From Campylobacteraceae bacterium (GTDB lineage: Bacteria > Campylobacterota > Campylobacteria > Campylobacterales > Sulfurospirillaceae), in NCBI GenBank assembly GCA_027050775.1, contig JALUBH010000020.1:124001-188000 (forward strand): DNA of 64,000 nt, given 5' to 3'. Made by a program: the position numbers and the translations under genes. Below the pieces are notes generated by a model that was not told the origin of the DNA, made no database searches, and saw nothing but the letters and a program-made list of their open reading frames with translations. This document shows, piece by piece, positions 1 to 64,000 of this stretch. How positions within the stretch are numbered: the first letter of the stretch is position 1; every line of letters starts with the position of its first letter.

Positions 1-133
1 TTTAAGATATCTTTAGATAATCAGCCACTGTTTGCCATATAAAATGAAAATAACTTGCAGCCAGTAAGACTAATAATTAAAAACGCGTAGATTTTAACAT
101 AAATATATATATTATTTTATTAAATTAAGGTAA
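1..133. other. AT-rich spacer, no gene seen
   Basis: No convincing coding region, hairpin or RNA gene is visible. The only open stretch (about 24 codons, leftward, ending near base 2) has no start codon or ribosome binding site. In related genomes ATP synthase subunit genes usually follow parB; nothing here shows that directly. Confidence 0.5.
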
Positions 134-985
134 TTATAACAGTATTTTAAAAAATTTATCTATTTTTTGCTCATCATCGAGCATAATTGTAACACTATTT
201 TTTCCAATTTTGCTTTTAAAACCTATCTCATTGAGCTTTATTTTTAAACTTTTTAGCCCTTCCAAAGATTGTTCCTTTTTTTTATGTTTATGAGGATTTG
301 CACCATTGGCTTTTATCTGTTTGACAAGTATTTCTGTATCTCTAACACTTAATTTTTGACCAAGTATCGTGTTTACTATACTCTCTTCATCATTATCGCA
401 AAGACCGACTATTATCTTCGCGTGCCCTTGTGACAATCTTCCATTTGCGAGTAGTTTTTTTGTTTTATTACTTAAGGAGAGGAGTCTTATCGTATTTGTT
501 ATCTGTGTTCTACTTTTATGTATGATCCCGGACAATCCCTCTTGGGTAATACTATACTCTTCTATAAGTTCTTTGTAGGATATGGCTAATTCTATCGGAT
601 TTAAGTCCTCTCTTTGGATATTTTCTATAAGAGCTAGTTCTCGAAGGTTTTTTGATTCTATATCAGCTACGATTACTTTGATAGTTTTAAATCCAGCTTG
701 TTTTGTTGCTCTTAATCTTCTTTCGCCTGCAAGCAAAACAAATTTATCATCTTTTTTTATGACTATAATCGGCTGAAGAAGCCCATGCTTTTTGATGGAT
801 TCGCTAAGCTCACCGAGTGCTTCTTCATTAAAATAAGTTCTAGGTTGATAAGGATTTGGTGAGATTATATCTATATCTATCTCTCGCACTAAATCGCTCG
901 AATCATCTATATCCTGTCTATATGCCTCTTCAACATCGTCTATTATCGCACTCAATCCTCTACCTAAGGCTTTCTTGGCACACAT
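134..985 (-). CDS. parB: ParB/Spo0J chromosome partitioning protein
   Basis: DNA-binding CTPase clamp that loads at parS sites and works with ParA in origin segregation. The 283-residue protein has the ParB N-terminal domain (about residues 37-125) with the nucleotide-binding GERRLRA motif and the following LALIENIQREDLNP segment, then a helix-turn-helix region (about 140-200) and a short C-terminal dimerisation domain. Length is normal. It starts one base after the parA stop, so the pair is co-transcribed; no strong Shine-Dalgarno precedes its ATG, which suggests translational coupling. No canonical parS sequence was noticed in the window. Confidence 0.95.
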   Translation of the reverse strand: MCAKKALGRGLSAIIDDVEEAYRQDIDDSSDLVREIDIDIISPNPYQPRTYFNEEALGELSESIKKHGLLQPIIVIKKDDKFVLLAGERRLRATKQAGFKTIKVIVADIESKNLRELALIENIQREDLNPIELAISYKELIEEYSITQEGLSGIIHKSRTQITNTIRLLSLSNKTKKLLANGRLSQGHAKIIVGLCDNDEESIVNTILGQKLSVRDTEILVKQIKANGANPHKHKKKEQSLEGLKSLKIKLNEIGFKSKIGKNSVTIMLDDEQKIDKFFKILL

Positions 986-986
986 C

Positions 987-1772
987 TTAACTAGCCAATA
1001 TAGAGTTTGCTAAGTTTTGGTATGCTTGAGAACCAGCGGATTTTATGTCATATAAAATAATCGGTTTACCAAAGCTTGGGGATTCTGCAAGTTTTATATT
1101 TCTTGGAATTACAACATAAGATGATGATTTTTCATCTCTAAAAAGTTTGTTTTTGAAGTGTTGTTTTAGATCAGCAAAAACCTGTTTTGAAAGATTATTT
1201 TGAGTGCTGTACATGGTCGGTAAAAAACCTTTTATATCAAGTTTTGGATTTATAGTTTTTTTGATTAATTTCACAGTATTTAAAAGCTGAGCCAATCCTT
1301 CCAATGCAAAAAATTCACACTGTATAGGTATAATGACGGAATTTGCGGCGCTTAGTGCATTTATAGTGATACTTCCAAGAGCCGGCGGGGAGTCTATGAT
1401 AATATAATCATACCTATCCTGTACTTCGCTTATTTTATTTTTCAGTATCAGTTCTCTACCTTTTGTTTTTGCATCATAAAACTCTTTTTCAACGCCAACT
1501 AAGCCAATATTTGAAGGAGCGAGATGGAGCGTTGGAAGGGAGGTTTCTAAAATAACTTGAGATAATTTTTTTCTTCCTATCAATACATGGTATATATTGT
1601 ACTCATAGTCACTTCTATGAAAGCCTAGACCCGTCGTGGCATTTGATTGGGGATCAATGTCTATAAGTAATACTTTTTTTTCTGCTACAGCCAAAGAAGC
1701 TGCGAGATTTACCGCCGTAGTAGTTTTACCAACACCGCCTTTTTGATTTGCAATGGCTATTATTTCATTCAT
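987..1772 (-). CDS. parA: ParA/Soj partition ATPase
   Basis: Walker-type ATPase that binds DNA non-specifically and moves ParB-parS complexes. The 261-residue sequence carries the deviant Walker A motif KGGVGKTT at about residues 11-18, Walker A-prime DIDPQ near 40, and Walker B IIIDSPP near 125. The length and the absence of an N-terminal extension fit the chromosomal (Soj) type. Its start overlaps the birA stop by 4 bp and parB follows directly, so the three genes form one leftward transcript. Confidence 0.96.
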   Translation of the reverse strand: MNEIIAIANQKGGVGKTTTAVNLAASLAVAEKKVLLIDIDPQSNATTGLGFHRSDYEYNIYHVLIGRKKLSQVILETSLPTLHLAPSNIGLVGVEKEFYDAKTKGRELILKNKISEVQDRYDYIIIDSPPALGSITINALSAANSVIIPIQCEFFALEGLAQLLNTVKLIKKTINPKLDIKGFLPTMYSTQNNLSKQVFADLKQHFKNKLFRDEKSSSYVVIPRNIKLAESPSFGKPIILYDIKSAGSQAYQNLANSILAS

Positions 1773-2404
1773 CTTAGACTATACACCCTTTTTTTATTTA
1801 GCTCTATAGAGCCATCTTCACATAACTTAGCATCTTTTAGTGATTTTTTTTCAGTACCCACATGAAACACGAAATCTCTACTCTTTTGAAATTCTATCTT
1901 ATATTTACTAAAAACTTGCTTCCATGAAATTTTTTTCTCAAGTGTCTCTAAAAAGTCTTTTACTATTTTTTTGGGTTCTAAATATATATCTAAAATACCG
2001 AATTCCCGGGGTGCTTCTACTATATTTAAACCGATCGAGCCTATAATATAATCTCCAATTTTTGTAGTGATTGTACCACCTATTTTCCTATCTTTCAGAT
2101 AAAAATCGTTAGGCCATTTTACCCATATTTTCGAGCCGTAGGAGTATAAAATCTCTTTTAGTAAACAGGAAAAATATATAGAAGTTGAAGCTAATTGCAA
2201 ATCTTCGGGCAAGTGTTTCTCTTTTACACAAAATGAGCAAAAAAGGTTGCCGAATTTTCCTTCCCAAGAGTTTCCTCTGCTTCCTACTCCACTATTTTGG
2301 AAATCTGCTCCCACTAGAGTTGGCATGGATATATTGCCGTTTTTGATCTCTTTGATTAAGTATTTATGAGTTGAGTCTATCTCTTTAAACCAGACTATTT
2401 CCAA
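1769..2404 (-). CDS. birA: Biotin--[acetyl-CoA carboxylase] ligase
   Basis: Transfers biotin to the biotin carboxyl carrier domain through biotinyl-AMP. The 211-residue protein has only the catalytic domain: substrate loop GVGSRGNSWEG (about residues 40-50, matching the GRGRRGRxW loop), then KWPNDFYLKDRKIGG (about 98-112). The N-terminal DNA-binding domain of E. coli BirA is absent, so it is a monofunctional ligase and not a repressor. It overlaps the fmt 3-prime end by 20 bp and parA by 4 bp, indicating tight coupling. Confidence 0.93.
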   Translation of the reverse strand: MEIVWFKEIDSTHKYLIKEIKNGNISMPTLVGADFQNSGVGSRGNSWEGKFGNLFCSFCVKEKHLPEDLQLASTSIYFSCLLKEILYSYGSKIWVKWPNDFYLKDRKIGGTITTKIGDYIIGSIGLNIVEAPREFGILDIYLEPKKIVKDFLETLEKKISWKQVFSKYKIEFQKSRDFVFHVGTEKKSLKDAKLCEDGSIELNKKRVYSLR

Positions 2405-3299
2405 TTTCTATCCTCTTACCTCTTGCATATTCTGTAGCATTTATCTCTTTTTTTGACGGAGCCTGCACCTTTATGATTTTCAATAAACCACTTCTACATG
2501 TAACAATGATATAATCTTTTGAAATATCTTTGATTATTCCACTTTTCTCATTTTGTCCCAAACCATCGACTAATTCCATTTTTTTAATTTTCAAGCCATT
2601 TTCTAGAAAAATTCCGGGCCACGGGGTATATGCTCTATATTTGATATGTATATCTTTTGCATTCTCATCAAAACTAAAAAGTCCATTATTTTTCTTGATT
2701 TTAGTACAATGTGAAGCATCTGCACCAAATTGCTCTACGGGTTGGATAGATTCAAAATTTCTCAGTACACAAAGTGTCAGTTTTGCAGCCGCTATAGAAA
2801 GATCGTTAAATAATTCATCAACTCTTTTATCTAATACTTTAACATATCTAAATGCCAAAATATCACCACTATCAAGGCCTTCTTCCATACGCATAGCTGT
2901 TACACCTGTAAGTTTATCTCTACCCAATATAGAAGATTGAATCGGGCTAGCACCTCTGTAATTTGGCAAAATTGATGCATGAAGATTGATACAAGGTGCG
3001 ATATCTAATATCTCCGCAGGAAGTATCATACCATAGGCAGCCACAACTATAAAATCAGGATTATATGCGCTAATTTTCTCTCTAGCATCTTCACTTCTAA
3101 GAGATTTTGGCTGATATATATCTAATCTCATATCTTTTTCTTTAACCCAAGCCTTTACATGTGGAGGTGTCAAAATCTGTTTTCTACCGGTAGGCTTATC
3201 AGGCTGAGTAACTAAAAGCGGAACCTTTACGCCGGCACTTAGCAACTCTTTTAAGATTTTTGTAGCATAATCAGGAGTTCCCATGAAAACTACACGCAT
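2385..3299 (-). CDS. fmt: Methionyl-tRNA formyltransferase
   Basis: Formylates initiator Met-tRNA with 10-formyl-THF. The 304-residue protein begins with the Rossmann strand MRVVFMGTPDYA, has the catalytic segment NLHASILPNYRGASPIQ near residues 106-122 (Asn, His, and the downstream Asp in the LDSGDI segment) and a C-terminal OB-like domain. It directly follows proB (no gap) and overlaps birA, as in other Campylobacterota. Confidence 0.96.
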   Translation of the reverse strand: MRVVFMGTPDYATKILKELLSAGVKVPLLVTQPDKPTGRKQILTPPHVKAWVKEKDMRLDIYQPKSLRSEDAREKISAYNPDFIVVAAYGMILPAEILDIAPCINLHASILPNYRGASPIQSSILGRDKLTGVTAMRMEEGLDSGDILAFRYVKVLDKRVDELFNDLSIAAAKLTLCVLRNFESIQPVEQFGADASHCTKIKKNNGLFSFDENAKDIHIKYRAYTPWPGIFLENGLKIKKMELVDGLGQNEKSGIIKDISKDYIIVTCRSGLLKIIKVQAPSKKEINATEYARGKRIEIGNSLV

Positions 3300-4064
3300 C
3301 TAAACCTCCCTTTGGAAAAGAGTTCCACCCTTGTGGATACCATCAAACATATAACTTTTTATATCGTCCAAATCAAATCCACTGGCTATAAACATCTTTT
3401 TTCCTCTTTGTAGAAGATATTGAGCGGATTTTAGCTTTGTAACAATACCTCCTGTTGCAAATTCAAAACTTGTAGTGCTCTGTACTTGCAGTTGGGCTTC
3501 ATCTATTTTATGAACTACTCTTTTCATCACAGCGTCACTGTTTTTATTTGGATCTTTATCATAGTAGCCATCTATATCAGACAGAAGTATCAATAAATCA
3601 GCATCAAAATAGTGAGCCACTCTAGCTGAGAGTTGATCATTGTCTCCAAAAACAAGCTCCTCCGTTGCTGTTGCATCATTTTCGTTTATAATTGGCAAAA
3701 TCCCGTGTTTAAGCAGAGTATTAATCGTACATTTTGCATGATATGTCCTCTTTCTTGAATCAAAATCATCCGCTGTTAAAAGCAACTGAGCTGCTATTTT
3801 TCCAAATTTTTCTAATTTTTTATTGTATGCAGATATGAGTTGTGGCTGTCCTATAGCTGCTATAGCTTGACGATTGTGAAGTTTGTTTTTATCAAGTTTT
3901 AGCATAGAGTAGCCGGCAGCTACTGCGGCAGAAGAGACTAAAATCACCTCATATCTGTCCATCAGTTTTGCTAGAAACTCTACCAAATTTAACATTCTTG
4001 TTTTTGAGAGTCTGTTTTGCTCGCTCAATACATGAGTACCGACTTTTACAACCACTCTCTTCAT
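3300..4064 (-). CDS. proB: Glutamate 5-kinase without PUA domain
   Basis: First step of proline synthesis, phosphorylating L-glutamate. The 254-residue protein is an amino-acid-kinase fold: VVKVGTHVL at the N-terminus, VSSAAVAAG near 44-52, and the glutamate/ATP segment NENDATATEELVFGDNDQLSA near 135-155. Enzymes such as E. coli ProB are about 367 residues with a C-terminal PUA domain; this one lacks it, which is usual in Campylobacterota. It abuts obg and fmt with no spacers. proA is not in this window. Confidence 0.94.
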   Translation of the reverse strand: MKRVVVKVGTHVLSEQNRLSKTRMLNLVEFLAKLMDRYEVILVSSAAVAAGYSMLKLDKNKLHNRQAIAAIGQPQLISAYNKKLEKFGKIAAQLLLTADDFDSRKRTYHAKCTINTLLKHGILPIINENDATATEELVFGDNDQLSARVAHYFDADLLILLSDIDGYYDKDPNKNSDAVMKRVVHKIDEAQLQVQSTTSFEFATGGIVTKLKSAQYLLQRGKKMFIASGFDLDDIKSYMFDGIHKGGTLFQREV

Positions 4065-5150
4065 CTAGCTCTCCTTTTGTATCATATAGACTATATCAGC
4101 CAATGCATAATTGAGCTGCTTTATGTTTATATTTGAAATCGATGATATTGGCATAACAAAATATGGCTTTGAATTTTCTCTTTCATATATATCTTGCACA
4201 AAATACTCATAATTTTCACTTTGCTTATCTATTTTTGTATCTATTTCATTTAAATCGAGCATCTCTTGAACTTTTTCATTTGTGCTTTTTGCATCAAGCG
4301 TATCACATCTTGTCAGTGCTATGGCATACTCTCTTTTTGCAAGATTTGATGAGAAGTTGTCTAGTTCTACTTTTAGCGTTTCAAACTGCTCTTGTATGCT
4401 TCGATAGCTTGATACATCTATCATATAGAGCAAAAATTCTGTTCTTTCGATATGCTTTAAAAACTTGATTCCAAGCCCTTTACCATCACTTGCTCCACCG
4501 ATGATACCTGGAATATCTGCCATAACAAATGAGCGAAAATCACCAACATCTACAACGCCTAGTTTTGGAGTTATGGTGGTAAATTCATAATTTGCGATTT
4601 GGGGTGTTGCATTTGATATGATGGATATGAGCGTTGATTTTCCTACATTTGGAAAACCTACCAAACCTACATCTGCTATGAGTTTAAGCTCAAGCTTTAT
4701 CTCTTTTGTCTCACCTGGTAAACCAGGTTGTGCATAGTCGGGTTTTTGGTTGGTTGAGCTTTTAAAGTGCACATTTCCAAGTCCGCCTTTTCCACCCTTT
4801 AAAAAAAGGACTCTTTGCCCATCTTCAAGCAAATCAAAGAGTATTTCGCCACTATCTGCATCTATCACTTGAGTACCTGGTGGAACTATAACATCTGCAG
4901 ATTCACCGCTTTTGCCATACATTTTTCTACCCATACCTTGTTGACCGTTTTTTGCTTTTATATGTTGCTTTCTCCTAAAGTGAGAGAGAGTATGTGTATT
5001 TTTATCTACTTTAAAGTAAACATCTCCACCTCTTCCTCCATCTCCGCCATCAGGACCACCTTGTATGACATGTTTTTCTCTCCTAAAAGAGACGCTTCCT
5101 GCTCCACCTTTTCCTGAACTCAATGTCAGTTCGACATTATCTATAAACAT
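4065..5150 (-). CDS. obg: Obg/CgtA ribosome-associated GTPase
   Basis: Essential GTPase that binds the 50S subunit and links growth to ribosome maturation. The 361-residue protein shows the glycine-rich Obg fold (residues 1-157, with repeated GGxGG segments) and then the G domain with G1 GFPNVGKST (about 165-173), the switch I threonines ([10 protein letters not shown]) and G3 DIPGIIGGA (about 213). The C-terminal OCT domain seen in Bacillus Obg is missing. Gene order rplU-rpmA-obg is conserved across bacteria. Confidence 0.97.
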
Positions 5151-5236
5151 ATAAAAACCTTTAAAAACTTAAATGGGACTTGTATTTTAGAATAAAATTG
5201 GATAAATAGTACTTAAAGCACTATTTTAAAAGAGAT

Positions 5237-5256
5237 AGGCAGAGAAAACTCTGCCT
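5237..5256 (-). terminator. Hairpin between rpmA and obg
   Basis: Perfect 8-bp stem AGGCAGAG/CTCTGCCT with a 4-nt loop lies 11 bp past the rpmA stop. In the leftward direction the stem is followed by ATCTCTTTT, a weak T-tract. It is probably a partial terminator or mRNA 3-prime end that gives L21/L27 more transcript than obg. Confidence 0.55.
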
Positions 5257-5267
5257 GATTTGAATAT

Positions 5268-5522
5268 TTATGCGGGAACTACTGAAACTTTTTTTCTTAG
5301 TTTGTCATATCTGCCGAACTCTACATGTCCGTCAACCAAAGCATATATAGTATGGTCATTCCCCATACCTACATTATCTCCCGGATGAGTTTTTGTTCCT
5401 CTTTGACGAATTATTATATTGCCGGCTCTTACGAATTCACCACCAAATTTTTTTACGCCTAGTCTGCGACCTGCTGAATCTCTGTTATTTTGGGTACTAC
5501 CCTGACCTTTTTTATGTGCCAT
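5268..5522 (-). CDS. rpmA: 50S ribosomal protein L27
   Basis: 84-residue L27, whose N-terminus reaches the peptidyl transferase centre. It begins [20 protein letters not shown], already the mature AHKKG form, so no N-terminal cleavage peptide of the Firmicutes type is present. It follows rplU after 25 bp, with a purine-rich AAAGGAG Shine-Dalgarno just upstream. Confidence 0.98.
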
Positions 5523-5547
5523 ATCTTAAACTCCTTTACTAGACTAA

Positions 5548-5856
5548 TTAAGCAGTGATGCTTAAAACTTTCACTATTGTGTGTTGTCTTCTAAAACCTC
5601 TTTTAAGTTTAGAATCTTTTCTTCTTCTCTTTTTGAAAATGATAACTTTTTTGTCTTTACCGTTAGCTATAACTTCCAATTCTACCTTTGCACCATCTAC
5701 AAATGGAGCTCCAACTTTCAGTTCACCTGCATTTACTGCAAGAACTTCGGTCACCTCTATCTTCTCTTTTGGCGAAGCGTCAAGTCTGTCGAGATTTAGA
5801 AAATCTCCCTCTTGAACTTTATACTGCTTCCCGCCATTTTTGATAATTGCATACAT
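5548..5856 (-). CDS. rplU: 50S ribosomal protein L21
   Basis: 102-residue L21. The reading frame is open 12 codons further upstream, but family L21 proteins start [14 protein letters not shown], and an AAAGGACA ribosome site sits just before that ATG, so I place the start at 5856. The signature segment [18 protein letters not shown] lies near residues 70-90. It is the first gene of the rplU-rpmA pair. Confidence 0.96.
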
Positions 5857-5947
5857 TAGTATGTCCTTTGCTGAGAATTTATAATTTTTCAATTAAGGGC
5901 AAGATTGTAGCAAATTTTACTTTAAGCTTAGATTAACTCTAGTAACT

Positions 5948-6745
5948 CTAGTAAAAAAGTCCACTCATATATCCTACTACTCTGCTCTCATCATGACTTG
6001 CATCTGCACTTGTTCTATAGTCTAGCAACATCGATTTAAGACCTATCTTTTTGGAGGTGGATATCATAGCTTTTACTCCTGTTGCACCACAAGCTTCACA
6101 ACCCTGTTCAAATCTTTTTATATCTAAGTCTGCAATAGCTTGCAAGCATATATCATCTAGCAAATTGGCCTTTTTCAAATCATAAAAATGACTCAAATCC
6201 GTACTAATAACCACTACATTTTCTTTATTGCTTAAGATATATTCTATAACTAATGCTAAATCTTGATACTTCATATCTCCATACACAAGCTCCAAAACTT
6301 TTGCATCCGGTATATAGTGTTTTATAAATGGCATCTGCACTTCTGTACTGTGCTCTTGTTCATACGCCTCTTTTATCTCCTTGAAATTAAATTTATCACT
6401 TAGTTTTTTCAGATATTCTATATCTATACCCAGTTTGCCACACGGACTCTCATAATATGCTTCATCTGTCCCGCTAATACCATTTAGATATACCTGGTGG
6501 CTAGGCCCTATGACGACTACTCTTTTTGGTTTTGATTGTTTTAGTATTCTAAAAGCAATATTTGCCGTAAAACCACTGTAAATATATCCTGCATGTGGGG
6601 ACACTATGGCTCTTGGAGTCAATTTATAAAGCTTATCTCCACTATCTATTTGTTCATCCAAAGTCTTACTGAAAAGTTCAAAATATTTCTCTATCTCATC
6701 GCATGAATTTGGATAGAAAGCTCCCGCTACACTTGCTTTTCTCAT
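5948..6745 (-). CDS. AmmeMemoRadiSam system protein B (MEMO1 family)
   Basis: About 265 residues, MEMO/LigB-like fold. The sequence shows the family metal-site pattern: SPHAGYIYSG near residue 48, GPSHQVYLNG near 80, EHSTEVQMPF near 120, and the conserved Cys in EACGATGVKAM near 225. The reading frame extends 21 codons upstream, but ATG at 6745 overlaps the stop of the preceding gene as ATGA, is preceded by GAGGAG, and begins MRKASVAGAFYP, the usual family start. The biochemical role is unknown; human MEMO1 is a metal-binding protein. It is coupled to the AMMECR1-domain gene. Confidence 0.88.
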   Translation of the reverse strand: MRKASVAGAFYPNSCDEIEKYFELFSKTLDEQIDSGDKLYKLTPRAIVSPHAGYIYSGFTANIAFRILKQSKPKRVVVIGPSHQVYLNGISGTDEAYYESPCGKLGIDIEYLKKLSDKFNFKEIKEAYEQEHSTEVQMPFIKHYIPDAKVLELVYGDMKYQDLALVIEYILSNKENVVVISTDLSHFYDLKKANLLDDICLQAIADLDIKRFEQGCEACGATGVKAMISTSKKIGLKSMLLDYRTSADASHDESRVVGYMSGLFY

Positions 6746-7296
6746 TTTATCTCCTCGCTGTACTCTTGAACCTGATATGTCAATATATCGGGGTGATGTT
6801 TTAAACATTCACTTTGCAGTCCTGCTTTTTGGCAAAGATGTGAAAAGAAAAGCTCAAATGTCGGCAACTGCTCCCAAACTTGAGGTAAAAAAGTCGCTTG
6901 ATTGAATCCAGATTTTAAGACTACTCCATCAATTCCAACTTTAAGTCTGCTTTTCAAAGCATCTATAGTGTCATATATCAAAGGCTTGGGTTTAGAGAGT
7001 ATAGAAACTTCTATATTTATAAGTTCAAACTCCTCCTTGCTTAGCGGCTTAAAACGGGGATCGTTAAATGCGGCACTTCTTGCATTATAAATTATGTCTT
7101 CATATAGTTTTCTGTGCGCAATTAGCGAGCCAATACACCCTCTTAAATTACCTTGCGTACTAAGCGTCACAAACACGGCACCTTCCTCTTCTAGCCATGG
7201 GTTTTTCTCTAGCATATTTTCCAAACTGACATTTTGTTCGATGCCTACTCTTTCCGCAATGGCAGCTCTTGCTAGTTTTAGAAGCACATCTTTCAT
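6742..7296 (-). CDS. AmmeMemoRadiSam system protein A (AMMECR1 domain)
   Basis: 184 residues, AMMECR1 domain. Diagnostic segments are GAVFVTLSTQGNLRGCIGSL (about residues 40-59) and FNDPRFKPLSKEEF (about 75-90). An upstream in-frame start exists, but AAGGAGG lies 5 nt before the ATG at 7296, so this start is preferred. The family is normally encoded with a MEMO protein and a radical SAM enzyme; MEMO follows by a 4-bp overlap, but the dedicated radical SAM partner is not in the window. It lies 39 bp behind a metal-permease gene on the same strand. Function unknown. Confidence 0.88.
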   Translation of the reverse strand: MKDVLLKLARAAIAERVGIEQNVSLENMLEKNPWLEEEGAVFVTLSTQGNLRGCIGSLIAHRKLYEDIIYNARSAAFNDPRFKPLSKEEFELINIEVSILSKPKPLIYDTIDALKSRLKVGIDGVVLKSGFNQATFLPQVWEQLPTFELFFSHLCQKAGLQSECLKHHPDILTYQVQEYSEEIK

Positions 7297-7335
7297 AATA
7301 TCCTCCTTGCTCATAATTACTATTCTACCCAATTC

Positions 7336-8418
7336 TTACTTTAATTTAAAAAATTTTATTTTTTTAGCCATAAAATAGAGTATAAAAGCCCATAAAATCA
7401 CGCTGCTAGAGATAGTTATAAAATTTGAATTCTCTTGGGTATTGATTATCGAAAGGGGGTTAATATTTGAAATATCAAATATATAATCAAGCCCTAAGCC
7501 AAAAATCAAACTCCCTATTACTATACTGCCTAGGTATATATACAAAGAACGAGAACCTAGTGTCTTTTTTACAACACCCATTGTCACTATGTTTGTAGCC
7601 GGTCCCGCACTCAAAAATACAAAAGCAGCGCCGGCACTCACGCCTGAAAGCATCAAAGCAGCGGCGATAGGCAGCGAAGCTGTAGCACAAACATACATAG
7701 GTGCTGCAATCGCGACAGCAATGATATAAGAAATCCAAGCATGATCCACCAAGATACTACTTAAATTTTCAGGAATTGCGACACTTATGACAGCCCCTAA
7801 CATCAAACCCCAAAAAAGAGGCTTGGCAATATCAGCTAAAAGTGTAACAAATGAATATCTGAGTGCTCTCTTTAGTGAAAATTTCTTAACTTCAATTTTT
7901 TCCTCGATTTTTTTATTTTGAGAAAAAGATGCAAATGTAGTAGAACTTGGTTTTGTAAGATTTACACCTTTTGCGAGTGAAAATTTTGGTTCAGCTTTTT
8001 GCTCCTCTTTATCAAAAATATTTGTCAAAATACCGGCTATCATGGCTATAACCATAGATGACAGAACCCTATAGAGAGTAAATATCCATCCAAACATACC
8101 GTAGGTAGCAAATATAGAGTCCACTCCTGTTATAGGGGTTGAAATCAAAAAAGAGAGTGTTGAGCCTTTGCTTGCACCACTCTTTTTGATACTCGCAGCC
8201 AATGGTATCACTCCACAAGAGCAAACAGGCAACGGAATACCAAAAAAAGTCGATTTTACTACTGAAGTAATATCTCCTTTTCCCAAATGCTTAGTCACTA
8301 AACTTTGCGGTACAAGTTCGTGTAAAATACCTGCAAAGATGAGTCCAAAAAGTATATAAGGCGCCATTGCATTGCTTAGCTCTATCAGTGAGTGAAAAAA
8401 ATCAATAATAATTTCCAT
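7336..8418 (-). CDS. YraQ/DUF318-type permease (SO_0444-like metal efflux)
   Basis: 360 residues with about eight to ten hydrophobic segments in two homologous halves, separated by a hydrophilic loop at about residues 135-185. The first half contains FGIPLPVCSCGVIPLA (about 58-73), a Cys-rich motif of the predicted-permease family that includes SO_0444-type Cu/Zn efflux proteins and arsenic permeases; the second half repeats the pattern with MYVCATASLPIAAAL. Gene is divergent from an ArsR-family regulator, which suggests metal(loid)-controlled expression. Exact substrate cannot be read from sequence. Confidence 0.82.
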   Translation of the reverse strand: MEIIIDFFHSLIELSNAMAPYILFGLIFAGILHELVPQSLVTKHLGKGDITSVVKSTFFGIPLPVCSCGVIPLAASIKKSGASKGSTLSFLISTPITGVDSIFATYGMFGWIFTLYRVLSSMVIAMIAGILTNIFDKEEQKAEPKFSLAKGVNLTKPSSTTFASFSQNKKIEEKIEVKKFSLKRALRYSFVTLLADIAKPLFWGLMLGAVISVAIPENLSSILVDHAWISYIIAVAIAAPMYVCATASLPIAAALMLSGVSAGAAFVFLSAGPATNIVTMGVVKKTLGSRSLYIYLGSIVIGSLIFGLGLDYIFDISNINPLSIINTQENSNFITISSSVILWAFILYFMAKKIKFFKLK

Positions 8419-8460
8419 TTTTAAATTACTCCATTATTTAATTTTATGCTAAAATACATA

Positions 8461-8496
8461 ATATAACAATTTTATTATATAACAGAATTGTTATAT
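8461..8496. promoter_or_regulatory. Inverted repeat, probable ArsR operator
   Basis: Perfect 11-bp arms ATATAACAATT (8461-8471) and AATTGTTATAT (8486-8496) separated by 14 bp, in the spacer between the divergent permease and arsR genes. Position and symmetry fit an ArsR-family operator controlling both genes; binding itself is inferred. Confidence 0.65.
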
Positions 8497-8520
8497 AACT
8501 TTGCTTTAAAAGGACTTAAA

Positions 8521-8829
8521 CTGGAAAAACTAACTAAAATAGCCAAAATATTTAGCGATAAAAACAGACTTACCATATTTGCGTTGCTTTTAAGAGATAA
8601 CGAGCTTTGCGTTTGTGAAATTTGTGACACCTTAAATCTCTCCCAACCCTTAGTATCTAGGCATTTAAAACAGATGAGAGAAGCCGGCATACTAACAACT
8701 ATACAGAAAAAACAGTGGGTATATTACTTTGTTTCAAAAAAATCGGATCCATTTTTAGACTGCTGGAAAAAAGAGTTAAATAATAAACTCTTATCTCTGC
8801 CAAAGTTGATAGTCTGTAAAAGAAAATAA
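8521..8829 (+). CDS. ArsR-family winged-helix metal(loid) regulator
   Basis: About 102 residues, compact winged-helix repressor. It contains the metal-site-like ELCVCEICDTL (CVC motif at the recognition-helix start, as in ArsR) and the DNA-recognition SQPLVSRHLKQMREAGI. An open TTG at 8488 lies inside the operator palindrome and has no ribosome site. By contrast AAAAGGA (8508-8513) is spaced 7 nt before CTG at 8521, giving a start at LEKLTKIAKIFSD, the usual family N-terminus; I therefore propose a rare CTG start. It probably represses the divergent permease and itself. Confidence 0.85.
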   Translation: MEKLTKIAKIFSDKNRLTIFALLLRDNELCVCEICDTLNLSQPLVSRHLKQMREAGILTTIQKKQWVYYFVSKKSDPFLDCWKKELNNKLLSLPKLIVCKRK

Positions 8830-8834
8830 AATTG

Positions 8835-8883
8835 TGACCTTACACACTCTAATGAGCTTTGCTCATTAGAGTGTGTAAGGTCA
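8835..8883. repeat. Long perfect palindrome (23-bp arms, 3-nt loop)
   Basis: TGACCTTACACACTCTAATG followed by AGC, loop TTT, then the exact reverse complement. No T-tract follows on either side, so it is not a standard Rho-independent terminator, though it lies 5 bp past the arsR stop and could still act as an mRNA 3-prime structure. The ends read TGACC and GGTCA(G). Confidence 0.8.
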
Positions 8884-8921
8884 GTAAAATTCATCAGTAA
8901 AGATTAAGTTTATTTATATTA

Positions 8922-8936
8922 TGATACTGATTATCA
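8922..8936. promoter_or_regulatory. Fur box upstream of the iron permease
   Basis: TGATACTGATTATCA matches the 7-1-7 Fur consensus TGATAATnATTATCA at all but one of the defined positions. It lies 16 bp before the FTR1 start codon, over the expected promoter region, consistent with iron repression. Confidence 0.75.
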
Positions 8937-8952
8937 ATACGAGGATTATGAG

Positions 8953-9750
8953 ATGGAAGAGTTTATAATAACACTAAGGGAGTCACTAGAAGCGGCCTTA
9001 ATAATAGGCATTATATTTAGTTACCTAAAGAAGAGTGGGAAAGATGAGTTAAAGAAATATGTCTATATAGGAATAGTTTTAGGTATGGCAGGAAGCGTTG
9101 TAGGGGCACTATCTTTTCACATTTTAGTTGGAAACTTTGATGGATTGTATGAGCAAATTTTTGAAGGTGTCACCATGATACTTGGTGCAATTTTGATTGT
9201 ATATCTCATCATATGGATGGCAGACAAAAAAGATACCTCTTTGGCAATCAAAAATCAAGTGGACTCTGCACTCAAAAGTAGCAAAAAATTTGGATTGATA
9301 TTTTTAGTTTTTATCTCAATTTTACGAGAAGGTGTCGAAACAACCCTCTTTTTAAATGCGGCATCTGCACAAAGCTCTATTTCGCTTATCTCTGCAATCT
9401 TTGGTATATTGGCCGGATTGGCAGTAGGATATAGTATATATGTGGGCTTAAAAGGCATAAATCTAAGATACCTTTTTAACATAAGCAGTGCTCTTCTTGT
9501 CCTTTTTGCAACAGGCTTATTTGCTAGAGGAGTTCACGAATTTCAAGAGGCTGGAATTATACCTACTTTTGTAGAACACCTTTGGAATATAAACCATATA
9601 ATAAACGAAGATGGCACATTTGGAGGTTTTATAAAATCCCTGTTTGGATACAATGCAAATCCATCTCTTATCGAAGTCTTGGTCTATCTTGGATCTCTTA
9701 GCTTCATGGTGATACTATACAATCAAAAAACTTCTGCTCAAAAAGTTTAG
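8953..9750 (+). CDS. FTR1-family high-affinity iron permease
   Basis: 265 residues, seven predicted membrane segments. Two REXXE iron-binding motifs are visible: RESLEA near residue 9 in the first helix and REGVET near residue 125 in the fourth, as in Ftr1/EfeU permeases. GAGGA precedes the ATG. A Fur box overlaps the promoter. In Campylobacter the homologue works with periplasmic P19; no P19 gene or multicopper oxidase is adjacent here, so the ferric or ferrous donor is unknown. Neighbouring divergent metal genes make this a small metal-homeostasis region. Confidence 0.88.
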   Translation: MEEFIITLRESLEAALIIGIIFSYLKKSGKDELKKYVYIGIVLGMAGSVVGALSFHILVGNFDGLYEQIFEGVTMILGAILIVYLIIWMADKKDTSLAIKNQVDSALKSSKKFGLIFLVFISILREGVETTLFLNAASAQSSISLISAIFGILAGLAVGYSIYVGLKGINLRYLFNISSALLVLFATGLFARGVHEFQEAGIIPTFVEHLWNINHIINEDGTFGGFIKSLFGYNANPSLIEVLVYLGSLSFMVILYNQKTSAQKV

Positions 9751-9782
9751 TACCTAATAAAGTTGGGTGCTTAGCTACCCTG

Positions 9783-9816
9783 TTATAGCAATAATTTACC
9801 TAAATATTGCTATAAT
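9783..9816 (+). promoter_or_regulatory. Promoter with overlapping operator-like palindrome
   Basis: Perfect inverted repeat TTATAGCAATA (9783-9793) / TATTGCTATAA (9805-9815), 11-bp spacer. The right arm contains the -10 box TATAAT (9811-9816), which ends only 6 bp before the next ATG. Transcription would therefore begin at or next to the start codon, and a repressor bound to the repeat would block it. Confidence 0.6.
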
Positions 9817-9822
9817 CTATAT

Positions 9823-10344
9823 ATGAATAGTTACACTCTGATACATACTGCCTTTTTTGCTGAAGCTAAAGCTGTGATTGAGCACTTTGGGATGCAGTGT
9901 TTGCAAAAAAAGCCATACAGACTATATAAAAGTGAGAAACTCCTGCTTATAGTAAGTGGAATGGGTGCAAAAAATGCTCTACATGTAGAGGCTGTTTTAA
10001 AGGATTTTAAAATCACTAAAGCCATAAACATAGGTATAGCAGGGTGCAAAAATAGAGACATAAAAATTGGCTCACTTTTTTGTACAAATAAAACGCTACC
10101 TGATATAGATTTTGCAACTATCACTTCCGTCTCTAAGCCGTTAGATGATAAAAATAGACTCGATACATGCCTAGTCGATATGGAAGCACAAAGTTTTCTT
10201 GAAATATGCAAAAAAGAGCTAGACGAGGATTTTATATTTGTCTTTAAAGTGGTTTCTGATTATTTGGATACCTCCATCCCGAAAAAAGAGTTTGTAGAAG
10301 AGTTGATAAAAAACAGTATAAAAAAATGGGAAAAATATGTTTAA
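9823..10344 (+). CDS. Nucleoside phosphorylase/nucleosidase-like protein
   Basis: 173 residues resembling the purine nucleoside phosphorylase / MTA-SAH nucleosidase superfamily: VSGMGAKNA near residue 46, INIGIAGCKN near 70, LVDMEAQSF near 120 (equivalent to the substrate-binding VEMEAAA segment) and KVVSDYLD near 145 with the catalytic Asp position. It is shorter than MTAN (about 230), lacking part of the middle. No ribosome site precedes the ATG, consistent with a leaderless message. First gene of a four-gene operon; overlaps the next gene by 8 bp. Residues 52-56 (ALHVE) are encoded by the recurrent palindrome CTCTACATGTAGAG at 9977-9990. Substrate unknown. Confidence 0.75.
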   Translation: MNSYTLIHTAFFAEAKAVIEHFGMQCLQKKPYRLYKSEKLLLIVSGMGAKNALHVEAVLKDFKITKAINIGIAGCKNRDIKIGSLFCTNKTLPDIDFATITSVSKPLDDKNRLDTCLVDMEAQSFLEICKKELDEDFIFVFKVVSDYLDTSIPKKEFVEELIKNSIKKWEKYV

Positions 10345-11581
10345 AGAAAAGTTTGAAAAAAATGTAAAAAACACCTACTTTTTGCAATTAAATTCAAAAA
10401 CACAAGAGTTTATAAGACAAAAAGCACTGAGATATGGTTTCTCTTTTCAAGAATTAAAACAGCTCATAGATATGAGTATAGATTTTGGGATGTGGGATGA
10501 GAAACCAATCTATGATATCTGGCATAACAAGGAAAATAGAAAAGAGACATTTGCACATATAAAAAATATCTGGGAAGAGTTAAAAAACAGACCAAAAAGT
10601 TACAAGGAGTTTTCAAACTCTACCACTTATGACCACTCAAGAAAGATAAGTTTCATACAAAATGACAAAGAGGAGCTCGGGCTTGGAAAGTGCCCTGTAG
10701 CATCACCAAAAACTAGATGTTGCAACCTCATGACTCTTGACGCCGTTGAGAGCTGTGGATTTGACTGCTCTTACTGCTCTATACAGTCATTTTACAATGA
10801 AAATAAAATCGGATTTGATAAAAATTTTGCCAAAAAATTAAAAAATCTAAAATTAGATCCAAATAAAAACTACCATATAGGCACCGGACAGAGTTCCGAC
10901 TCTCTTCTTTGGGGAAACAAAGAGGGTATCATGGAGGCACTTTTTGAGTTTGCGGATGAAAATCCAAATGTAATTTTAGAGTTAAAAAGCAAATCTAAAA
11001 ATATAAAATATCTACTAGAAAACAGAGTTCCAAAAAACATACTGTGCACTTGGTCACTAAACCCAGAAATTATAGTAGAAAATGAAGAACACCTAAGTGC
11101 CTCGCTTGATGAGAGGATTGAGTCTGCTAGAGCATTGGCAGACAAAGGCGTATTGGTTGGGTTTCACTTTCACCCTATCGTCGTTTTTGAAGACTATCTG
11201 TTTGAATACAAGAAGATAGCTAAAAGACTCATAAAAACTTTCAGTCCAAAAGAGGTGGTGCTTGTCTCTATGGGAACTTTGACATTTATAAAACCTGTCA
11301 TAAAAAAACTGAGACAAAGGAGTTTTAAGAGTAAGATTTTACAAATGCCTCTTATAGATGCGAGCGGAAAATTTTCCTATCCATTAGAGACGAAAAAAGA
11401 GATGTTTAAAAATCTATACGATGCCTTTGAACCTTGGCATAAGGATGTCTATTTTTACCTTTGTATGGAGGACCACAGCTTATGGAAAGATGTATTTGGA
11501 TATGAGTATAGCTCAAACGAAGAGATGGAAAAAGATATGATTGATTCATACAAAAATTGCATAGATGAGGTGCGTAAATGA
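10337..11581 (+). CDS. Spore-photoproduct-lyase-like radical SAM protein
   Basis: 414 residues. The CX3CX2C cluster motif CGFDCSYC lies at residues 140-147, the spacing used by spore photoproduct lyase rather than the common CX3CX2C-after-strand-1 placement near the N-terminus. The region after it (YCSIQSFY, then HIGTGQSSDSLLW near 180) also resembles SPL. Residues 1-130 form a helical extension. The organism group does not sporulate, so DNA spore-photoproduct repair is unlikely to be the main job. It is embedded between a nucleosidase-like and an SDR gene with 8-bp and 4-bp overlaps, suggesting a shared pathway. Confidence 0.78.
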   Translation: MFKEKFEKNVKNTYFLQLNSKTQEFIRQKALRYGFSFQELKQLIDMSIDFGMWDEKPIYDIWHNKENRKETFAHIKNIWEELKNRPKSYKEFSNSTTYDHSRKISFIQNDKEELGLGKCPVASPKTRCCNLMTLDAVESCGFDCSYCSIQSFYNENKIGFDKNFAKKLKNLKLDPNKNYHIGTGQSSDSLLWGNKEGIMEALFEFADENPNVILELKSKSKNIKYLLENRVPKNILCTWSLNPEIIVENEEHLSASLDERIESARALADKGVLVGFHFHPIVVFEDYLFEYKKIAKRLIKTFSPKEVVLVSMGTLTFIKPVIKKLRQRSFKSKILQMPLIDASGKFSYPLETKKEMFKNLYDAFEPWHKDVYFYLCMEDHSLWKDVFGYEYSSNEEMEKDMIDSYKNCIDEVRK

Positions 11582-12234
11582 AAACAGCCCTTATGAGCGG
11601 CGCAAGCAGTGGAATCGGAAAAGCCATAAAAGAAAAACTTAAAATCAACGGATATAGAGTTTTTAATATCGGAAGAACAGATGCACAAATCACTTGTGAT
11701 TTGCAAGATAGCAAGGTTTTAGAAAAAAAGGTAAAAGAGCTCTTAAAAACAACCGATATAGACCTGCTCGTCAACTGTGCCGGAATAGGCATATTTCAGC
11801 CACACGAGGAGATATCGCTCAAAAAAATAGAAGAGTTGATAGATGTAAACCTAAAAGCACCGATACTTCTTTGCAATTTATGTCTTAGAAGCCTTAAAAA
11901 AACACAGGGGCATATCATAAACATATCCTCTATCGAAGCGACAAAACACTCAAAATTTTCGGCTCTATATACAGCTACAAAGAGTGGACTTAGAGATTTT
12001 TCACTCTGCTTATTTGAGGAGTTGAGAAAATCTGGCGTAAGAGTGACAAATGTAAATCCTGACATCACCAAGACAGCGTTTTTTGATGACTTACAGTTTG
12101 AACCCTCCAGCGAAAAACAAAGTTATATAGACCCGGATAATTTAGCCACAAATGTATTGGAGATTATAAACTCACCGTTTGTAACTACTGATATAACCAT
12201 AAGAGCACAAAAATTTATGATAAGGAAGAGATGA
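11578..12234 (+). CDS. Short-chain dehydrogenase/reductase
   Basis: 218-residue classical SDR: cofactor loop SGASSGIG at residues 7-14, NCAG near 64-67, catalytic Ser in ISSIEA near 113 and YTATK near 126-130. The C-terminal substrate region is short. Start overlaps the radical SAM gene as ATGA and its stop overlaps the NosD-like gene as ATGA, so all are translationally coupled. Substrate unknown. Confidence 0.85.
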   Translation: MKTALMSGASSGIGKAIKEKLKINGYRVFNIGRTDAQITCDLQDSKVLEKKVKELLKTTDIDLLVNCAGIGIFQPHEEISLKKIEELIDVNLKAPILLCNLCLRSLKKTQGHIINISSIEATKHSKFSALYTATKSGLRDFSLCLFEELRKSGVRVTNVNPDITKTAFFDDLQFEPSSEKQSYIDPDNLATNVLEIINSPFVTTDITIRAQKFMIRKR

Positions 12235-13481
12235 TGAGAAACATTTTTTTGAGCATAGTTCTATTTTATAGCACATCTTTATTTGCAAGCCAAAACTTAA
12301 ACCAAATCATAGCCAAGGCAAAAGCTGGCTCAAAGATAGAGTTACCAAAAGGCATATTTAAAGGCCCAATCATCATAGATAAGCCATTAATTTTAGCGGG
12401 ATCCGGCAAAGATAGTATCATAGAAAATGATGGTAACGACACAATTATAACTATAAAAAGCTCTCATGTAAGCATAGAAAATCTCACTCTAAGAGGAAGT
12501 GGGCATCACAGATACAAGCTAGATAGCGGCATTAGAGCCGATAATGTTCAGGATATCGAGATAAAAAACTGCAATTTTGACAGAACACTTTTTGGGATTA
12601 TTTTTTTCGGTATAAAAAACTCAAAAATCATAAACAACACTATGAAATCATATAGAGAAAAAATAGTAGATAACAGAGGTGATGGGATACTACTATGGGG
12701 CTCAAGCAACAATATCATTGATGGAAACCGTCTTTTTGAAAGCAAAGACATGGCCATCAGCAGATCCAACCACAATATCATCAGAAATAATATCATTGAA
12801 AATGGAAGATATGGGATGCTGATCAATAAGAGCAAAAACACATCCATAGAGTCTAATAAAATCTACTCAAACTATGTAGGTATAAGATGTGAAGGCGCCA
12901 AAAATATCAAAATAGATAATAATATCGTAGCAAAAAATCGTCGCTCTTCAGGCATAGGTATTATGCTTGCTGGTGGTACAAATATACATGTAACTCACAA
13001 CACTATAATGGATAATGCCCAAGCTATTTATATCAAGTCAAAAGCTGCAAAAACCGGAGTGAAAAGATATATAGAGTACAATAAAATCCTAAACAATAAT
13101 ATAGCTTTTCATTTCTACGCCACTATAAAAAACAATACTATCAAGTACAATAACATTATAGGAAATCTTGAAGATGTTGTAAAAAGTGTGAGAAGTGTGA
13201 AATATTGCAAAGATAATATAGAAAAAAATTATTGGGATAGATGTATGGGTTTAGACAAAAATAAGGACGGAATCAGCGATACTCCCTATTTGGTTCTTAA
13301 CTATGTTGATAAACTTTGGCAATTTGACCCGCAGATAAAATTTTTTTATGGCGCACCTTTGCTATGTATCGTAGATTTGATGGAGAAATTAGCACCTTTC
13401 ACCGAACCAAACCTCGTTTTTAAAGATACTAAACCTGAAACCAAACCTATCTCAAATGTGGGGGCTATGTCTTTTCCTTAG
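12231..13481 (+). CDS. NosD-like periplasmic right-handed beta-helix protein
   Basis: 416 residues. Signal peptide at residues 1-18 (hydrophobic core, cleavage after SLFA). Residues 20-320 are made of repeated hydrophobic/Asn turns (for example IKNSKIINN, SNNIIDGNR, SHNIIRNNI) typical of parallel beta-helix proteins of the NosD/pectate-lyase-like class. The region after 330 (DGISDTPY...) also matches NosD. NosD proteins help assemble nitrous-oxide reductase, but no nosZ or other nos gene is present in the window, so that role is only one option; carbohydrate binding is another. Two ATGs (12231, 12234) are possible behind AAGGAAG. Confidence 0.75.
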   Translation: MMRNIFLSIVLFYSTSLFASQNLNQIIAKAKAGSKIELPKGIFKGPIIIDKPLILAGSGKDSIIENDGNDTIITIKSSHVSIENLTLRGSGHHRYKLDSGIRADNVQDIEIKNCNFDRTLFGIIFFGIKNSKIINNTMKSYREKIVDNRGDGILLWGSSNNIIDGNRLFESKDMAISRSNHNIIRNNIIENGRYGMLINKSKNTSIESNKIYSNYVGIRCEGAKNIKIDNNIVAKNRRSSGIGIMLAGGTNIHVTHNTIMDNAQAIYIKSKAAKTGVKRYIEYNKILNNNIAFHFYATIKNNTIKYNNIIGNLEDVVKSVRSVKYCKDNIEKNYWDRCMGLDKNKDGISDTPYLVLNYVDKLWQFDPQIKFFYGAPLLCIVDLMEKLAPFTEPNLVFKDTKPETKPISNVGAMSFP

Positions 13482-13537
13482 TGTATGAGACCTGCTGTTT
13501 GGGTTGGCATTAGTATAAATCTATAAAAAGGCTACAA

Positions 13538-13750
13538 ATGAAACATTTCCTAAGAGAGATATATGTTGCTGGCATACTCTTTTTCTACTTTTTAAAGTGG
13601 CCCTATCTGTTGGGTTTTGGGTACTTTTATCTTGAAGGCATGTACAAAAACAACTACATACTCATAGGTCTGTGGCTCTACTGCCTGATTCTTGTCATAA
13701 AAGATTTGATATACCTTGCCAAAAACGGCTCAAGGTGCAAGAAACACTAA
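13538..13750 (+). CDS. Small membrane protein, unknown
   Basis: 70 residues with two hydrophobic segments (about 10-30 and 40-60) and a basic C-terminus (KNGSRCKKH). AAAAGG lies 7 nt upstream of the ATG. Its stop codon overlaps the stop of the convergent pentapeptide gene by 3 bp. I recognise no family. It may be the last gene of the nucleosidase/radical SAM operon. Confidence 0.6.
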   Translation: MKHFLREIYVAGILFFYFLKWPYLLGFGYFYLEGMYKNNYILIGLWLYCLILVIKDLIYLAKNGSRCKKH

Positions 13751-14241
13751 TTTTCAGCTTTTGGAACTCCTTTAACATCTGCTTTAAAAACCGTTTTGTA
13801 TAGTATAGCTCCATGAAATGTTGAGTTAGACAAATTGTTATTTTCAAAGACTGCCGAACCTAATGCGGATTCATTGAAGTCACATCTATCTATCTTGGCA
13901 TCTGTAAAATCAGCCTTCCAAATTCTTGCATCATAAAAATCGGTATTTTTCAAGATTGCACCTCTAAACTTAGCACCTTTTATATTTGATTTTACAAATG
14001 TTGCGAAGCTCAGATTTGCTCTGCTAAAATCTGTCTTGTGAGCAACTGCTCGGTTTAGATTTGCATGGCTTAGATTTGCATCACTTAAATCCGAAAAGCT
14101 CAACTCCAAACCACTCAAATCAGCATAACTCAAATCACACTTTGGGCAATCTCCCTCATCTTTAACCTGCTTCAAATCATCACTATTATATGCTAAAAGT
14201 AGATTCGAAATGAGCAGAATAGATAAAATTATATTTTTCAT
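13747..14241 (-). CDS. Exported pentapeptide-repeat protein
   Basis: 164 residues: signal peptide (1-17, cut after LLA), a CPKC pair at about 33-36, then about 20 pentapeptide repeats of the A(D/N)LSx type (for example LSYADLSGLELSFSDLSDAN) that should fold into a right-handed quadrilateral helix. Location is periplasmic. Last gene of a five-gene coupled run; its start overlaps the thioredoxin stop by 4 bp. The Cys pair upstream of the repeats could be a redox partner of the neighbouring thioredoxin; that is inference. Confidence 0.8.
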   Translation of the reverse strand: MKNIILSILLISNLLLAYNSDDLKQVKDEGDCPKCDLSYADLSGLELSFSDLSDANLSHANLNRAVAHKTDFSRANLSFATFVKSNIKGAKFRGAILKNTDFYDARIWKADFTDAKIDRCDFNESALGSAVFENNNLSNSTFHGAILYKTVFKADVKGVPKAEN

Positions 14242-14636
14242 TTTAAATCTTTCAACTCTTTTAAAAATTTACCGGCTTTATCGCCACCAACTATCTCTCC
14301 TGTCTGTTTTTTATCTTTATTGATAAAGAAAAATGTAGGAATACCCATATAGTTAAACCCCTTAGGCAGTTTGTCTTTTTGAATATCCAAACCCAAAAGC
14401 ACAAAATGTTTATTTATGTATTTTATAACTCTTTTATCCTTGAAAACAACCTCTTTCACATAGTTGCACTCAGGGCACCAAGTAGCAGAGTACATCATCA
14501 TCACCTCTTTATTTTGATTTTGTGCCTTTTGCATGGCCTTATCAAAATTATGCTCAAAATGAAGCCCACTAGCAAATAGTATCGCAGTAGATACAAACAA
14601 TAAAACCAAACACCTGTTCAACATACTATAAATCAT
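14238..14636 (-). CDS. Periplasmic thioredoxin-like protein
   Basis: 132 residues: hydrophobic export segment (about 5-22), then a thioredoxin fold with active site WCPEC (about residues 52-56) and the cis-proline GIPTFFF near 100-106. It resembles SoxW/DsbD-C-terminal-type thioredoxins with a fold preceded by KAMQKAQNQNKEV. Start ATGA overlaps the upstream gene. It probably keeps a partner thiol reduced or delivers electrons in the periplasm. Confidence 0.85.
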   Translation of the reverse strand: MIYSMLNRCLVLLFVSTAILFASGLHFEHNFDKAMQKAQNQNKEVMMMYSATWCPECNYVKEVVFKDKRVIKYINKHFVLLGLDIQKDKLPKGFNYMGIPTFFFINKDKKQTGEIVGGDKAGKFLKELKDLK

Positions 14637-15223
14637 CTTTTACTACACCTTATATATTTATTTACTTCGTTTGTATTATTTATGATATAAAAATCCACAA
14701 AAGCCTTCTTTAACCCAGTTGAGTCACCTTCGCTTCCGTAGATAAAAGCCTTTAGAGATATATAAAAATTATGATAATGAATTTGGACATATTCAGGCAC
14801 CATATAGTGTCCATAAGCATCTCCATCCCACCTCACCCAAAGGTTGTCCATATCGCTATTGAGATCATTTGCTATATCTTCGGCAGGATCTACATATAGC
14901 CTGTCATGAGCAAAGTTTAGCTCGTCTATCTTAAAATTTTTATCTATATGTAACTTCCATACTCCATTTTTCACAGGATAATAGTTGTCCATTTTTTTCA
15001 CAAATGAGCCTTTTTTTAGATAGTATTTTTGACCCTGTATATCTGTCTTTTTGAACTCTTTAAACTCTTTTATATCTTTGCCAAAATACTTTTTTAAGCT
15101 CATACCCACAATGTCACCAAAGCTATCAGATGGGGTTGAATAATTTTCATTATTATACTGATCAGCACAGTTTGAGCCAAAAAGCATGACAGTTGTCAAA
15201 AGTATTATATAGAAAAACTTCAT
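14633..15223 (-). CDS. Secreted protein of unknown function
   Basis: 196 residues: signal peptide (1-17) followed by a single Cys (FGSNCADQ) that does not fit a lipobox. The rest is a soluble domain rich in aromatic and charged residues (WVRWDGDAYGHYMVPEYV near 130). I recognise no family. Overlaps both neighbours by 4 bp (M23 peptidase upstream, thioredoxin downstream), so it belongs to a coupled envelope operon. Confidence 0.65.
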   Translation of the reverse strand: MKFFYIILLTTVMLFGSNCADQYNNENYSTPSDSFGDIVGMSLKKYFGKDIKEFKEFKKTDIQGQKYYLKKGSFVKKMDNYYPVKNGVWKLHIDKNFKIDELNFAHDRLYVDPAEDIANDLNSDMDNLWVRWDGDAYGHYMVPEYVQIHYHNFYISLKAFIYGSEGDSTGLKKAFVDFYIINNTNEVNKYIRCSKR

Positions 15224-16020
15224 CTGTTTCCTTTAAACAGAGTATTTATCTCTTTTGTGAACTGCAAGGGATTTACAGCATAGCTATAGAGTCTAATGCC
15301 GTAGTGAAGGTGCGGTCCGCTTACTCTGCCACTCTTTCCACTCAATCCCAATAACTCCTTTTGCCTAACCTTTTGTCCAACTTTTACTAAAATTTTACTT
15401 AAATGAAAATAACAGCTATAAAGCCCCTCACCATGGTCAATCACAACCGAACCGCCGGCATAGTATCTCTTACTCGCTATCACCACAACACCACTATTTG
15501 CAGCTCTAATTAAAGTACCCATCTTTGCCCTAAAATCAGCTCCGCTATGGAAACTCTTTAGCATATGGTTAAACATCCTTGCGTTACCATAACTACTTGT
15601 CAGCTTTGAGTGTAGAGGCAAGATAAATGGTTTACCCCAATATCTTTTGGGTGTGATTGTAGAGTAAATCTTCATGGCATCTTTGTACTCTTTGTATATC
15701 CTTTTAAGTGATTTCTTATCTGGTTTTACTTTGGAAGTTGCTACTTTTATATACTCTTTTTTGTATTTTTTTAGCTCTACATATAGAGGCTCTTTTTTGC
15801 CATTTATGGATATACTATATAGTCCCGGCTTCTCTTTATATTTTATAGGAATAAGCGCAAAGTAAGCATCCTTCTTGGTTGGACTTTTAATAGAAGGTAT
15901 CTTTTTGCCTTCAAAAACAACCGTAGACTTTTTTTCTAATTTTATGAGCTTAACCTCTCCATTTTTGATTTGATAAGCAAAAAGGGCTATGGGCAAAAGA
16001 AGCAGTATTAGTCTTTTCAA
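15220..16020 (-). CDS. M23-family (LytM-like) metallopeptidase
   Basis: 266 residues with a signal peptide (1-15), an N-terminal beta-rich region and a C-terminal M23 domain: zinc ligands in HSGADFRA (H..D, about 160-167) and GPHLHYGIRLY (HLH near 238-240). Cleaves peptidoglycan cross-links or acts as a cell-shape endopeptidase; the family includes helical-shape Csd proteins in Helicobacter. Coupled at both ends by ATGA overlaps. Confidence 0.88.
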   Translation of the reverse strand: MKRLILLLLPIALFAYQIKNGEVKLIKLEKKSTVVFEGKKIPSIKSPTKKDAYFALIPIKYKEKPGLYSISINGKKEPLYVELKKYKKEYIKVATSKVKPDKKSLKRIYKEYKDAMKIYSTITPKRYWGKPFILPLHSKLTSSYGNARMFNHMLKSFHSGADFRAKMGTLIRAANSGVVVIASKRYYAGGSVVIDHGEGLYSCYFHLSKILVKVGQKVRQKELLGLSGKSGRVSGPHLHYGIRLYSYAVNPLQFTKEINTLFKGNR

Positions 16021-16766
16021 GTCCTACTCTTTTTTATGATTCCATAGGCTTCGTTTATCTCTTGGAGTTTTACAGTTGCCTTATCTATGATGGACTGCTC
16101 CGCTCCTTTTCCCATCAATAAATCAGGGTGATTTTTTCGTACTAGTTTTTTGTATTTTGTTTTGATAGTTGCCATGTCATCATCTTTGCTTGCACCCAAA
16201 ACCTTATAGGCGTTTTCGAGAGTATTTACCTGTTGATTGTACTGATTTGCATAAAAGTTTCTAAATTTGGCTACCAATGCATCGAAATCTGCTCTATTTA
16301 TCTCCAAAGCATCCGATATATCTTCGCATATCATCTTCTCTTCATTTGTGAATTCATTGTCTATAAATGCAAGATTTAAAAGATACTCAACAGTAGAAAG
16401 CCTTTTGCGATAATCTCTGTTCGTCAATTTTAGATATTTTTTTGCCAAATCAATTGTGTTTTCAAAACTATTTAACTCTTTTTTATATATAGCTTTTAAT
16501 TTTTCTCTCACATCTGCTTGATTTTGGAAAACAGATGAGAGTTGAGTTAGAGTATTGCTCAAAAGTTCAGCCTCAAGCTCACTCACATGCCCATCGGCTT
16601 TTGCAACTTTTGCCATCAAAGATATGAGTAATCCCGCCTCATGATCCTCTAATTTTCCATTAAATTTTTGTTTTACATCTATATTTATATTGTATCCATC
16701 GCTTTTATAGTTTCGTGTTAGCAGGTAAAAAACCGCTATAACCACTACAAAAAAAATATAATTCAT
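16017..16766 (-). CDS. Membrane-anchored TerB-DnaJ (DjlA-like) co-chaperone
   Basis: 249 residues: one N-terminal membrane helix (1-16), a TerB-like alpha-helical domain (about 40-170, with KVAKADGHVSELEAELL), and a C-terminal J domain (about 180-249) carrying the HPD tripeptide (RKNHPDLLMGKG). This is the domain order of DjlA, which stimulates DnaK at the membrane. It sits between pyk (11-bp gap) and an M23 peptidase (4-bp overlap). Confidence 0.85.
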   Translation of the reverse strand: MNYIFFVVVIAVFYLLTRNYKSDGYNINIDVKQKFNGKLEDHEAGLLISLMAKVAKADGHVSELEAELLSNTLTQLSSVFQNQADVREKLKAIYKKELNSFENTIDLAKKYLKLTNRDYRKRLSTVEYLLNLAFIDNEFTNEEKMICEDISDALEINRADFDALVAKFRNFYANQYNQQVNTLENAYKVLGASKDDDMATIKTKYKKLVRKNHPDLLMGKGAEQSIIDKATVKLQEINEAYGIIKKSRT

Positions 16767-16777
16767 CTACACTCCCT

Positions 16778-18220
16778 TTAAAATTTTAAATCTCTATAGT
16801 AATTAATCTGCTCTTTTTTGAGTATCCTTATAAAGTTCGTACTTCCCTCACAACCGGTTGGAAAACCGGCAGTTACAAGATATATCCCCTCTTCATTGAT
16901 GATATTTTCTTTTATAGCTTCTTTTAACATATCAGAAAGCATCAAACTTGGATTTTGATTTTCTATATACATAAGTGGCTTTAAGCCCCAAACTATGCTT
17001 AGAGATCTTGCTGTTTTTTCATCGTGTGTTACTGCATATATATCATTTTTTATCCTGTATCTAGCTAGTTTAAGCGCAGATTTTCCTGATGATGTTATAG
17101 AAATAAGAGCATCTACATCAAGTTGCTCTGCCAATTTTGCAGTAGATGAAGATACGATATCTGTCTCATCTAAAAATTTATATTTATCAAATTTATTGTA
17201 TGGATAGACCTCTTCTGTCTCTATTATCGTATTTGACATCACTTCGACTACATTTACCGGATTTTTACCTATGGCACTCTCTTCGCTAAGCATCACCGCA
17301 TCGGTTCCATCCAAAACTGCATTTGCAACATCGCTTATCTCTGCCCTTGTGGCCACCTCGTTTTCTACCATAGAGAGCAGCATTTGAGTAGCTGTGATAA
17401 CTGGTTTGGAAGCCGCATTTGCTTTTGAGATGATTCTTTTTTGTATATTTGGCACCCTGTAATAAGGAACCTCTATACCCAAGTCACCTCTTGCTACCAT
17501 CACCCCGTCACTTACTTTTAAAATTTCATCTATATTTTCAACCGCATCAAATTTTTCTATTTTTGAGATTATGCGTGATGTTGAACCATATTTTTTTAGC
17601 AAATCTCTTACATGTAACACATCTTTCGAACTCTGCACAAAAGAGACAGCCACAAAATCAACTCCATTTTTTGCGCCCCATTGCAAATCTTTTTCATCTT
17701 TGGGTGTGATTACTTCTATATTGATCTGAGTATTTGGAAAATTTACACCCTTATTTGATGACAATTTTCCACTATTTTCTACTTCGGTCTCTATGTATTC
17801 GCCGCTTTTAACTACTCTTGCTCGGATATTTCCATCATAAAGATATATATAGTCTCCAACTTTTAGCATATCTAAAACATTATGTTGATTGATGCTTAGT
17901 TCGTATTTGTGCTCACCAATTTGTTTACCTATTATATCTTTTCGTAAAAATATCAGCAAGTCTTTTGGCTTTAGATTAAAATCATCATCTAACTTACCAA
18001 CTCTTATCTTTGGACCACAGATATCTTGAAGTATGCCAACTCTTTTTCCAACATTTTTTTCTGCTATTTTTATATTCTTTAGTATATTTTTGTGGTAATC
18101 ATGAGTACCATGACTAAAGTTCAGTCTAAAAACATCCACACCGGCTTTTAGCAGACCTTCTAAAATCTCAATACTTTCACTTGCAGGTCCGACAGTAGCT
18201 AAAATCTTTGTTTTTTTCAT
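16778..18220 (-). CDS. pyk: Pyruvate kinase
   Basis: 480 residues, cytosolic glycolytic enzyme converting PEP and ADP to pyruvate. Motifs: TVGPAS at the N-terminus, RLNFSHG near 35-41, ARGDLGIEV near 245 and ATQMLLSM near 285. The frame is open 8 codons further, but AAAGGAAAAAAAT precedes the ATG at 18220. In an organism using the reverse TCA cycle it would serve the outlet from PEP; the aclBA operon lies just upstream on the same strand, separated by a hairpin terminator. Confidence 0.96.
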   Translation of the reverse strand: MKKTKILATVGPASESIEILEGLLKAGVDVFRLNFSHGTHDYHKNILKNIKIAEKNVGKRVGILQDICGPKIRVGKLDDDFNLKPKDLLIFLRKDIIGKQIGEHKYELSINQHNVLDMLKVGDYIYLYDGNIRARVVKSGEYIETEVENSGKLSSNKGVNFPNTQINIEVITPKDEKDLQWGAKNGVDFVAVSFVQSSKDVLHVRDLLKKYGSTSRIISKIEKFDAVENIDEILKVSDGVMVARGDLGIEVPYYRVPNIQKRIISKANAASKPVITATQMLLSMVENEVATRAEISDVANAVLDGTDAVMLSEESAIGKNPVNVVEVMSNTIIETEEVYPYNKFDKYKFLDETDIVSSSTAKLAEQLDVDALISITSSGKSALKLARYRIKNDIYAVTHDEKTARSLSIVWGLKPLMYIENQNPSLMLSDMLKEAIKENIINEEGIYLVTAGFPTGCEGSTNFIRILKKEQINYYRDLKF

Positions 18221-18325
18221 ATTTTTTTCCTTTTTGCTAAGCAAAACCTAGAAAATAGTTCACAAGATTGCTTGTTTATGCTTTTAATTATATCATTAAA
18301 AGGTTACAAAAGGGTAACAATGAAG

Positions 18326-18354
18326 AAAATAGGCTGATGTAATCAGCCTATTTT
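18326..18354 (-). terminator. Hairpin terminator after aclA
   Basis: Perfect 13-bp stem AAAATAGGCTGAT / ATCAGCCTATTTT with loop GTA; leftward it is followed by TTTTCTTC, rightward by TTTTTATTTTT. It separates aclBA from pyk. Confidence 0.8.
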
Positions 18355-18400
18355 TATTTTTAAATGATTTTACGCACTATGGAGTGCATAAAGTCAGCTT

Positions 18401-20215
18401 CTAAATCTCTGCGGTCTCTATATCATAGAGTATATCATCCCAAGGATGTCTGTACATAGGCATATTTAGTCTCTTTTCATCTAGTATATGTCCGATAAAA
18501 CCGATACATCTTCCTAGTATAAAGAAAGCATTTAGTGCGCCTGCTTCTATAAATGTGGCTATTTCATCATCATCATAATTTAGTTCTTTCCACATATCAA
18601 CCATCAAAACTCCGATAGTCCCATCAACATTTAATATAAGATTATCTTTTTTCCCTGTTGTCATCTTTTCAATCTCTAAAGCATAATTTAAAACAGGATG
18701 GGATGGAAAATATTCATCTGCATATTTTTTAAGACCGGAAACTCTCAAATCCGGGTTTCTGACAGATTTAATCCTGTGTCCGATGCCCGGAATCGGAATA
18801 CCTTGCTTCTTCATATAAGATAAAAACTCTTTTGGGGAAAGATTGTTGTCATATCCATATTTGAAGTATTTTGCCGCTCCGTCAATCGCTCCACCAAATC
18901 TAGGTCCTATCGTCAAAAGTCCTGCTATGAGTGAACTAACGACATCTTTTCCTGCTCTTGCTGTTACTTTTGCATTATGCGCACCGCTGACTGCCGGTCC
19001 ATGATCTGCTACAGTTTTTAAAACAGTCTCAATAAATTCAACTGCCCATTTTGGATATCTTTGTTTAAACCACAACAAACTCATAACATCCCCAATAGAA
19101 AATCCTGTATCAGGAGTTGCTACCTTAGATATTGGTATGCCACAATATGTTGCCTCTTCACCTCTGTCATCACTAATAGTACATATAAAGTTTCTTACTT
19201 TTCTATTTTTTGGTATAGATTTTACTTTAGGCTCAACAATAGGCTCGATAACTCCCTTAGAGAGCAAATCTTCATATACAGCGTGAATAGTTGCCGGTAT
19301 ATCATTAAATGAATCCGGCACATAAAAACCAGCCTCTTTCATAGCTCTATTTTTTGCTTCAGCAGTTTCTCTATCGGCATTTGCACTAGCACCCGCGTGT
19401 CCAAACTGAACACCGCTTTCAAAATGTTTAGCAATAGTGCCTATACACCATGAAATGATAGGTTTTTTAATCTTGCCGTTTTTGACAGCTTCTATGACTT
19501 TATACTCTTCGGCTCCACCTACTTCACCTAGTAAAATCATATATTTAACATCAGGGTTGCTTTCCATTCGAAGAAGATTGTCTATAAAAACAGATCCTAC
19601 AAATCTATCTCCACCGATAGCAACACCTTCAGCTATACCGTCCGCATTTAATGAGATGATATTTGACATCTCATTAAAAAGTCCACCACTTCTTGTCACT
19701 AAGCCACAACTTCCACATCTATTTAGCTTTGAGTTGACTATGTTTTCTATAGTTCCACCGATATTTGCTATCTTAAAAGCTCCTGGAGCTATAGCGCCGA
19801 CAGTTGCCGGTCCTATGACGGTTACGCCCTTATCTCTGGCAGCTTGATTCATGGTTCTTGCTCGTCTCTCAGGGATACCCTCAGCTGTGACCATAATGGT
19901 CTTAAACTGACCATTAAGCTCTATGGCTTCCATTACAACATCATAAGCTGTTCTAAATGAGCCAAAATTTAGAAGTACATCTGCATTTTTATGTTCATTT
20001 GCAGCTTCAGAAGTGCTTCTATATAGAGGTATCATTATCTCTTCACCACCCCAGAAAAACTTATCAAACTTTGCAGAGCTTGTCGGAGCTACGATAGCTG
20101 CTATAGATGGTGTCTCTCTACCTATCGTATAATCGTAATCCAACATCCTTTGAATTGCACTTGTGTTGTTGTTCCAAAATATCGCCTGTGTATCTTTTGT
20201 AAATAGCTTACTCAT
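18401..20215 (-). CDS. aclA: ATP-citrate lyase large subunit (AclA)
   Basis: About 604 residues. Residues 1-330 correspond to the succinyl-CoA synthetase alpha-like part, with the phospho-His segment QFGHAGA (about 268-274); the C-terminal half is a citrate-synthase-like domain with PGIGHRI (about 470) and SGAHNAKVTARAG. With AclB it cleaves citrate with ATP and CoA to acetyl-CoA and oxaloacetate, the key step of the reductive TCA cycle in Campylobacterota. GGAG 6 nt upstream of ATG 20215 sets the start, 1 bp past the aclB stop. Symbol usage follows the Chlorobium convention (large subunit AclA); some annotations swap A and B. Confidence 0.95.
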   Translation of the reverse strand: MSKLFTKDTQAIFWNNNTSAIQRMLDYDYTIGRETPSIAAIVAPTSSAKFDKFFWGGEEIMIPLYRSTSEAANEHKNADVLLNFGSFRTAYDVVMEAIELNGQFKTIMVTAEGIPERRARTMNQAARDKGVTVIGPATVGAIAPGAFKIANIGGTIENIVNSKLNRCGSCGLVTRSGGLFNEMSNIISLNADGIAEGVAIGGDRFVGSVFIDNLLRMESNPDVKYMILLGEVGGAEEYKVIEAVKNGKIKKPIISWCIGTIAKHFESGVQFGHAGASANADRETAEAKNRAMKEAGFYVPDSFNDIPATIHAVYEDLLSKGVIEPIVEPKVKSIPKNRKVRNFICTISDDRGEEATYCGIPISKVATPDTGFSIGDVMSLLWFKQRYPKWAVEFIETVLKTVADHGPAVSGAHNAKVTARAGKDVVSSLIAGLLTIGPRFGGAIDGAAKYFKYGYDNNLSPKEFLSYMKKQGIPIPGIGHRIKSVRNPDLRVSGLKKYADEYFPSHPVLNYALEIEKMTTGKKDNLILNVDGTIGVLMVDMWKELNYDDDEIATFIEAGALNAFFILGRCIGFIGHILDEKRLNMPMYRHPWDDILYDIETAEI

Positions 20216-20216
20216 C

Positions 20217-21542
20217 TTACTCTCCATTCTCTAAAGACATTCTTACTATGTCGGTTACATGGGTTTCAGGTCCATAAACTTCCATATAAAGCCCCAATCT
20301 ATCGGCTGCTTCTTTTATATCTTTTAGACCTTTTTCATAGTTTGGTCCACCACGACGCACATAAATCTTAACTCCTACATTCTTGAGTTTATCTGCATAC
20401 TCTTCTAAAGAGTAGATAATTCCCGTAAAAGTTTTAGCTACATCAGTAAAGTTTGCAATTGCACCTCCGATTATCAGAATCTTATCTCTGCCTTTGGGGT
20501 CTTTAAATCTAGTCATCAAATCAAATATAGTGTCTGCATAAAACTTTGTCTCACCCGTAGTTGGTCCTCCACTGTACTCGCCATAGTTTGCAAGCTCTGC
20601 TACATTGCCACTTAAATCGGCAATCGTATCAGCATAAACAACACTTGCACCACCACCTGCAACCATGGTCCAAATTCTTCCCATAGGATTAAGAATAGTT
20701 AGTTTTAGCGATGCTCCACTCTTTGCGTCAGCTTCAGATATAGCTTTCTCCTCTTCAGACTGATCTTCCATGCCAAAAGCTGTAGGAAACTCTATCTTGC
20801 CCCACTCATCTTCCATCAAATAACCTGCCGTATCATCGAGTCTTGCTACAAGATCAAGTATCGCCATCTCATTATCATCAAGCATAACAAGAGGATTTAT
20901 CTCAAGATATGCAAAGTTTAAGTCTCTGTAAAATTTGAAAAAATCTATGGCAAATGAGATAAATGACTCTTTCTTATCTGCAGGCAAATCAGTAGGTGCA
21001 TTTGCCCTTACGACATGGTCTATATTTGCATTTTTCATGTTGATTGGAATCACAACTTCAGTAACTTTCTCTTCCCAACCGTCTTCTATCTCCATTCCGC
21101 CCTCGGTTGACATATATAGCACATCGTCTTCGCCAACAGTAGTAGCAGATATATAGTATTCTTGTTCTTCACTGTGTGGAGTAAAAGGTTCAACTATAAG
21201 ATGAGTTAGCGTGCCATGCTGTCCACTCAAAAGGGTAATGGGATGAGAAATTTTTTCATCTATCCATTTTGCTGCCACATCCAAAGAGACATCTCCTGGT
21301 TTTTTATCTTTAAAAAGAACCAGTCCATTTTTTCCTCTTTTTCCAAAAAGCATATCAGGCTTAACGACAAGAGGCTCTTGTTTCAGCCACTCAAAACCAT
21401 GTTCTTCTGCTTTTTTCTTCAATTCATCCCCACTACTTACTAGTACAGATTTAAAACCATAATGAAACCCACTAAAGTATTTTTCCCAGTGTTTTGAGAA
21501 AATTGCTTTTCCATCATATTCACGAATCGCTCTTTGAGCCAT
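20217..21542 (-). CDS. aclB: ATP-citrate lyase small subunit (AclB)
   Basis: 441 residues, ATP-grasp subunit related to succinyl-CoA synthetase beta. It shows VVKPDMLFGKRGKNGLVLFK (about 62-81), the ADP/Mg-binding segment LEINPLVM (about 218), and a C-terminal CoA-ligase-like region with GGAIANFTDVAKTF. Its length matches the Campylobacterota type. A -10 TATAAT at 21595-21600 lies upstream and AAAGGA precedes the ATG. It is the first gene of aclBA. Confidence 0.95.
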   Translation of the reverse strand: MAQRAIREYDGKAIFSKHWEKYFSGFHYGFKSVLVSSGDELKKKAEEHGFEWLKQEPLVVKPDMLFGKRGKNGLVLFKDKKPGDVSLDVAAKWIDEKISHPITLLSGQHGTLTHLIVEPFTPHSEEQEYYISATTVGEDDVLYMSTEGGMEIEDGWEEKVTEVVIPINMKNANIDHVVRANAPTDLPADKKESFISFAIDFFKFYRDLNFAYLEINPLVMLDDNEMAILDLVARLDDTAGYLMEDEWGKIEFPTAFGMEDQSEEEKAISEADAKSGASLKLTILNPMGRIWTMVAGGGASVVYADTIADLSGNVAELANYGEYSGGPTTGETKFYADTIFDLMTRFKDPKGRDKILIIGGAIANFTDVAKTFTGIIYSLEEYADKLKNVGVKIYVRRGGPNYEKGLKDIKEAADRLGLYMEVYGPETHVTDIVRMSLENGE

Positions 21543-21594
21543 GGCAAATCCTTTTATTTTTCTTAAATTTTTTTATTACTAAGAATATCTAATT

Positions 21595-21600
21595 ATTATA
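21595..21600 (-). promoter_or_regulatory. -10 box of the aclBA promoter
   Basis: Reads TATAAT leftward, 52 bp before the aclB start. A -35 element is not clear, as is common for sigma-70 promoters in this phylum, which favour AT-rich periodicity. The 78-bp spacer 21543-21620 holds no gene. Confidence 0.5.
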
Positions 21601-21620
21601 TCAATTTTTTTCTTAAAAAA

Positions 21621-22298
21621 CTATATTTGAAAGAGTAAAATTGTCTTGTCGAAATCTCCAAACATAGAAATATTAGTTCTTCTTATAAGTTTAAATTCAT
21701 CTATATTTTCAAATAGCTCTATTGGGTGGTAGTATTGTAGTATCGTATCTGTAAACTTCATATACAAATCTTTCTCTTTTTCAAAAAGTGTAATTTTTGT
21801 ACTTAGGGTTGAGCTTATAAAATCGGCCTCTATGGCTAAAAACTCTTTTTTACTCTCCTTGAGCAAGAGCCCTTCCGCAACATCGCTAAAACCATTTAGA
21901 GTATTTATATCTGCTATAAAATATGAATCTTTTTTCAAATGACATTTTAAATCAAGAAAAAAATTCTCTAACTCCTCTTTATTCATGTAATTTAAAACAT
22001 CACCTATAGCTGTGGCACAATCAAATTTTTCTTTCAAATCTTTTAGTTCTATGTTTTTTGCATTGACGCCTAAAGAGTTAGCGATATTTACCATCTTTTT
22101 ACTTCTGTCAATACCCACAGCACTATAATTTGCACTCTTTAATCTCTGCAAAAATTTGCCATTTCCACAACCAATATCTAAAATATGCTCTACATGTAGA
22201 GCTTTTAAAATACCTATATATCTGTCATAAAGCTGACTATACTCTTCATAAAAACCTATTAATGGCTCTATTTTAGCGTATAAATCAAGTGCCTTCAC
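21621..22298 (-). CDS. Class I SAM-dependent methyltransferase
   Basis: 225 residues with the SAM-binding motif ILDIGCGNGKFLQRL (about 39-53), acidic loop VGIDRSKKM (about 60) and motif ATAIGDVLNYM (about 93). Starts GTG, overlapping the ridA stop (TAGTG). Substrate unknown. Its codons for ALHVE (near residue 34) are the palindrome GCTCTACATGTAGAGC at 22187-22202. Confidence 0.82.
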   Translation of the reverse strand: MKALDLYAKIEPLIGFYEEYSQLYDRYIGILKALHVEHILDIGCGNGKFLQRLKSANYSAVGIDRSKKMVNIANSLGVNAKNIELKDLKEKFDCATAIGDVLNYMNKEELENFFLDLKCHLKKDSYFIADINTLNGFSDVAEGLLLKESKKEFLAIEADFISSTLSTKITLFEKEKDLYMKFTDTILQYYHPIELFENIDEFKLIRRTNISMFGDFDKTILLFQI

Positions 22299-22669
22299 TA
22301 TTTTACAGCTATCGCTTCAATCTCTATACTTACATTTAAAGGAAGCGTTTTTACAGCTACGGTTGAGCGGGCTGGTTTGTGAGAGCCAAAGAACTCTGCA
22401 TATATCTTGTTAATTTGTGCAAAATCATCCATATTTGCCAAAAATACCGTAGTTTTTAAAACTTTAGACAAAGAACTCCCTGCTTCTTTGAGAACTTCGC
22501 TCAAATTGTTAAGCACTTGTCTTGTCTGCTCCTGTACTCCGCCATCTACAAGTGATCCATCCGGTTTAAGCGCAATTTGTCCGGAAGTAAATATCATGTT
22601 TTCAAAACCAATAGCCTGAGAATACGGTCCTATGGCTGAGGGAGCTTTTTTTGTTGCTATATAATCCAT
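22298..22669 (-). CDS. ridA: RidA enamine/imine deaminase
   Basis: 123 residues, YjgF/YER057c/UK114 family. Shows APSAIGPYSQAI (about 10-21), FTSGQIALKP (about 30) and the active-site region PARSTVAVKTLPLNVSIEIEAIA (Arg and Glu positions intact). It hydrolyses reactive 2-aminoacrylate from PLP enzymes. Lies 9 bp after dapE. Confidence 0.93.
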   Translation of the reverse strand: MDYIATKKAPSAIGPYSQAIGFENMIFTSGQIALKPDGSLVDGGVQEQTRQVLNNLSEVLKEAGSSLSKVLKTTVFLANMDDFAQINKIYAEFFGSHKPARSTVAVKTLPLNVSIEIEAIAVK

Positions 22670-22678
22670 CTTTTTTCC

Positions 22679-23773
22679 TTAAAATTTTTCTATTATTTTA
22701 TCAAATATTCTCTTTAAATCTCTCACATCTTGCATCTTGCATCTTTCATTTAGAGCATGAATTCTATCATTTACGACACCCAACTCTACTGTTTTTACAC
22801 CATATTCGGCCAAGAGTCTTGCATCGCTTGTTCCACCGCTTGTTGTCAATTTCGGCACAATTTGCAGAGTATCTTTTATGGCTTTTTGAAGTAACTTTAC
22901 TATCTTTGAGTCTCTTTTGGTGACAAAAGGTTTCGCACTTTGGGAAAGCGTAAGTTTAAAATCAACATCCCCAAGCAGACTTTTTATATAATTTTCTATA
23001 TTTTCCTTCTCTGTTTTAGTTGAATTTCTCACATTGAACATCATCTTTAACACCCCAGGAGTCACATTTGTCACTTCCATACCGGCTCTTATATCTGTGA
23101 TAACTAACCGGCTTGGAGCAAAATTTTCATCTCCCATGTCAAAATGATGACCTGCTAGTTTGTCCAAGATAGGAGATATCAAATTTATGGGATTGGTTGA
23201 TTTTTCAGGATATGCCGCATGACCTTGGACTCCAAAAATCTCTAAAATACCGTTTATCGATCCTCGTCTGCCTATCTTTACGGCATCTCCAAAAATCTTC
23301 TCACATGTAGGCTCGGCAACAACAGCAAAATCGGGCAAAAAATTCTCTTTTTTGAGGTATTTTAAAACTTCAATCGTTCCAAAAAGAGCATCACCTTCCT
23401 CGTCACTTGTGAGTATGATGCTAAGAGTTCCGTTAAATTTTTTTGCAGCAAGGCAAGATTGCAAAAATGCACATACTCCGCTTTTCATATCTTGCGTACC
23501 TCTTGCATAGATATAGCCATCTTTCAAAACAGGTTCAAATGGATCACTATCCCACCCTTCTCCCGGGGGTACTACATCAACATGACCCGCAAAACACAGA
23601 TGTTCACCTTCTCCAAATTTTTTATATAATAGTAGATTTTTAGTGTTATTTTTATCTATCCTAAGAGCAGTAAAGCCCAACATATAATCTTCTATAAAAT
23701 CCAACGCTCCTACATCATCAGGTGTGATAGATTCATATCTTAATAATTTTAAAAAAAGCTGTTGTGTATCCAT
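22679..23773 (-). CDS. dapE: Succinyl-diaminopimelate desuccinylase
   Basis: 364 residues, M20 zinc peptidase family. Metal and catalytic motifs: FAGHVDVVPPG (about 56-66), YARGTQDMKSGV (about 88-99), TSDEEGDA (about 122-129); C-terminal His in VVNDRIHALNERC. It hydrolyses N-succinyl-LL-DAP in lysine/peptidoglycan synthesis. Confidence 0.94.
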   Translation of the reverse strand: MDTQQLFLKLLRYESITPDDVGALDFIEDYMLGFTALRIDKNNTKNLLLYKKFGEGEHLCFAGHVDVVPPGEGWDSDPFEPVLKDGYIYARGTQDMKSGVCAFLQSCLAAKKFNGTLSIILTSDEEGDALFGTIEVLKYLKKENFLPDFAVVAEPTCEKIFGDAVKIGRRGSINGILEIFGVQGHAAYPEKSTNPINLISPILDKLAGHHFDMGDENFAPSRLVITDIRAGMEVTNVTPGVLKMMFNVRNSTKTEKENIENYIKSLLGDVDFKLTLSQSAKPFVTKRDSKIVKLLQKAIKDTLQIVPKLTTSGGTSDARLLAEYGVKTVELGVVNDRIHALNERCKMQDVRDLKRIFDKIIEKF

Positions 23774-23785
23774 TATATACCGATC

Positions 23786-25294
23786 CTATAGTAGTCGAGG
23801 GGAAGGTTCACCTAGATAAAATCCCTGAAACTCATCGACTCCGAGATTTTTACATATCTCAAAAGTCTTCTCATCATGAACAAATTCTGCTATCGTTTTA
23901 ATGCCTAGTTTTTGCGCAAAAACTATAATCGAATCAACGATAGCATAAGAGTTTTTGTCATTTTCTAAGTTTCTTATCAAAGATCCATCAATCTTGATAT
24001 AATCTGGCTTAAGTTTGGTCAAATACGAAAAGTTGCTATACCCCGTACCAAAATCATCGATAGCAATTTTGCAACCCATTCTCCTTACTTTATCTATAAA
24101 TGTTGTAACCCTCTGTAAGTTTTCAATATTTTCGTTTTCAAGTATTTCAAGTATTATCTGTTTTGCAACATCATATTTTTTCAGCATTGAAATCACAAAG
24201 TTACTTACATTGCTGTCACTCATATCTCTCGCTAGTAAATTAACAGATATAGTATCTTCTCTTCCTTGAATCTTTTGAAAACTTTTTTCTATCAAAAGTT
24301 TTTCTATTGCGGAGTATCTTTTTACTTTCTTGGCAATTTCTAAAAAAAGTCCTGGAGGGAAAACTTCCTCATTTTCATCTAATATTCTCACTAAACATTC
24401 GTGTTTAACAACCTCTTTGTTTGCATTAAATATAGGTTGATAGTATGGTATGACTCTATTGTCTTTTATCGCACTATTTATAAATTTTGACCATTTTTTT
24501 TGCTCTAAGTAGTTGGATTTACCATCTATTTTTTTAAAATAACATAAAAAGTTTATCTGTTTTTGCTTTGCCTCTTCAAGAGCCATATCGGCTTTTTCCA
24601 AGGTATTATCCGGATCAAAACAAAATCCGAGTGTAACATTTATGTCGATTATATCACCTGTTTCTATTAATTCAATGTTTTTATTTTTGAAAGTCTCTAT
24701 CAATATCCCTGCCAACTCTTCATATCTATCCATATCCAAGTCTTTATCTTCAAGAAAAGAAAACTCATCTGCCCCTACTCTATAAAGATGCAGACTCTCT
24801 TTTTGGGCAAACTCTTTTAGCCATTGGGAAACATCTCGCAAAATCATATCTCCAACATTGTTACCATAGTACTCATTTATCTCTTTAAAGGAGTCGATAT
24901 CTAAAATAATAATTTTTGGATGTTTCATCGAGACTATATCTCTCTCTAGAGCTTGCCTGTTTTGCAAGTTCGTCAAAGAGTCTTTATATAGTTGGTGCTC
25001 TAGATATTTATTTGTTTTGCTTAGTTTTTTATTTATATGCAGTAATTGTTTTTCCTTGCCGGAAACGACTCTATCAAACTCTTGTTGAAATTTTTTAGAA
25101 CTGGTTTGTATCTTAAAATATGCAAAAAAAAGAAATATTATCGTTAAAAAAGCCAATATAAAATTAAAATTTGCCTCTTTAATGTTAAAAAAATAGCAAA
25201 CACTACTATTAAATAAAACAATGATAAAAAAAATAAATACAGATACAAGCATGACAACCAATAACTTATTTAATTCTTTTTCTATTTTTTCCAT
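23786..25294 (-). CDS. Membrane GGDEF-EAL signalling protein
   Basis: 502 residues: two membrane helices (about 12-32 and 38-60), a coiled-coil stretch, a GGDEF domain (about 100-250) whose signature is degenerate (VGADEF instead of GGDEF), and an EAL domain (about 265-502). The EAL domain keeps ECLVR (E and R of EALxR), SVNLLARD, IDDFGTGYSN, KIDGSLI and AEFVHDE, so c-di-GMP phosphodiesterase activity is plausible while cyclase activity is doubtful. Signal input unknown. It lies 12 bp before dapE. Confidence 0.9.
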   Translation of the reverse strand: MEKIEKELNKLLVVMLVSVFIFFIIVLFNSSVCYFFNIKEANFNFILAFLTIIFLFFAYFKIQTSSKKFQQEFDRVVSGKEKQLLHINKKLSKTNKYLEHQLYKDSLTNLQNRQALERDIVSMKHPKIIILDIDSFKEINEYYGNNVGDMILRDVSQWLKEFAQKESLHLYRVGADEFSFLEDKDLDMDRYEELAGILIETFKNKNIELIETGDIIDINVTLGFCFDPDNTLEKADMALEEAKQKQINFLCYFKKIDGKSNYLEQKKWSKFINSAIKDNRVIPYYQPIFNANKEVVKHECLVRILDENEEVFPPGLFLEIAKKVKRYSAIEKLLIEKSFQKIQGREDTISVNLLARDMSDSNVSNFVISMLKKYDVAKQIILEILENENIENLQRVTTFIDKVRRMGCKIAIDDFGTGYSNFSYLTKLKPDYIKIDGSLIRNLENDKNSYAIVDSIIVFAQKLGIKTIAEFVHDEKTFEICKNLGVDEFQGFYLGEPSPRLL

Positions 25295-25407
25295 TAAACT
25301 TCCAATATTTTATAACTTATGTGTCATTAGACTTCTTGTGCAACCCACTATAGCCCTAGCAAAAGTTGGGCAATAGGTCTATTATATTATTTCTTATATT
25401 AAATTAA

Positions 25408-27606
25408 TCATAATTTAATTAAAGTTGCCCCATAGCCTCCCATATTTATGGGTGCATCCGCGTATGAAACCAAACTCGGATAAGTTGAAAGAAATGTTTT
25501 GACAGCATATGCTAGTTTTCCTGTGCCGATTCCGTGATAAACCAAAACCTCATCGTAGCCATTTATCAGGGCATCCGAAAGAAATTTATCTAATTTTTCT
25601 ATCGATTCGTCTGCCCGCAGGCCGTGCAAATCTAGAGTAACCGAGCTTGTAGCATTTGGTTTTGATATGAGTACCTTTTTTGGTTTTTTAGGTGGATTAG
25701 AACTTTTTTTCAGTGTATTTAGAGGAACTCTAAGAGTTATGCCAAAACAATCTATCGTAGCAATCTCTCTTTTTATACTCTTTATCACTCCTTTAGAGTT
25801 GCCATATTTTACATAATCACCAAGAGCTAATTTTTCATTTTTTTGAACAATATGAATCTTTTTTGCCCTTTGTTTAAACTCGTTTGCCCGATTAAGTGCT
25901 CTATGCCCCTCTTTGGAATCTTTTGCTTTTATTGCCTCCTTTGCTTCTTTGATAGCATCGTTAAAATTTCTTTGCATCTTTAGTACTGAGAGTTCAAACT
26001 CTTTTTTACTTCGCTCTTTTTCATCTTTGAACGCCTCTTTTGCCCTTTTTGTCTCTTGAAGCTTCTCTTCAAGCAATAAAGACTGCTTTTTCATCTCTAG
26101 CTCTAAATCTATATTTTTCTGGATTAAATCATTTAGTTTCTCTTTATCTTCTCCATAAAGCTCTCTTGCTTCTTTGATTATGGGTGCAGGAATCCTATAT
26201 CTAAGAGCTGTCTCAAAAGCATAACTCTTGCCAATGGTGCCGTTTAAAAATTCATAGGTAGGCTTTCGATTTTTTTCATCATAAATAGCTGCCAAAAGTT
26301 GAACACTCTCATTTGCAGACAATAAGGATGCTAACCTCTTGTGATGAGTCGTGATGACAATCTTTATATCTTTATGAATAAGTTTTTCGATTATGACCTT
26401 AAATAGACTCGCCGCCTCATCCGCATCAGTTCCGAGTTCTATCTCATCTATACCGACTAAAGTTCTTTTTTTTGAAAAAAGTCTGCTAAACTCTCCCATC
26501 CTGCCTGCAAATGTAGATATATCATTTTTTACACTCTGCGGGTCGTCAAGAATTGCAACTATCTCTTTAAATGAGCCGATTTTCGAGTGGGTGCTGTCTA
26601 TCTTCATAGGCAGCAGATACTTTGCCAAAAAAGCTGCACTCAAGATGGATTTTAAAAATACAGTCTTTCCACCGGCATTTACACCCGTAATCATCAAAAC
26701 ATGCTTTGCGAAGTCAACACTTATCGGCTTGGGATTGCTCAATACAGGATGAGAAAATCTACTAAGTTTGATATCATGACTACTGTCTGCAAGAACAAAC
26801 TCTAAATCTTTGCTTTTTGCAAATGCAAATCTTGCATAGTAGGCATCAAATTTATCAAATTCTTTGTTTATAAAAGATAGAAATTTTATATTTTTTGCAA
26901 AAAGGGAGGATATCTTTTTGGCATACTTGTATATCAACTCCTCTTTTTTATCTAACAATCCACTCTCTTTGGATTTTAGAGATGATAGACTATCTGGAAA
27001 TATATAAAAAAAGCCTCCACTGCTTCGCCCTACAACACTTCCTTTTATAACATGGTTAAATCCACCTCTTAGCAAAATAGTCTCTTGGTTATTTATATAG
27101 TGGACTTGCCTATCAACTAGATAGTTTGATAGCTTTGAGTTTGACATAAGGCGTCTTAGAGTCGAGCTTGCCTCATCTTTTATCTTTTTTAGTGCATATT
27201 CTATACTTGAAAAACTCTCATCTATGCTGCTTTTTAACTCTCCTTTTTCATCAAAATAGCTACAAATCTCCCCTATCTCTTCTTGTATCTCGATTTTTTG
27301 CATCCAATCGCCGAGTCTGCCATCTTGCAAAGTGTTTTTAAGATAGGTAAAATAGTCTATAATTTTTACAAAAGAGTAAATTTCATAAATTCTCAAAATA
27401 CCATTTTTACTTAGATGTGCTAGTTGAGTATCGAGATTTTCAACCTCTTTTGGTGCTTTTAAACCCTGTATCTGCATCAACTCCTTTATAAAATAAAAGT
27501 GAATTTTTGAATCACCCTGCATAAAAAGAGGCTTACTTCTTGCTAAAAAAGAGTAAAAAGAGTTGGAAAAATCTGTTAAATCCAGCTTTGAAAGGAGTCT
27601 ATTCAT
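25408..27606 (-). CDS. mutS2: MutS2 endonuclease/ATPase with Smr domain
   Basis: 732 residues: MutS core (about 1-300), ATPase with Walker A GVNAGGKT (about 304-311) and Walker B TLVGIDEIELG, a long coiled coil (about 500-610) and C-terminal Smr nuclease domain with LDLHGLRADE and VYHGIGTGKL. MutS2 suppresses homologous recombination and, in some bacteria, rescues stalled ribosomes. Overlaps the upstream small gene as ATGA. Confidence 0.95.
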   Translation of the reverse strand: MNRLLSKLDLTDFSNSFYSFLARSKPLFMQGDSKIHFYFIKELMQIQGLKAPKEVENLDTQLAHLSKNGILRIYEIYSFVKIIDYFTYLKNTLQDGRLGDWMQKIEIQEEIGEICSYFDEKGELKSSIDESFSSIEYALKKIKDEASSTLRRLMSNSKLSNYLVDRQVHYINNQETILLRGGFNHVIKGSVVGRSSGGFFYIFPDSLSSLKSKESGLLDKKEELIYKYAKKISSLFAKNIKFLSFINKEFDKFDAYYARFAFAKSKDLEFVLADSSHDIKLSRFSHPVLSNPKPISVDFAKHVLMITGVNAGGKTVFLKSILSAAFLAKYLLPMKIDSTHSKIGSFKEIVAILDDPQSVKNDISTFAGRMGEFSRLFSKKRTLVGIDEIELGTDADEAASLFKVIIEKLIHKDIKIVITTHHKRLASLLSANESVQLLAAIYDEKNRKPTYEFLNGTIGKSYAFETALRYRIPAPIIKEARELYGEDKEKLNDLIQKNIDLELEMKKQSLLLEEKLQETKRAKEAFKDEKERSKKEFELSVLKMQRNFNDAIKEAKEAIKAKDSKEGHRALNRANEFKQRAKKIHIVQKNEKLALGDYVKYGNSKGVIKSIKREIATIDCFGITLRVPLNTLKKSSNPPKKPKKVLISKPNATSSVTLDLHGLRADESIEKLDKFLSDALINGYDEVLVYHGIGTGKLAYAVKTFLSTYPSLVSYADAPINMGGYGATLIKL

Positions 27607-27941
27607 CTTTTACATGTAGAGATGTCAACCACGACACCTTTTAGCTCTTTGACACTCTCTTTTGCAACAAAGCTAAGAGTTCCACTTACAAAGATAAAGT
27701 TCTTGTTATTTACCTCATAATCTCCACAGTTAAGAGTTTTACCTTGTTCGTATGCATTGATTATATCCCTATCGTTTTGAGCACTTTTTTGGTTATATAC
27801 AGTATAAAGCCAGCCTGCTACTATAACTAGAGTAAGAGATACTATTATGGATATTTTTGTACTGTTTGAAAGAGACTCTTTTTTCGATACGATAATCACC
27901 AAAACAGCTAAAAGTAAAAGTAAAAATAGAACTATTTGCAT
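27603..27941 (-). CDS. Small two-helix membrane protein, unknown
   Basis: 112 residues: two hydrophobic helices (1-19, 28-47) then a soluble domain of about 65 residues with two Cys (LNCGDYEV and ISTCKR at the C-terminus). Located between murC (adjacent, no gap) and mutS2 (4-bp overlap). No family recognised; probably a conserved Campylobacterota inner-membrane protein. Confidence 0.7.
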   Translation of the reverse strand: MQIVLFLLLLLAVLVIIVSKKESLSNSTKISIIVSLTLVIVAGWLYTVYNQKSAQNDRDIINAYEQGKTLNCGDYEVNNKNFIFVSGTLSFVAKESVKELKGVVVDISTCKR

Positions 27942-29249
27942 CTATGCTCCTCTTAACTGATATGTGATATCACCGGCACCAAAACCGATAATCAAACCTT
28001 TATCTATGTTTTTAAGCACCTTGGTATCGCAGAGTAGATCAATCGAGCATCTCATTTTTTTCAAACTATTTGCAAAAATTGGATTGTATTTTTTAAATTC
28101 ATTTTTAAAATCTATCTCTATTTTCTCTTCCCCTGCGCTCCAAACAGGAAGTATAATGAGTCTATCCACTCCTGCAAAACACTCAACAAAGCCCTTTAAA
28201 TTGTCATGAGTTCTTGTGTATTTATGAGGTTGCCAAATAGCTGTAATCTCATCTAATCCTACCATCTTTGCATACTTTTTGGCTGAGCTCATAGTAGCTC
28301 TTATCTCTGTTGGATGATGACCGTAGTCATCTATCAGGGTAAAACTGTCGCTCTTTTGGATTATATCAAATCTCTTCTTGATACCCCTGTAATTTTTTAA
28401 TTTCTCTCTTGCACTCTCCAAATCCATCTCGCTAAGACTTGCTAAAATCGCTAATGAAGCATCTAAGGCTATGTGTTCACCTATGCCCCAAACTTCAAAT
28501 CTTCCTAGATCTTTTAAGATAAACGATGTAAAAGGTTCATCATTTCTTATAACAGTTTTTATATCTTTTAGATCACGACTTGGATATAGCCTTATCGCAT
28601 CCATCTCACTTAAGGTAGAAAGAAACTTGTCTTCGGCATTTATAACTCTGATGGTTGCACTCTTTAGAAATTGTTCATAAGCGCCATAGAACCTCTTTAA
28701 ATCATAATTATAATATTCCATATGTTCCGGTTCGGCATTTGTAACTACCGCGACAAAAGGGTTTGAATTCAGAAAACTCTCATCGCTCTCATCGGCTTCA
28801 AATATGATGTTATTACTCGCCATATAGTGCATATTTGTATCAAACTGCTTGCTTTCTGCTCCTATGATAACAGTACCTTCTACCAAGGAAGCTAGCATTG
28901 CACTTGTTGTACTTTTTCCATGTGCACCGCATGTAGCAAAAACTCTTCTGTCTTTGAGTATGAGAGGTAGTGCATCTCTGCGAGAGAGCGTCAAAATGCC
29001 TCTTTTTCTAGCCTCTTTTAGCTCAACATTATCATCTTTGGCGACTGCTGTATATATGATTAAATCTTGATTTTTTACATTGTTTTTATCATGAGGAATA
29101 GATACTTCTATGCCCTCATCTTTCAATTTTTTTGTGATTTTTGTCTCTTTTATATCAGAACCACTTACCGCAAAGCCCTCTTTTTTGAGATACCTAGCAA
29201 GTCCTGAGAGTCCAATACCACCGATTCCAACAAAATGGATGTAATTCAT
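27942..29249 (-). CDS. murC: UDP-N-acetylmuramate--L-alanine ligase
   Basis: 435 residues. Begins MNYIHFVGIGGIGLSGLARY; ATP site GAHGKSTTSAM (about 107-117), EADESDESFL (about 155) and central DDYGHHPTEI (about 314). Adds L-Ala to UDP-MurNAc in peptidoglycan synthesis. AGGAA sits before the ATG at 29249, so the five-codon upstream extension is rejected. Confidence 0.96.
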   Translation of the reverse strand: MNYIHFVGIGGIGLSGLARYLKKEGFAVSGSDIKETKITKKLKDEGIEVSIPHDKNNVKNQDLIIYTAVAKDDNVELKEARKRGILTLSRRDALPLILKDRRVFATCGAHGKSTTSAMLASLVEGTVIIGAESKQFDTNMHYMASNNIIFEADESDESFLNSNPFVAVVTNAEPEHMEYYNYDLKRFYGAYEQFLKSATIRVINAEDKFLSTLSEMDAIRLYPSRDLKDIKTVIRNDEPFTSFILKDLGRFEVWGIGEHIALDASLAILASLSEMDLESAREKLKNYRGIKKRFDIIQKSDSFTLIDDYGHHPTEIRATMSSAKKYAKMVGLDEITAIWQPHKYTRTHDNLKGFVECFAGVDRLIILPVWSAGEEKIEIDFKNEFKKYNPIFANSLKKMRCSIDLLCDTKVLKNIDKGLIIGFGAGDITYQLRGA

Positions 29250-29297
29250 ATTAATTCCTATCACTAAAGCTTGCCCTTTGGGCAGAATATTTTATAT

Positions 29298-30428
29298 TCA
29301 TTTCTCTTCTTTTATAAAGTCGTTTATGCGATTTAAAACTTTTTTTGTTTTCTCACTATTTTCAACTAGTGCTATACGAACATAAGCACTTCTCGTTCCT
29401 TGAAATCCTAAAAAACTTCCCGGTAAAACTTTGATGTTCTTCTCTTTGTATAATCTTTTTGTGAACTCCAAATCATCATCAACTTCAAGCCAAACATAAA
29501 AAGTAGCCTCACTCTTTTTAACTCCTAAAATCTCACTAGCTAACTCTTGGTTTTGTCTATATATCGCTCTTGATTTTGATACATGCTTCTCATCACTCCA
29601 AGCAAGAGCTGCTGCTTTTTGTAGGGGCAAAGGAATAGCGACACCAACATAAGTTCTATACTTGAGATACTCTTTTAGTATCTCTTTATCACCTGCTATA
29701 AAACCACTTCTAAGACCTGGTGCACTACTTCTTTTTGAGATAGAGTTGATGACTAGTATATTTTTAAAACTTTCATTTCCAACTTCGACACTAGCCTCAA
29801 GCAGTGAGGGCTGAGGTTCATCACAATATATCTCACTATAACACTCATCATTTAAAAGTACAAAATCATACTCTAGCGCCAATTTTACCCACTCTTGGAG
29901 TTGCGTTTTAGACAAAACAGAAGCTGTGGGATTGTTTGGAAAATTTAAAATCACAAGATTTGCATCTTTCAATCTTTTGTCATTTATATCCGGTTTAAAT
30001 GCATTTTCTTTTCTCAGCTCTAGATAGAGAATTTCCGCTTTACTGGCCTTTGCTGCACCTTTATATATCTGATAAAATGGGCTAGTAAAAGCGATAACAG
30101 GATTTTTTATATCAAAAAGCAGAAATTGAGGAAAGTTAAAAAGAACCTCTCTTGTACCAAATGTTGGTATAAGTTCGCTCTCTTTAAGTTCAACTGCAAA
30201 TCTCTTTTTTACAAAATCCAACTGAGCCTGTTTCAGATATGGCTCACCGGCTGTTTTTGGATACTTTTTTAGTAAGCTTGTGTTGTTTTTTAGTGCAAGT
30301 TGTATAAAGTCCGGTGTTTCGAACTGCGGTTCACCTATGGTTAAAGATACCTCTTCATAATCCGAAGAAGGCTCTATGCCATCTAATAATCTACTCAATT
30401 TTTCAAAAGGGTATAAATCAAATTTCAT
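29298..30428 (-). CDS. PLP aminotransferase, likely DapC-type
   Basis: 376 residues, fold-type I class I/II aminotransferase. SLTIGEPQFETP near 29-40, NFPNNPTAS near 165, and the PLP lysine in SISKRSSAPGLRSGF (about 231-245). In Campylobacterota such enzymes are annotated as succinyldiaminopimelate transaminase, which would fit dapE nearby; exact substrate is inference. Start ATGA overlaps the preceding hydrolase gene, so the 13-codon upstream extension is rejected. Confidence 0.85.
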   Translation of the reverse strand: MKFDLYPFEKLSRLLDGIEPSSDYEEVSLTIGEPQFETPDFIQLALKNNTSLLKKYPKTAGEPYLKQAQLDFVKKRFAVELKESELIPTFGTREVLFNFPQFLLFDIKNPVIAFTSPFYQIYKGAAKASKAEILYLELRKENAFKPDINDKRLKDANLVILNFPNNPTASVLSKTQLQEWVKLALEYDFVLLNDECYSEIYCDEPQPSLLEASVEVGNESFKNILVINSISKRSSAPGLRSGFIAGDKEILKEYLKYRTYVGVAIPLPLQKAAALAWSDEKHVSKSRAIYRQNQELASEILGVKKSEATFYVWLEVDDDLEFTKRLYKEKNIKVLPGSFLGFQGTRSAYVRIALVENSEKTKKVLNRINDFIKEEK

Positions 30429-31219
30429 ATCATATCTCTTTTGCTCAAATCTCTTCTCCATCCCCATAATTTTTTAGCTCTGTTCACCTCATCTTTATCT
30501 ATATTGCACAAAAGTATCTCTTCTTTATGACCCGATGAGAGTTCAATCTCACCAAAAGGATTTACCAATTTGCTGTGTCCGTAAAAATTCCAAGACACCT
30601 CTTTTTGAGTATAAGTCCCTACCCTGTTAGCTCTTAATATATACATGGAGTTTAAAAAAGCTCTTGTTTTTAGTAGCTCTTGCCACCTTAAAGAGGAGTC
30701 AAATGTTGAAGATGAAGGCATCAAAACTACATCTACATTTTTTTTCATAGCTTCCATCCAAGCTATATCGAAATGCGCCTCAAAACCACTGATTATGCCA
30801 AATCTTATCTTATTTAGCATAAATGTCTGTGGCACATAGGTTTCTATTGGGTTATCAAAAAATCTCTCTTCATTCCAATGTTTAAAATTTATCAAAAATT
30901 GTTGATTGTAGTAGTGTACGCTTTTGGGGGTAAACTTTGCTGTTGCTTTTAGCAATTTTTTGTTTTTAATCAAAACTATAGGCGCCACAACTGTAAGGTT
31001 GTATTTTTTACATAAATCTTTCAAAACTTTTATCTTGTGATTTGTCTGCTCTTTTATCATAAGAATGGGCATGCTCTCCAACTCTTTAAAAAAGCTGTTT
31101 AGCGCATATTCACTCAGCAAAATTAATTCTACGCCTTTTTGCTCGCAAATTCTAAAGTAATAATCAAGTTTTGCTTCGCTCATAGGCAATGTAGAGAGTT
31201 GTAAGGCTGCTAATTTCAC
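30425..31219 (-). CDS. Carbon-nitrogen hydrolase (nitrilase superfamily)
   Basis: 264 residues. Catalytic triad positions of the superfamily can be traced: Glu in ILLSEYALNS (about 37), Lys in INFKHWNEE (about 113), but the expected Cys region reads FGIISGFEAHFD (about 140-150) with no Cys in the C-x-D/E-x-R/H motif. The active-site Cys therefore appears missing (Ser/Gly instead), so this may be inactive or use another chemistry. GTG start overlaps xseB (GTGA). Substrate unknown. Confidence 0.75.
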   Translation of the reverse strand: MKLAALQLSTLPMSEAKLDYYFRICEQKGVELILLSEYALNSFFKELESMPILMIKEQTNHKIKVLKDLCKKYNLTVVAPIVLIKNKKLLKATAKFTPKSVHYYNQQFLINFKHWNEERFFDNPIETYVPQTFMLNKIRFGIISGFEAHFDIAWMEAMKKNVDVVLMPSSSTFDSSLRWQELLKTRAFLNSMYILRANRVGTYTQKEVSWNFYGHSKLVNPFGEIELSSGHKEEILLCNIDKDEVNRAKKLWGWRRDLSKRDMI

Positions 31220-31416
31220 ACCGATTCCTTACCTATTTGCAGCTGTTCATACTCTAATTTCGCGTCTTCTATCATTTTTGTCGCTTCATTTAGTATAGAT
31301 ATACTTTTTTTATACTCTTTCATCGCATCTTTTAGAGTAATGCCGGGGTCACTTAACTTTTCCAAAATCACTTTTGCATTTTTTAGTCTATTTTCAAAAC
31401 TTATCTCTTCACTCAT
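31216..31416 (-). CDS. xseB: Exodeoxyribonuclease VII small subunit
   Basis: 66 residues; SFENRLKNAKVILEKLSDPG and LKDAMKEYKKSISILNEA match the XseB helical pattern. Coupled at both ends (8-bp overlap with metX, 4-bp with the hydrolase). Partner xseA is not in the window. Confidence 0.85.
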   Translation of the reverse strand: MSEEISFENRLKNAKVILEKLSDPGITLKDAMKEYKKSISILNEATKMIEDAKLEYEQLQIGKESV

Positions 31417-32515
31417 CGTTCAATGCCTTTCTTATATAAAAATCAAATTTATCATGCTCTACTAAAAAAGCATCATGCCCATAGCCACTGTCAACACAGT
31501 GATAATCCACTCTCCCACCTCGCCCCATATCCCTAAGTGTATCTCTTATTGTCTCCATCTCACTTGGCATAAAAAGCATATCTCCCCTAAAAGATACTAA
31601 AGTCATTTTTGCTTCTATATTTTTAAGAGAGTCACTTAGCGAGTCATAATTTCTTGAGGCATCAAATATATTCATAGCTTTTATGATATATATATAACTT
31701 AAAGGATCAAATCTTTTGGCAAAATTATATCCATTGTATTCCATATATCTCTCTATTTGAAATCTTCCAAAAAGCTCGTACAAACCATCTGTTTCAACAT
31801 AGTTTCTACCAAATTTTTTCTCCATAGAGTGCGGACTCAAGAAGCTTATATGCCCTGCCATCCTACCGATAGCAAACCCATTTAAAGGCAACTCTTCAAA
31901 ATCCTCTTTTTTATAATTACCATCTTTAAATCTAGCATCCTTAACTATACCTTCCATGGCCAACTTATTAAAAGATATAGCCCAAGGACTTGTAGCATGG
32001 GTAGAGGCAAGCATAATAATTTTGTCTGTAAATTTCGGATATTCTACTGCGACACAAAGTGCCTGCATACCTCCTAGAGAACCACCGATGACTGCATAGG
32101 CTTTTTCTATGCCTAGCCTCTTAAATAGTGACATTTGAGCACTCACCATATCGCTGATAGTAATAACAGGAAATTTTAACCTAAGAGGCGCATTTCCTTT
32201 TTTAGTTTCACTGATCGGTCCACTTGAGCCAAAACAGCTGCCTAGCACATTTACGCATATCACAAAAAACTTCGTTGTATCTAGCGTCTTTGCATCACCT
32301 ATGAGAGAATCCCACCAACCAGGCTTTGAATCACCCTCATATCTACTTGCCGCATGATGAGAGCCGGTGAGTGCGTGAAAAACAACTATCGCATTTGATT
32401 TGTCACTATTTAACTCGCCATAGCTCTCATAAGTTTGCGTATAGCCTTCTAAAATACGCCCACTCTCAAGATAAAGTTGCTCATCAAAATACTCGCTTGA
32501 AGTTTGTACTAACAA
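31409..32515 (-). CDS. metX: Homoserine O-acetyltransferase
   Basis: 368 residues, alpha/beta hydrolase fold. ALTGSHHAASRY (about 48), NVLGSCFGSSGP (about 88), nucleophile elbow GGSLGGMQ (about 143-150) and C-terminal DSGYGHDAFLVE with the catalytic His. Acetylates homoserine for methionine synthesis. Start is TTG behind AGGT; gene overlaps xseB by 8 bp. Confidence 0.93.
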   Translation of the reverse strand: MLVQTSSEYFDEQLYLESGRILEGYTQTYESYGELNSDKSNAIVVFHALTGSHHAASRYEGDSKPGWWDSLIGDAKTLDTTKFFVICVNVLGSCFGSSGPISETKKGNAPLRLKFPVITISDMVSAQMSLFKRLGIEKAYAVIGGSLGGMQALCVAVEYPKFTDKIIMLASTHATSPWAISFNKLAMEGIVKDARFKDGNYKKEDFEELPLNGFAIGRMAGHISFLSPHSMEKKFGRNYVETDGLYELFGRFQIERYMEYNGYNFAKRFDPLSYIYIIKAMNIFDASRNYDSLSDSLKNIEAKMTLVSFRGDMLFMPSEMETIRDTLRDMGRGGRVDYHCVDSGYGHDAFLVEHDKFDFYIRKALNDE

Positions 32516-32525
32516 CTATTTTTAC

Positions 32526-35334
<2,809 letters not shown>

Positions 35335-35338
<4 letters not shown>

Positions 35339-35445
35339 TTCTTATCCTTTTTTGTTTTAACCAAAAATATACTTATTGCGACGAGTATAAAAATCACTCC
35401 TATCGTTTCAAATACAAATTTTAAAGAAATAGGATTGTTAAACAT
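35335..35445 (-). CDS. Small single-helix membrane protein between ileS and gatA
   Basis: 36 residues, not predicted by length-limited gene finders: [20 protein letters not shown] and a basic tail KTKKDKN; one membrane helix (about 12-29). It overlaps the ileS 3-prime end by 8 bp and ends in TTGA overlap with gatA, so it is translationally embedded between them. No function known. Confidence 0.65.
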
Positions 35446-38221
35446 CACTTTTGCAACTTGTTTTTACCTTTTCACCTTTACATCTACCGCAAAGGCAATC
35501 TTCCTCTTTTGCTCTATACTTCCAGCATCTAGGACACTTGAATCTTTTGGCAAAATATATCTTAAATTCATCCCCTGCAACATTAAAAGTTGCCTCAGGG
35601 TTACTTTGGCTTGCGCAAATGATATTGCTTACCGTAAACCAATCTTCTCCGTCAGCATCACTTAGTTTTTTCAGCTCACTTGAAGATGAATATATCACCA
35701 ATTCCAGAGTGGATTTTATCTTTTTATCTTTTTTGAAACCATCTACTATCTCAAAAAACTTCTCTCTAGCTTCTATCATATACTCTTCATCAAAAGGCAT
35801 CTGTACTTTTGGTAGCTCCTCATAAACCAAATCAAACACATCATCCAAATCACCTTTTATAGCCTTTGGAGCATGCTCTAATATCTCATCTACCGTGTAT
35901 GTGAGTATTGGAGCATAAAGTGCTAGCATACTTCTTGCTATAAGAGCCATCGCAGTTTGTGATGATCTTCTTGTGGTAGAATCTTTTTTATCGCAGTATA
36001 GTCTGTCTTTTGAAATATCGAGGTAGATACCGCTTAGGTGGTTGGTTATGAAGTAGTTTAAAAGTGACATTCCTTTAGAATAATCATACTCGCCAAAAGC
36101 CTCTTTTGTTTGTGCAAAAACCTCTGCGGCTTTACTCAAAATCCAACTGTCTATAGCTGAGAAATTCTCAGGTTTCTCAAAACTCTCCAAATCATTTACA
36201 TTTGCAAGTAAAAATCTAAAGGTATTTCTTATTTTTCTGTATTGTTCACTTACTTGTTTTAAGATACCGTCACTTATCTTTAAATCTGTTGTATATTCGC
36301 TCGTTCCAACCCAAAGACGAAGTATCTCTACACCGTATTTTTTAGCTATATCACTCGGTGCTACAACATTTCCTTTGGATTTACTCATCTTTTCACCCTT
36401 TTCATCGACAGTGAAACCATGAGTCAAAATATTTCCATAAGGTGCTATACCATTGTTTGCCGTGCTAACCAAAAGTGAGCTTTGAAACCAACCTCTATGC
36501 TGATCACTACCCTCAAGATACATGGAAGCCGGATAATCTCCCGCGTCATAATCGCTTGATTCAAGTACTGCTCTCCAAGTACTTCCACTATCAAACCAAA
36601 CATCGAGTATATCCATCACCTTTTCAAGGTTTTTACTCTCATAGCCACAATCTGGAGCAAGCAAATCTTCTATCTCTAAATCCCACCAAGCGTCAGCTCC
36701 TTTATTTTCAAAGATATCAGCTATATAATCCATCACCTTTTCATCAAAGATTGGTTCTCCTGTTGTCTTATCTCTAAAAAATGCTATCGGAACACCCCAG
36801 TCTCTTTGTCTTGAGATACACCAATCAGGTCTGTTTTCTATCATTGTGCCCAGTCTCTTTATGCCTGAATCAGGATAAAATTTTACATTTTGTAGCTCAC
36901 TCATTGCCATGTTTCGCAGACTTTCTCTCTCGCTACTCTTTTTATCCATAGCTATAAACCACTGTCTTGTAGCTCTATAGATTATCGGCTTGTGAGTTCT
37001 CCAGCAAAACGGGTATGAGTGTGTAAATTTTGAAACTTTAAGGAGCGAATCTCCCAAAAGATCCAAAATTCTCTCATTTGACTTAAATATATGCTCGCCT
37101 ACAAAGCTGCTCGCATCAGGCAAAAGAGATTCTCTTACTACAGTTTCATCATAGCAACCTCGATCATCGACAGGCATAATCACTTCCAAATCATACTTCA
37201 ACCCTACCTTGTAGTCATCATCACCGTGTCCCGGAGCCGTATGAACACATCCGCTTCCACCGTCCATCGTTACATGTTCACCTAAAATCAACTTAGAATC
37301 TCTTCCGTTTAGTGGGCTTTTGGCATGCAAATGTTCCAACAACTCTGCTTTAAAAGTCTGTTTAATCTCGCCTTTTATGATTTCTTGCTCTAAAAGAGTC
37401 TCGTAAAGTGGCTTCGCAACGATAAAACCATCTGTTGTTAAAACATAGTCTTCTTCGGGATTAAAGCTTATAGCCATATTGGCAGGAAGTGTCCAAGGAG
37501 TAGTAGTCCAAATGATGACACTCACATCACCCTCTACATGTAGAGCTTTTTTTGCCTCATCTTTTAGTGGATATGCTACAAATATGGAGTAATCCTCTTT
37601 ATCCTCATACTCCACTTCCGCCTCTGCTAGAGCAGTTCTTGCTGCCCAAGACCAGTAAACCGGTTTACTTCGCTCAATCAAGAGACCTTTTTTTGCAACT
37701 TCACAAAGTGATCTGTAAATATCAGCTTCAAATTTGAATTTCATGGTCATATATGGATTTTCCCAATCACCCACAACTCCCAAGGCTTTAAACTCATCTC
37801 TTTGTATGTCTATAAATTTTCTTGCATGCTCACGGCACAACTCTCTTATCTTACTCTTTGGCAAACTCTCTTTTTTTGTTTTACCTATCTTTTTCTCAAC
37901 CTGCTGTTCTATCGGAAGTCCGTGACAATCCCAACCCGGTACATATCTGACATTCTCCCCAAAAGTGTAGTGAGTCTTTACGATTATGTCTTTTAATATT
38001 TTATTTAGTGCATGACCTATATGAATATGTCCATTTGCATAAGGCGGTCCATCGTGCAAGTAGAAGCTCTTTTTGGCATCTTTTCTGTTTTCTATCATCT
38101 TTTTATACACATTGCTCTCTTTGCTAAACCACTTCTCATACCTTTTTGGCTCGTTTTGAGGCAAATTTCCCCTCATAGGAAAAGTTGTTTTTGGCAAAAG
38201 CAATGAATCTTTATAATCCAT
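35438..38221 (-). CDS. ileS: Isoleucyl-tRNA synthetase
   Basis: 927 residues, class Ia synthetase: HIGH-type [18 protein letters not shown] (about 57-74), editing domain (about 200-400), KMSKS motif [10 protein letters not shown] (about 601-610) and a C-terminal zinc site ([20 protein letters not shown]). Starts ATG. Codons for ALHVE in the editing domain are the palindrome CTCTACATGTAGAG at 37532-37545. Confidence 0.98.
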
Positions 38222-38351
38222 AATCCTTATACTCCTTGAATCTTATAAAATTAGATGATTTTATCCAAATTCTATTTAAGAAGCACTTATTTGTTATAAT
38301 AACGCTGGACTTATCGCATCAAGTCTTGTATCTTAAGACAGGAGATTTATT

Positions 38352-39443
38352 TTGACAAATTCACTTATCATTATCGGCAAAGAACTTGTATATAACGAGC
38401 CGTATATGTCATACGCGAAGGAAGAGCTGAAAAAATATATAGAGTATTTTGACAATCAAGAAATTTTAAATAAAAACGACAGTGATTTTTTTATAAAATT
38501 AGAAGATTTAATCAACAAGTTTGACCAAACTGTTATACTTTGTGCTAAACACTCTTTTACATTTGTCAACAAAATTATCTCAACCATCAGCGATGATAGA
38601 CTTGAATTAAAAGATGATATGTTAATACCGTCAAAAACTGTTGTATATTCTAAAAATTCATATTTGATAAAAAAAGATGAAAAAATCATAAATGTTCTGT
38701 GTGCAAAGGAGAATGACAAACTTCCTGATATTTTAGTCAAAGACAATCTAAGTCACAGAAGTTTCACGATTATAAATATAGATATAGATTCCGTTAAACT
38801 ATTGATAGAGCCTATATGCTCCACTTATGAGATAAAGATTGACGCCACGCCTCTCATAGATGGCTGGATAAAGATAAATGCTTCAAGTTACAAATATGGC
38901 AACCTTGATAATTTTATTAAGGCTCTGAAAAATTTGTTTAGCGATAAGTTTATAGATAACTCTGATATAGTAGAACACATAGTCAAAAGATTAGAGGTGA
39001 GTGGTAAAAAAATTACTGCAGTTGAAAGTTGCACAGGTGGGCTTATCTGCTCTATGATTACAAAGATTTCCGGCTCTTCTGCTATATTTGACGGGGGCAT
39101 AGTTAGCTACGCCAATCACATAAAAAAATCTTGGATAGGAGTGAGCAAAGATACACTTGAAAGATGGGGTGCGGTGAGTGAAAACTGTGTCAAAGAGATG
39201 CTAGATGGCATAATCTTGGCTAGTGGGGCGGATTTTGCCCTAGCAACAAGTGGTATCGCCGGACCAACAGGTAGCAGTGATGGAAAACCCGTAGGAACAG
39301 TTTTTGTCGGAGTAAAATGCAAAAATCAAGATGCAAAAATCAAAAGATTGCTTCTTCAAGGAGACAGACACTACATAGAAACTCAAAGCGCGTATCATGC
39401 CTTTAAATTACTCTTAGAAGAGAATAAAAAAATATTTTTTTAG
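38352..39443 (+). CDS. cinA: CinA-like nicotinamide-nucleotide amidase
   Basis: 363 residues. C-terminal amidase domain (about 205-363) is clear: AVESCTGGLICSMIT, FDGGIVSYAN, TSGIAGPTG with GKPVGTVFVG. The N-terminal half should be a MoCF/COG1058 domain but is highly divergent (SLIIIGKELVYNEPY in place of the GDELLxG start), and may be degenerate. TTG start behind AGGAG. It deamidates NMN in pyridine-nucleotide salvage. TATAAT lies about 60 bp upstream. Confidence 0.85.
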   Translation: MTNSLIIIGKELVYNEPYMSYAKEELKKYIEYFDNQEILNKNDSDFFIKLEDLINKFDQTVILCAKHSFTFVNKIISTISDDRLELKDDMLIPSKTVVYSKNSYLIKKDEKIINVLCAKENDKLPDILVKDNLSHRSFTIINIDIDSVKLLIEPICSTYEIKIDATPLIDGWIKINASSYKYGNLDNFIKALKNLFSDKFIDNSDIVEHIVKRLEVSGKKITAVESCTGGLICSMITKISGSSAIFDGGIVSYANHIKKSWIGVSKDTLERWGAVSENCVKEMLDGIILASGADFALATSGIAGPTGSSDGKPVGTVFVGVKCKNQDAKIKRLLLQGDRHYIETQSAYHAFKLLLEENKKIFF

Positions 39444-39471
39444 GGAAATCTCAATTTTTACAAAAAATCTC

Positions 39472-39500
39472 TTGACAAATATATGATTTTTCTCTATAAT
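39472..39500 (+). promoter_or_regulatory. Consensus sigma-70 promoter of the tRNA operon
   Basis: TTGACA (39472-39477) and TATAAT (39495-39500) with exactly 17 bp between, a perfect match that is unusual in this AT-rich phylum, where -35 boxes are normally weak. The start point would be about 50 bp before tRNA-Lys. Confidence 0.85.
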
Positions 39501-39555
39501 TTCAACCTCATTACAAAGGTGATGTCTTTGGGTGAATATAGTTTATTGTTTATTT

Positions 39556-39631
39556 GACTCGTTAGCTCAGTCGGTAGAGCATCTCCCTTTTAAGGAGGTG
39601 GCCGTTGGTTCGAATCCAACACGGGTCACCA
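39556..39631 (+). tRNA. tRNA-Lys (TTT), copy 1
   Basis: 76 nt with encoded CCA. Cloverleaf: acceptor GACTCGT/ACGGGTC, anticodon loop CTTTTAA with TTT, T-loop GGTTCGAATCC. First gene of a six-tRNA cluster. Confidence 0.97.
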
Positions 39632-39641
39632 TTTATTTTGC

Positions 39642-39717
39642 GACCCCATCGTCTAGTGGTCCAGGACCCCGCCCTTTCACGGCGGTAACAGGGGTTCAAA
39701 TCCCCTTGGGGTCGCCA
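39642..39717 (+). tRNA. tRNA-Glu (TTC)
   Basis: 76 nt with CCA. Acceptor GACCCCA/TGGGGTC, anticodon loop CTTTCAC with TTC, T-loop GGTTCAAATCC. 10 bp after tRNA-Lys. Confidence 0.97.
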
Positions 39718-39760
39718 TCTTACACTTTGAAAAGTGCCTGGACATATTTTATTGTTAATT

Positions 39761-39836
39761 GGTCGTTTAGCTCAGTTGGTAGAGCGCCACCCTTACAAGG
39801 TGGATGTCAGAAGTTCGAGTCTTCTAACGACCACCA
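39761..39836 (+). tRNA. tRNA-Val (TAC)
   Basis: 76 nt with CCA. Acceptor GGTCGTT/AACGACC, anticodon loop CTTACAA with TAC, T-loop AGTTCGAGTC. Confidence 0.97.
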
Positions 39837-39881
39837 TTTTAGTGACATTGTATTTAAACTTTTTAGATACATACAAAGGTT

Positions 39882-39958
39882 GCGGCGGTAGTTTAGTTGG
39901 TTAGAATATCGGCCTGTCACGCCGAGGGTCGCGAGTTCGAGTCTCGTCCGCCGCGCCA
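39882..39958 (+). tRNA. tRNA-Asp (GTC)
   Basis: 77 nt with CCA. Acceptor GCGGCGG/CCGCCGC, anticodon loop CTGTCAC with GTC, T-loop AGTTCGAGTC. Confidence 0.97.
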
Positions 39959-40042
39959 TTTTTATTTTTATTCTCTTCTTAATTAAAGTTTATAAATTAG
40001 ATTATCAAGACATAGAAAATATAAAAAATTTATCATATTTGT

Positions 40043-40118
40043 GACTCGTTAGCTCAGTCGGTAGAGCATCTCCCTTTTAAGGAGGTGGCCGTTGGTTCGA
40101 ATCCAACACGGGTCACCA
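40043..40118 (+). tRNA. tRNA-Lys (TTT), copy 2
   Basis: Identical in all 76 positions to the copy at 39556-39631; together with the following tRNA-Glu it is a duplicated Lys-Glu pair. Confidence 0.97.
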
Positions 40119-40131
40119 TTTATTTTTTTGC

Positions 40132-40207
40132 GACCCCATCGTCTAGTGGTCAAGGACCCCGCCCTCTCAAGGCGGTAACAGGGGTTCAAATCCCCTTGGG
40201 GTCGCCA
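40132..40207 (+). tRNA. tRNA-Glu (CTC)
   Basis: 76 nt with CCA, near-copy of the tRNA-Glu at 39642 but with three changes: a D-loop C to A, anticodon first base T to C (anticodon CTC, reading GAG) and loop position 38 C to A. It would be a dedicated GAG-decoding isoacceptor. Confidence 0.92.
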
Positions 40208-40651
40208 TTAAATTCTATTTGTTCTCTCTTTCAACCCCTCGTTTTCATATATATCTATCTCTGTTGCATATCCGGGATTTGATTTTTTCAATTCTCTATC
40301 CATATATGCTATCAGTTTTGCATCTGCATTTTTGTGACTTGCTACAAGTAAAACAAAATTTAAGTAGGTTTTTATATCTTTTGGCAATTTATATTTGATT
40401 TTTGGGGGGAAAAGTAGATCTTTTTTAACCACATCTACAGCCTTTTTCAAATCATCACAAGATGTATTTTTTTTAGCTGCGATTTCAGTCATATCCTTTA
40501 TAGTTACTCTTATTTTTTTAGCTGTTTTTTTTCTAGATTTTTTTACAACTACAACTTCTTTTTTACTGTTTTTAACTATTAAGACAAGAACTATAAAAAT
40601 TATGGCAACTATCGCGATTACTATGGAAATCAGTATGTATTTTTCATTCAT
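40208..40651 (-). CDS. Membrane-anchored hypothetical protein
   Basis: 147 residues: N-terminal membrane helix (about 6-27), a basic linker rich in Lys/Arg (RKKTAKKIR) and a helical C-terminal domain (about 50-147). Its stop codon lies immediately next to the end of the convergent tRNA-Glu gene (base 40208 against 40207), so the transcripts run into each other. No family recognised. Confidence 0.7.
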   Translation of the reverse strand: MNEKYILISIVIAIVAIIFIVLVLIVKNSKKEVVVVKKSRKKTAKKIRVTIKDMTEIAAKKNTSCDDLKKAVDVVKKDLLFPPKIKYKLPKDIKTYLNFVLLVASHKNADAKLIAYMDRELKKSNPGYATEIDIYENEGLKERTNRI

Positions 40652-40690
40652 GTTATATTATAACAAAAACTTTTAGGTATTTCACTTAGA

Positions 40691-40736
40691 AACTAACCCT
40701 GCACACAATGTTATAGCACTATGAACAGGATTAGTT
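40691..40736 (-). terminator. Hairpin between ccsBA and the upstream hypothetical gene
   Basis: AACTAACCCTG (40691-40701) pairs with CAGGATTAGTT (40726-40736), one wobble, 24-nt loop. It lies past the ccsBA stop in the leftward direction and is followed there by TTTCTAAG; probably a weak terminator. Confidence 0.4.
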
Positions 40737-40755
40737 GTAAGCTTTTATCGTGACA

Positions 40756-43700
40756 TTAAAGTCTTTTCTCCATTTTTCTGTTTCTAAATGCCAATGCTAT
40801 AACTATAAAAACTATAGCAACTGTATAGTAAACAAATGTCGGAATTGGAACAGGATCGCCCGTGGCATAAGAGTGCATACCTGAAAGATAATAATTAACA
40901 CCAAAATATGTCATTATGATCGAAGAGTATGCCAATGTTGATGCAACGGCAAAAGAGAATGGTGAGCTCAACTTTTGTATAAATCTAAAATGCACTATAG
41001 CTGCAAAAATCAAAATAGAAACAAGAGCCCAAGTCTCTTTTGGATCCCAGCTCCAGTATCTTCCCCAACTTTCATTTGCCCAAACTGCACCCAAAAAGTT
41101 TCCCATCGTAAGCAGACTAAGACCTAAAATCATAGCCATTTCGTTGATTCTTGTAGCTTCAATTATGCTTCTATCTAACTCTTTGGCTCTCCTTGTAGTA
41201 GAGCCTGGTTTTCTGACGATAAAGAGTAGCAATGTAAAGAATCCCAACAAGGTACAGAGTCCCAAAAATCCATAACTAGCCGTAATAACCGAAACATGAA
41301 TATTGAGCCAATATGAATTGAGAACAGGTACTAGTGTTGTCATTTGTGGATCCATCCAACTTAAGTGTGCAACAAATAGCGTAACACCTGCTAGTATAGA
41401 TGTCAAAGATAGTGCTATGATAGCTTGTCGTGAAAAAATCAAACCGGAAAGCATTATGGCCCATGCTATATATATCATCGACTCATAACCGTCACTCCAA
41501 GGTGCATGCTGAGCTATAAACCATCTCATACCCAAACCTCCGGTATGAACTGCAAAAGCTACTACATTTATCCAAAAAATTATCTTCGTTATCCATCTGA
41601 TATTTAATGATGGTTTTGCCATCTTTGCAAATATAAATAGTAACAAAATCAAACCACTTAGCAGATAAACGGGCATCAATCTTTGAAAAATTTTTGCCTT
41701 ATTGAAGAATATCTCAGCCTTAACTCTACTTGGACTAGGAATGATCGAAGAACCGTATTGCTCTTGATATTTTTTTATAGCATCTATCGCAACATCAGCC
41801 TTACTCCAATTTCCTGTAGTTAATCCTACTTGTATTCCATTAAAATATTTGGCAAGAATTTTTCTAATTTCTTCGACTTCATTTCTCGGAAATGTTCTTA
41901 TTGCCTGCTCAAGACCATACCATTTATGAGTCGGATCATTTGCTTTTGGTATCATTTTGAAGATTTCACCGGTATATACCATATAACAAATATTTACTCT
42001 TTCATCTACTTTCAAGATATCTTTGTCAAATTTATTTCTAGCTGATGGTTTCTTTCTGCTTGCAGCCTCAGCATATTTGGTTAGTTTATAGCCGGAACTT
42101 GTCTTGCTTGTAGTAAAAAACTGATTGAAACTTGCATAGTTTTCGTTTGGCTTCATACCTATAATTTTTTTGATCGTAGGATGATATACTTTTATAATCT
42201 TTTGAGTTTGCCACGCCTTTGGAGATGCCATCATGCCAAGTGTTACTTGATTTGGCGTTAGTCCCTTATAACTTGAGCCTCTATAGACTTTGTTTAAGAA
42301 ATTTTCAGAAACAGTATCAATCGGCATAATCCTACCATCTGCGCTTTGAACTAGAATTGTACCAAACTTCTCTGCACTTGCTTTATCATACTTTTTAAGA
42401 AAATTAAATGTACCATCTGCATTGACAGAAGTAGTCTGCAATAGACTAAATGCCAAGAAAAATGCTAAAAGAATTGATTTGGTTTTGTTCATATCCCTTT
42501 GCACCATATGAGCCAATTTTCTGAATCTACTTTTAGGGTTCAGTAAATTTAAAAATAGACCTAATCCGAGTAGAAAATACCCAAGATATGTAGGCCATTT
42601 TCCAGGATCTTTATTTACTGAGAGTATCGTTCCCAATCCATCTCTGTCATAAGATGATTGAAAAAATCTATAACCTCTATAACTTAGCACATGATTCATA
42701 TAAATCCTAAATGGCATTTTTACACCTTTTGCTTTGTCTATTACTTCTACTTCGCTTGCATAAGACATTGGGGACATGGAACCTGGATATCTATCTAGTT
42801 GAAACTCGATGAGCTTAATCGCAAATGGTAATTTTACTATCTTACTTCCCCATTCAAACATAAAAGGAGTTCCCACGATAATAGCTTTTTTTGTAAATCC
42901 TTTTGTGCCTTTACCCATACCAAACATAGCTATCTCTTTTGTTTTTCCCCTATATTTTACATCAACTATAAGAGCTGAGAGTTTCATACCTTTTCTACCC
43001 TTAAACAGAGGATTTGTCTCAGTAACAATTTTCTCTTTTGCACTCAACAACATCTGCCTTGGAGCTATATTTACTTTTCCTATCGTATATAGTCTTCCCG
43101 TGGTAAGCTCGTACTCTTTATTAGCTTCAAACTTACCTCTTTTGTTAGCAACCATCTTAAACCAGCTAATCGGCTTTTGTGAAGTCAAATAGAACTTTTT
43201 ATTTTTAGTTTTTATTTCAATAATATTTTTATTTGTAGGACCGACAGGAGTATCTAGGGCAATTACATTGTTTCCTGCTATATAAAATTTACCTTCCTTT
43301 AGAGTAATATTTTCAGGGCTACCATTTATGCTAACTAACATAGTTATAGCAGGTTTACCATTTGGCACTTTTACAAGTTTGGTTACTGCATTTGGAACAA
43401 AATCTTTATATTTTATATCTGCAACATTTCCAGCAACATTTAACTTTATGTTAAATTTGTTGTTACCCACACTTGAGATGAGTTTTTTAAGGCTGACTTG
43501 ATACATTTTTCCATTTTTAAGAGCACTAACACTCACATAAGAATCACTAGAAATCATCCTATTTGCAGTATTACCGTTTCTTATATGTAAAATACCCTCA
43601 TAACCCATATATCTAGTTACGCCTGAACCTATTAAAATGAAGATAAAACCTAGGTGAAACACAAAAGCAGGAAGTTTGCTTTTTTTATACATTTTGTATT

Positions 43701-43899
43701 TGTAAATATTATAGATCAATAAAATTCCCAAAGCAATCTGAATCGCTTCAAACCACCAAGAAGTATATACTACAGCCCAAGCGGCTTCAGTACCAAAGTC
43801 ATTTTCTATAAATGTTGCAACACCACTAGCAATCGCAAATAAAAAAAGTAGAAGAATTACCATTTTCATAGAAAGCAGTGTTTTAAAAAGTTTACGCAT
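40756..43899 (-). CDS. ccsBA: Fused cytochrome c biogenesis protein CcsBA
   Basis: 1047 residues, System II haem delivery and ligation to apocytochrome c. The N-terminal half is ResB/CcsB-like (four helices, large periplasmic loop about 110-430); the C-terminal half is CcsA-like with the haem-binding WWD motif ANESWGRYWSWDPKETWAL (about 945) and conserved His residues in adjacent helices. The single-chain fusion is characteristic of Campylobacterota and Helicobacter. GGGGATTTT precedes the ATG. Confidence 0.95.
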   Translation of the reverse strand: MRKLFKTLLSMKMVILLLFLFAIASGVATFIENDFGTEAAWAVVYTSWWFEAIQIALGILLIYNIYKYKMYKKSKLPAFVFHLGFIFILIGSGVTRYMGYEGILHIRNGNTANRMISSDSYVSVSALKNGKMYQVSLKKLISSVGNNKFNIKLNVAGNVADIKYKDFVPNAVTKLVKVPNGKPAITMLVSINGSPENITLKEGKFYIAGNNVIALDTPVGPTNKNIIEIKTKNKKFYLTSQKPISWFKMVANKRGKFEANKEYELTTGRLYTIGKVNIAPRQMLLSAKEKIVTETNPLFKGRKGMKLSALIVDVKYRGKTKEIAMFGMGKGTKGFTKKAIIVGTPFMFEWGSKIVKLPFAIKLIEFQLDRYPGSMSPMSYASEVEVIDKAKGVKMPFRIYMNHVLSYRGYRFFQSSYDRDGLGTILSVNKDPGKWPTYLGYFLLGLGLFLNLLNPKSRFRKLAHMVQRDMNKTKSILLAFFLAFSLLQTTSVNADGTFNFLKKYDKASAEKFGTILVQSADGRIMPIDTVSENFLNKVYRGSSYKGLTPNQVTLGMMASPKAWQTQKIIKVYHPTIKKIIGMKPNENYASFNQFFTTSKTSSGYKLTKYAEAASRKKPSARNKFDKDILKVDERVNICYMVYTGEIFKMIPKANDPTHKWYGLEQAIRTFPRNEVEEIRKILAKYFNGIQVGLTTGNWSKADVAIDAIKKYQEQYGSSIIPSPSRVKAEIFFNKAKIFQRLMPVYLLSGLILLLFIFAKMAKPSLNIRWITKIIFWINVVAFAVHTGGLGMRWFIAQHAPWSDGYESMIYIAWAIMLSGLIFSRQAIIALSLTSILAGVTLFVAHLSWMDPQMTTLVPVLNSYWLNIHVSVITASYGFLGLCTLLGFFTLLLFIVRKPGSTTRRAKELDRSIIEATRINEMAMILGLSLLTMGNFLGAVWANESWGRYWSWDPKETWALVSILIFAAIVHFRFIQKLSSPFSFAVASTLAYSSIIMTYFGVNYYLSGMHSYATGDPVPIPTFVYYTVAIVFIVIALAFRNRKMEKRL

Positions 43900-43993
43900 A
43901 AAATCCCCTGTAGTTTAAAATATAGGGGATTTTAGCAAATGAAAGTAAATATTAAATTAATAATTTCACTTAAAAATCAATAGTTCAAATCAA

Positions 43994-44689
43994 CTATCCA
44001 CCGAGATACTTTTGCCTTATAGTATCATCGCCAATCAAGTCTTTTGCATCTCCGCTCATTGCTATTTCACCATTTTCAAGAACATAAGCTCGATCAGAAA
44101 TATTTAGTGCAGCGTAAGCATTTTGCTCAACCAAAAGTATAGTGATACCCTCTTCTCTTAGTCTCGTTATAGTCTCAAACACTTCTCCCACTATCTTTGG
44201 AGCAAGTCCAAGACTTGGCTCATCTAGCATTAAAAGTTTTGGCTCGCTCATCAAAGCTCTAGCGATTGCAAGCATTTGTTGCTCACCACCACTTAGAGTT
44301 CCTGCCATTTGTGCTTTTTTCTGTTCAATTCTTGGAAACATCTTATACATCTCATCTTTTAAATGTTCATAGTTTTCATTGTTATTGAAAGCACCCATGC
44401 GAAGATTTTCTTCGACACTAAGGTTTATAAATACTCTTCTTCCCTCAGGAACAAGTGCTAATCCTTTTTGAACTAGAGTATGAGTTTTATGATTTTTAGT
44501 GTCAAATCCACCAAAAACAATCTCGCCTTTTCTTTTTATACTATTTAACAAAGCCTGCAAAGTTGATGTTTTTCCGGCTCCATTTGCGCCTATAAGAGAT
44601 ATAATCTCCGTATCCTTCACATAAAAATCTATGCCTCTTACAGCTGCGATAACCCCATAATATACTTCTAAATTTTTTACTTTAAGCAT
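43994..44689 (-). CDS. livF: Branched-chain amino acid ABC transporter ATPase LivF
   Basis: 231 residues. Walker A GANGAGKTS (about 37-45), signature LSGGEQQMLAIARAL, Walker B LLMLDEPSLGLAP. The frame is open 13 codons upstream, but ATG 44689 has GGGGG 8 nt before it and overlaps the livG stop by 8 bp. Last gene of livKHMGF. Confidence 0.93.
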   Translation of the reverse strand: MLKVKNLEVYYGVIAAVRGIDFYVKDTEIISLIGANGAGKTSTLQALLNSIKRKGEIVFGGFDTKNHKTHTLVQKGLALVPEGRRVFINLSVEENLRMGAFNNNENYEHLKDEMYKMFPRIEQKKAQMAGTLSGGEQQMLAIARALMSEPKLLMLDEPSLGLAPKIVGEVFETITRLREEGITILLVEQNAYAALNISDRAYVLENGEIAMSGDAKDLIGDDTIRQKYLGG

Positions 44690-45449
44690 GTTTAAAATCC
44701 CCCAAATATGCAGCCACAACTTTTTCATCGACTATCGCATCACATGGCCTCCCCTCAAATATCTCTTCACCATAATCAAGCACCAAAACTTTATCACACA
44801 TATTGTTGACAAATTTCATATCGTGCTCTATCAAAAGTATAGTCAGGCCATACTCATCTTTTATATTTTGAATGATTTGGGAAAGATCTGCTGTTTCATT
44901 TGGATTCATGCCGGCTGCCGGTTCATCTAACAATAAAAGTTTTGGATTTGTAGCAAGTGCTCTCGCTATCTCCACTTTTCTTTGATTTCCATAGCTCAAA
45001 GACGCAGCATTTGTTTGCGCATGATCTGCTATGCCGAATCTCTCCAATATATTCATAGCATCACTTTTTAGTTTTTTTTCATATAAAAAATATCTTGGCA
45101 ATCTGAGGATAGATTCTAAATATGTATAATTAGCTTGGTTATGAAATCCTATGAGAACATTGTCTAGTACACTCATACTCTTAAAAAGTCTGATGTTTTG
45201 AAAGGTTCTTGCTATTCCTCTTTGAACTATCATATTTGGTTTTAAGCCGCTTAACTCTTCATGGTTAAAAGCAACTTTTCCTTTTGTTTGTGTATAGTTA
45301 CCTGTTACGATATTAAAAAGTGTAGTTTTTCCTGCTCCGTTTGGACCAATTAGCCCATATATTTCACCCGTTTTAACGCCAAAACTCAAATCATCTATAG
45401 CTTTAACACCGCCAAATTGCATAGTTATATTTTGCAGTTCAAGCACCAT
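44682..45449 (-). CDS. livG: Branched-chain amino acid ABC transporter ATPase LivG
   Basis: 255 residues. Walker A GPNGAGKTT (about 35-43), signature LSYGNQRKVEIARAL (about 150), Walker B LLLLDEPAAGMNP. The extra domain before the signature (about 90-140) is typical of LivG. Shares one base with livM. Confidence 0.94.
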   Translation of the reverse strand: MVLELQNITMQFGGVKAIDDLSFGVKTGEIYGLIGPNGAGKTTLFNIVTGNYTQTKGKVAFNHEELSGLKPNMIVQRGIARTFQNIRLFKSMSVLDNVLIGFHNQANYTYLESILRLPRYFLYEKKLKSDAMNILERFGIADHAQTNAASLSYGNQRKVEIARALATNPKLLLLDEPAAGMNPNETADLSQIIQNIKDEYGLTILLIEHDMKFVNNMCDKVLVLDYGEEIFEGRPCDAIVDEKVVAAYLGDFKHA

Positions 45450-46459
45450 TACTTGCTCCTTCTAAATACATCTACTAACTCTTTGTTGCCAAAAAGTCCT
45501 CTTCTAGCAAAAAGCATAAGCACTATTAGCAAGATGGAAAAGACGACCATTCTCAGTCCCGGGTGAGCTCCTGTATTGTAACCGAATATATCCATATTTT
45601 GATCTAAAAATCTCAACCACTCTGTTCCACCCATCACAAGAACTGCTCCAAGTATAGTTCCGCTCATGGAACCCAAACCTCCGAGCACTATGATGATAAG
45701 TAGCTGGAATGTAAGTAAGAAAGTAAATTGATCAGGCGCTATAGTTGTAAGCATTGAAGCCATAAGTCCGCCACCGACACCCTCAAAAAATGCACTTGTC
45801 ATAAAAGCATAGGTTTTAATCCAAAAAGTATTTATACCCATCGCTATAGCGGCATCTTCATCGTCTCTTACGGCTTTCATGGCTCTGCCATACTTTGAAT
45901 ATATGATATTTAACATTATCACAAATGTTACTATCGTTATGAAACCTGTCCAATATAGATTTGCCTTTTCAGGTATATCATTTAATCCCAATGCTCCGTT
46001 TGTATAAGTTGGTTGATTCATCGCAAAGATTCTAATGATAAAGCCAAACCCAAGAGTAACGATAGCTAGATAATCTCCCCTAACTCTAAAAACAGGTATA
46101 GAGAGTATAAAAGCTAAAATTGATGCCACAACACCACTCATGATCAAAGCCGGCAAAAATGATGTGTGCATAGCTAACACACCTGCAGACGGTGCATCTA
46201 GCGCAAACATATCTATTTTTGTGGCAGCAGGGATTAAAAACAGAGCAGTTACATAAGCACCAATCGCCACAAAGCCATTTGGTTCTAGCGAGAACTGTCC
46301 CGCAACTCCGTTTATCAGGTTATAACTAAGTGCCAAAATCGCAAATATGGCTATATTGTTCAATATACTTACAGCATAAGGATCAAAATGATTTTGAGCA
46401 AACCATACAAAAACTACCGCTACTACTAAAAATGCTATTTTTATCGCTTTCATATTCAT
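45449..46459 (-). CDS. livM: Branched-chain amino acid permease LivM
   Basis: 336 residues, about ten hydrophobic helices; contains the LivM motifs NLINGVAGQFSLEPNGFVAIGA (first part only shown; the GQxSLGHxxF signature is SLEPNGF here) and GLGSMSGTILGAVL. Forms the transmembrane channel with LivH. Confidence 0.92.
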   Translation of the reverse strand: MNMKAIKIAFLVVAVVFVWFAQNHFDPYAVSILNNIAIFAILALSYNLINGVAGQFSLEPNGFVAIGAYVTALFLIPAATKIDMFALDAPSAGVLAMHTSFLPALIMSGVVASILAFILSIPVFRVRGDYLAIVTLGFGFIIRIFAMNQPTYTNGALGLNDIPEKANLYWTGFITIVTFVIMLNIIYSKYGRAMKAVRDDEDAAIAMGINTFWIKTYAFMTSAFFEGVGGGLMASMLTTIAPDQFTFLLTFQLLIIIVLGGLGSMSGTILGAVLVMGGTEWLRFLDQNMDIFGYNTGAHPGLRMVVFSILLIVLMLFARRGLFGNKELVDVFRRSK

Positions 46460-46465
46460 CGCTCC

Positions 46466-47359
46466 TTAAAATCTACTTCGTTCTAGATCTTGTCCCATTA
46501 TACCTGTTGGTTTAAACAGTAGAACTAAAATCAAGAAAACAAATGCAAATGCATCCTTATAACCGCCAAGTTCCGGCATAAAAGCCACAACAACTATCTC
46601 GGTAAAGCCAAGTATAAAACCACCCAAAACTGCGCCTGTAACGCTACCGATTCCACCCAAAACTGCTGCAGCAAAAGCTTTTAGTCCAACTATAACACCC
46701 ATAAGTGGATCAATAGAGGGATAACTGATGGCGTAAAATATACCACCAATCGCAGCCAAGCCTGAGCCCATAGCAAAAACGAGCATTATGATAAAATCTG
46801 CATTTATACCCATAAGCTTAACTGTTGGTATATCAAACGCAAGCGAGCGAATAGCCATGCCGTATTTTGTCTTATTTAGTATCCATAGCATAATAAAAAG
46901 TAGTATTAAAGTAACTACAGGAATTATAATAACCGTCATCGGTATCACAATACCATGAAAATGTATGATTTTTGTTAAATAATTTGGTGCAGAAAAAGCT
47001 TTAGGCACTCCACCAAACAGAACATTGAAAAGATTTTCCAAAAAGAAACTGATACCTATAGCAGTAATCAAAAGTGAAATTTTTGGTGCATTTCTCAAAG
47101 GTTTGTAGGCGATTTTGTCTGTTAAAATACCTGTTACCATAGCAGCGATTATCGCTAATATAACAGCTAATCCAAAAGGAATGCCTGAAGCGTGTGCAAA
47201 ATAAGCAGCAAAAGCTCCGACCATCATAATATCGCCGTGAGCAAAGTTTATAAGCCTTAGTACCCCATATACTAAGGTATATCCGATAGCAATCAATGCA
47301 TACATGGAACCAAGGCTGATACCATTGATCATTTGTTGCATAAAAGTTGTAATATCCAT
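46466..47359 (-). CDS. livH: Branched-chain amino acid permease LivH
   Basis: 297 residues, eight to nine helices; GISLGSMYALIAIGYTLVYG at the N-terminus and LGGIGSVTGAVLGGFILG near 235 match LivH. Six bp before livM. Confidence 0.93.
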   Translation of the reverse strand: MDITTFMQQMINGISLGSMYALIAIGYTLVYGVLRLINFAHGDIMMVGAFAAYFAHASGIPFGLAVILAIIAAMVTGILTDKIAYKPLRNAPKISLLITAIGISFFLENLFNVLFGGVPKAFSAPNYLTKIIHFHGIVIPMTVIIIPVVTLILLFIMLWILNKTKYGMAIRSLAFDIPTVKLMGINADFIIMLVFAMGSGLAAIGGIFYAISYPSIDPLMGVIVGLKAFAAAVLGGIGSVTGAVLGGFILGFTEIVVVAFMPELGGYKDAFAFVFLILVLLFKPTGIMGQDLERSRF

Positions 47360-47432
47360 TTAGGAAGCCCCTATATATTTTTTTGAAGAATTTGAAGTTA
47401 GATAGAGGGAAACCCTCTATCTAATAGTATAA

Positions 47433-48545
47433 TTAAGGATTTACAGTTGTTAGGTAAGCAAATTTACCATTTCTAACAACATTAACAACACCTGATTTTA
47501 CCGCATCACCATTTTTGTCTATATTGATTACACCTGTAACACCTTGGAAGTTTTTAGTATCTCTTAAGTTTTTGTTTACACAAATTTTGTCAGCAGGATT
47601 AGAACATTTGTTCATAGCATCTAAAATCATATTGTAAGCATCTGCCGCAAGTGCGCCCATAGAGTCAGCCGGTTTATGGTATTTTGCATGAAATGCATCT
47701 ACATAAGCTTTGGCTGCAGGAGAAGTTGCTGCCGCTTCGTTAAAGTGATCACTATACATAAAACCTTCAGCTGCTTTTCCTGCTATCTTAATAAGCTCAG
47801 GGAAACCAACGCCATCGCCACCGATAAATGCTGCTTTTACACCCATGGCTCTTGCTTGTCTAACCATCAATGCCGCCTCTGGGTAATAACCTGTAAAATC
47901 TACAATATCCGGATGTTTTGATTTGATAGTAGAAACTTGTGCATTAAAGTCTTTGTCTCCAGAGTTAATGATAACTCTACCGAGGATTTTTCCACCTCTT
48001 TTTAGATAAGCTTTTTTAAATGCTTTTGAAACGCCTACAGAATAATCTTGTTTAGCATCTGTTACGATAACAGCTGTTTTATATCCATGATCATAAGCAT
48101 AGTTTGCCTGTATAGCTCCTTGGAAAGGATCTATAAAACAAGCTCTTGTAACAAATTTTTTGCCCTTAGTAACTCTTGGGTTTGTAGAAGCATGAGTTAT
48201 CATGGGAGTCTTAGATCTTTCAGCGATAGGAGCCATAGCCATGGAGTTTGAACTAGCAACCTCACCCAATATAGCTGTAACATGGTTTTTATCGATGAGT
48301 CTTTTAGTTGCAGTTGCAGCCTCAACTTTATCACCTCTGTCATCTAGAACAATTAGTTTTATTTTATCACCGTTTTTTAGTTTATGACGCTCTGCATAAG
48401 CGATTTTCAAACCATCATTACTTGTTTGACCAAATGCCGCAATAGGACCTGTTAGTGGTAAAACCACACCAATTTTTATCTCTTTTGCATAAGAGACACT
48501 AGCAATCAAAGCAGCAGTAGCTACGATAGTTGTAATTTTTTTCAT
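47433..48545 (-). CDS. livK: Branched-chain amino acid-binding protein LivK
   Basis: 370 residues: signal peptide (1-20, MKKITTIVATAALIASVSYA) and a periplasmic binding domain starting KEIKIGVVLPLTGPIA; LGEVASSNSMAMAPIAE and THASTNPRVT contact ligand in homologues. First gene of the liv operon, 73 bp before livH. Confidence 0.93.
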   Translation of the reverse strand: MKKITTIVATAALIASVSYAKEIKIGVVLPLTGPIAAFGQTSNDGLKIAYAERHKLKNGDKIKLIVLDDRGDKVEAATATKRLIDKNHVTAILGEVASSNSMAMAPIAERSKTPMITHASTNPRVTKGKKFVTRACFIDPFQGAIQANYAYDHGYKTAVIVTDAKQDYSVGVSKAFKKAYLKRGGKILGRVIINSGDKDFNAQVSTIKSKHPDIVDFTGYYPEAALMVRQARAMGVKAAFIGGDGVGFPELIKIAGKAAEGFMYSDHFNEAAATSPAAKAYVDAFHAKYHKPADSMGALAADAYNMILDAMNKCSNPADKICVNKNLRDTKNFQGVTGVINIDKNGDAVKSGVVNVVRNGKFAYLTTVNP

Positions 48546-48691
48546 TCATTCTCCTTAGATTTTATAACGATAGTAATTTTATCAGTTTTTTTTTATTTTT
48601 GCAAGGGGAAGTGATTATTTTTTAAATATTTGATTAAATTAGTGTAAATAAGTAATTATAATACTTCAAGGTTTAAAAGAATAAAAAGCTT

Positions 48692-48714
48692 AAAAGCACC
48701 TGACCACTTTTTTT
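48692..48714. repeat. GGGTCAG-type motif C (left end of the array)
   Basis: Reads AAAAGCACCTGACCACTTTT on the plus strand; leftward AAAAGTGGTCAGGTGCTTTT. It differs from the internal copies by GTGGTC for GGGGTC. Lies just before the TA1 promoter. Confidence 0.6.
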
Positions 48715-48740
48715 CTTTTAAATAGATATAAAGTACAAAA

Positions 48741-48755
48741 AGTATATAATATACT
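48741..48755. promoter_or_regulatory. Promoter/operator of the intact TA1 cassette
   Basis: AGTATATAATATACT is a perfect palindrome around a central A and contains the -10 box TATAAT (48745-48750). It is the expected place for autoregulation by a Phd/YefM-type antitoxin. TA2 and TA3 lack this sequence. Confidence 0.65.
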
Positions 48756-48777
48756 AAATAGACAGAAAGGATAAAAT

Positions 48778-49035
48778 ATGCGGATGGTAACAGCTAGTGA
48801 TTTGAAACAGAACAGTATAAAACTGCAAGATGCCTTGCGAGGTGATTTGCTTGTCACAAAAAGAGACAAGCCCTTTGTTGTTGTTATGGATTATGAAAAG
48901 TACAAATTGATAGAAAAGTATATCTATAAAATAGCCAACGATAAAACATACAGAGCTATCGATAATCTTGAAAATGATATAGATATAGAGACTTACAACT
49001 CGAAAGATAAGCTATTTGAAGACTTAGGGCTCTAA
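48778..49035 (+). CDS. Phd/YefM-type antitoxin, copy 1 (full length)
   Basis: 85 residues. N-terminal Phd/YefM fold (MRMVTASDLKQNSIKLQDAL then LLVTKRDKPFVVVMDYEKYK) expected to dimerise and bind the operator; C-terminal acidic helix (DIDIETYNSKDKLFEDLGL) likely wraps the toxin. AAAGGATAAA gives a good ribosome site. Stops 2 bp before the toxin ATG. Confidence 0.88.
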   Translation: MRMVTASDLKQNSIKLQDALRGDLLVTKRDKPFVVVMDYEKYKLIEKYIYKIANDKTYRAIDNLENDIDIETYNSKDKLFEDLGL

Positions 49036-49037
49036 AA

Positions 49038-49325
49038 ATGTTAGAGATCAAACTCGACAAACAGTTTAAAAAAGATATAAAACGAGATCAAAAATCATGC
49101 CAATTTACAATAGAAGATTTTAGTGAACTTAAGCAGGTTATAGATAGCCTCATAGAAGAGAAAAAACTTGACGAAAAGTACCTAGAGCACAAACTTTTGG
49201 GTGAGTGGAGAGGTTATTTTGAAGCGCATATCAAGCCAAATTGGCTAATCATATACAAAAGTGAAATAAAAGTCATAAAATTTGCTAGACTAGGAACACA
49301 CCAACAGCTTTTCAAAAAGTTTTAG
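49038..49325 (+). CDS. YafQ/RelE-family toxin, copy 1
   Basis: 95 residues, ribosome-dependent mRNA interferase family. Alignment by eye with E. coli YafQ keeps the catalytic His positions (LEHKLLG, FEAHIKP, LGTHQQLF), the Trp and the final Phe, but YafQ Asp67 is Asn here (KPNW). Differs from copies 2 and 3 at four residues in positions 41-62. Its last 14 bp overlap the 3-prime end of the leftward transposase gene. Confidence 0.88.
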   Translation: MLEIKLDKQFKKDIKRDQKSCQFTIEDFSELKQVIDSLIEEKKLDEKYLEHKLLGEWRGYFEAHIKPNWLIIYKSEIKVIKFARLGTHQQLFKKF

Positions 49326-50097
49326 TTAAAAGTAAAGCTCTGACCCTTTTTATCTTCAGATACTTTGCAACCATTGTATTTGAAATATTCAAAAAATTTG
49401 CGATTTCTGCTTTTGTATATCCATATTCAAAAGCCTTTTGAATATTTTCTACTCTATTTATATCAATATCTTCTTTAAAAAAGCTATCTATTCTACGGCT
49501 TAAAACTAATATATTCCCATCTTTGTCTTTGCGATGTTTTGGTTCTGTATATACTTTTTGAAGATAGTCATCACTCATCTGTGAATTTATAAAATCATAA
49601 TAATCTCTCGACTGCATGTTGAGTATTTTGGAATATTTTAGTGCTTCAAAATGTTTTTGTTTGTACATATATTGGAAAAGAGTTTGATATCTGTAGTCTT
49701 CTATCTTATTTACCATCTTTGCTTTAATTGGATTTTGCTCTATATATTTAGCTACTATCCAAAAATGTTCATCGTCAAATAGATAGTTTGAAAAAAATCT
49801 GCTTTGCCAAAGATGTCCATATCTTTCATGTTTTTTATTGAAGTAGCTTGAATAGTTTGCATTTAAGTATCTTATCGCACTAGATATATTTGTTTGTGTT
49901 GTCTCTATAAGTAAGTGGTAATGATTACTCATAAGACAATATGCATGAATAATCACTTTATAAGTTTTCGATACATATTTTAATATATCTAAAAAAGTAT
50001 CAAAATCTTCTTCTTCATAAAATATGTTTCTTCTTTCAACTCCTCTATTTACAACATGATAAAAGCCTACTTCTGTCATACGATACTTTCTTGGCAC
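49312..50097 (-). CDS. REP-associated tyrosine (Y1/HUH) transposase, RAYT
   Basis: 261 residues. HUH motif in AYCLMSNHYHLLIE (HYH about 58-60), catalytic-Tyr helix region LNANYSSYFNKKH (about 108-120), and start PRKYRMTEVGFYHVVNRGVE as in TnpA-REP proteins. The C-terminal part (about 215-255) holds a helix-turn-helix (YTKAEIANFLNISNTMVAKY), an extension found in some RAYT groups. GTG start behind AAGGAG. The last codons are encoded by the boundary motif B and TA1 antisense sequence. No second IS gene, so it is a single-copy housekeeping-type transposase rather than IS200/IS605. Confidence 0.9.
   Translation of the reverse strand: MPRKYRMTEVGFYHVVNRGVERRNIFYEEEDFDTFLDILKYVSKTYKVIIHAYCLMSNHYHLLIETTQTNISSAIRYLNANYSSYFNKKHERYGHLWQSRFFSNYLFDDEHFWIVAKYIEQNPIKAKMVNKIEDYRYQTLFQYMYKQKHFEALKYSKILNMQSRDYYDFINSQMSDDYLQKVYTEPKHRKDKDGNILVLSRRIDSFFKEDIDINRVENIQKAFEYGYTKAEIANFLNISNTMVAKYLKIKRVRALLLTKTF
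49328..49350. repeat. GGGTCAG-type motif B (TA1/RAYT boundary)
   Basis: AAAGTAAAGCTCTGACCCTTTT on the plus strand. It also encodes the end of the transposase, VRALLLT, on the minus strand. Exact copies of AGTAAAGCTCTGACCC recur after TA2 and TA3. Confidence 0.7.
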
Positions 50098-50157
50098 TAC
50101 TTCTCCTTATCGATCAATAGCTTATCATAATTTAGCTTAATTTAAGAAAAATTTAGT

Positions 50158-50181
50158 AAAAGTACCTGACCCCATTTTCTT
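50158..50181. repeat. GGGTCAG-type motif A (RAYT/TA2 boundary)
   Basis: AAAAGTACCTGACCCCATTT followed by TCTT; leftward it reads AAGAAAATGGGGTCAGGTAC. Lies upstream of the transposase start, with only 60 bp between. Confidence 0.65.
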
Positions 50182-50415
50182 ATGAAACAGAACAGTATAA
50201 AACTGCAAGATGCCTTGCGAGGTGATTTGCTTGTCACAAAAAGAGACAAGCCCTTTGTTGTTGTTATGGATTATGAAAAGTACAAATTGATAGAAAAGTA
50301 TATCTATAAAATAGCCAACGATAAAACATACAGAGCTATCGATAATCTTGAAAATGATATAGATATAGAGACTTACAACTCGAAAGATAAGCTATTTGAA
50401 GACTTAGGGCTCTAA
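50182..50415 (+). CDS. Phd/YefM-type antitoxin, copy 2 (N-terminally truncated)
   Basis: 77 residues, beginning MKQNSIKLQ: the first nine codons of copy 1 are missing and a new ATG is created by the fusion to motif A. From codon 2 it is identical to copy 1 at the DNA level. No ribosome site and no promoter/operator palindrome lie upstream. It keeps the toxin-neutralising region but probably cannot bind DNA normally. Confidence 0.65.
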   Translation: MKQNSIKLQDALRGDLLVTKRDKPFVVVMDYEKYKLIEKYIYKIANDKTYRAIDNLENDIDIETYNSKDKLFEDLGL

Positions 50416-50417
50416 AA

Positions 50418-50705
50418 ATGTTAGAGATCAAACTCGACAAACAGTTTAAAAAAGATATAAAACGAGATCAAAAATCATGCCAATTTACAATAGAAGATTT
50501 TAGTGAACTTAAGCAGGTTATAGATAGCCTCATAGAAAAAAGAAAGCTTAATGAAAAGTACCTAGAACATAAACTATTAGGTGATTGGCGAGGTTATTTT
50601 GAAGCACATATCAAGCCAAATTGGCTAATCATATACAAAAGTGAAATAAAAGTCATAAAATTTGCTAGACTAGGAACACACCAACAGCTTTTCAAAAAGT
50701 TTTAG
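50418..50705 (+). CDS. YafQ/RelE-family toxin, copy 2
   Basis: 95 residues, intact; identical to copy 3. Relative to copy 1 it has EKRKLNEK for EEKKLDEK and GDW for GEW, all within a 69-bp patch carrying 13 base changes, nine of them silent. Catalytic His residues are kept. Expression would depend on read-through since no own promoter is seen. Confidence 0.75.
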   Translation: MLEIKLDKQFKKDIKRDQKSCQFTIEDFSELKQVIDSLIEKRKLNEKYLEHKLLGDWRGYFEAHIKPNWLIIYKSEIKVIKFARLGTHQQLFKKF

Positions 50706-50707
50706 TT

Positions 50708-50730
50708 AAAAGTAAAGCTCTGACCCTTTT
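50708..50730. repeat. GGGTCAG-type motif B-prime (TA2/TA3 boundary)
   Basis: AAAGTAAAGCTCTGACCCTTTT, identical to motif B. TA3 begins 8 bp beyond it. Confidence 0.7.
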
Positions 50731-50732
50731 TT

Positions 50733-50978
50733 ATGCTTAGTGATTTGAAACAGAACAGTATAAAACTGCAAGATGCCTTGCGAGGTGATTTGCTTGTCAC
50801 AAAAAGAGACAAGCCCTTTGTTGTTGTTATGGATTATGAAAAGTACAAATTGATAGAAAAGTATATCTATAAAATAGCCAACGATAAAACATACAGAGCT
50901 ATCGATAATCTTGAAAATGATATAGATATAGAGACTTACAACTCGAAAGATAAGCTATTTGAAGACTTAGGGCTCTAA
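50733..50978 (+). CDS. Phd/YefM-type antitoxin, copy 3 (N-terminally truncated)
   Basis: 81 residues, beginning MLSDLKQNS: residues 1-6 of copy 1 are replaced by a start formed at the junction. Thereafter identical to copy 1. No ribosome site upstream. Confidence 0.65.
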   Translation: MLSDLKQNSIKLQDALRGDLLVTKRDKPFVVVMDYEKYKLIEKYIYKIANDKTYRAIDNLENDIDIETYNSKDKLFEDLGL

Positions 50979-50980
50979 AA

Positions 50981-51268
50981 ATGTTAGAGATCAAACTCGA
51001 CAAACAGTTTAAAAAAGATATAAAACGAGATCAAAAATCATGCCAATTTACAATAGAAGATTTTAGTGAACTTAAGCAGGTTATAGATAGCCTCATAGAA
51101 AAAAGAAAGCTTAATGAAAAGTACCTAGAACATAAACTATTAGGTGATTGGCGAGGTTATTTTGAAGCACATATCAAGCCAAATTGGCTAATCATATACA
51201 AAAGTGAAATAAAAGTCATAAAATTTGCTAGACTAGGAACACACCAACAGCTTTTCAAAAAGTTTTAG
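50981..51268 (+). CDS. YafQ/RelE-family toxin, copy 3
   Basis: 95 residues, identical to copy 2 in DNA and protein; with copy 2 it forms a 563-bp tandem direct repeat. Intact frame and catalytic His positions. Confidence 0.75.
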   Translation: MLEIKLDKQFKKDIKRDQKSCQFTIEDFSELKQVIDSLIEKRKLNEKYLEHKLLGDWRGYFEAHIKPNWLIIYKSEIKVIKFARLGTHQQLFKKF

Positions 51269-51270
51269 TT

Positions 51271-51294
51271 AAAAGTAAAGCTCTGACCCGTTTT
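51271..51294. repeat. GGGTCAG-type motif B-double-prime (after TA3)
   Basis: AAAAGTAAAGCTCTGACCC followed by GTTTT. Shared sequence with motif B ends exactly at CCC (51289), marking the right boundary of the repeat. Confidence 0.7.
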
Positions 51295-51314
51295 ATTCTT
51301 TATTGTTCTTTATT

Positions 51315-51340
51315 GAGAGTACCAAACCCCATTTTCTATT
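51315..51340. repeat. Degenerate GGGTCAG-type motif D (right end)
   Basis: GAGAGTACCAAACCCCATTT then TCTAT; compare motif A AAAAGTACCTGACCCCATTT. TG is replaced by AA in the core. It could be a decayed copy of the element end. Confidence 0.45.
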
Positions 51341-51349
51341 GAGAGGGGG

Positions 51350-51383
51350 AGGAACCAAGATTGAAACTTCAATCTTAGTTCCT
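51350..51383 (-). terminator. Hairpin after the porin gene
   Basis: AGGAACCAAGATTGAA pairs with TTCAATCTTAGTTCCT, one mismatch, 2-nt loop. It lies 7 bp past the stop of the leftward porin gene. No T-run follows, so it may stabilise mRNA rather than terminate by itself. Confidence 0.55.
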
Positions 51384-51390
51384 ATTTATA

Positions 51391-52554
51391 TTAGAATTTA
51401 TATTTTACTATAAATCTGAAGTTATTAAAGTCACTATTAGCTACATCTTTATTTATCATAGCATATCTTAATTGACCGCTTAGACCTTTAAGAGATCCAC
51501 CAAAGTTATAAGTTGTATCTACATCCCATTCATTGGCATCCAAGCCAGATCCGCTATAGTCATTGTATTGAGCATATCTTGTAAATGCTGTTAGCCCTTT
51601 TACGCCAACTTTTGAAAAGTCATAAGATACTTTTCCTTGGTAAGCTGTAACACCTGCTCCATTTCCAGAAAGTATCTGTATAGAGTTGTAAGATGGATCA
51701 CTTCCGTCTCCATAACCACCAAAGACTGTACCATCACCACTATTTCCGCTTGTATTTGTGTAGTATGCACTAAGACCTAAACCATTTATAGAAGTTCCAA
51801 CCATTAGACCATAAGTATTAAGGCTTTTTGCACCATCTTGATTAAATCCTATGTATTGTGCACCTAATTTTATTGGCATACCAGCTTCTACAGTATATCC
51901 CAATCCAAGATAATAATCTTGTCTTGTGTCATCTACACCAGCTGTCAAGCTATTTGCATATACATATTGACCTGTTACACTAACACCAGAAAAACTTGTC
52001 GCTGCCAAGACAGTATATATAGGTTCATCTGGCATGAAATGACTACCATCTCTATCTGTCCACTCTGTAACAGCACCAGCTGCTATAGTTGTGTTTTTAA
52101 GAGATTTATTAACTACCAATAAAGCATTCCAATAGTCTCTTACAAGTCTAGTACCACTGTCTGAAACTAGCGGTGTTTCTATGTGCATTCTACCGACTTT
52201 GATATCAGTTTTATATCCGTAGTAACCTAGGTATGCTTGACTTAGCATACTGTTGTTGATACCAACTGAGCCATCATTTACATCACCAACAGTAGTTCCT
52301 AATGTATTTGAAGCTTGAAATTCAAAATTTGCATAAAAACCATCTAGTTTCGCAGTTTGAAAATTTAATAAACCACCTACTGCATATGCACCTTTATCAG
52401 GAGCATTATCGTTACTAGTTTTCATATAATAACTAGTAAGTTTTCCACTTACTTTTCCCTCTTTAAATGCGCTAGCAAGTGAATCTGCTGCAAATGCGCT
52501 CGCAGAAAGACTTGCAACTACTACAGCCGCCAAGCTAAGTTTAGCTAATTTCAT
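51391..52554 (-). CDS. Outer-membrane porin (Campylobacterota major porin-like)
   Basis: 387 residues. Signal peptide MKLAKLSLAAVVVASLSASA (1-20, cleaved near AFA-A), then alternating beta-strands ending with FRFIVKYKF, a C-terminal Phe typical of outer-membrane insertion. The N-terminus of the mature protein (SLASAFKEGKVSGKLTSYYM) matches the OprD/OMP family of Sulfurimonas and Arcobacter. AAGGAGAAAAT fixes the ATG at 52554, rejecting a 15-codon extension. Confidence 0.9.
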   Translation of the reverse strand: MKLAKLSLAAVVVASLSASAFAADSLASAFKEGKVSGKLTSYYMKTSNDNAPDKGAYAVGGLLNFQTAKLDGFYANFEFQASNTLGTTVGDVNDGSVGINNSMLSQAYLGYYGYKTDIKVGRMHIETPLVSDSGTRLVRDYWNALLVVNKSLKNTTIAAGAVTEWTDRDGSHFMPDEPIYTVLAATSFSGVSVTGQYVYANSLTAGVDDTRQDYYLGLGYTVEAGMPIKLGAQYIGFNQDGAKSLNTYGLMVGTSINGLGLSAYYTNTSGNSGDGTVFGGYGDGSDPSYNSIQILSGNGAGVTAYQGKVSYDFSKVGVKGLTAFTRYAQYNDYSGSGLDANEWDVDTTYNFGGSLKGLSGQLRYAMINKDVANSDFNNFRFIVKYKF

Positions 52555-52702
52555 ATTTTCTCCTTGAAAAATTTTTTTTACAAGGATATTGTAGCACAAA
52601 TTTTTTGGAAATACAATAAAAAAGCGAGGATTTGGAGAAAAAGTTACTGTATTGTTACAAATAAGAGTAAATGAACGGTAAAGCTAGATGTTTTTTATGA
52701 TT

Positions 52703-52771
52703 TTATTTACGATTTTTTTGAATTTTGGCAGCACTCAATATATTTTTTAGTCTTCTTAAGCCTTTAGACAT
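52703..52771 (-). pseudogene. Possible truncated HepT-like reading frame
   Basis: 22 codons (MSKGLRRLKNILSAAKIQ...) overlapping the end of the MNT gene by 8 bp, the usual place for a HepT partner. The N-terminus loosely resembles DUF86 proteins and then stops. The match is too short to be firm; chance is a real alternative. Confidence 0.2.
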
Positions 52772-53066
52772 ACAAAACCTCATCCAGTATAGTTTTGTTT
52801 TTATCAGGTACAAAATCCACTTTGGTTTTAAGTCTCTTCTCTAAATCTTCCTTAATCGCATCTAGTCTCAAAAGCTTTGAAAAACCATCTTTATGTTTCT
52901 TGGAAAATTTATCATAATTCAAACGATAAACTATATCTATATCGCTTAAATCTGTCTGACTGCCTTGCGCATAGCTTCCAAACAAACCCAAAAGAACTAC
53001 GCCATCTTTTTCATACTTAGGTTTTAAGTTTTTTAATACAGACAATATTTTATCTTTCGTTTGCAT
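52764..53066 (-). CDS. Orphan MNT-domain nucleotidyltransferase (MntA-like)
   Basis: 100 residues, minimal nucleotidyltransferase: GLFGSYAQGSQTDLSDIDIV (about 27-46, the GSx10DxD motif) and the third acidic position in TKVDFVP (about 83). In HepT-MntA modules the MNT protein AMPylates HepT; no full HepT lies downstream. AGGAGAG precedes the ATG. Confidence 0.85.
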   Translation of the reverse strand: MQTKDKILSVLKNLKPKYEKDGVVLLGLFGSYAQGSQTDLSDIDIVYRLNYDKFSKKHKDGFSKLLRLDAIKEDLEKRLKTKVDFVPDKNKTILDEVLYV

Positions 53067-53223
53067 AAGAATCTCTCCTTGAGTATTGAATGTATTATAT
53101 CATAATTAATTCTACAAGCATTGTACATTGCACAAAAAATTTTGACACTTTTTTTTGAGCTAATTGAATGTTTTGTCTCAAAAAGATATAATTAAACAAA
53201 ATTTACTCTAAAAGGGTGCTGCG

Positions 53224-53700
53224 ATGTCTAGGCAAGTTGATGTATTGGTAAAAAGATTAGATAAGCTCAAAAAAAATTATATTGCTTTAAAAGATTATAA
53301 AATTCTCATAGAAAACTTGTCTAAAAATATGGATATTTATGATTTGAAAAATTTTGAATCTTTGAAGCCTGAACAAAAAGCCATACTTGACGCATACTTG
53401 AAGAGATTTAGCTCTATACAAGATTTTATGGGGTCGAAGATATTTAGCCTACTTTTGGATATTGCTGGTATCAGCTATACAAAGATGAGTGAAGTTCTCT
53501 ATCTTATAGAAAAAGAGGGCATCATCGATAGTCTAGATGAGTGGATTGAGCTTCGCGAAGTCAGAAATGAGCTAGAGCACGACTATCCTGAAGAGCTAGA
53601 TGAGGCACTTGAGAATCTGAAGTTTTGTGTAGATAGTTTTAATGTGCTTGAAGCCTACTATATAAATAGTCTTGAATTTGCCAAAAAGTATATACCATGA
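53224..53700 (+). CDS. hepT: HepT-like HEPN ribonuclease toxin
   Basis: 158 residues, all-alpha HEPN/DUF86 fold. RNase motif RX4HXY is intact: RNELEHDY (about 126-133). Pairs with the MNT gene that follows with an ATGA overlap. HEPN cleaves RNA or tRNA ends when not modified. Confidence 0.87.
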   Translation: MSRQVDVLVKRLDKLKKNYIALKDYKILIENLSKNMDIYDLKNFESLKPEQKAILDAYLKRFSSIQDFMGSKIFSLLLDIAGISYTKMSEVLYLIEKEGIIDSLDEWIELREVRNELEHDYPEELDEALENLKFCVDSFNVLEAYYINSLEFAKKYIP

Positions 53701-53987
53701 GGCTCTCAAAAAGACTGTTGGCAATCATAAAAGAGGGTTTAGCCAAGAGTTTTAGCGATGCAGATGTATATCTTTTTGGAAGTCGCACTGACGATACAAA
53801 ACGAGGAGGAGACATAGATATAGCCATCGACACCGATATGCCAAGAGTAGAGTTTAGAAAACAAAAAGTGAAATTTATAATCTATATGCTAAAACATGAC
53901 CTTGATTTGAAAATCGACTTAGTAAGACTGAAAAATAAAAACTTCCTCCTTGAAAGTGAGATACTAAAAAATGGGATTTTATTGTAA
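53697..53987 (+). CDS. mntA: MntA-like nucleotidyltransferase antitoxin
   Basis: 96 residues. FGSRTDDTKRGGDIDIAID (about 27-45) gives GSx9DxD, with a third acidic residue in KIDLV (about 74). Coupled to hepT; expected to inactivate it by adding AMP to the HXY Tyr. Confidence 0.87.
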   Translation: MRLSKRLLAIIKEGLAKSFSDADVYLFGSRTDDTKRGGDIDIAIDTDMPRVEFRKQKVKFIIYMLKHDLDLKIDLVRLKNKNFLLESEILKNGILL

Positions 53988-53993
53988 ATATTA

Positions 53994-54641
53994 CTATTTT
54001 GCATGTTTGGATGTTTTTATCTCTTGGATAATTTTTGGAAATTCTACTGCAAAATCATCCAAAAAACCTTTGTCGCTCAACTTGATATTTTTTAAAAGCT
54101 CGCTTGGGAATGTTTTTAGCCGTATGATGAGTTCATCATCACTAAAGTATGATTTTACATGTGCGCTTTCTAATATATCTTTCCAATCAAATGAAAAATA
54201 TCTCCAAATCAGATACAAGTCAAAAATATCCTTAGGATTATCTCGGCTGATTATCGCTGTTAGTTTATTACCCAAGATATTTTCTATATTGTCTATTATA
54301 ATGCCCTCTTTTACAATTAGATCCTTGTAGTGCTCTACTCTATCATTTACAAAATCGATTTGCAGCATATCATCTAGTCTGTATCTTATAAAATCTTTTG
54401 ATTCTACCTCTACTTTCAATTCATATCTTTTAGCTAGTATATCTTTTATGCTTCTAACTGCAAAATTAAATCTTATAGAGTTATTAGTGAAAAAATCCAA
54501 ATCATCTGAGTATCTTTTGTCTTTATAAAATCTGCTCAAACAAGTTCCAGCTGTGAGATAAAATTCACTTTCCACCTGAAAGATATCTTGCATCACGCTA
54601 TCTTGCAAAGCATATAGCTTTTTATAATTTATGCTATCCAT
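53994..54641 (-). CDS. AbiEii-like nucleotidyltransferase toxin
   Basis: 215 residues. DNA-polymerase-beta-like motif: YLTAGTCLSRFYKDKRYSDD (GTxLS...RxSxDLD, about 28-47), followed by LDFF, and NKLTAIISRDNPKDIFDLYL with the Lys/Arg and D residues of AbiEii/AbiGii (COG2253). Type IV TA toxin family that transfers nucleotides to GTP or tRNA. Coupled with a small upstream gene by a 13-bp overlap. Confidence 0.85.
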   Translation of the reverse strand: MDSINYKKLYALQDSVMQDIFQVESEFYLTAGTCLSRFYKDKRYSDDLDFFTNNSIRFNFAVRSIKDILAKRYELKVEVESKDFIRYRLDDMLQIDFVNDRVEHYKDLIVKEGIIIDNIENILGNKLTAIISRDNPKDIFDLYLIWRYFSFDWKDILESAHVKSYFSDDELIIRLKTFPSELLKNIKLSDKGFLDDFAVEFPKIIQEIKTSKHAK

Positions 54642-54937
54642 TTTAACTCTGAAATTGTGATAGGTTTATCAAAAAAATAGCACTGTGCTATCTCTTTTCG
54701 TCTTTTTGCAAAGCTTTCGTTGAATCGTAAAATTTTATAATTTTCAAGCAAGTATCTCAAATCTTTTTTTGAAAAAATCTCCAAATCATTTAGTAAATTT
54801 TTGCTATTTAAGAGTATCTTCTCAAACAAAAAGTTTTTCTTCTTTTTATCTTCACCATTTGCTATCTCCAATATATCTTCTTTGGTAAAATTATATTCCC
54901 AAAATATGGACTTTATCATCTCATCATAATTTATCAA
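54629..54937 (-). CDS. Small partner of the AbiEii-like toxin (candidate antitoxin)
   Basis: 102 residues, mostly helical and highly charged; starts TTG behind AAGGTAAGA. Its end overlaps the AbiEii start by 13 bp, which strongly suggests a functional pair. It is far shorter than canonical AbiEi (about 200 residues with a winged helix) and I recognise no family. Confidence 0.7.
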   Translation of the reverse strand: MINYDEMIKSIFWEYNFTKEDILEIANGEDKKKKNFLFEKILLNSKNLLNDLEIFSKKDLRYLLENYKILRFNESFAKRRKEIAQCYFFDKPITISELKWIA

Positions 54938-55062
54938 ATCTTACCTTTTTTATCAAAGTTTTGTTTGATTATAATATTTTAGAAAGATTTTGTCAAAAGA
55001 AGAAATTGTTTATAGACTTGTGTGTGTTTTCCTAGCATAATTTGCAACATAAATATAGCATT

Positions 55063-55097
55063 TCTACATGTAGAGCATATAGCCTCTACATGTAGAG
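55063..55097. repeat. Two copies of the TCTACATGTAGA palindrome
   Basis: TCTACATGTAGA at 55063-55074 and CTCTACATGTAGAG at 55084-55097, 9 bp apart, in the spacer after dctM. The same palindrome lies inside coding regions at 9977-9990, 22187-22202 and 37532-37545. No other feature is seen in the spacer 54938-55108. Confidence 0.75.
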
Positions 55098-55108
55098 ATT
55101 TTGAGGTG

Positions 55109-56398
55109 TTATCCAAACCGTCCGTACATCAGATTTGGTAACCATAGTGATATGATTGGGATATATGTTATTATGATAAGTCCTACAAATATAGTCAGTG
55201 CCCATGGAAGTGAAGCTACCACTACATCTTTTAGGCTTAGACCTGTGATACCGCTCGCAACAAAGAGGTTTAGACCGACAGGCGGGGTTATCATGCCTAT
55301 CTCCATATTGATTACCATGATGACACCTAGATGAATAGGATCGATTCCTAGCTTCATAGCTATCGGCAACAAAAGTGGAACTGTAATCATAACGATAGAG
55401 CTTGGTTCCATGAATTGCCCCATTAGTATAAGTAGCAAGTTCACTATCACCAAGAATATGATAGGTCCGACATGTGCTTGTATGATGATACTTGTTATGT
55501 ATTGAGGTATGCTCTGATCTGTTAGGAAATGAGAGAATATCATGGCATTTGCTATCAAAAAGAAAATCATAGAGCTTGTCATCGCAGAGTCTAATATAAT
55601 CTTATATATATCTTTAACCTTTAAATCCTTGTAAACAAAAGCAGATATAAAAAAAGCATAAAAGGCACTTGCTGCTCCTGCTTCAGTCGGAGTAAAGAAA
55701 CCTCCATATATGCCACCGATTACCAAAACTATAAGCATCAAAGCCCAAAAAGCCTCTTTGAACTTTTTCAATCTAAAACTAAACGGTGCCATTTTAGTTC
55801 TTTTGAAGCCCAATCTTACTGCTCCGATATAGGTAACAACCATAAGCATAAAACCTATAAGAAGTCCCGGGATGACACCCGCCATAAATAGTCTTCCGAT
55901 AGATTGATCCGCTGTCACACCATATACTATAAATACGATAGAAGGTGGTATCAAGATACCTAGACTACCTGCGGTCGCGATAGTTCCGATGGCATATTTT
56001 GTCGGATAGCCTGCTTCTTTGATGGCACCATACATAACAGAACCGATAGCAACAACAGTTGCAGGAGAACTACCTGATACAGCTGCAAAGATTACACTTG
56101 CAAATATAGCAGCTATAGGAAGACCGCCTGGCAAATGCCCAACTATAGACTTAGCAAAATCAATAATCCTCGTTGAAGCACTTCCTTTTGACAGAAATGC
56201 ACCTGCTAGGATAAACATAGGAATCGCCATCAAGGTGTATTGGTCTAGTCCGTCAAAGACTTCGGAGGGCACACCCATAAGATTAAAATCCGTAAACATA
56301 AGGGCTGTAACCATGGTGCTGGTTCCTAAACTAACGGCAACCGGCACACCTATAAGCATCAATGCAAAAAGCAGTATAAAAAGAGTGGCTATCATCAT
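55109..56398 (-). CDS. dctM: TRAP transporter large permease DctM
   Basis: 429 residues, about 12 helices; contains GIPLGI-like patterns as VPSEVFDGLDQYTLMAIPMF and LAGAFLSKGSASTRI typical of DctM. Couples Na+ gradient to solute import with DctP/DctQ. Start overlaps dctQ as ATGA. Confidence 0.92.
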   Translation of the reverse strand: MMIATLFILLFALMLIGVPVAVSLGTSTMVTALMFTDFNLMGVPSEVFDGLDQYTLMAIPMFILAGAFLSKGSASTRIIDFAKSIVGHLPGGLPIAAIFASVIFAAVSGSSPATVVAIGSVMYGAIKEAGYPTKYAIGTIATAGSLGILIPPSIVFIVYGVTADQSIGRLFMAGVIPGLLIGFMLMVVTYIGAVRLGFKRTKMAPFSFRLKKFKEAFWALMLIVLVIGGIYGGFFTPTEAGAASAFYAFFISAFVYKDLKVKDIYKIILDSAMTSSMIFFLIANAMIFSHFLTDQSIPQYITSIIIQAHVGPIIFLVIVNLLLILMGQFMEPSSIVMITVPLLLPIAMKLGIDPIHLGVIMVINMEIGMITPPVGLNLFVASGITGLSLKDVVVASLPWALTIFVGLIIITYIPIISLWLPNLMYGRFG

Positions 56399-56973
56399 AA
56401 TGGTTCTCCTCCCTCTTCTTGTATATCTGCACCGGAACGCTCACTTGTATCGTGTATCATCTCCTCTTCAGTAGTTTTCATAACCTTATCTGCATCCTCT
56501 CTTGCTACTTCAAAGACTTTTTCACCTGCCCTATATGCTGCTCCTGCAAATGATAACGGAAGCACTAGAGTTGGTATCCACATCGGGATATTTAAGTCTA
56601 TGCTCATCTCATTCATGTCTTGGAGTATAACTATGAGCTGATAACCAAAATATGACATAAAAGCAAGATATATAAAAGAGAGAGAGTAGGAAAATATCAA
56701 CAATGCCTTTGCTATCGGCGCTGGTAATTTTATCAATAGAATCGTAACTTGTATATGGATTCCTCTTTTAAATCCATAGGCAGCACCAAAAAGAGCACCC
56801 CATATAAAAGCATAATTTGTAAGTTCACCTGCCCAAGTAATGCTATCATTTAAGATATATCTCGCTAGAACATTTACAAATGCTAGTGTTACGCCAACAG
56901 TCATACCTAAAACTGCTAAATTTCTATTGAGTGCCGCGACTCCGACATCCAATATAGAAAAAAACCTTCCCAT
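56395..56973 (-). CDS. dctQ: TRAP transporter small permease DctQ
   Basis: 192 residues, four membrane helices (about 10-140), then a cytoplasmic acidic tail (EEEMIHDTSERSGAD). Open TTG two codons further upstream is rejected: GGGG is spaced 6 nt before ATG 56973. The long acidic tail is unusual compared with typical DctQ of about 165 residues. Confidence 0.88.
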   Translation of the reverse strand: MGRFFSILDVGVAALNRNLAVLGMTVGVTLAFVNVLARYILNDSITWAGELTNYAFIWGALFGAAYGFKRGIHIQVTILLIKLPAPIAKALLIFSYSLSFIYLAFMSYFGYQLIVILQDMNEMSIDLNIPMWIPTLVLPLSFAGAAYRAGEKVFEVAREDADKVMKTTEEEMIHDTSERSGADIQEEGGEPL

Positions 56974-56995
56974 AAACAACCCCTATTTTGTTTAT

Positions 56996-57016
56996 GAGGC
57001 CAGAAACTCTGACCTC
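56996..57016 (-). promoter_or_regulatory. Hairpin upstream of dctQ
   Basis: GAGGCCAGA/TCTGACCTC with a 3-nt loop and one wobble pair in RNA, in the dctP-dctQ spacer. With the tandem repeat hairpins it may reduce dctQM expression relative to dctP. Confidence 0.5.
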
Positions 57017-57034
57017 GTTTTTGTATGCTCTTAT

Positions 57035-57122
57035 TTTTCACAGAAAGTTTTTGCTTTCAGCAAAACCGCATTTGCTACTTTTCACAGAAAGTTTTTGCTT
57101 TCAGCAAAACCGCATTTGCTAC
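57035..57122. repeat. 44-bp tandem direct repeat with hairpins
   Basis: Two exact 44-bp units (57035-57078 and 57079-57122). Each contains TTTTGCTTTCAGCAAAA (stem TTTTGCT/AGCAAAA; 57049-57065 and 57093-57109). The second unit overlaps the last codon of dctP. Located between dctP and dctQ. Confidence 0.9.
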
Positions 57123-58102
57123 TTTTGAGCGTCCTCAATTAGTTTTTTTCCTATTACATTATAAAATTGCGGATAAATACCAACCATTACTTTTCTCCAT
57201 GCAGCTGTCTCTTTTGGAGTTAAAGTATAGATTTTTAACTTACCAGTTTTCTTTGCATAAGCTTTGATATTATCCAAAAATTTTCCCTCAAGTGCTTTTG
57301 CTTCTTTTCTCTCATATACAGTCGCTTCGTTCATAGCTTGTATGATTTTTGGCTTTAGATTTGCAGGTAGCTTATTCCAAAATCTTTTGCTCATAACTAC
57401 TAGGTAACCTAGATATCCGTGATTTGAAAGAGTTAGATTTTTTTGAACTTCATAGAATTTTTTTGTATAGAAGTTAGATAGTGGGTTTTCACCTCCATCG
57501 ACGACGCCTTGTTGAAGTGCTGAATAAACTTCTGAAAAAGGTAGAACTTGAGGATTTGCTCCAACTGCTTTAAATTGAGCTTCAAGAACTTTTGAACTCA
57601 TAATCCTAAATTTTTGACCTTTTGCATCTTTTGGCCAAATAAGAGCTTTTTTATTTGTTGAGAGTTGTTTAAAACCATTGTCCCAATAGTTAAGCGCAAC
57701 AAAGCCTTTTTTGGTTACCATATTTTTCAATTTTGTACCAACAGGTCCATCCATGACAGCATGAACATGTTTCATGTCTCTGAACAAGAAAGGAAGGTCA
57801 AAAAGTTGAAGTTGCGGAACTAGTCTTGTAAATTTTGAAAAACTAGGGACTGCCATTTGAACATTGCCAATCATCAATGCTTTCATAACGGCCTTATCAG
57901 AATACAACTGAGAATTAGGGAATACTTTGACTTCCACCTCGCCGTTGGTTAGCTCTTTTACTCTTTTTGCAAAAAAGTTAGCGGCCTTTCCTTTTGGTGT
58001 ATCTGGACTTACAACATGTGAGAATTTAATAGTATATTCTGCAGCAAATGTTGAAGAAACTAAAAACGCTGCTACTGCAGCAATTTTAACAAACTTTGTC
58101 AT
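57119..58102 (-). CDS. dctP: TRAP transporter solute-binding protein DctP
   Basis: 327 residues: signal peptide (1-20, ending STFA), TRAP-DctP fold starting EYTIKFSHVVSPDTPKG; carboxylate-binding Arg in KFRIMSSKV (about 165) and the conserved GGENPLSNFY loop (about 205). AAGGAG precedes ATG. First gene of dctPQM. Confidence 0.92.
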   Translation of the reverse strand: MTKFVKIAAVAAFLVSSTFAAEYTIKFSHVVSPDTPKGKAANFFAKRVKELTNGEVEVKVFPNSQLYSDKAVMKALMIGNVQMAVPSFSKFTRLVPQLQLFDLPFLFRDMKHVHAVMDGPVGTKLKNMVTKKGFVALNYWDNGFKQLSTNKKALIWPKDAKGQKFRIMSSKVLEAQFKAVGANPQVLPFSEVYSALQQGVVDGGENPLSNFYTKKFYEVQKNLTLSNHGYLGYLVVMSKRFWNKLPANLKPKIIQAMNEATVYERKEAKALEGKFLDNIKAYAKKTGKLKIYTLTPKETAAWRKVMVGIYPQFYNVIGKKLIEDAQK

Positions 58103-58212
58103 GTCAATCTCCTTTTAAGATATTTTATGAGTCGATTATAAACAAAAGTTGTGTCTATCTCATGTAAAGATAAAATAATAAGAAGATTTTATAAAAAAAA
58201 ATGAAAATTTCG

Positions 58213-58243
58213 TATAAAAAGTTACAAAATGTAACTTTTTATA
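58213..58243. terminator. Bidirectional hairpin terminator
   Basis: 14-bp perfect stem with a 3-nt loop (core AAAAAGTTACA / TGTAACTTTTT), T-runs inside the stem on both strands. It lies 18 bp past the response-regulator stop and upstream of dctP. Confidence 0.75.
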
Positions 58244-58261
58244 GATGAGCAAGAGTATTTG

Positions 58262-58936
58262 TTACAACTTGTAACCAATACTCTGTATATTTTTCAAACT
58301 TCCCTCAGGCAGTTTCTTTCTAAAGTTTTTCATCATCAATCGAAGAGCATTTAGACTCATATACTCTCCCTCCCACAGTTGCGACTCTAGCTCTTCATAG
58401 CTGATAACACTGTCCCGCTCTAGCAGCATTTCCAAGAATTTAACCTCTTTTTTCGTCAAATCAAATACATCTTCTCCGTGTTTTATCTGCTTGTTTTGCA
58501 TATCATAAAACCACCCTTCGCTGAATTCAATACTTCCACTATTCTCTTTTGAAACTAAAAATTTATCTAATGCTTCAACAAGTTTTGTCTCAGTGATGGG
58601 CTTAACGATATATCGTACCAAAGATAATTCTATAGCATCCAGCATATAATCAATCTCTGTATAGGCAGATATGATAAGAATCTGTGCTTTATGATCTTTT
58701 TCTCTGATTTTTTTCGCCAATTCTATACCATCTATAAGAGGCATTTTTATATCTGTTATTATCAAATCCGGTTCTTTTTCTAGAAAAAGCTCGTATGCTT
58801 CCATGCCATCTTTTGCAAGATATACTCGCTTGAAAAACAAAGAGAGCATCTCGGAAACATTTTGTCTGACACCGACTTCATCTTCAGCATATAAAACTGT
58901 AAAATTGGAGAGTTTTTTAAGCATTGTTTCTTCCAT
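58262..58936 (-). CDS. Response regulator (receiver + winged helix)
   Basis: 224 residues: receiver domain (about 10-125) with acidic pair AEDE, phospho-acceptor D62 in IITDIKMP, and the Ser/Thr and Lys of ISAYTE and YIVKPIT; OmpR-type winged-helix output (about 140-224, DLTKKEVKFLEMLL). Divergent from a Cache histidine kinase. Likely controls the adjacent TRAP genes. Confidence 0.9.
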   Translation of the reverse strand: MEETMLKKLSNFTVLYAEDEVGVRQNVSEMLSLFFKRVYLAKDGMEAYELFLEKEPDLIITDIKMPLIDGIELAKKIREKDHKAQILIISAYTEIDYMLDAIELSLVRYIVKPITETKLVEALDKFLVSKENSGSIEFSEGWFYDMQNKQIKHGEDVFDLTKKEVKFLEMLLERDSVISYEELESQLWEGEYMSLNALRLMMKNFRKKLPEGSLKNIQSIGYKL

Positions 58937-59024
58937 AAAAATCCTTATTTAAGAAAAATATCCTCGCTATCATAATATAATTTTGCTATAATTGAACTTA
59001 TTATATCGCAAGAACGGATAATTT

Positions 59025-60581
59025 TTGAAAATAATTAAAGAAGACAATATCTCTACTGTTATAATTTTTAGCTCTATGCTTATCATCAGTATGCTCGTTA
59101 TTTCCATAAGCTACTTTTTTATTTCCAGGCAATATGGCATACTTGATCGCGAGATAAAAGACACGAGAGAAAACTTTATAGATCTTCAAAAAAGAGAGAT
59201 AAAACGAGAGGTTGATTCTGTTGTTGAGTATATAAAATATAAAAAATCCCTCAAAAATTACAATGAAAAAAAGTTAAAGAACGAAGTTAAAAAATGGGTA
59301 CAATATATAAAATTTGGTGACGATAAAAACAACTATATATTTATATACAAAATCATAAACTACCAAGGCGGTAAAAAATTTGCAAAAATGTTGCTAAATC
59401 CAAATCGAAAAGATTTGGAAGGTAAATTTATAAGTGATGATTATAAAGATGAAGATGGAAAAGAGTTTAGAAAGATTTTCTTAAAAGACATAAGAAAAAA
59501 AGGCTACTCTTTTGTAACTTATATGTATAAGAAACCGAACAGTTTTAGCATAAGGCCTAAAATTTCATATTTCAAACTATATAAGGATTGGGATTGGGTT
59601 ATCGCTGCGGGAACTTACCTTGATAATATAGATGCAAATATTGCCAAAAAAAAAGAGGCACTAAAGAGAAAAATGACACTCGATATCACCTCTTCTATCA
59701 TAATTTTTCTCTTTTTTTCTTTAATTGCAAACATATTTGCAATTGTACTAGGTAAGCAAATAGATAAATTTTTCAAAGAGTATAACAAAGAGATATTGGG
59801 CAAAACAAGTGAACTTGAATATCTGAACAGTACACTTGAAATCAGAGTAAAACAAGAAGTACAAAAAAGAGCAGAACAAGAGAGACTTCTAATAGAAAAA
59901 TCAAAATTTATAGCATTAGGAGAGATGGTAAGCAATATAGCACACCAATGGAGACAACCTCTTTCAGAGCTCTCGGCTATCATCTTAAATATAAAATTTA
60001 GATATATGATGAACAAATTAGATACGCAAACAATGTCACAAAAAAGCAAAGATGCGGAAAAATTGCTCGATTACATGTCAAATACAATTGATGACTTTAG
60101 AAACTTCTTCATGCCGGATAAAAGCAAGAAAAAATTTAATATTAAGAAATCAATATATGATGTTTTGAATATAATAGGAAAAACTCTTCATAATCAACAG
60201 ATTGATTTGACTATAGACATCAATGAAAAAATAGAAATCTTAGGATATAAAAATGAGTTTGAGCAAGTTATACTAAATATACTTTCGAATTCTAAAGATA
60301 TACTGATTGAAAATAAGATAGAAAATCCCGTCATAAACATCTCGACAGATACAGACAAAAAGCAGGTAAAAATCTATATCGATGATAATGGTGGCGGAAT
60401 AAAAATCAAACCTATAGATAAAATTTTTGAACCTTATATAAGCACGAAAGAAGAGTCTAATGGAACAGGAATCGGACTGTATATGTCAAAAATCATAATA
60501 GAAAAAAATATGCAAGGGAAGATAACAGCACAAAATAGAGAAAAAGGTGCTAGATTCATAATCACTCTGTGCATAAGCTAA
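59025..60581 (+). CDS. Membrane histidine kinase with Cache sensor
   Basis: 518 residues: helix 1 (about 13-35), periplasmic sCache_2-type domain (about 36-210, with KISYFKLYKDWDWVIAAGTY), helix 2 (about 225-245), coiled coil, HisKA-like H-box SNIAHQWRQPLSEL (His about 307), N-box ILSNSKDIL, G1 DDNGGG and G2 NGTGIGLYMSK. TTG start. Pairs with the divergent response regulator. Confidence 0.9.
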   Translation: MKIIKEDNISTVIIFSSMLIISMLVISISYFFISRQYGILDREIKDTRENFIDLQKREIKREVDSVVEYIKYKKSLKNYNEKKLKNEVKKWVQYIKFGDDKNNYIFIYKIINYQGGKKFAKMLLNPNRKDLEGKFISDDYKDEDGKEFRKIFLKDIRKKGYSFVTYMYKKPNSFSIRPKISYFKLYKDWDWVIAAGTYLDNIDANIAKKKEALKRKMTLDITSSIIIFLFFSLIANIFAIVLGKQIDKFFKEYNKEILGKTSELEYLNSTLEIRVKQEVQKRAEQERLLIEKSKFIALGEMVSNIAHQWRQPLSELSAIILNIKFRYMMNKLDTQTMSQKSKDAEKLLDYMSNTIDDFRNFFMPDKSKKKFNIKKSIYDVLNIIGKTLHNQQIDLTIDINEKIEILGYKNEFEQVILNILSNSKDILIENKIENPVINISTDTDKKQVKIYIDDNGGGIKIKPIDKIFEPYISTKEESNGTGIGLYMSKIIIEKNMQGKITAQNREKGARFIITLCIS

Positions 60582-60591
60582 AATATCAGGT

Positions 60592-61581
60592 TTATCTTCT
60601 TTCCTTCTCCACCTCATCTATAAGATTCAAACCGATTTGGGGATAGAACTTCGGATATATGATGCTCATATCCCTCTTCCAAACATCTCTCTCATTTTTA
60701 TTTAATTTTAATATATGAAAATTTGGGTGAGTTTTGGCATAAGCTTCCAGTTTCGAGAGATAAACACTCTCCATATTTTTTGCCAGTTTTCTCTCGTAAG
60801 TTGTCGCATCATCGCTTGCTATTTTTATATCTTTTTGTATCTTTTTCGGCAATTTATCCCAAAATGACTTACTGATAATCAACATATAGCCAAGATATCC
60901 ATGAGAGCTCAAGACTAGACTGCTTTGGACTTTATAAAACTTTTTACTATAAAAATTGGAAAGAGGGTTTTCAGCAGCATCTACTTTTCTACTCTTAAGT
61001 GCTTCGTAAACCTTAGAAAAAGGCAGCACGGTGGCTTTTGCACCTACTGCATTGAATTGTGCTTTTAGAACCTTTGAATTCATAATTCTAAAATGTTGAT
61101 TTTTCGCATCGCTTGGCGTAAAAAGAGCCCTTTTTGATGAAGATAGTTGCTTAAAGCCGTTGTCCCAAAAATTTAATGCTATATAACCTTTTTTTGTTAT
61201 TAGTTTCTTTATAGTTTTTCCAACTTCACCACTCATCACCCTGTGAACATGGCTCATATCATCAAAAAGAAACGGCAAATCAAAAATCTGTACTTGCGGA
61301 ACAAGAGAGGTTAATTTCGACAGACTAGGAACAGCCATCTCTACTTTTCCCTCTTTCATAGCTTTTAAAACTTCAGAATCATTAAAAAGTTTTGAATTTG
61401 GATATACAATTACTCTGACCTTACCATCTGTCAACTTTTCCAGTCGTTTTTTAAAATAAAGAGCAGCTTTTCCTTTGGGAGTGCTAGGGGCAACAACATG
61501 TGAGAATCTAATAGTATAAGTAGGTGCTGCAAAAAGCAGAGAAACTGAAAATAAAATATAAGAAATAAGTTTTAAAAACAT
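60592..61581 (-). CDS. Second DctP-like solute-binding protein
   Basis: 329 residues, signal peptide (1-18), closely related to the DctP at 57119-58102 throughout (shared segments SHVV, VPQ, DLPFLF, FWDNGFKQLSS, AENPLSNFYSKKFYKVQ, HGYLGYM). Ligand residues FRIMNSKV and NPLSNFY are kept. It has no permease genes of its own; it lies convergent with the histidine kinase, so it may be a sensor accessory or share DctQM. Confidence 0.85.
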   Translation of the reverse strand: MFLKLISYILFSVSLLFAAPTYTIRFSHVVAPSTPKGKAALYFKKRLEKLTDGKVRVIVYPNSKLFNDSEVLKAMKEGKVEMAVPSLSKLTSLVPQVQIFDLPFLFDDMSHVHRVMSGEVGKTIKKLITKKGYIALNFWDNGFKQLSSSKRALFTPSDAKNQHFRIMNSKVLKAQFNAVGAKATVLPFSKVYEALKSRKVDAAENPLSNFYSKKFYKVQSSLVLSSHGYLGYMLIISKSFWDKLPKKIQKDIKIASDDATTYERKLAKNMESVYLSKLEAYAKTHPNFHILKLNKNERDVWKRDMSIIYPKFYPQIGLNLIDEVEKERR

Positions 61582-61646
61582 TCATTCGCCTTCAAAAGAG
61601 ATATATAATTGTAGTGGAGCCATATAAACAAGTCAATAAAAAAGAT

Positions 61647-61675
61647 GGAAGCGGCGCTTGGCTTTAACCGCCTCC
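61647..61675 (-). terminator. Terminator of the lipoprotein gene
   Basis: GGAAGCGG/CCGCCTCC stem with one mismatch and a 13-nt loop; leftward it is followed by ATCTTTTTTATTG, a good T-tract. Confidence 0.6.
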
Positions 61676-61756
61676 AAGGTTTTTATAATATTCGGAGTAT
61701 TTGAAATTTGCTTAATGAAATTGTATAAAGTATAGGTAAATGGGTGGTTAACACAA

Positions 61757-62314
61757 TTAAAAAGTTACATTTTCTACGGTAGGAACGCTAATTCCCGGAT
61801 TTTTTCTTATTTTGTCTTGCTCATGCAATCTTATATGTTTTTTTTGTTTTGTTGGTTTTTTAGTTTTTTTAACTACTCTATTTGCTTTTTTTATAAAAAA
61901 TATATCTTTCAAAATAGAATTATCTAATATAACATATACAAAATCACCTAAACTTGCCAATTTTTTATTATTATAAAATTTTGCATATGGTAACTTTCCG
62001 TTACTAGTATCTTTTGCAACTATTTCATATAGCCACTGTTTTTTATTTTTATTATAAGTCAAACTTTTAATAATTCCTTTGATGCTACCGGTATAAAAAG
62101 TTTTGGAAAAGTTGATTTTTTGTGGCTTTTTTACTGTCTGAATCTCTATGTTATATAAACTCGAACTATCTTTTTTTACAACCATAGTTTTTTTAGATTT
62201 TTGAATTGGAACAGATTTATAACTTGTCCTGTTGACCGTCTTGTTTGTCGTAATTGTAGTGAAAACACAGCCTTGAAAAAGCAACACAATAAAAAAAATA
62301 GATATATACTTCAT
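61757..62314 (-). CDS. Putative lipoprotein
   Basis: 185 residues. Signal peptide with lipobox LLFQGC (Cys about 16), then a Lys/Ser-rich region and a basic C-terminus (KKTKKPTKQKKHIRLHEQDK). GGA is 6 nt before ATG 62314; the upstream TTG is rejected. No family recognised. Confidence 0.65.
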   Translation of the reverse strand: MKYISIFFIVLLFQGCVFTTITTNKTVNRTSYKSVPIQKSKKTMVVKKDSSSLYNIEIQTVKKPQKINFSKTFYTGSIKGIIKSLTYNKNKKQWLYEIVAKDTSNGKLPYAKFYNNKKLASLGDFVYVILDNSILKDIFFIKKANRVVKKTKKPTKQKKHIRLHEQDKIRKNPGISVPTVENVTF

Positions 62315-62378
62315 AAACAATCCAAATCAAAATTTTGTATAATTGTATCTTAATATTCATTAATTTTAAATTTTATGA

Positions 62379-62384
62379 TATAAT
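62379..62384 (+). promoter_or_regulatory. -10 box of the ssrA promoter
   Basis: TATAAT 16 bp before the mature tmRNA 5-prime end; -35 region is AT-rich without a clear consensus. Confidence 0.55.
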
Positions 62385-62400
62385 AGTGGCTTTTTTAGAT

Positions 62401-62785
62401 GGGGTTGACAAGGCTTCGACAGGAATAGTGTCAACTTTTGGCTGCATGTCGCAAGTGAAGGACTTGCGTTACAAAACCTTCAAACACATAACTGCTAATA
62501 ACAGTAACTATCGTCCAGCTTACGCAGTAGCGTAAGTTTAACTTATAAGCTTAACCGCTTTGGACTGCTTCCTCCTGCGACTCTATCTAGCAGGATTTTG
62601 GAAGTATAATAGCTTGATAGATATATCTTGAGACTATCTCATCTCGAGATGAAATTATGAGGTTCGTTTTGTTTGAGCTTTGCTAGTTGTGCAAAAACAA
62701 GATTAAATTTAACAACTATTTTAAGCATGTAGAGGCTAGGAGTGGCTATTTTTGGACTCCGGTTCGATTCCGGACAACTCCACCA
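62401..62785 (+). ncRNA. ssrA: tmRNA (ssrA)
   Basis: 385 nt. tRNA-like ends: 5-prime GGGGTTGACAAGGCTTCGAC pairs with 3-prime CAACTCC plus encoded ACCA, T-loop GGTTCGATTCC. Tag frame begins GCT at 62494 and ends TAA at 62533: ANNSNYRPAYAVA. Compare the Campylobacter tag ANNVKFAPAYAKAA. Rescues stalled ribosomes with SmpB. Confidence 0.95.
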
Positions 62786-62815
62786 TTTTAAATTTATATT
62801 TTAGGGTATTGTAGT

Positions 62816-63580
62816 ATGCGTTTTTTATTTTTTATTTTTCTAACATTGGCGAACATCTATGCTCTGCCTATATCAAGTACGCAACAAAAAGCACAAGTTC
62901 AGATGATGGATGAATTCAACAATGAATATGCCGCATCCGACAAATCAAATAAAAACGAAGTCGATCCGCTATCCGGATACAATAGGGTTATGACAAATTT
63001 TAATGACAAATTTTACACAAATATACTAGAGCCGACTGCGAAGGCATACAAAGCTGTAATGCCAAAACCGTTGAGAAAAGGTTTGGCAAATGCTTTTGAT
63101 AATCTGATGTATCCCATAAGACTGCTAAACAATCTTTTGCAATTGAAATTTAAAAATTCATTTTTAGAGACTCAAAGATTTCTATTAAATTCCACTATTG
63201 GGTTGGGCGGATTGATTGATGTAGCAAATGACAACTTTCATATAAAACAACATCAAGAAGATTTCGGTCAAACTTTAGGCTTCTATGGAGCAGGTGGTGG
63301 TTTTTACATAGTGTGGCCGATTCTTGGTCCCTCAAATGTCCGCGATACGATTGGCATGATAACAGATGGACTTATCAATCCTATGACTTATATAGAAAAT
63401 AGAGGTTACAACTTTTTTGACAACAGTACTGAGTCACTTGGTGTCAAAGTTGGAGAAATTGTGGATTATAGCTCTTTGCATATAGGCGAATATGAGGAGT
63501 TAAAAAAAGACGCTATAGATCTTTATCCATTTTTGAAAAATGTATATGAACAAAGAAGAAAAAAACAGATATCGGAGTAA
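62816..63580 (+). CDS. mlaA: MlaA/VacJ outer-membrane lipid-trafficking protein
   Basis: 254 residues, signal peptide (1-16, LANIYA). MlaA core: DPLSGYNRVMTNFNDKFY (about 50-67), RFLLNSTIGLGGLIDVA (about 121), EDFGQTLGFYGAG (about 148) and GPSNVRDTIG (about 170). No lipobox Cys is present, unlike E. coli MlaA. Followed by mlaC, so it belongs to the Mla phospholipid-transport system. Confidence 0.9.
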   Translation: MRFLFFIFLTLANIYALPISSTQQKAQVQMMDEFNNEYAASDKSNKNEVDPLSGYNRVMTNFNDKFYTNILEPTAKAYKAVMPKPLRKGLANAFDNLMYPIRLLNNLLQLKFKNSFLETQRFLLNSTIGLGGLIDVANDNFHIKQHQEDFGQTLGFYGAGGGFYIVWPILGPSNVRDTIGMITDGLINPMTYIENRGYNFFDNSTESLGVKVGEIVDYSSLHIGEYEELKKDAIDLYPFLKNVYEQRRKKQISE

Positions 63581-63587
63581 TAAAAAT

Positions 63588-64000
63588 ATGAAATACCTTA
63601 TCGTTGCCCTGTTAATAAGCATAAATGTATTTGCCTTGTCGGAAAATAAAATAGAGAGCTTTATGAATACAAATATTAACAAAGTTGTCCAAATACTCAA
63701 ATCAGGCAAAGAAAATAATGTTAGCAAAGAGAAACTCAGCAAAGAGATTTTTAAGATTTTTGATCCGGTTTTTGACTACAAATTGATGGCTAGACTTTCT
63801 CTTGGTAGCAGAGTATGGAGAACACTTAGTCAAAGACAACAAAAGAGGTTTACTACTCTTTTTACAAACAGGCTTAAAAAGTCATACAAAAATAAACTCA
63901 ATATGTATAACGGACAAAAAATCACCGTCAAAGGTATAAAGAAAGTAAGAAGCAATAGAATTCACCTACTAAGCGAACTAAAAGGCAAAAAAGAAAAATA
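63588..64000 (+). CDS. mlaC: MlaC/Ttg2D phospholipid-binding protein, cut by window end
   Basis: At least 137 residues: signal peptide (MKYLIVALLISINVFA) then MlaC fold FDPVFDYKLMARLSLGSRVW (about 50-69), RRTLSQ-like WRTLSQRQQKRFTTLFTNRL. It runs past base 64000. Starts 8 bp after mlaA and is the expected periplasmic carrier partner. Confidence 0.85.
   Translation, partial: MKYLIVALLISINVFALSENKIESFMNTNINKVVQILKSGKENNVSKEKLSKEIFKIFDPVFDYKLMARLSLGSRVWRTLSQRQQKRFTTLFTNRLKKSYKNKLNMYNGQKITVKGIKKVRSNRIHLLSELKGKKEK

Follow-up and report, generated by a model that had tools for sequence, protein, structure and literature searches.

Four overlapping genes on contig C20 (276,608 bases) of a Campylobacterales genome raise the question of whether a nucleosidase, a radical SAM protein resembling spore photoproduct lyase (SPL), a short-chain dehydrogenase and a NosD-like protein serve one pathway, and which of them belong to it. 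The window, that is the whole stretch of DNA analysed (64,000 nucleotides), carries these genes, here called NUC, RS, SDR and NosD-2, on the + strand with successive overlaps of 8, 4 and 4 bp. An earlier sequence-only reading had described four genes overlapping by 4-8 bp, and its coordinates are exact; the family names that it gave hold at the superfamily level (PF01048, PF20903, adh_short and TIGR04247). The features are listed below by their position in the window.

9811..9816, + strand: TATAAT, a -10-like element seen in the sequence, ending 6 nt 5' of the NUC ATG
9823..10344, + strand: NUC, a 173-aa short nucleosidase of MTAN fold (PF01048; AlphaFold)
10177..10185, + strand: codons of NUC D119-M120-E121, the presumed ribose-binding/catalytic motif, DKQ in RS-less genomes
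10337..11581, + strand: RS, a 414-aa SPL-like radical SAM protein (PF20903; 8-bp overlap with NUC)
10754..10777, + strand: radical SAM cluster motif CX3CX2C of RS (C140-C144-C147)
11578..12234, + strand: SDR, a 218-aa short-chain dehydrogenase (PF00106; 4-bp overlap with RS)
12231..13481, + strand: NosD-2, a right-handed beta-helix NosD paralogue (TIGR04247; 4-bp overlap with SDR)

The single promoter proposed for the run has evidence on both sides: TATAAT or TATACT occurs at the equivalent spot 5' of NUC in at least six relatives (L049, L050, L052, L054, L056 and L061), but a generic -35/-10 promoter scan gave no match upstream of NUC. One operon promoter, possibly producing a leaderless mRNA, is therefore predicted as likely. 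The FTR1 gene at 8953-9750 was considered as an operon member and rejected, since a 72-bp gap with the promoter-like element follows it and it is not conserved with the trio of NUC, RS and SDR.

The distribution of the genes was surveyed in 397 Campylobacterota genomes and, beyond the phylum, in plasmid and viral collections. RS was detected in 92 of the 397 genomes (79 orthologues and 13 distant SPL-like RS proteins), NUC in 102 at E < 1e-20 and SDR in 76 at E < 1e-40. All 92 RS genomes contain NUC, two of them as partial or split matches only, and 73 contain SDR; Fisher p values are about 1e-76 for RS-NUC and 1e-57 for RS-SDR, with E-values and tests uncorrected for phylogeny. Every genome of genus g3 in the phylum sample has RS and NUC together or neither, and three genomes that seemed to be NUC-only (G051, G090 and G133) carry a distant RS when read. 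NUC is intact in G359, where RS was not found, and in genomes of family f19 and certain others RS and NUC occur with no clear SDR. The RS family is spread over many Campylobacterota genera, always with a nucleosidase.

Gene order is conserved as well. Among 30 RS-bearing relatives NUC lies mostly directly upstream of RS, and SDR mostly downstream or near; at 67 loci encoding the long form of RS, NUC is directly upstream in 39 and overlaps RS in 38. A second, short RS subfamily, about 21-26% identical to the window RS, keeps the order NUC-RS-SDR at loci from several genera (L131, L149-L151, L164-L166 and L171), and none of the 397 genomes holds both a long and a distant short RS. In genus g21 (family f17) RS lies elsewhere and NUC and SDR can adjoin each other, which indicates that co-occurrence is independent of linkage. 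In g21 and f19, where RS has no adjacent NUC or SDR, sequences neighbouring RS (clusters c58, c32, c69 and c46) were read and suggested no pathway link.

Fusion and loss events point in the same direction. A 623-aa protein of Fusobacterium vincentii, the product of L133:3876-5747, is a fusion of NUC and RS, and the next gene encodes an SDR; the viral and plasmid collections gave no trio relatives beyond this species, and in the plasmids the search for NUC had no hit. RS and SDR are both missing from eight genomes of family f9 that retain an altered NUC, in which VDMEA became VDKQA, NIGIAG became DLSIAS and SGIG became SGVS. These altered proteins form one long-stemmed clade nested among the NUCs of RS-bearing f9 genomes, and because the clade is single the decay counts as one event. 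The catalytic Glu is kept in all other NUCs examined. Comparison thus shows the predicted NUC active site to be kept only in RS-bearing lineages, with G359 as the one exception. In G205 a single 1.75-kb deletion, seen against its congener G161, removed RS and nearly all of NUC and left SDR in place.

We consider it highly probable that NUC, RS and SDR are a conserved, co-inherited unit serving one small pathway. The functional unit anticipated by the sequence-only reading shows linkage in many families, a fusion in Fusobacterium and co-occurrence where the genes lie apart; the pattern named as speaking against it, genes that separate freely with no co-occurrence, was looked for in the 397 genomes and is contradicted by them.

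The fourth gene had been assigned to the same pathway, with a periplasmic beta-helix protein that uses or binds the product. NosD-2 overlaps SDR by 4 bp in the window, and SDR and NosD-2 are also adjacent in L175 and L178, where NUC-RS is not alongside. This adjacency, found in five genomes, is confined to one genus; most trio genomes have no NosD gene beside the trio (it is there in only 3 of the 30 RS-bearing relatives), and a NosD-2-like gene occurs in G039, which has neither RS nor NUC. NosD-2, probably secreted, scores 307.4 bits against TIGR04247 (cut-off 300), and so passes this profile for the NosD of nitrous oxide reductase clusters, but it stands outside a nos cluster. The remark that nos genes are not nearby is correct locally and not for the genome, since nosZ and another nosD occur together on contig C37; the product of this nosZ-linked gene is 32% identical to NosD-2. 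A four-gene pathway is accordingly most improbable, and NosD-2, which is paralogous to the real nosD, is best regarded as an overlapping passenger or a neighbour at genus level, outside the conserved module.

To identify what the remaining three proteins might do, we compared them with characterized families. RS reaches 40 bits against PF20903 (SPL; cut-off 27) and 43.9 bits, of 400, against the TIGR04070 equivalog. Structure prediction, suggested earlier as a check, gave an MTAN fold for NUC and an SPL fold for RS, whose AlphaFold model (pLDDT 89) has the spore photoproduct lyases 4fhg, 4rh0 and 4fhc as top PDB matches (TM 0.54-0.68). RS shares with SPL (SplB; PF20903, TIGR04070) the fold, the CX3CX2C motif (C140/C144/C147) and following Gln, the Tyr before the last cluster Cys and the Asp of the TSD motif. 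It differs at the hydrogen-donor cysteine, Cys141 (Bs) or Cys140 (Gt), where RS has Gln185, invariant across 28 long RS proteins. As to the relay tyrosines, Y97 (Bs) corresponds to Tyr146, but Y99 (Bs) corresponds to Ser148. RS also has an additional helical region at its N terminus, the invariant motif CPVASxxTRCC and an obligate nucleosidase partner. Judged by its residues, RS does not qualify as a canonical spore photoproduct lyase, because the hydrogen-donor Cys is replaced by Gln and one relay Tyr by Ser.

These data bear on the proposal that RS serves in DNA repair, as a lyase acting on UV or other thymine lesions, and that NUC and SDR lie beside it incidentally. In fold RS comes closest to SPL, and the genome paper of Nautilia profundicola reported an SPL homologue, described it as confined to vent Epsilonproteobacteria and proposed DNA repair for it (PMC2628731); we infer that this homologue belongs to the present RS family. 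Other proteobacteria are also predicted to have SplB-like genes in their SOS regulons (PMC3323433). In the hydrogen-atom relay mechanism described for SPL, a clostridial enzyme uses a Cys at another position (PMC5368176), near which C128 and C129 of the long RS proteins lie, on the N-terminal side of the cluster motif. It is conceivable that long RS has a changed relay through these residues, though L131 and L132, two proteins of the short form, have no Cys at this place. In the long form C119, C128, C129 and C376 vary little or not at all and may be ligands of a putative second cluster. On the other side, fusion, gene order and co-occurrence show that NUC and SDR are not incidental, the residues of the mechanism at Cys140/141 and Tyr98/99 are replaced by Gln185 and Ser148 (PMC5368176), and SPL regenerates SAM, so a nucleosidase is not needed. 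Repair is thus very unlikely as the role of RS, and the early doubt about spore photoproduct repair is borne out by the replaced residues and by the coupling to NUC and SDR. The three proteins very probably work together rather than in spore DNA repair.

NUC scores 34 bits against the PF01048 nucleosidase/phosphorylase profile (cut-off 25). The best PDB matches of its AlphaFold model (pLDDT 95) are the MTAN of H. pylori and futalosine hydrolase, and the short Chlamydia CT263 is also among the matches. Membership of PF01048 is supported by the fold and by the catalytic Glu, Met-Glu and Ser-Asp that these enzymes have in common with NUC at about 20% identity. The conserved residues are E14, D119-M120-E121, K142, S145 and D146; by analogy with MTAN, we take E14 to activate water, M120-E121 to bind ribose and S145-D146 to protonate N7 of adenine. 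The MTAN structure 1nc1 contains a 7-deaza inhibitor. NUC differs in its tie to an SPL-like radical SAM protein and in lacking about 50 middle-region residues that are present in the host's own MTAN. In MTAN this region holds the loop lining the 5' pocket, and the truncated middle of NUC would leave the 5'-side open, as would suit a bulky adduct. The MTAN equivalog profiles gave 27-34 bits (cut-offs 161-169) and the HpnG equivalog profile 24.3 bits of 187. The host genome encodes a separate full-length MTAN, as well as MqnE, and NUC as the host's only MTAN or housekeeping enzyme was rejected on account of the former. SDR reaches 126 bits against the adh_short profile, and its catalytic tetrad N91-S118-Y131-K135 is intact and invariant in the alignment; an Arg after strand 2 suggests that it uses NADP(H).

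The nucleosidase residues also bear on a queuosine-type salvage, in which NUC would free a modified base from its nucleoside and RS would trim it in the manner of queuine lyase. The lyase QueL is a radical SAM enzyme. NUC, however, conserves the N7-protonating Asp of MTAN, and 7-deazapurines have no N7; the host has QueC, which serves de novo synthesis, and salvage would leave SDR without a role. The nucleosidase QueK and QueL form a pair of the kind required, but QueK belongs to a different protein family, IPR023186 (PMC11130926). We regard salvage as having only a slim chance of being correct.

Since NUC always accompanies RS, in some cases within one fused protein, and decays where RS is missing, NUC should act on a product of RS. 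Two RS-derived substrates can be considered: 5'-deoxyadenosine, released as a by-product, and an adduct carrying a 5'-adenosyl group. With the former, NUC would be a dedicated 5'-deoxyadenosine nucleosidase clearing the by-product of RS, which would perform some other hydrogen abstraction, and SDR would finish the product. The MTAN catalytic residues kept in NUC agree with this, the NUC-RS fusion would channel 5'-deoxyadenosine, and 5'-deoxyadenosine is an inhibitor of radical SAM enzymes that MTAN removes (PMC7557402; PMC8102628). Removal of this compound would equally account for the coupling of NUC and RS. Yet the full-length MTAN of the host is the type of enzyme that normally does such removal, and a small 5'-methyl group needs no loss of the 5'-pocket loop. 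By-product clearance is therefore possible, if rather unlikely.

We tentatively favour the adduct, because the host MTAN covers 5'-deoxyadenosine, the 5'-side of NUC is predicted to be open and SDR fits as a reductase. RS would make a 5'-deoxyadenosyl radical and add it to an unsaturated substrate, either a small molecule or a lipid; alternatively, RS might make another 5'-substituted adenosine. NUC would hydrolyse adenine off the adduct, and SDR, probably NADPH-dependent, would reduce the freed ribose aldehyde or ketone. This sequence of adenosyl transfer, adenine removal and reduction, drawn largely by analogy, falls somewhat short of an even chance in our estimation. To our knowledge no SPL-fold enzyme acts as an adenosyl transferase, which counts against it, as do the lineages where SDR is not clear (f19 and others) and the NUC without RS in G359. 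The order of steps given previously, with the nucleosidase before the radical SAM protein, is doubtful; the adenine-nucleoside residues of MTAN fit cleavage after RS better.

A literature search found no paper on an SPL-nucleosidase-SDR unit. The common annotation of SPL-like radical SAM proteins in non-spore-formers is DNA repair lyase, a reading also published for a vent bacterium; for a widespread SPL-like subgroup the trio offers another assignment, one that can be tested. Biochemistry and metabolomics gain direct access to the pathway through the Fusobacterium fusion protein and the lineages with natural losses.

Two known systems follow a logic similar to that proposed for the trio. In the aminofutalosine route to menaquinone, adenosyl addition by the radical SAM enzyme MqnE precedes cleavage of the MTAN type (PMC7557402); the host, however, has MqnE and MTAN separately, and RS matched MqnE structures weakly in the structure search. 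In the HpnH-HpnG pathway of the hopanoid side chain, a radical SAM step and adenine removal are followed by a reductase step, known in hopanoid synthesis as an activity without an assigned enzyme (PMC12583986); the trio differs in that RS is SPL-like and NUC matches HpnG weakly. Beside MqnE and HpnH, the trio could represent a third adenosyl-transfer pathway, a suggestion that we hold loosely, in which an SPL-fold radical SAM protein attaching 5'-deoxyadenosine to its substrate, a minimal nucleosidase, fused or coupled to it, that removes adenine, and a dehydrogenase turning ribose into a polyol would build a lipid or cofactor, so far undescribed, in both Campylobacterota and Fusobacteriota.

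Among genus relatives, two loci (L175 and L178) have the NUC-RS pair, nucleosidase and SPL-like radical SAM protein, located elsewhere, and the short-chain dehydrogenase gene (SDR) is nevertheless still adjoined by the NosD paralogue NosD-2 (12231-13481 in the window). This retained adjacency hints at a local link between SDR and NosD-2. In the window, the NUC-RS-SDR-NosD-2 genes adjoin a metal-handling gene group:

within 7336-9750, SO_0444-family Cu/Zn efflux permease
within 7336-9750, ArsR regulator
within 7336-9750, FTR1 iron permease
8836-8882, terminator-like element with a strong 20-bp inverted repeat

Elsewhere in the window, six tRNA genes are clustered at 39556-40207, with repeated Lys and Glu tRNAs among them.

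In one clade of family f9 (n = 8 genomes; L142, L143, L145, L184-L188), NUC was retained with altered catalytic residues after the loss of RS and SDR, and may have been repurposed. The host's third PNP-superfamily protein (L181, G000:C7:74072-74611, on host contig C7) is weakly conserved, and genes that appear rlmN-like and hisF-like lie near its gene.

The Fusobacterium vincentii replicon carrying the NUC-RS fusion (L133, NZ_CP084075.1) is labelled 'plasmid' and nearly unannotated; given its 2.1-Mb size, it is probably a chromosome placed in a plasmid collection.
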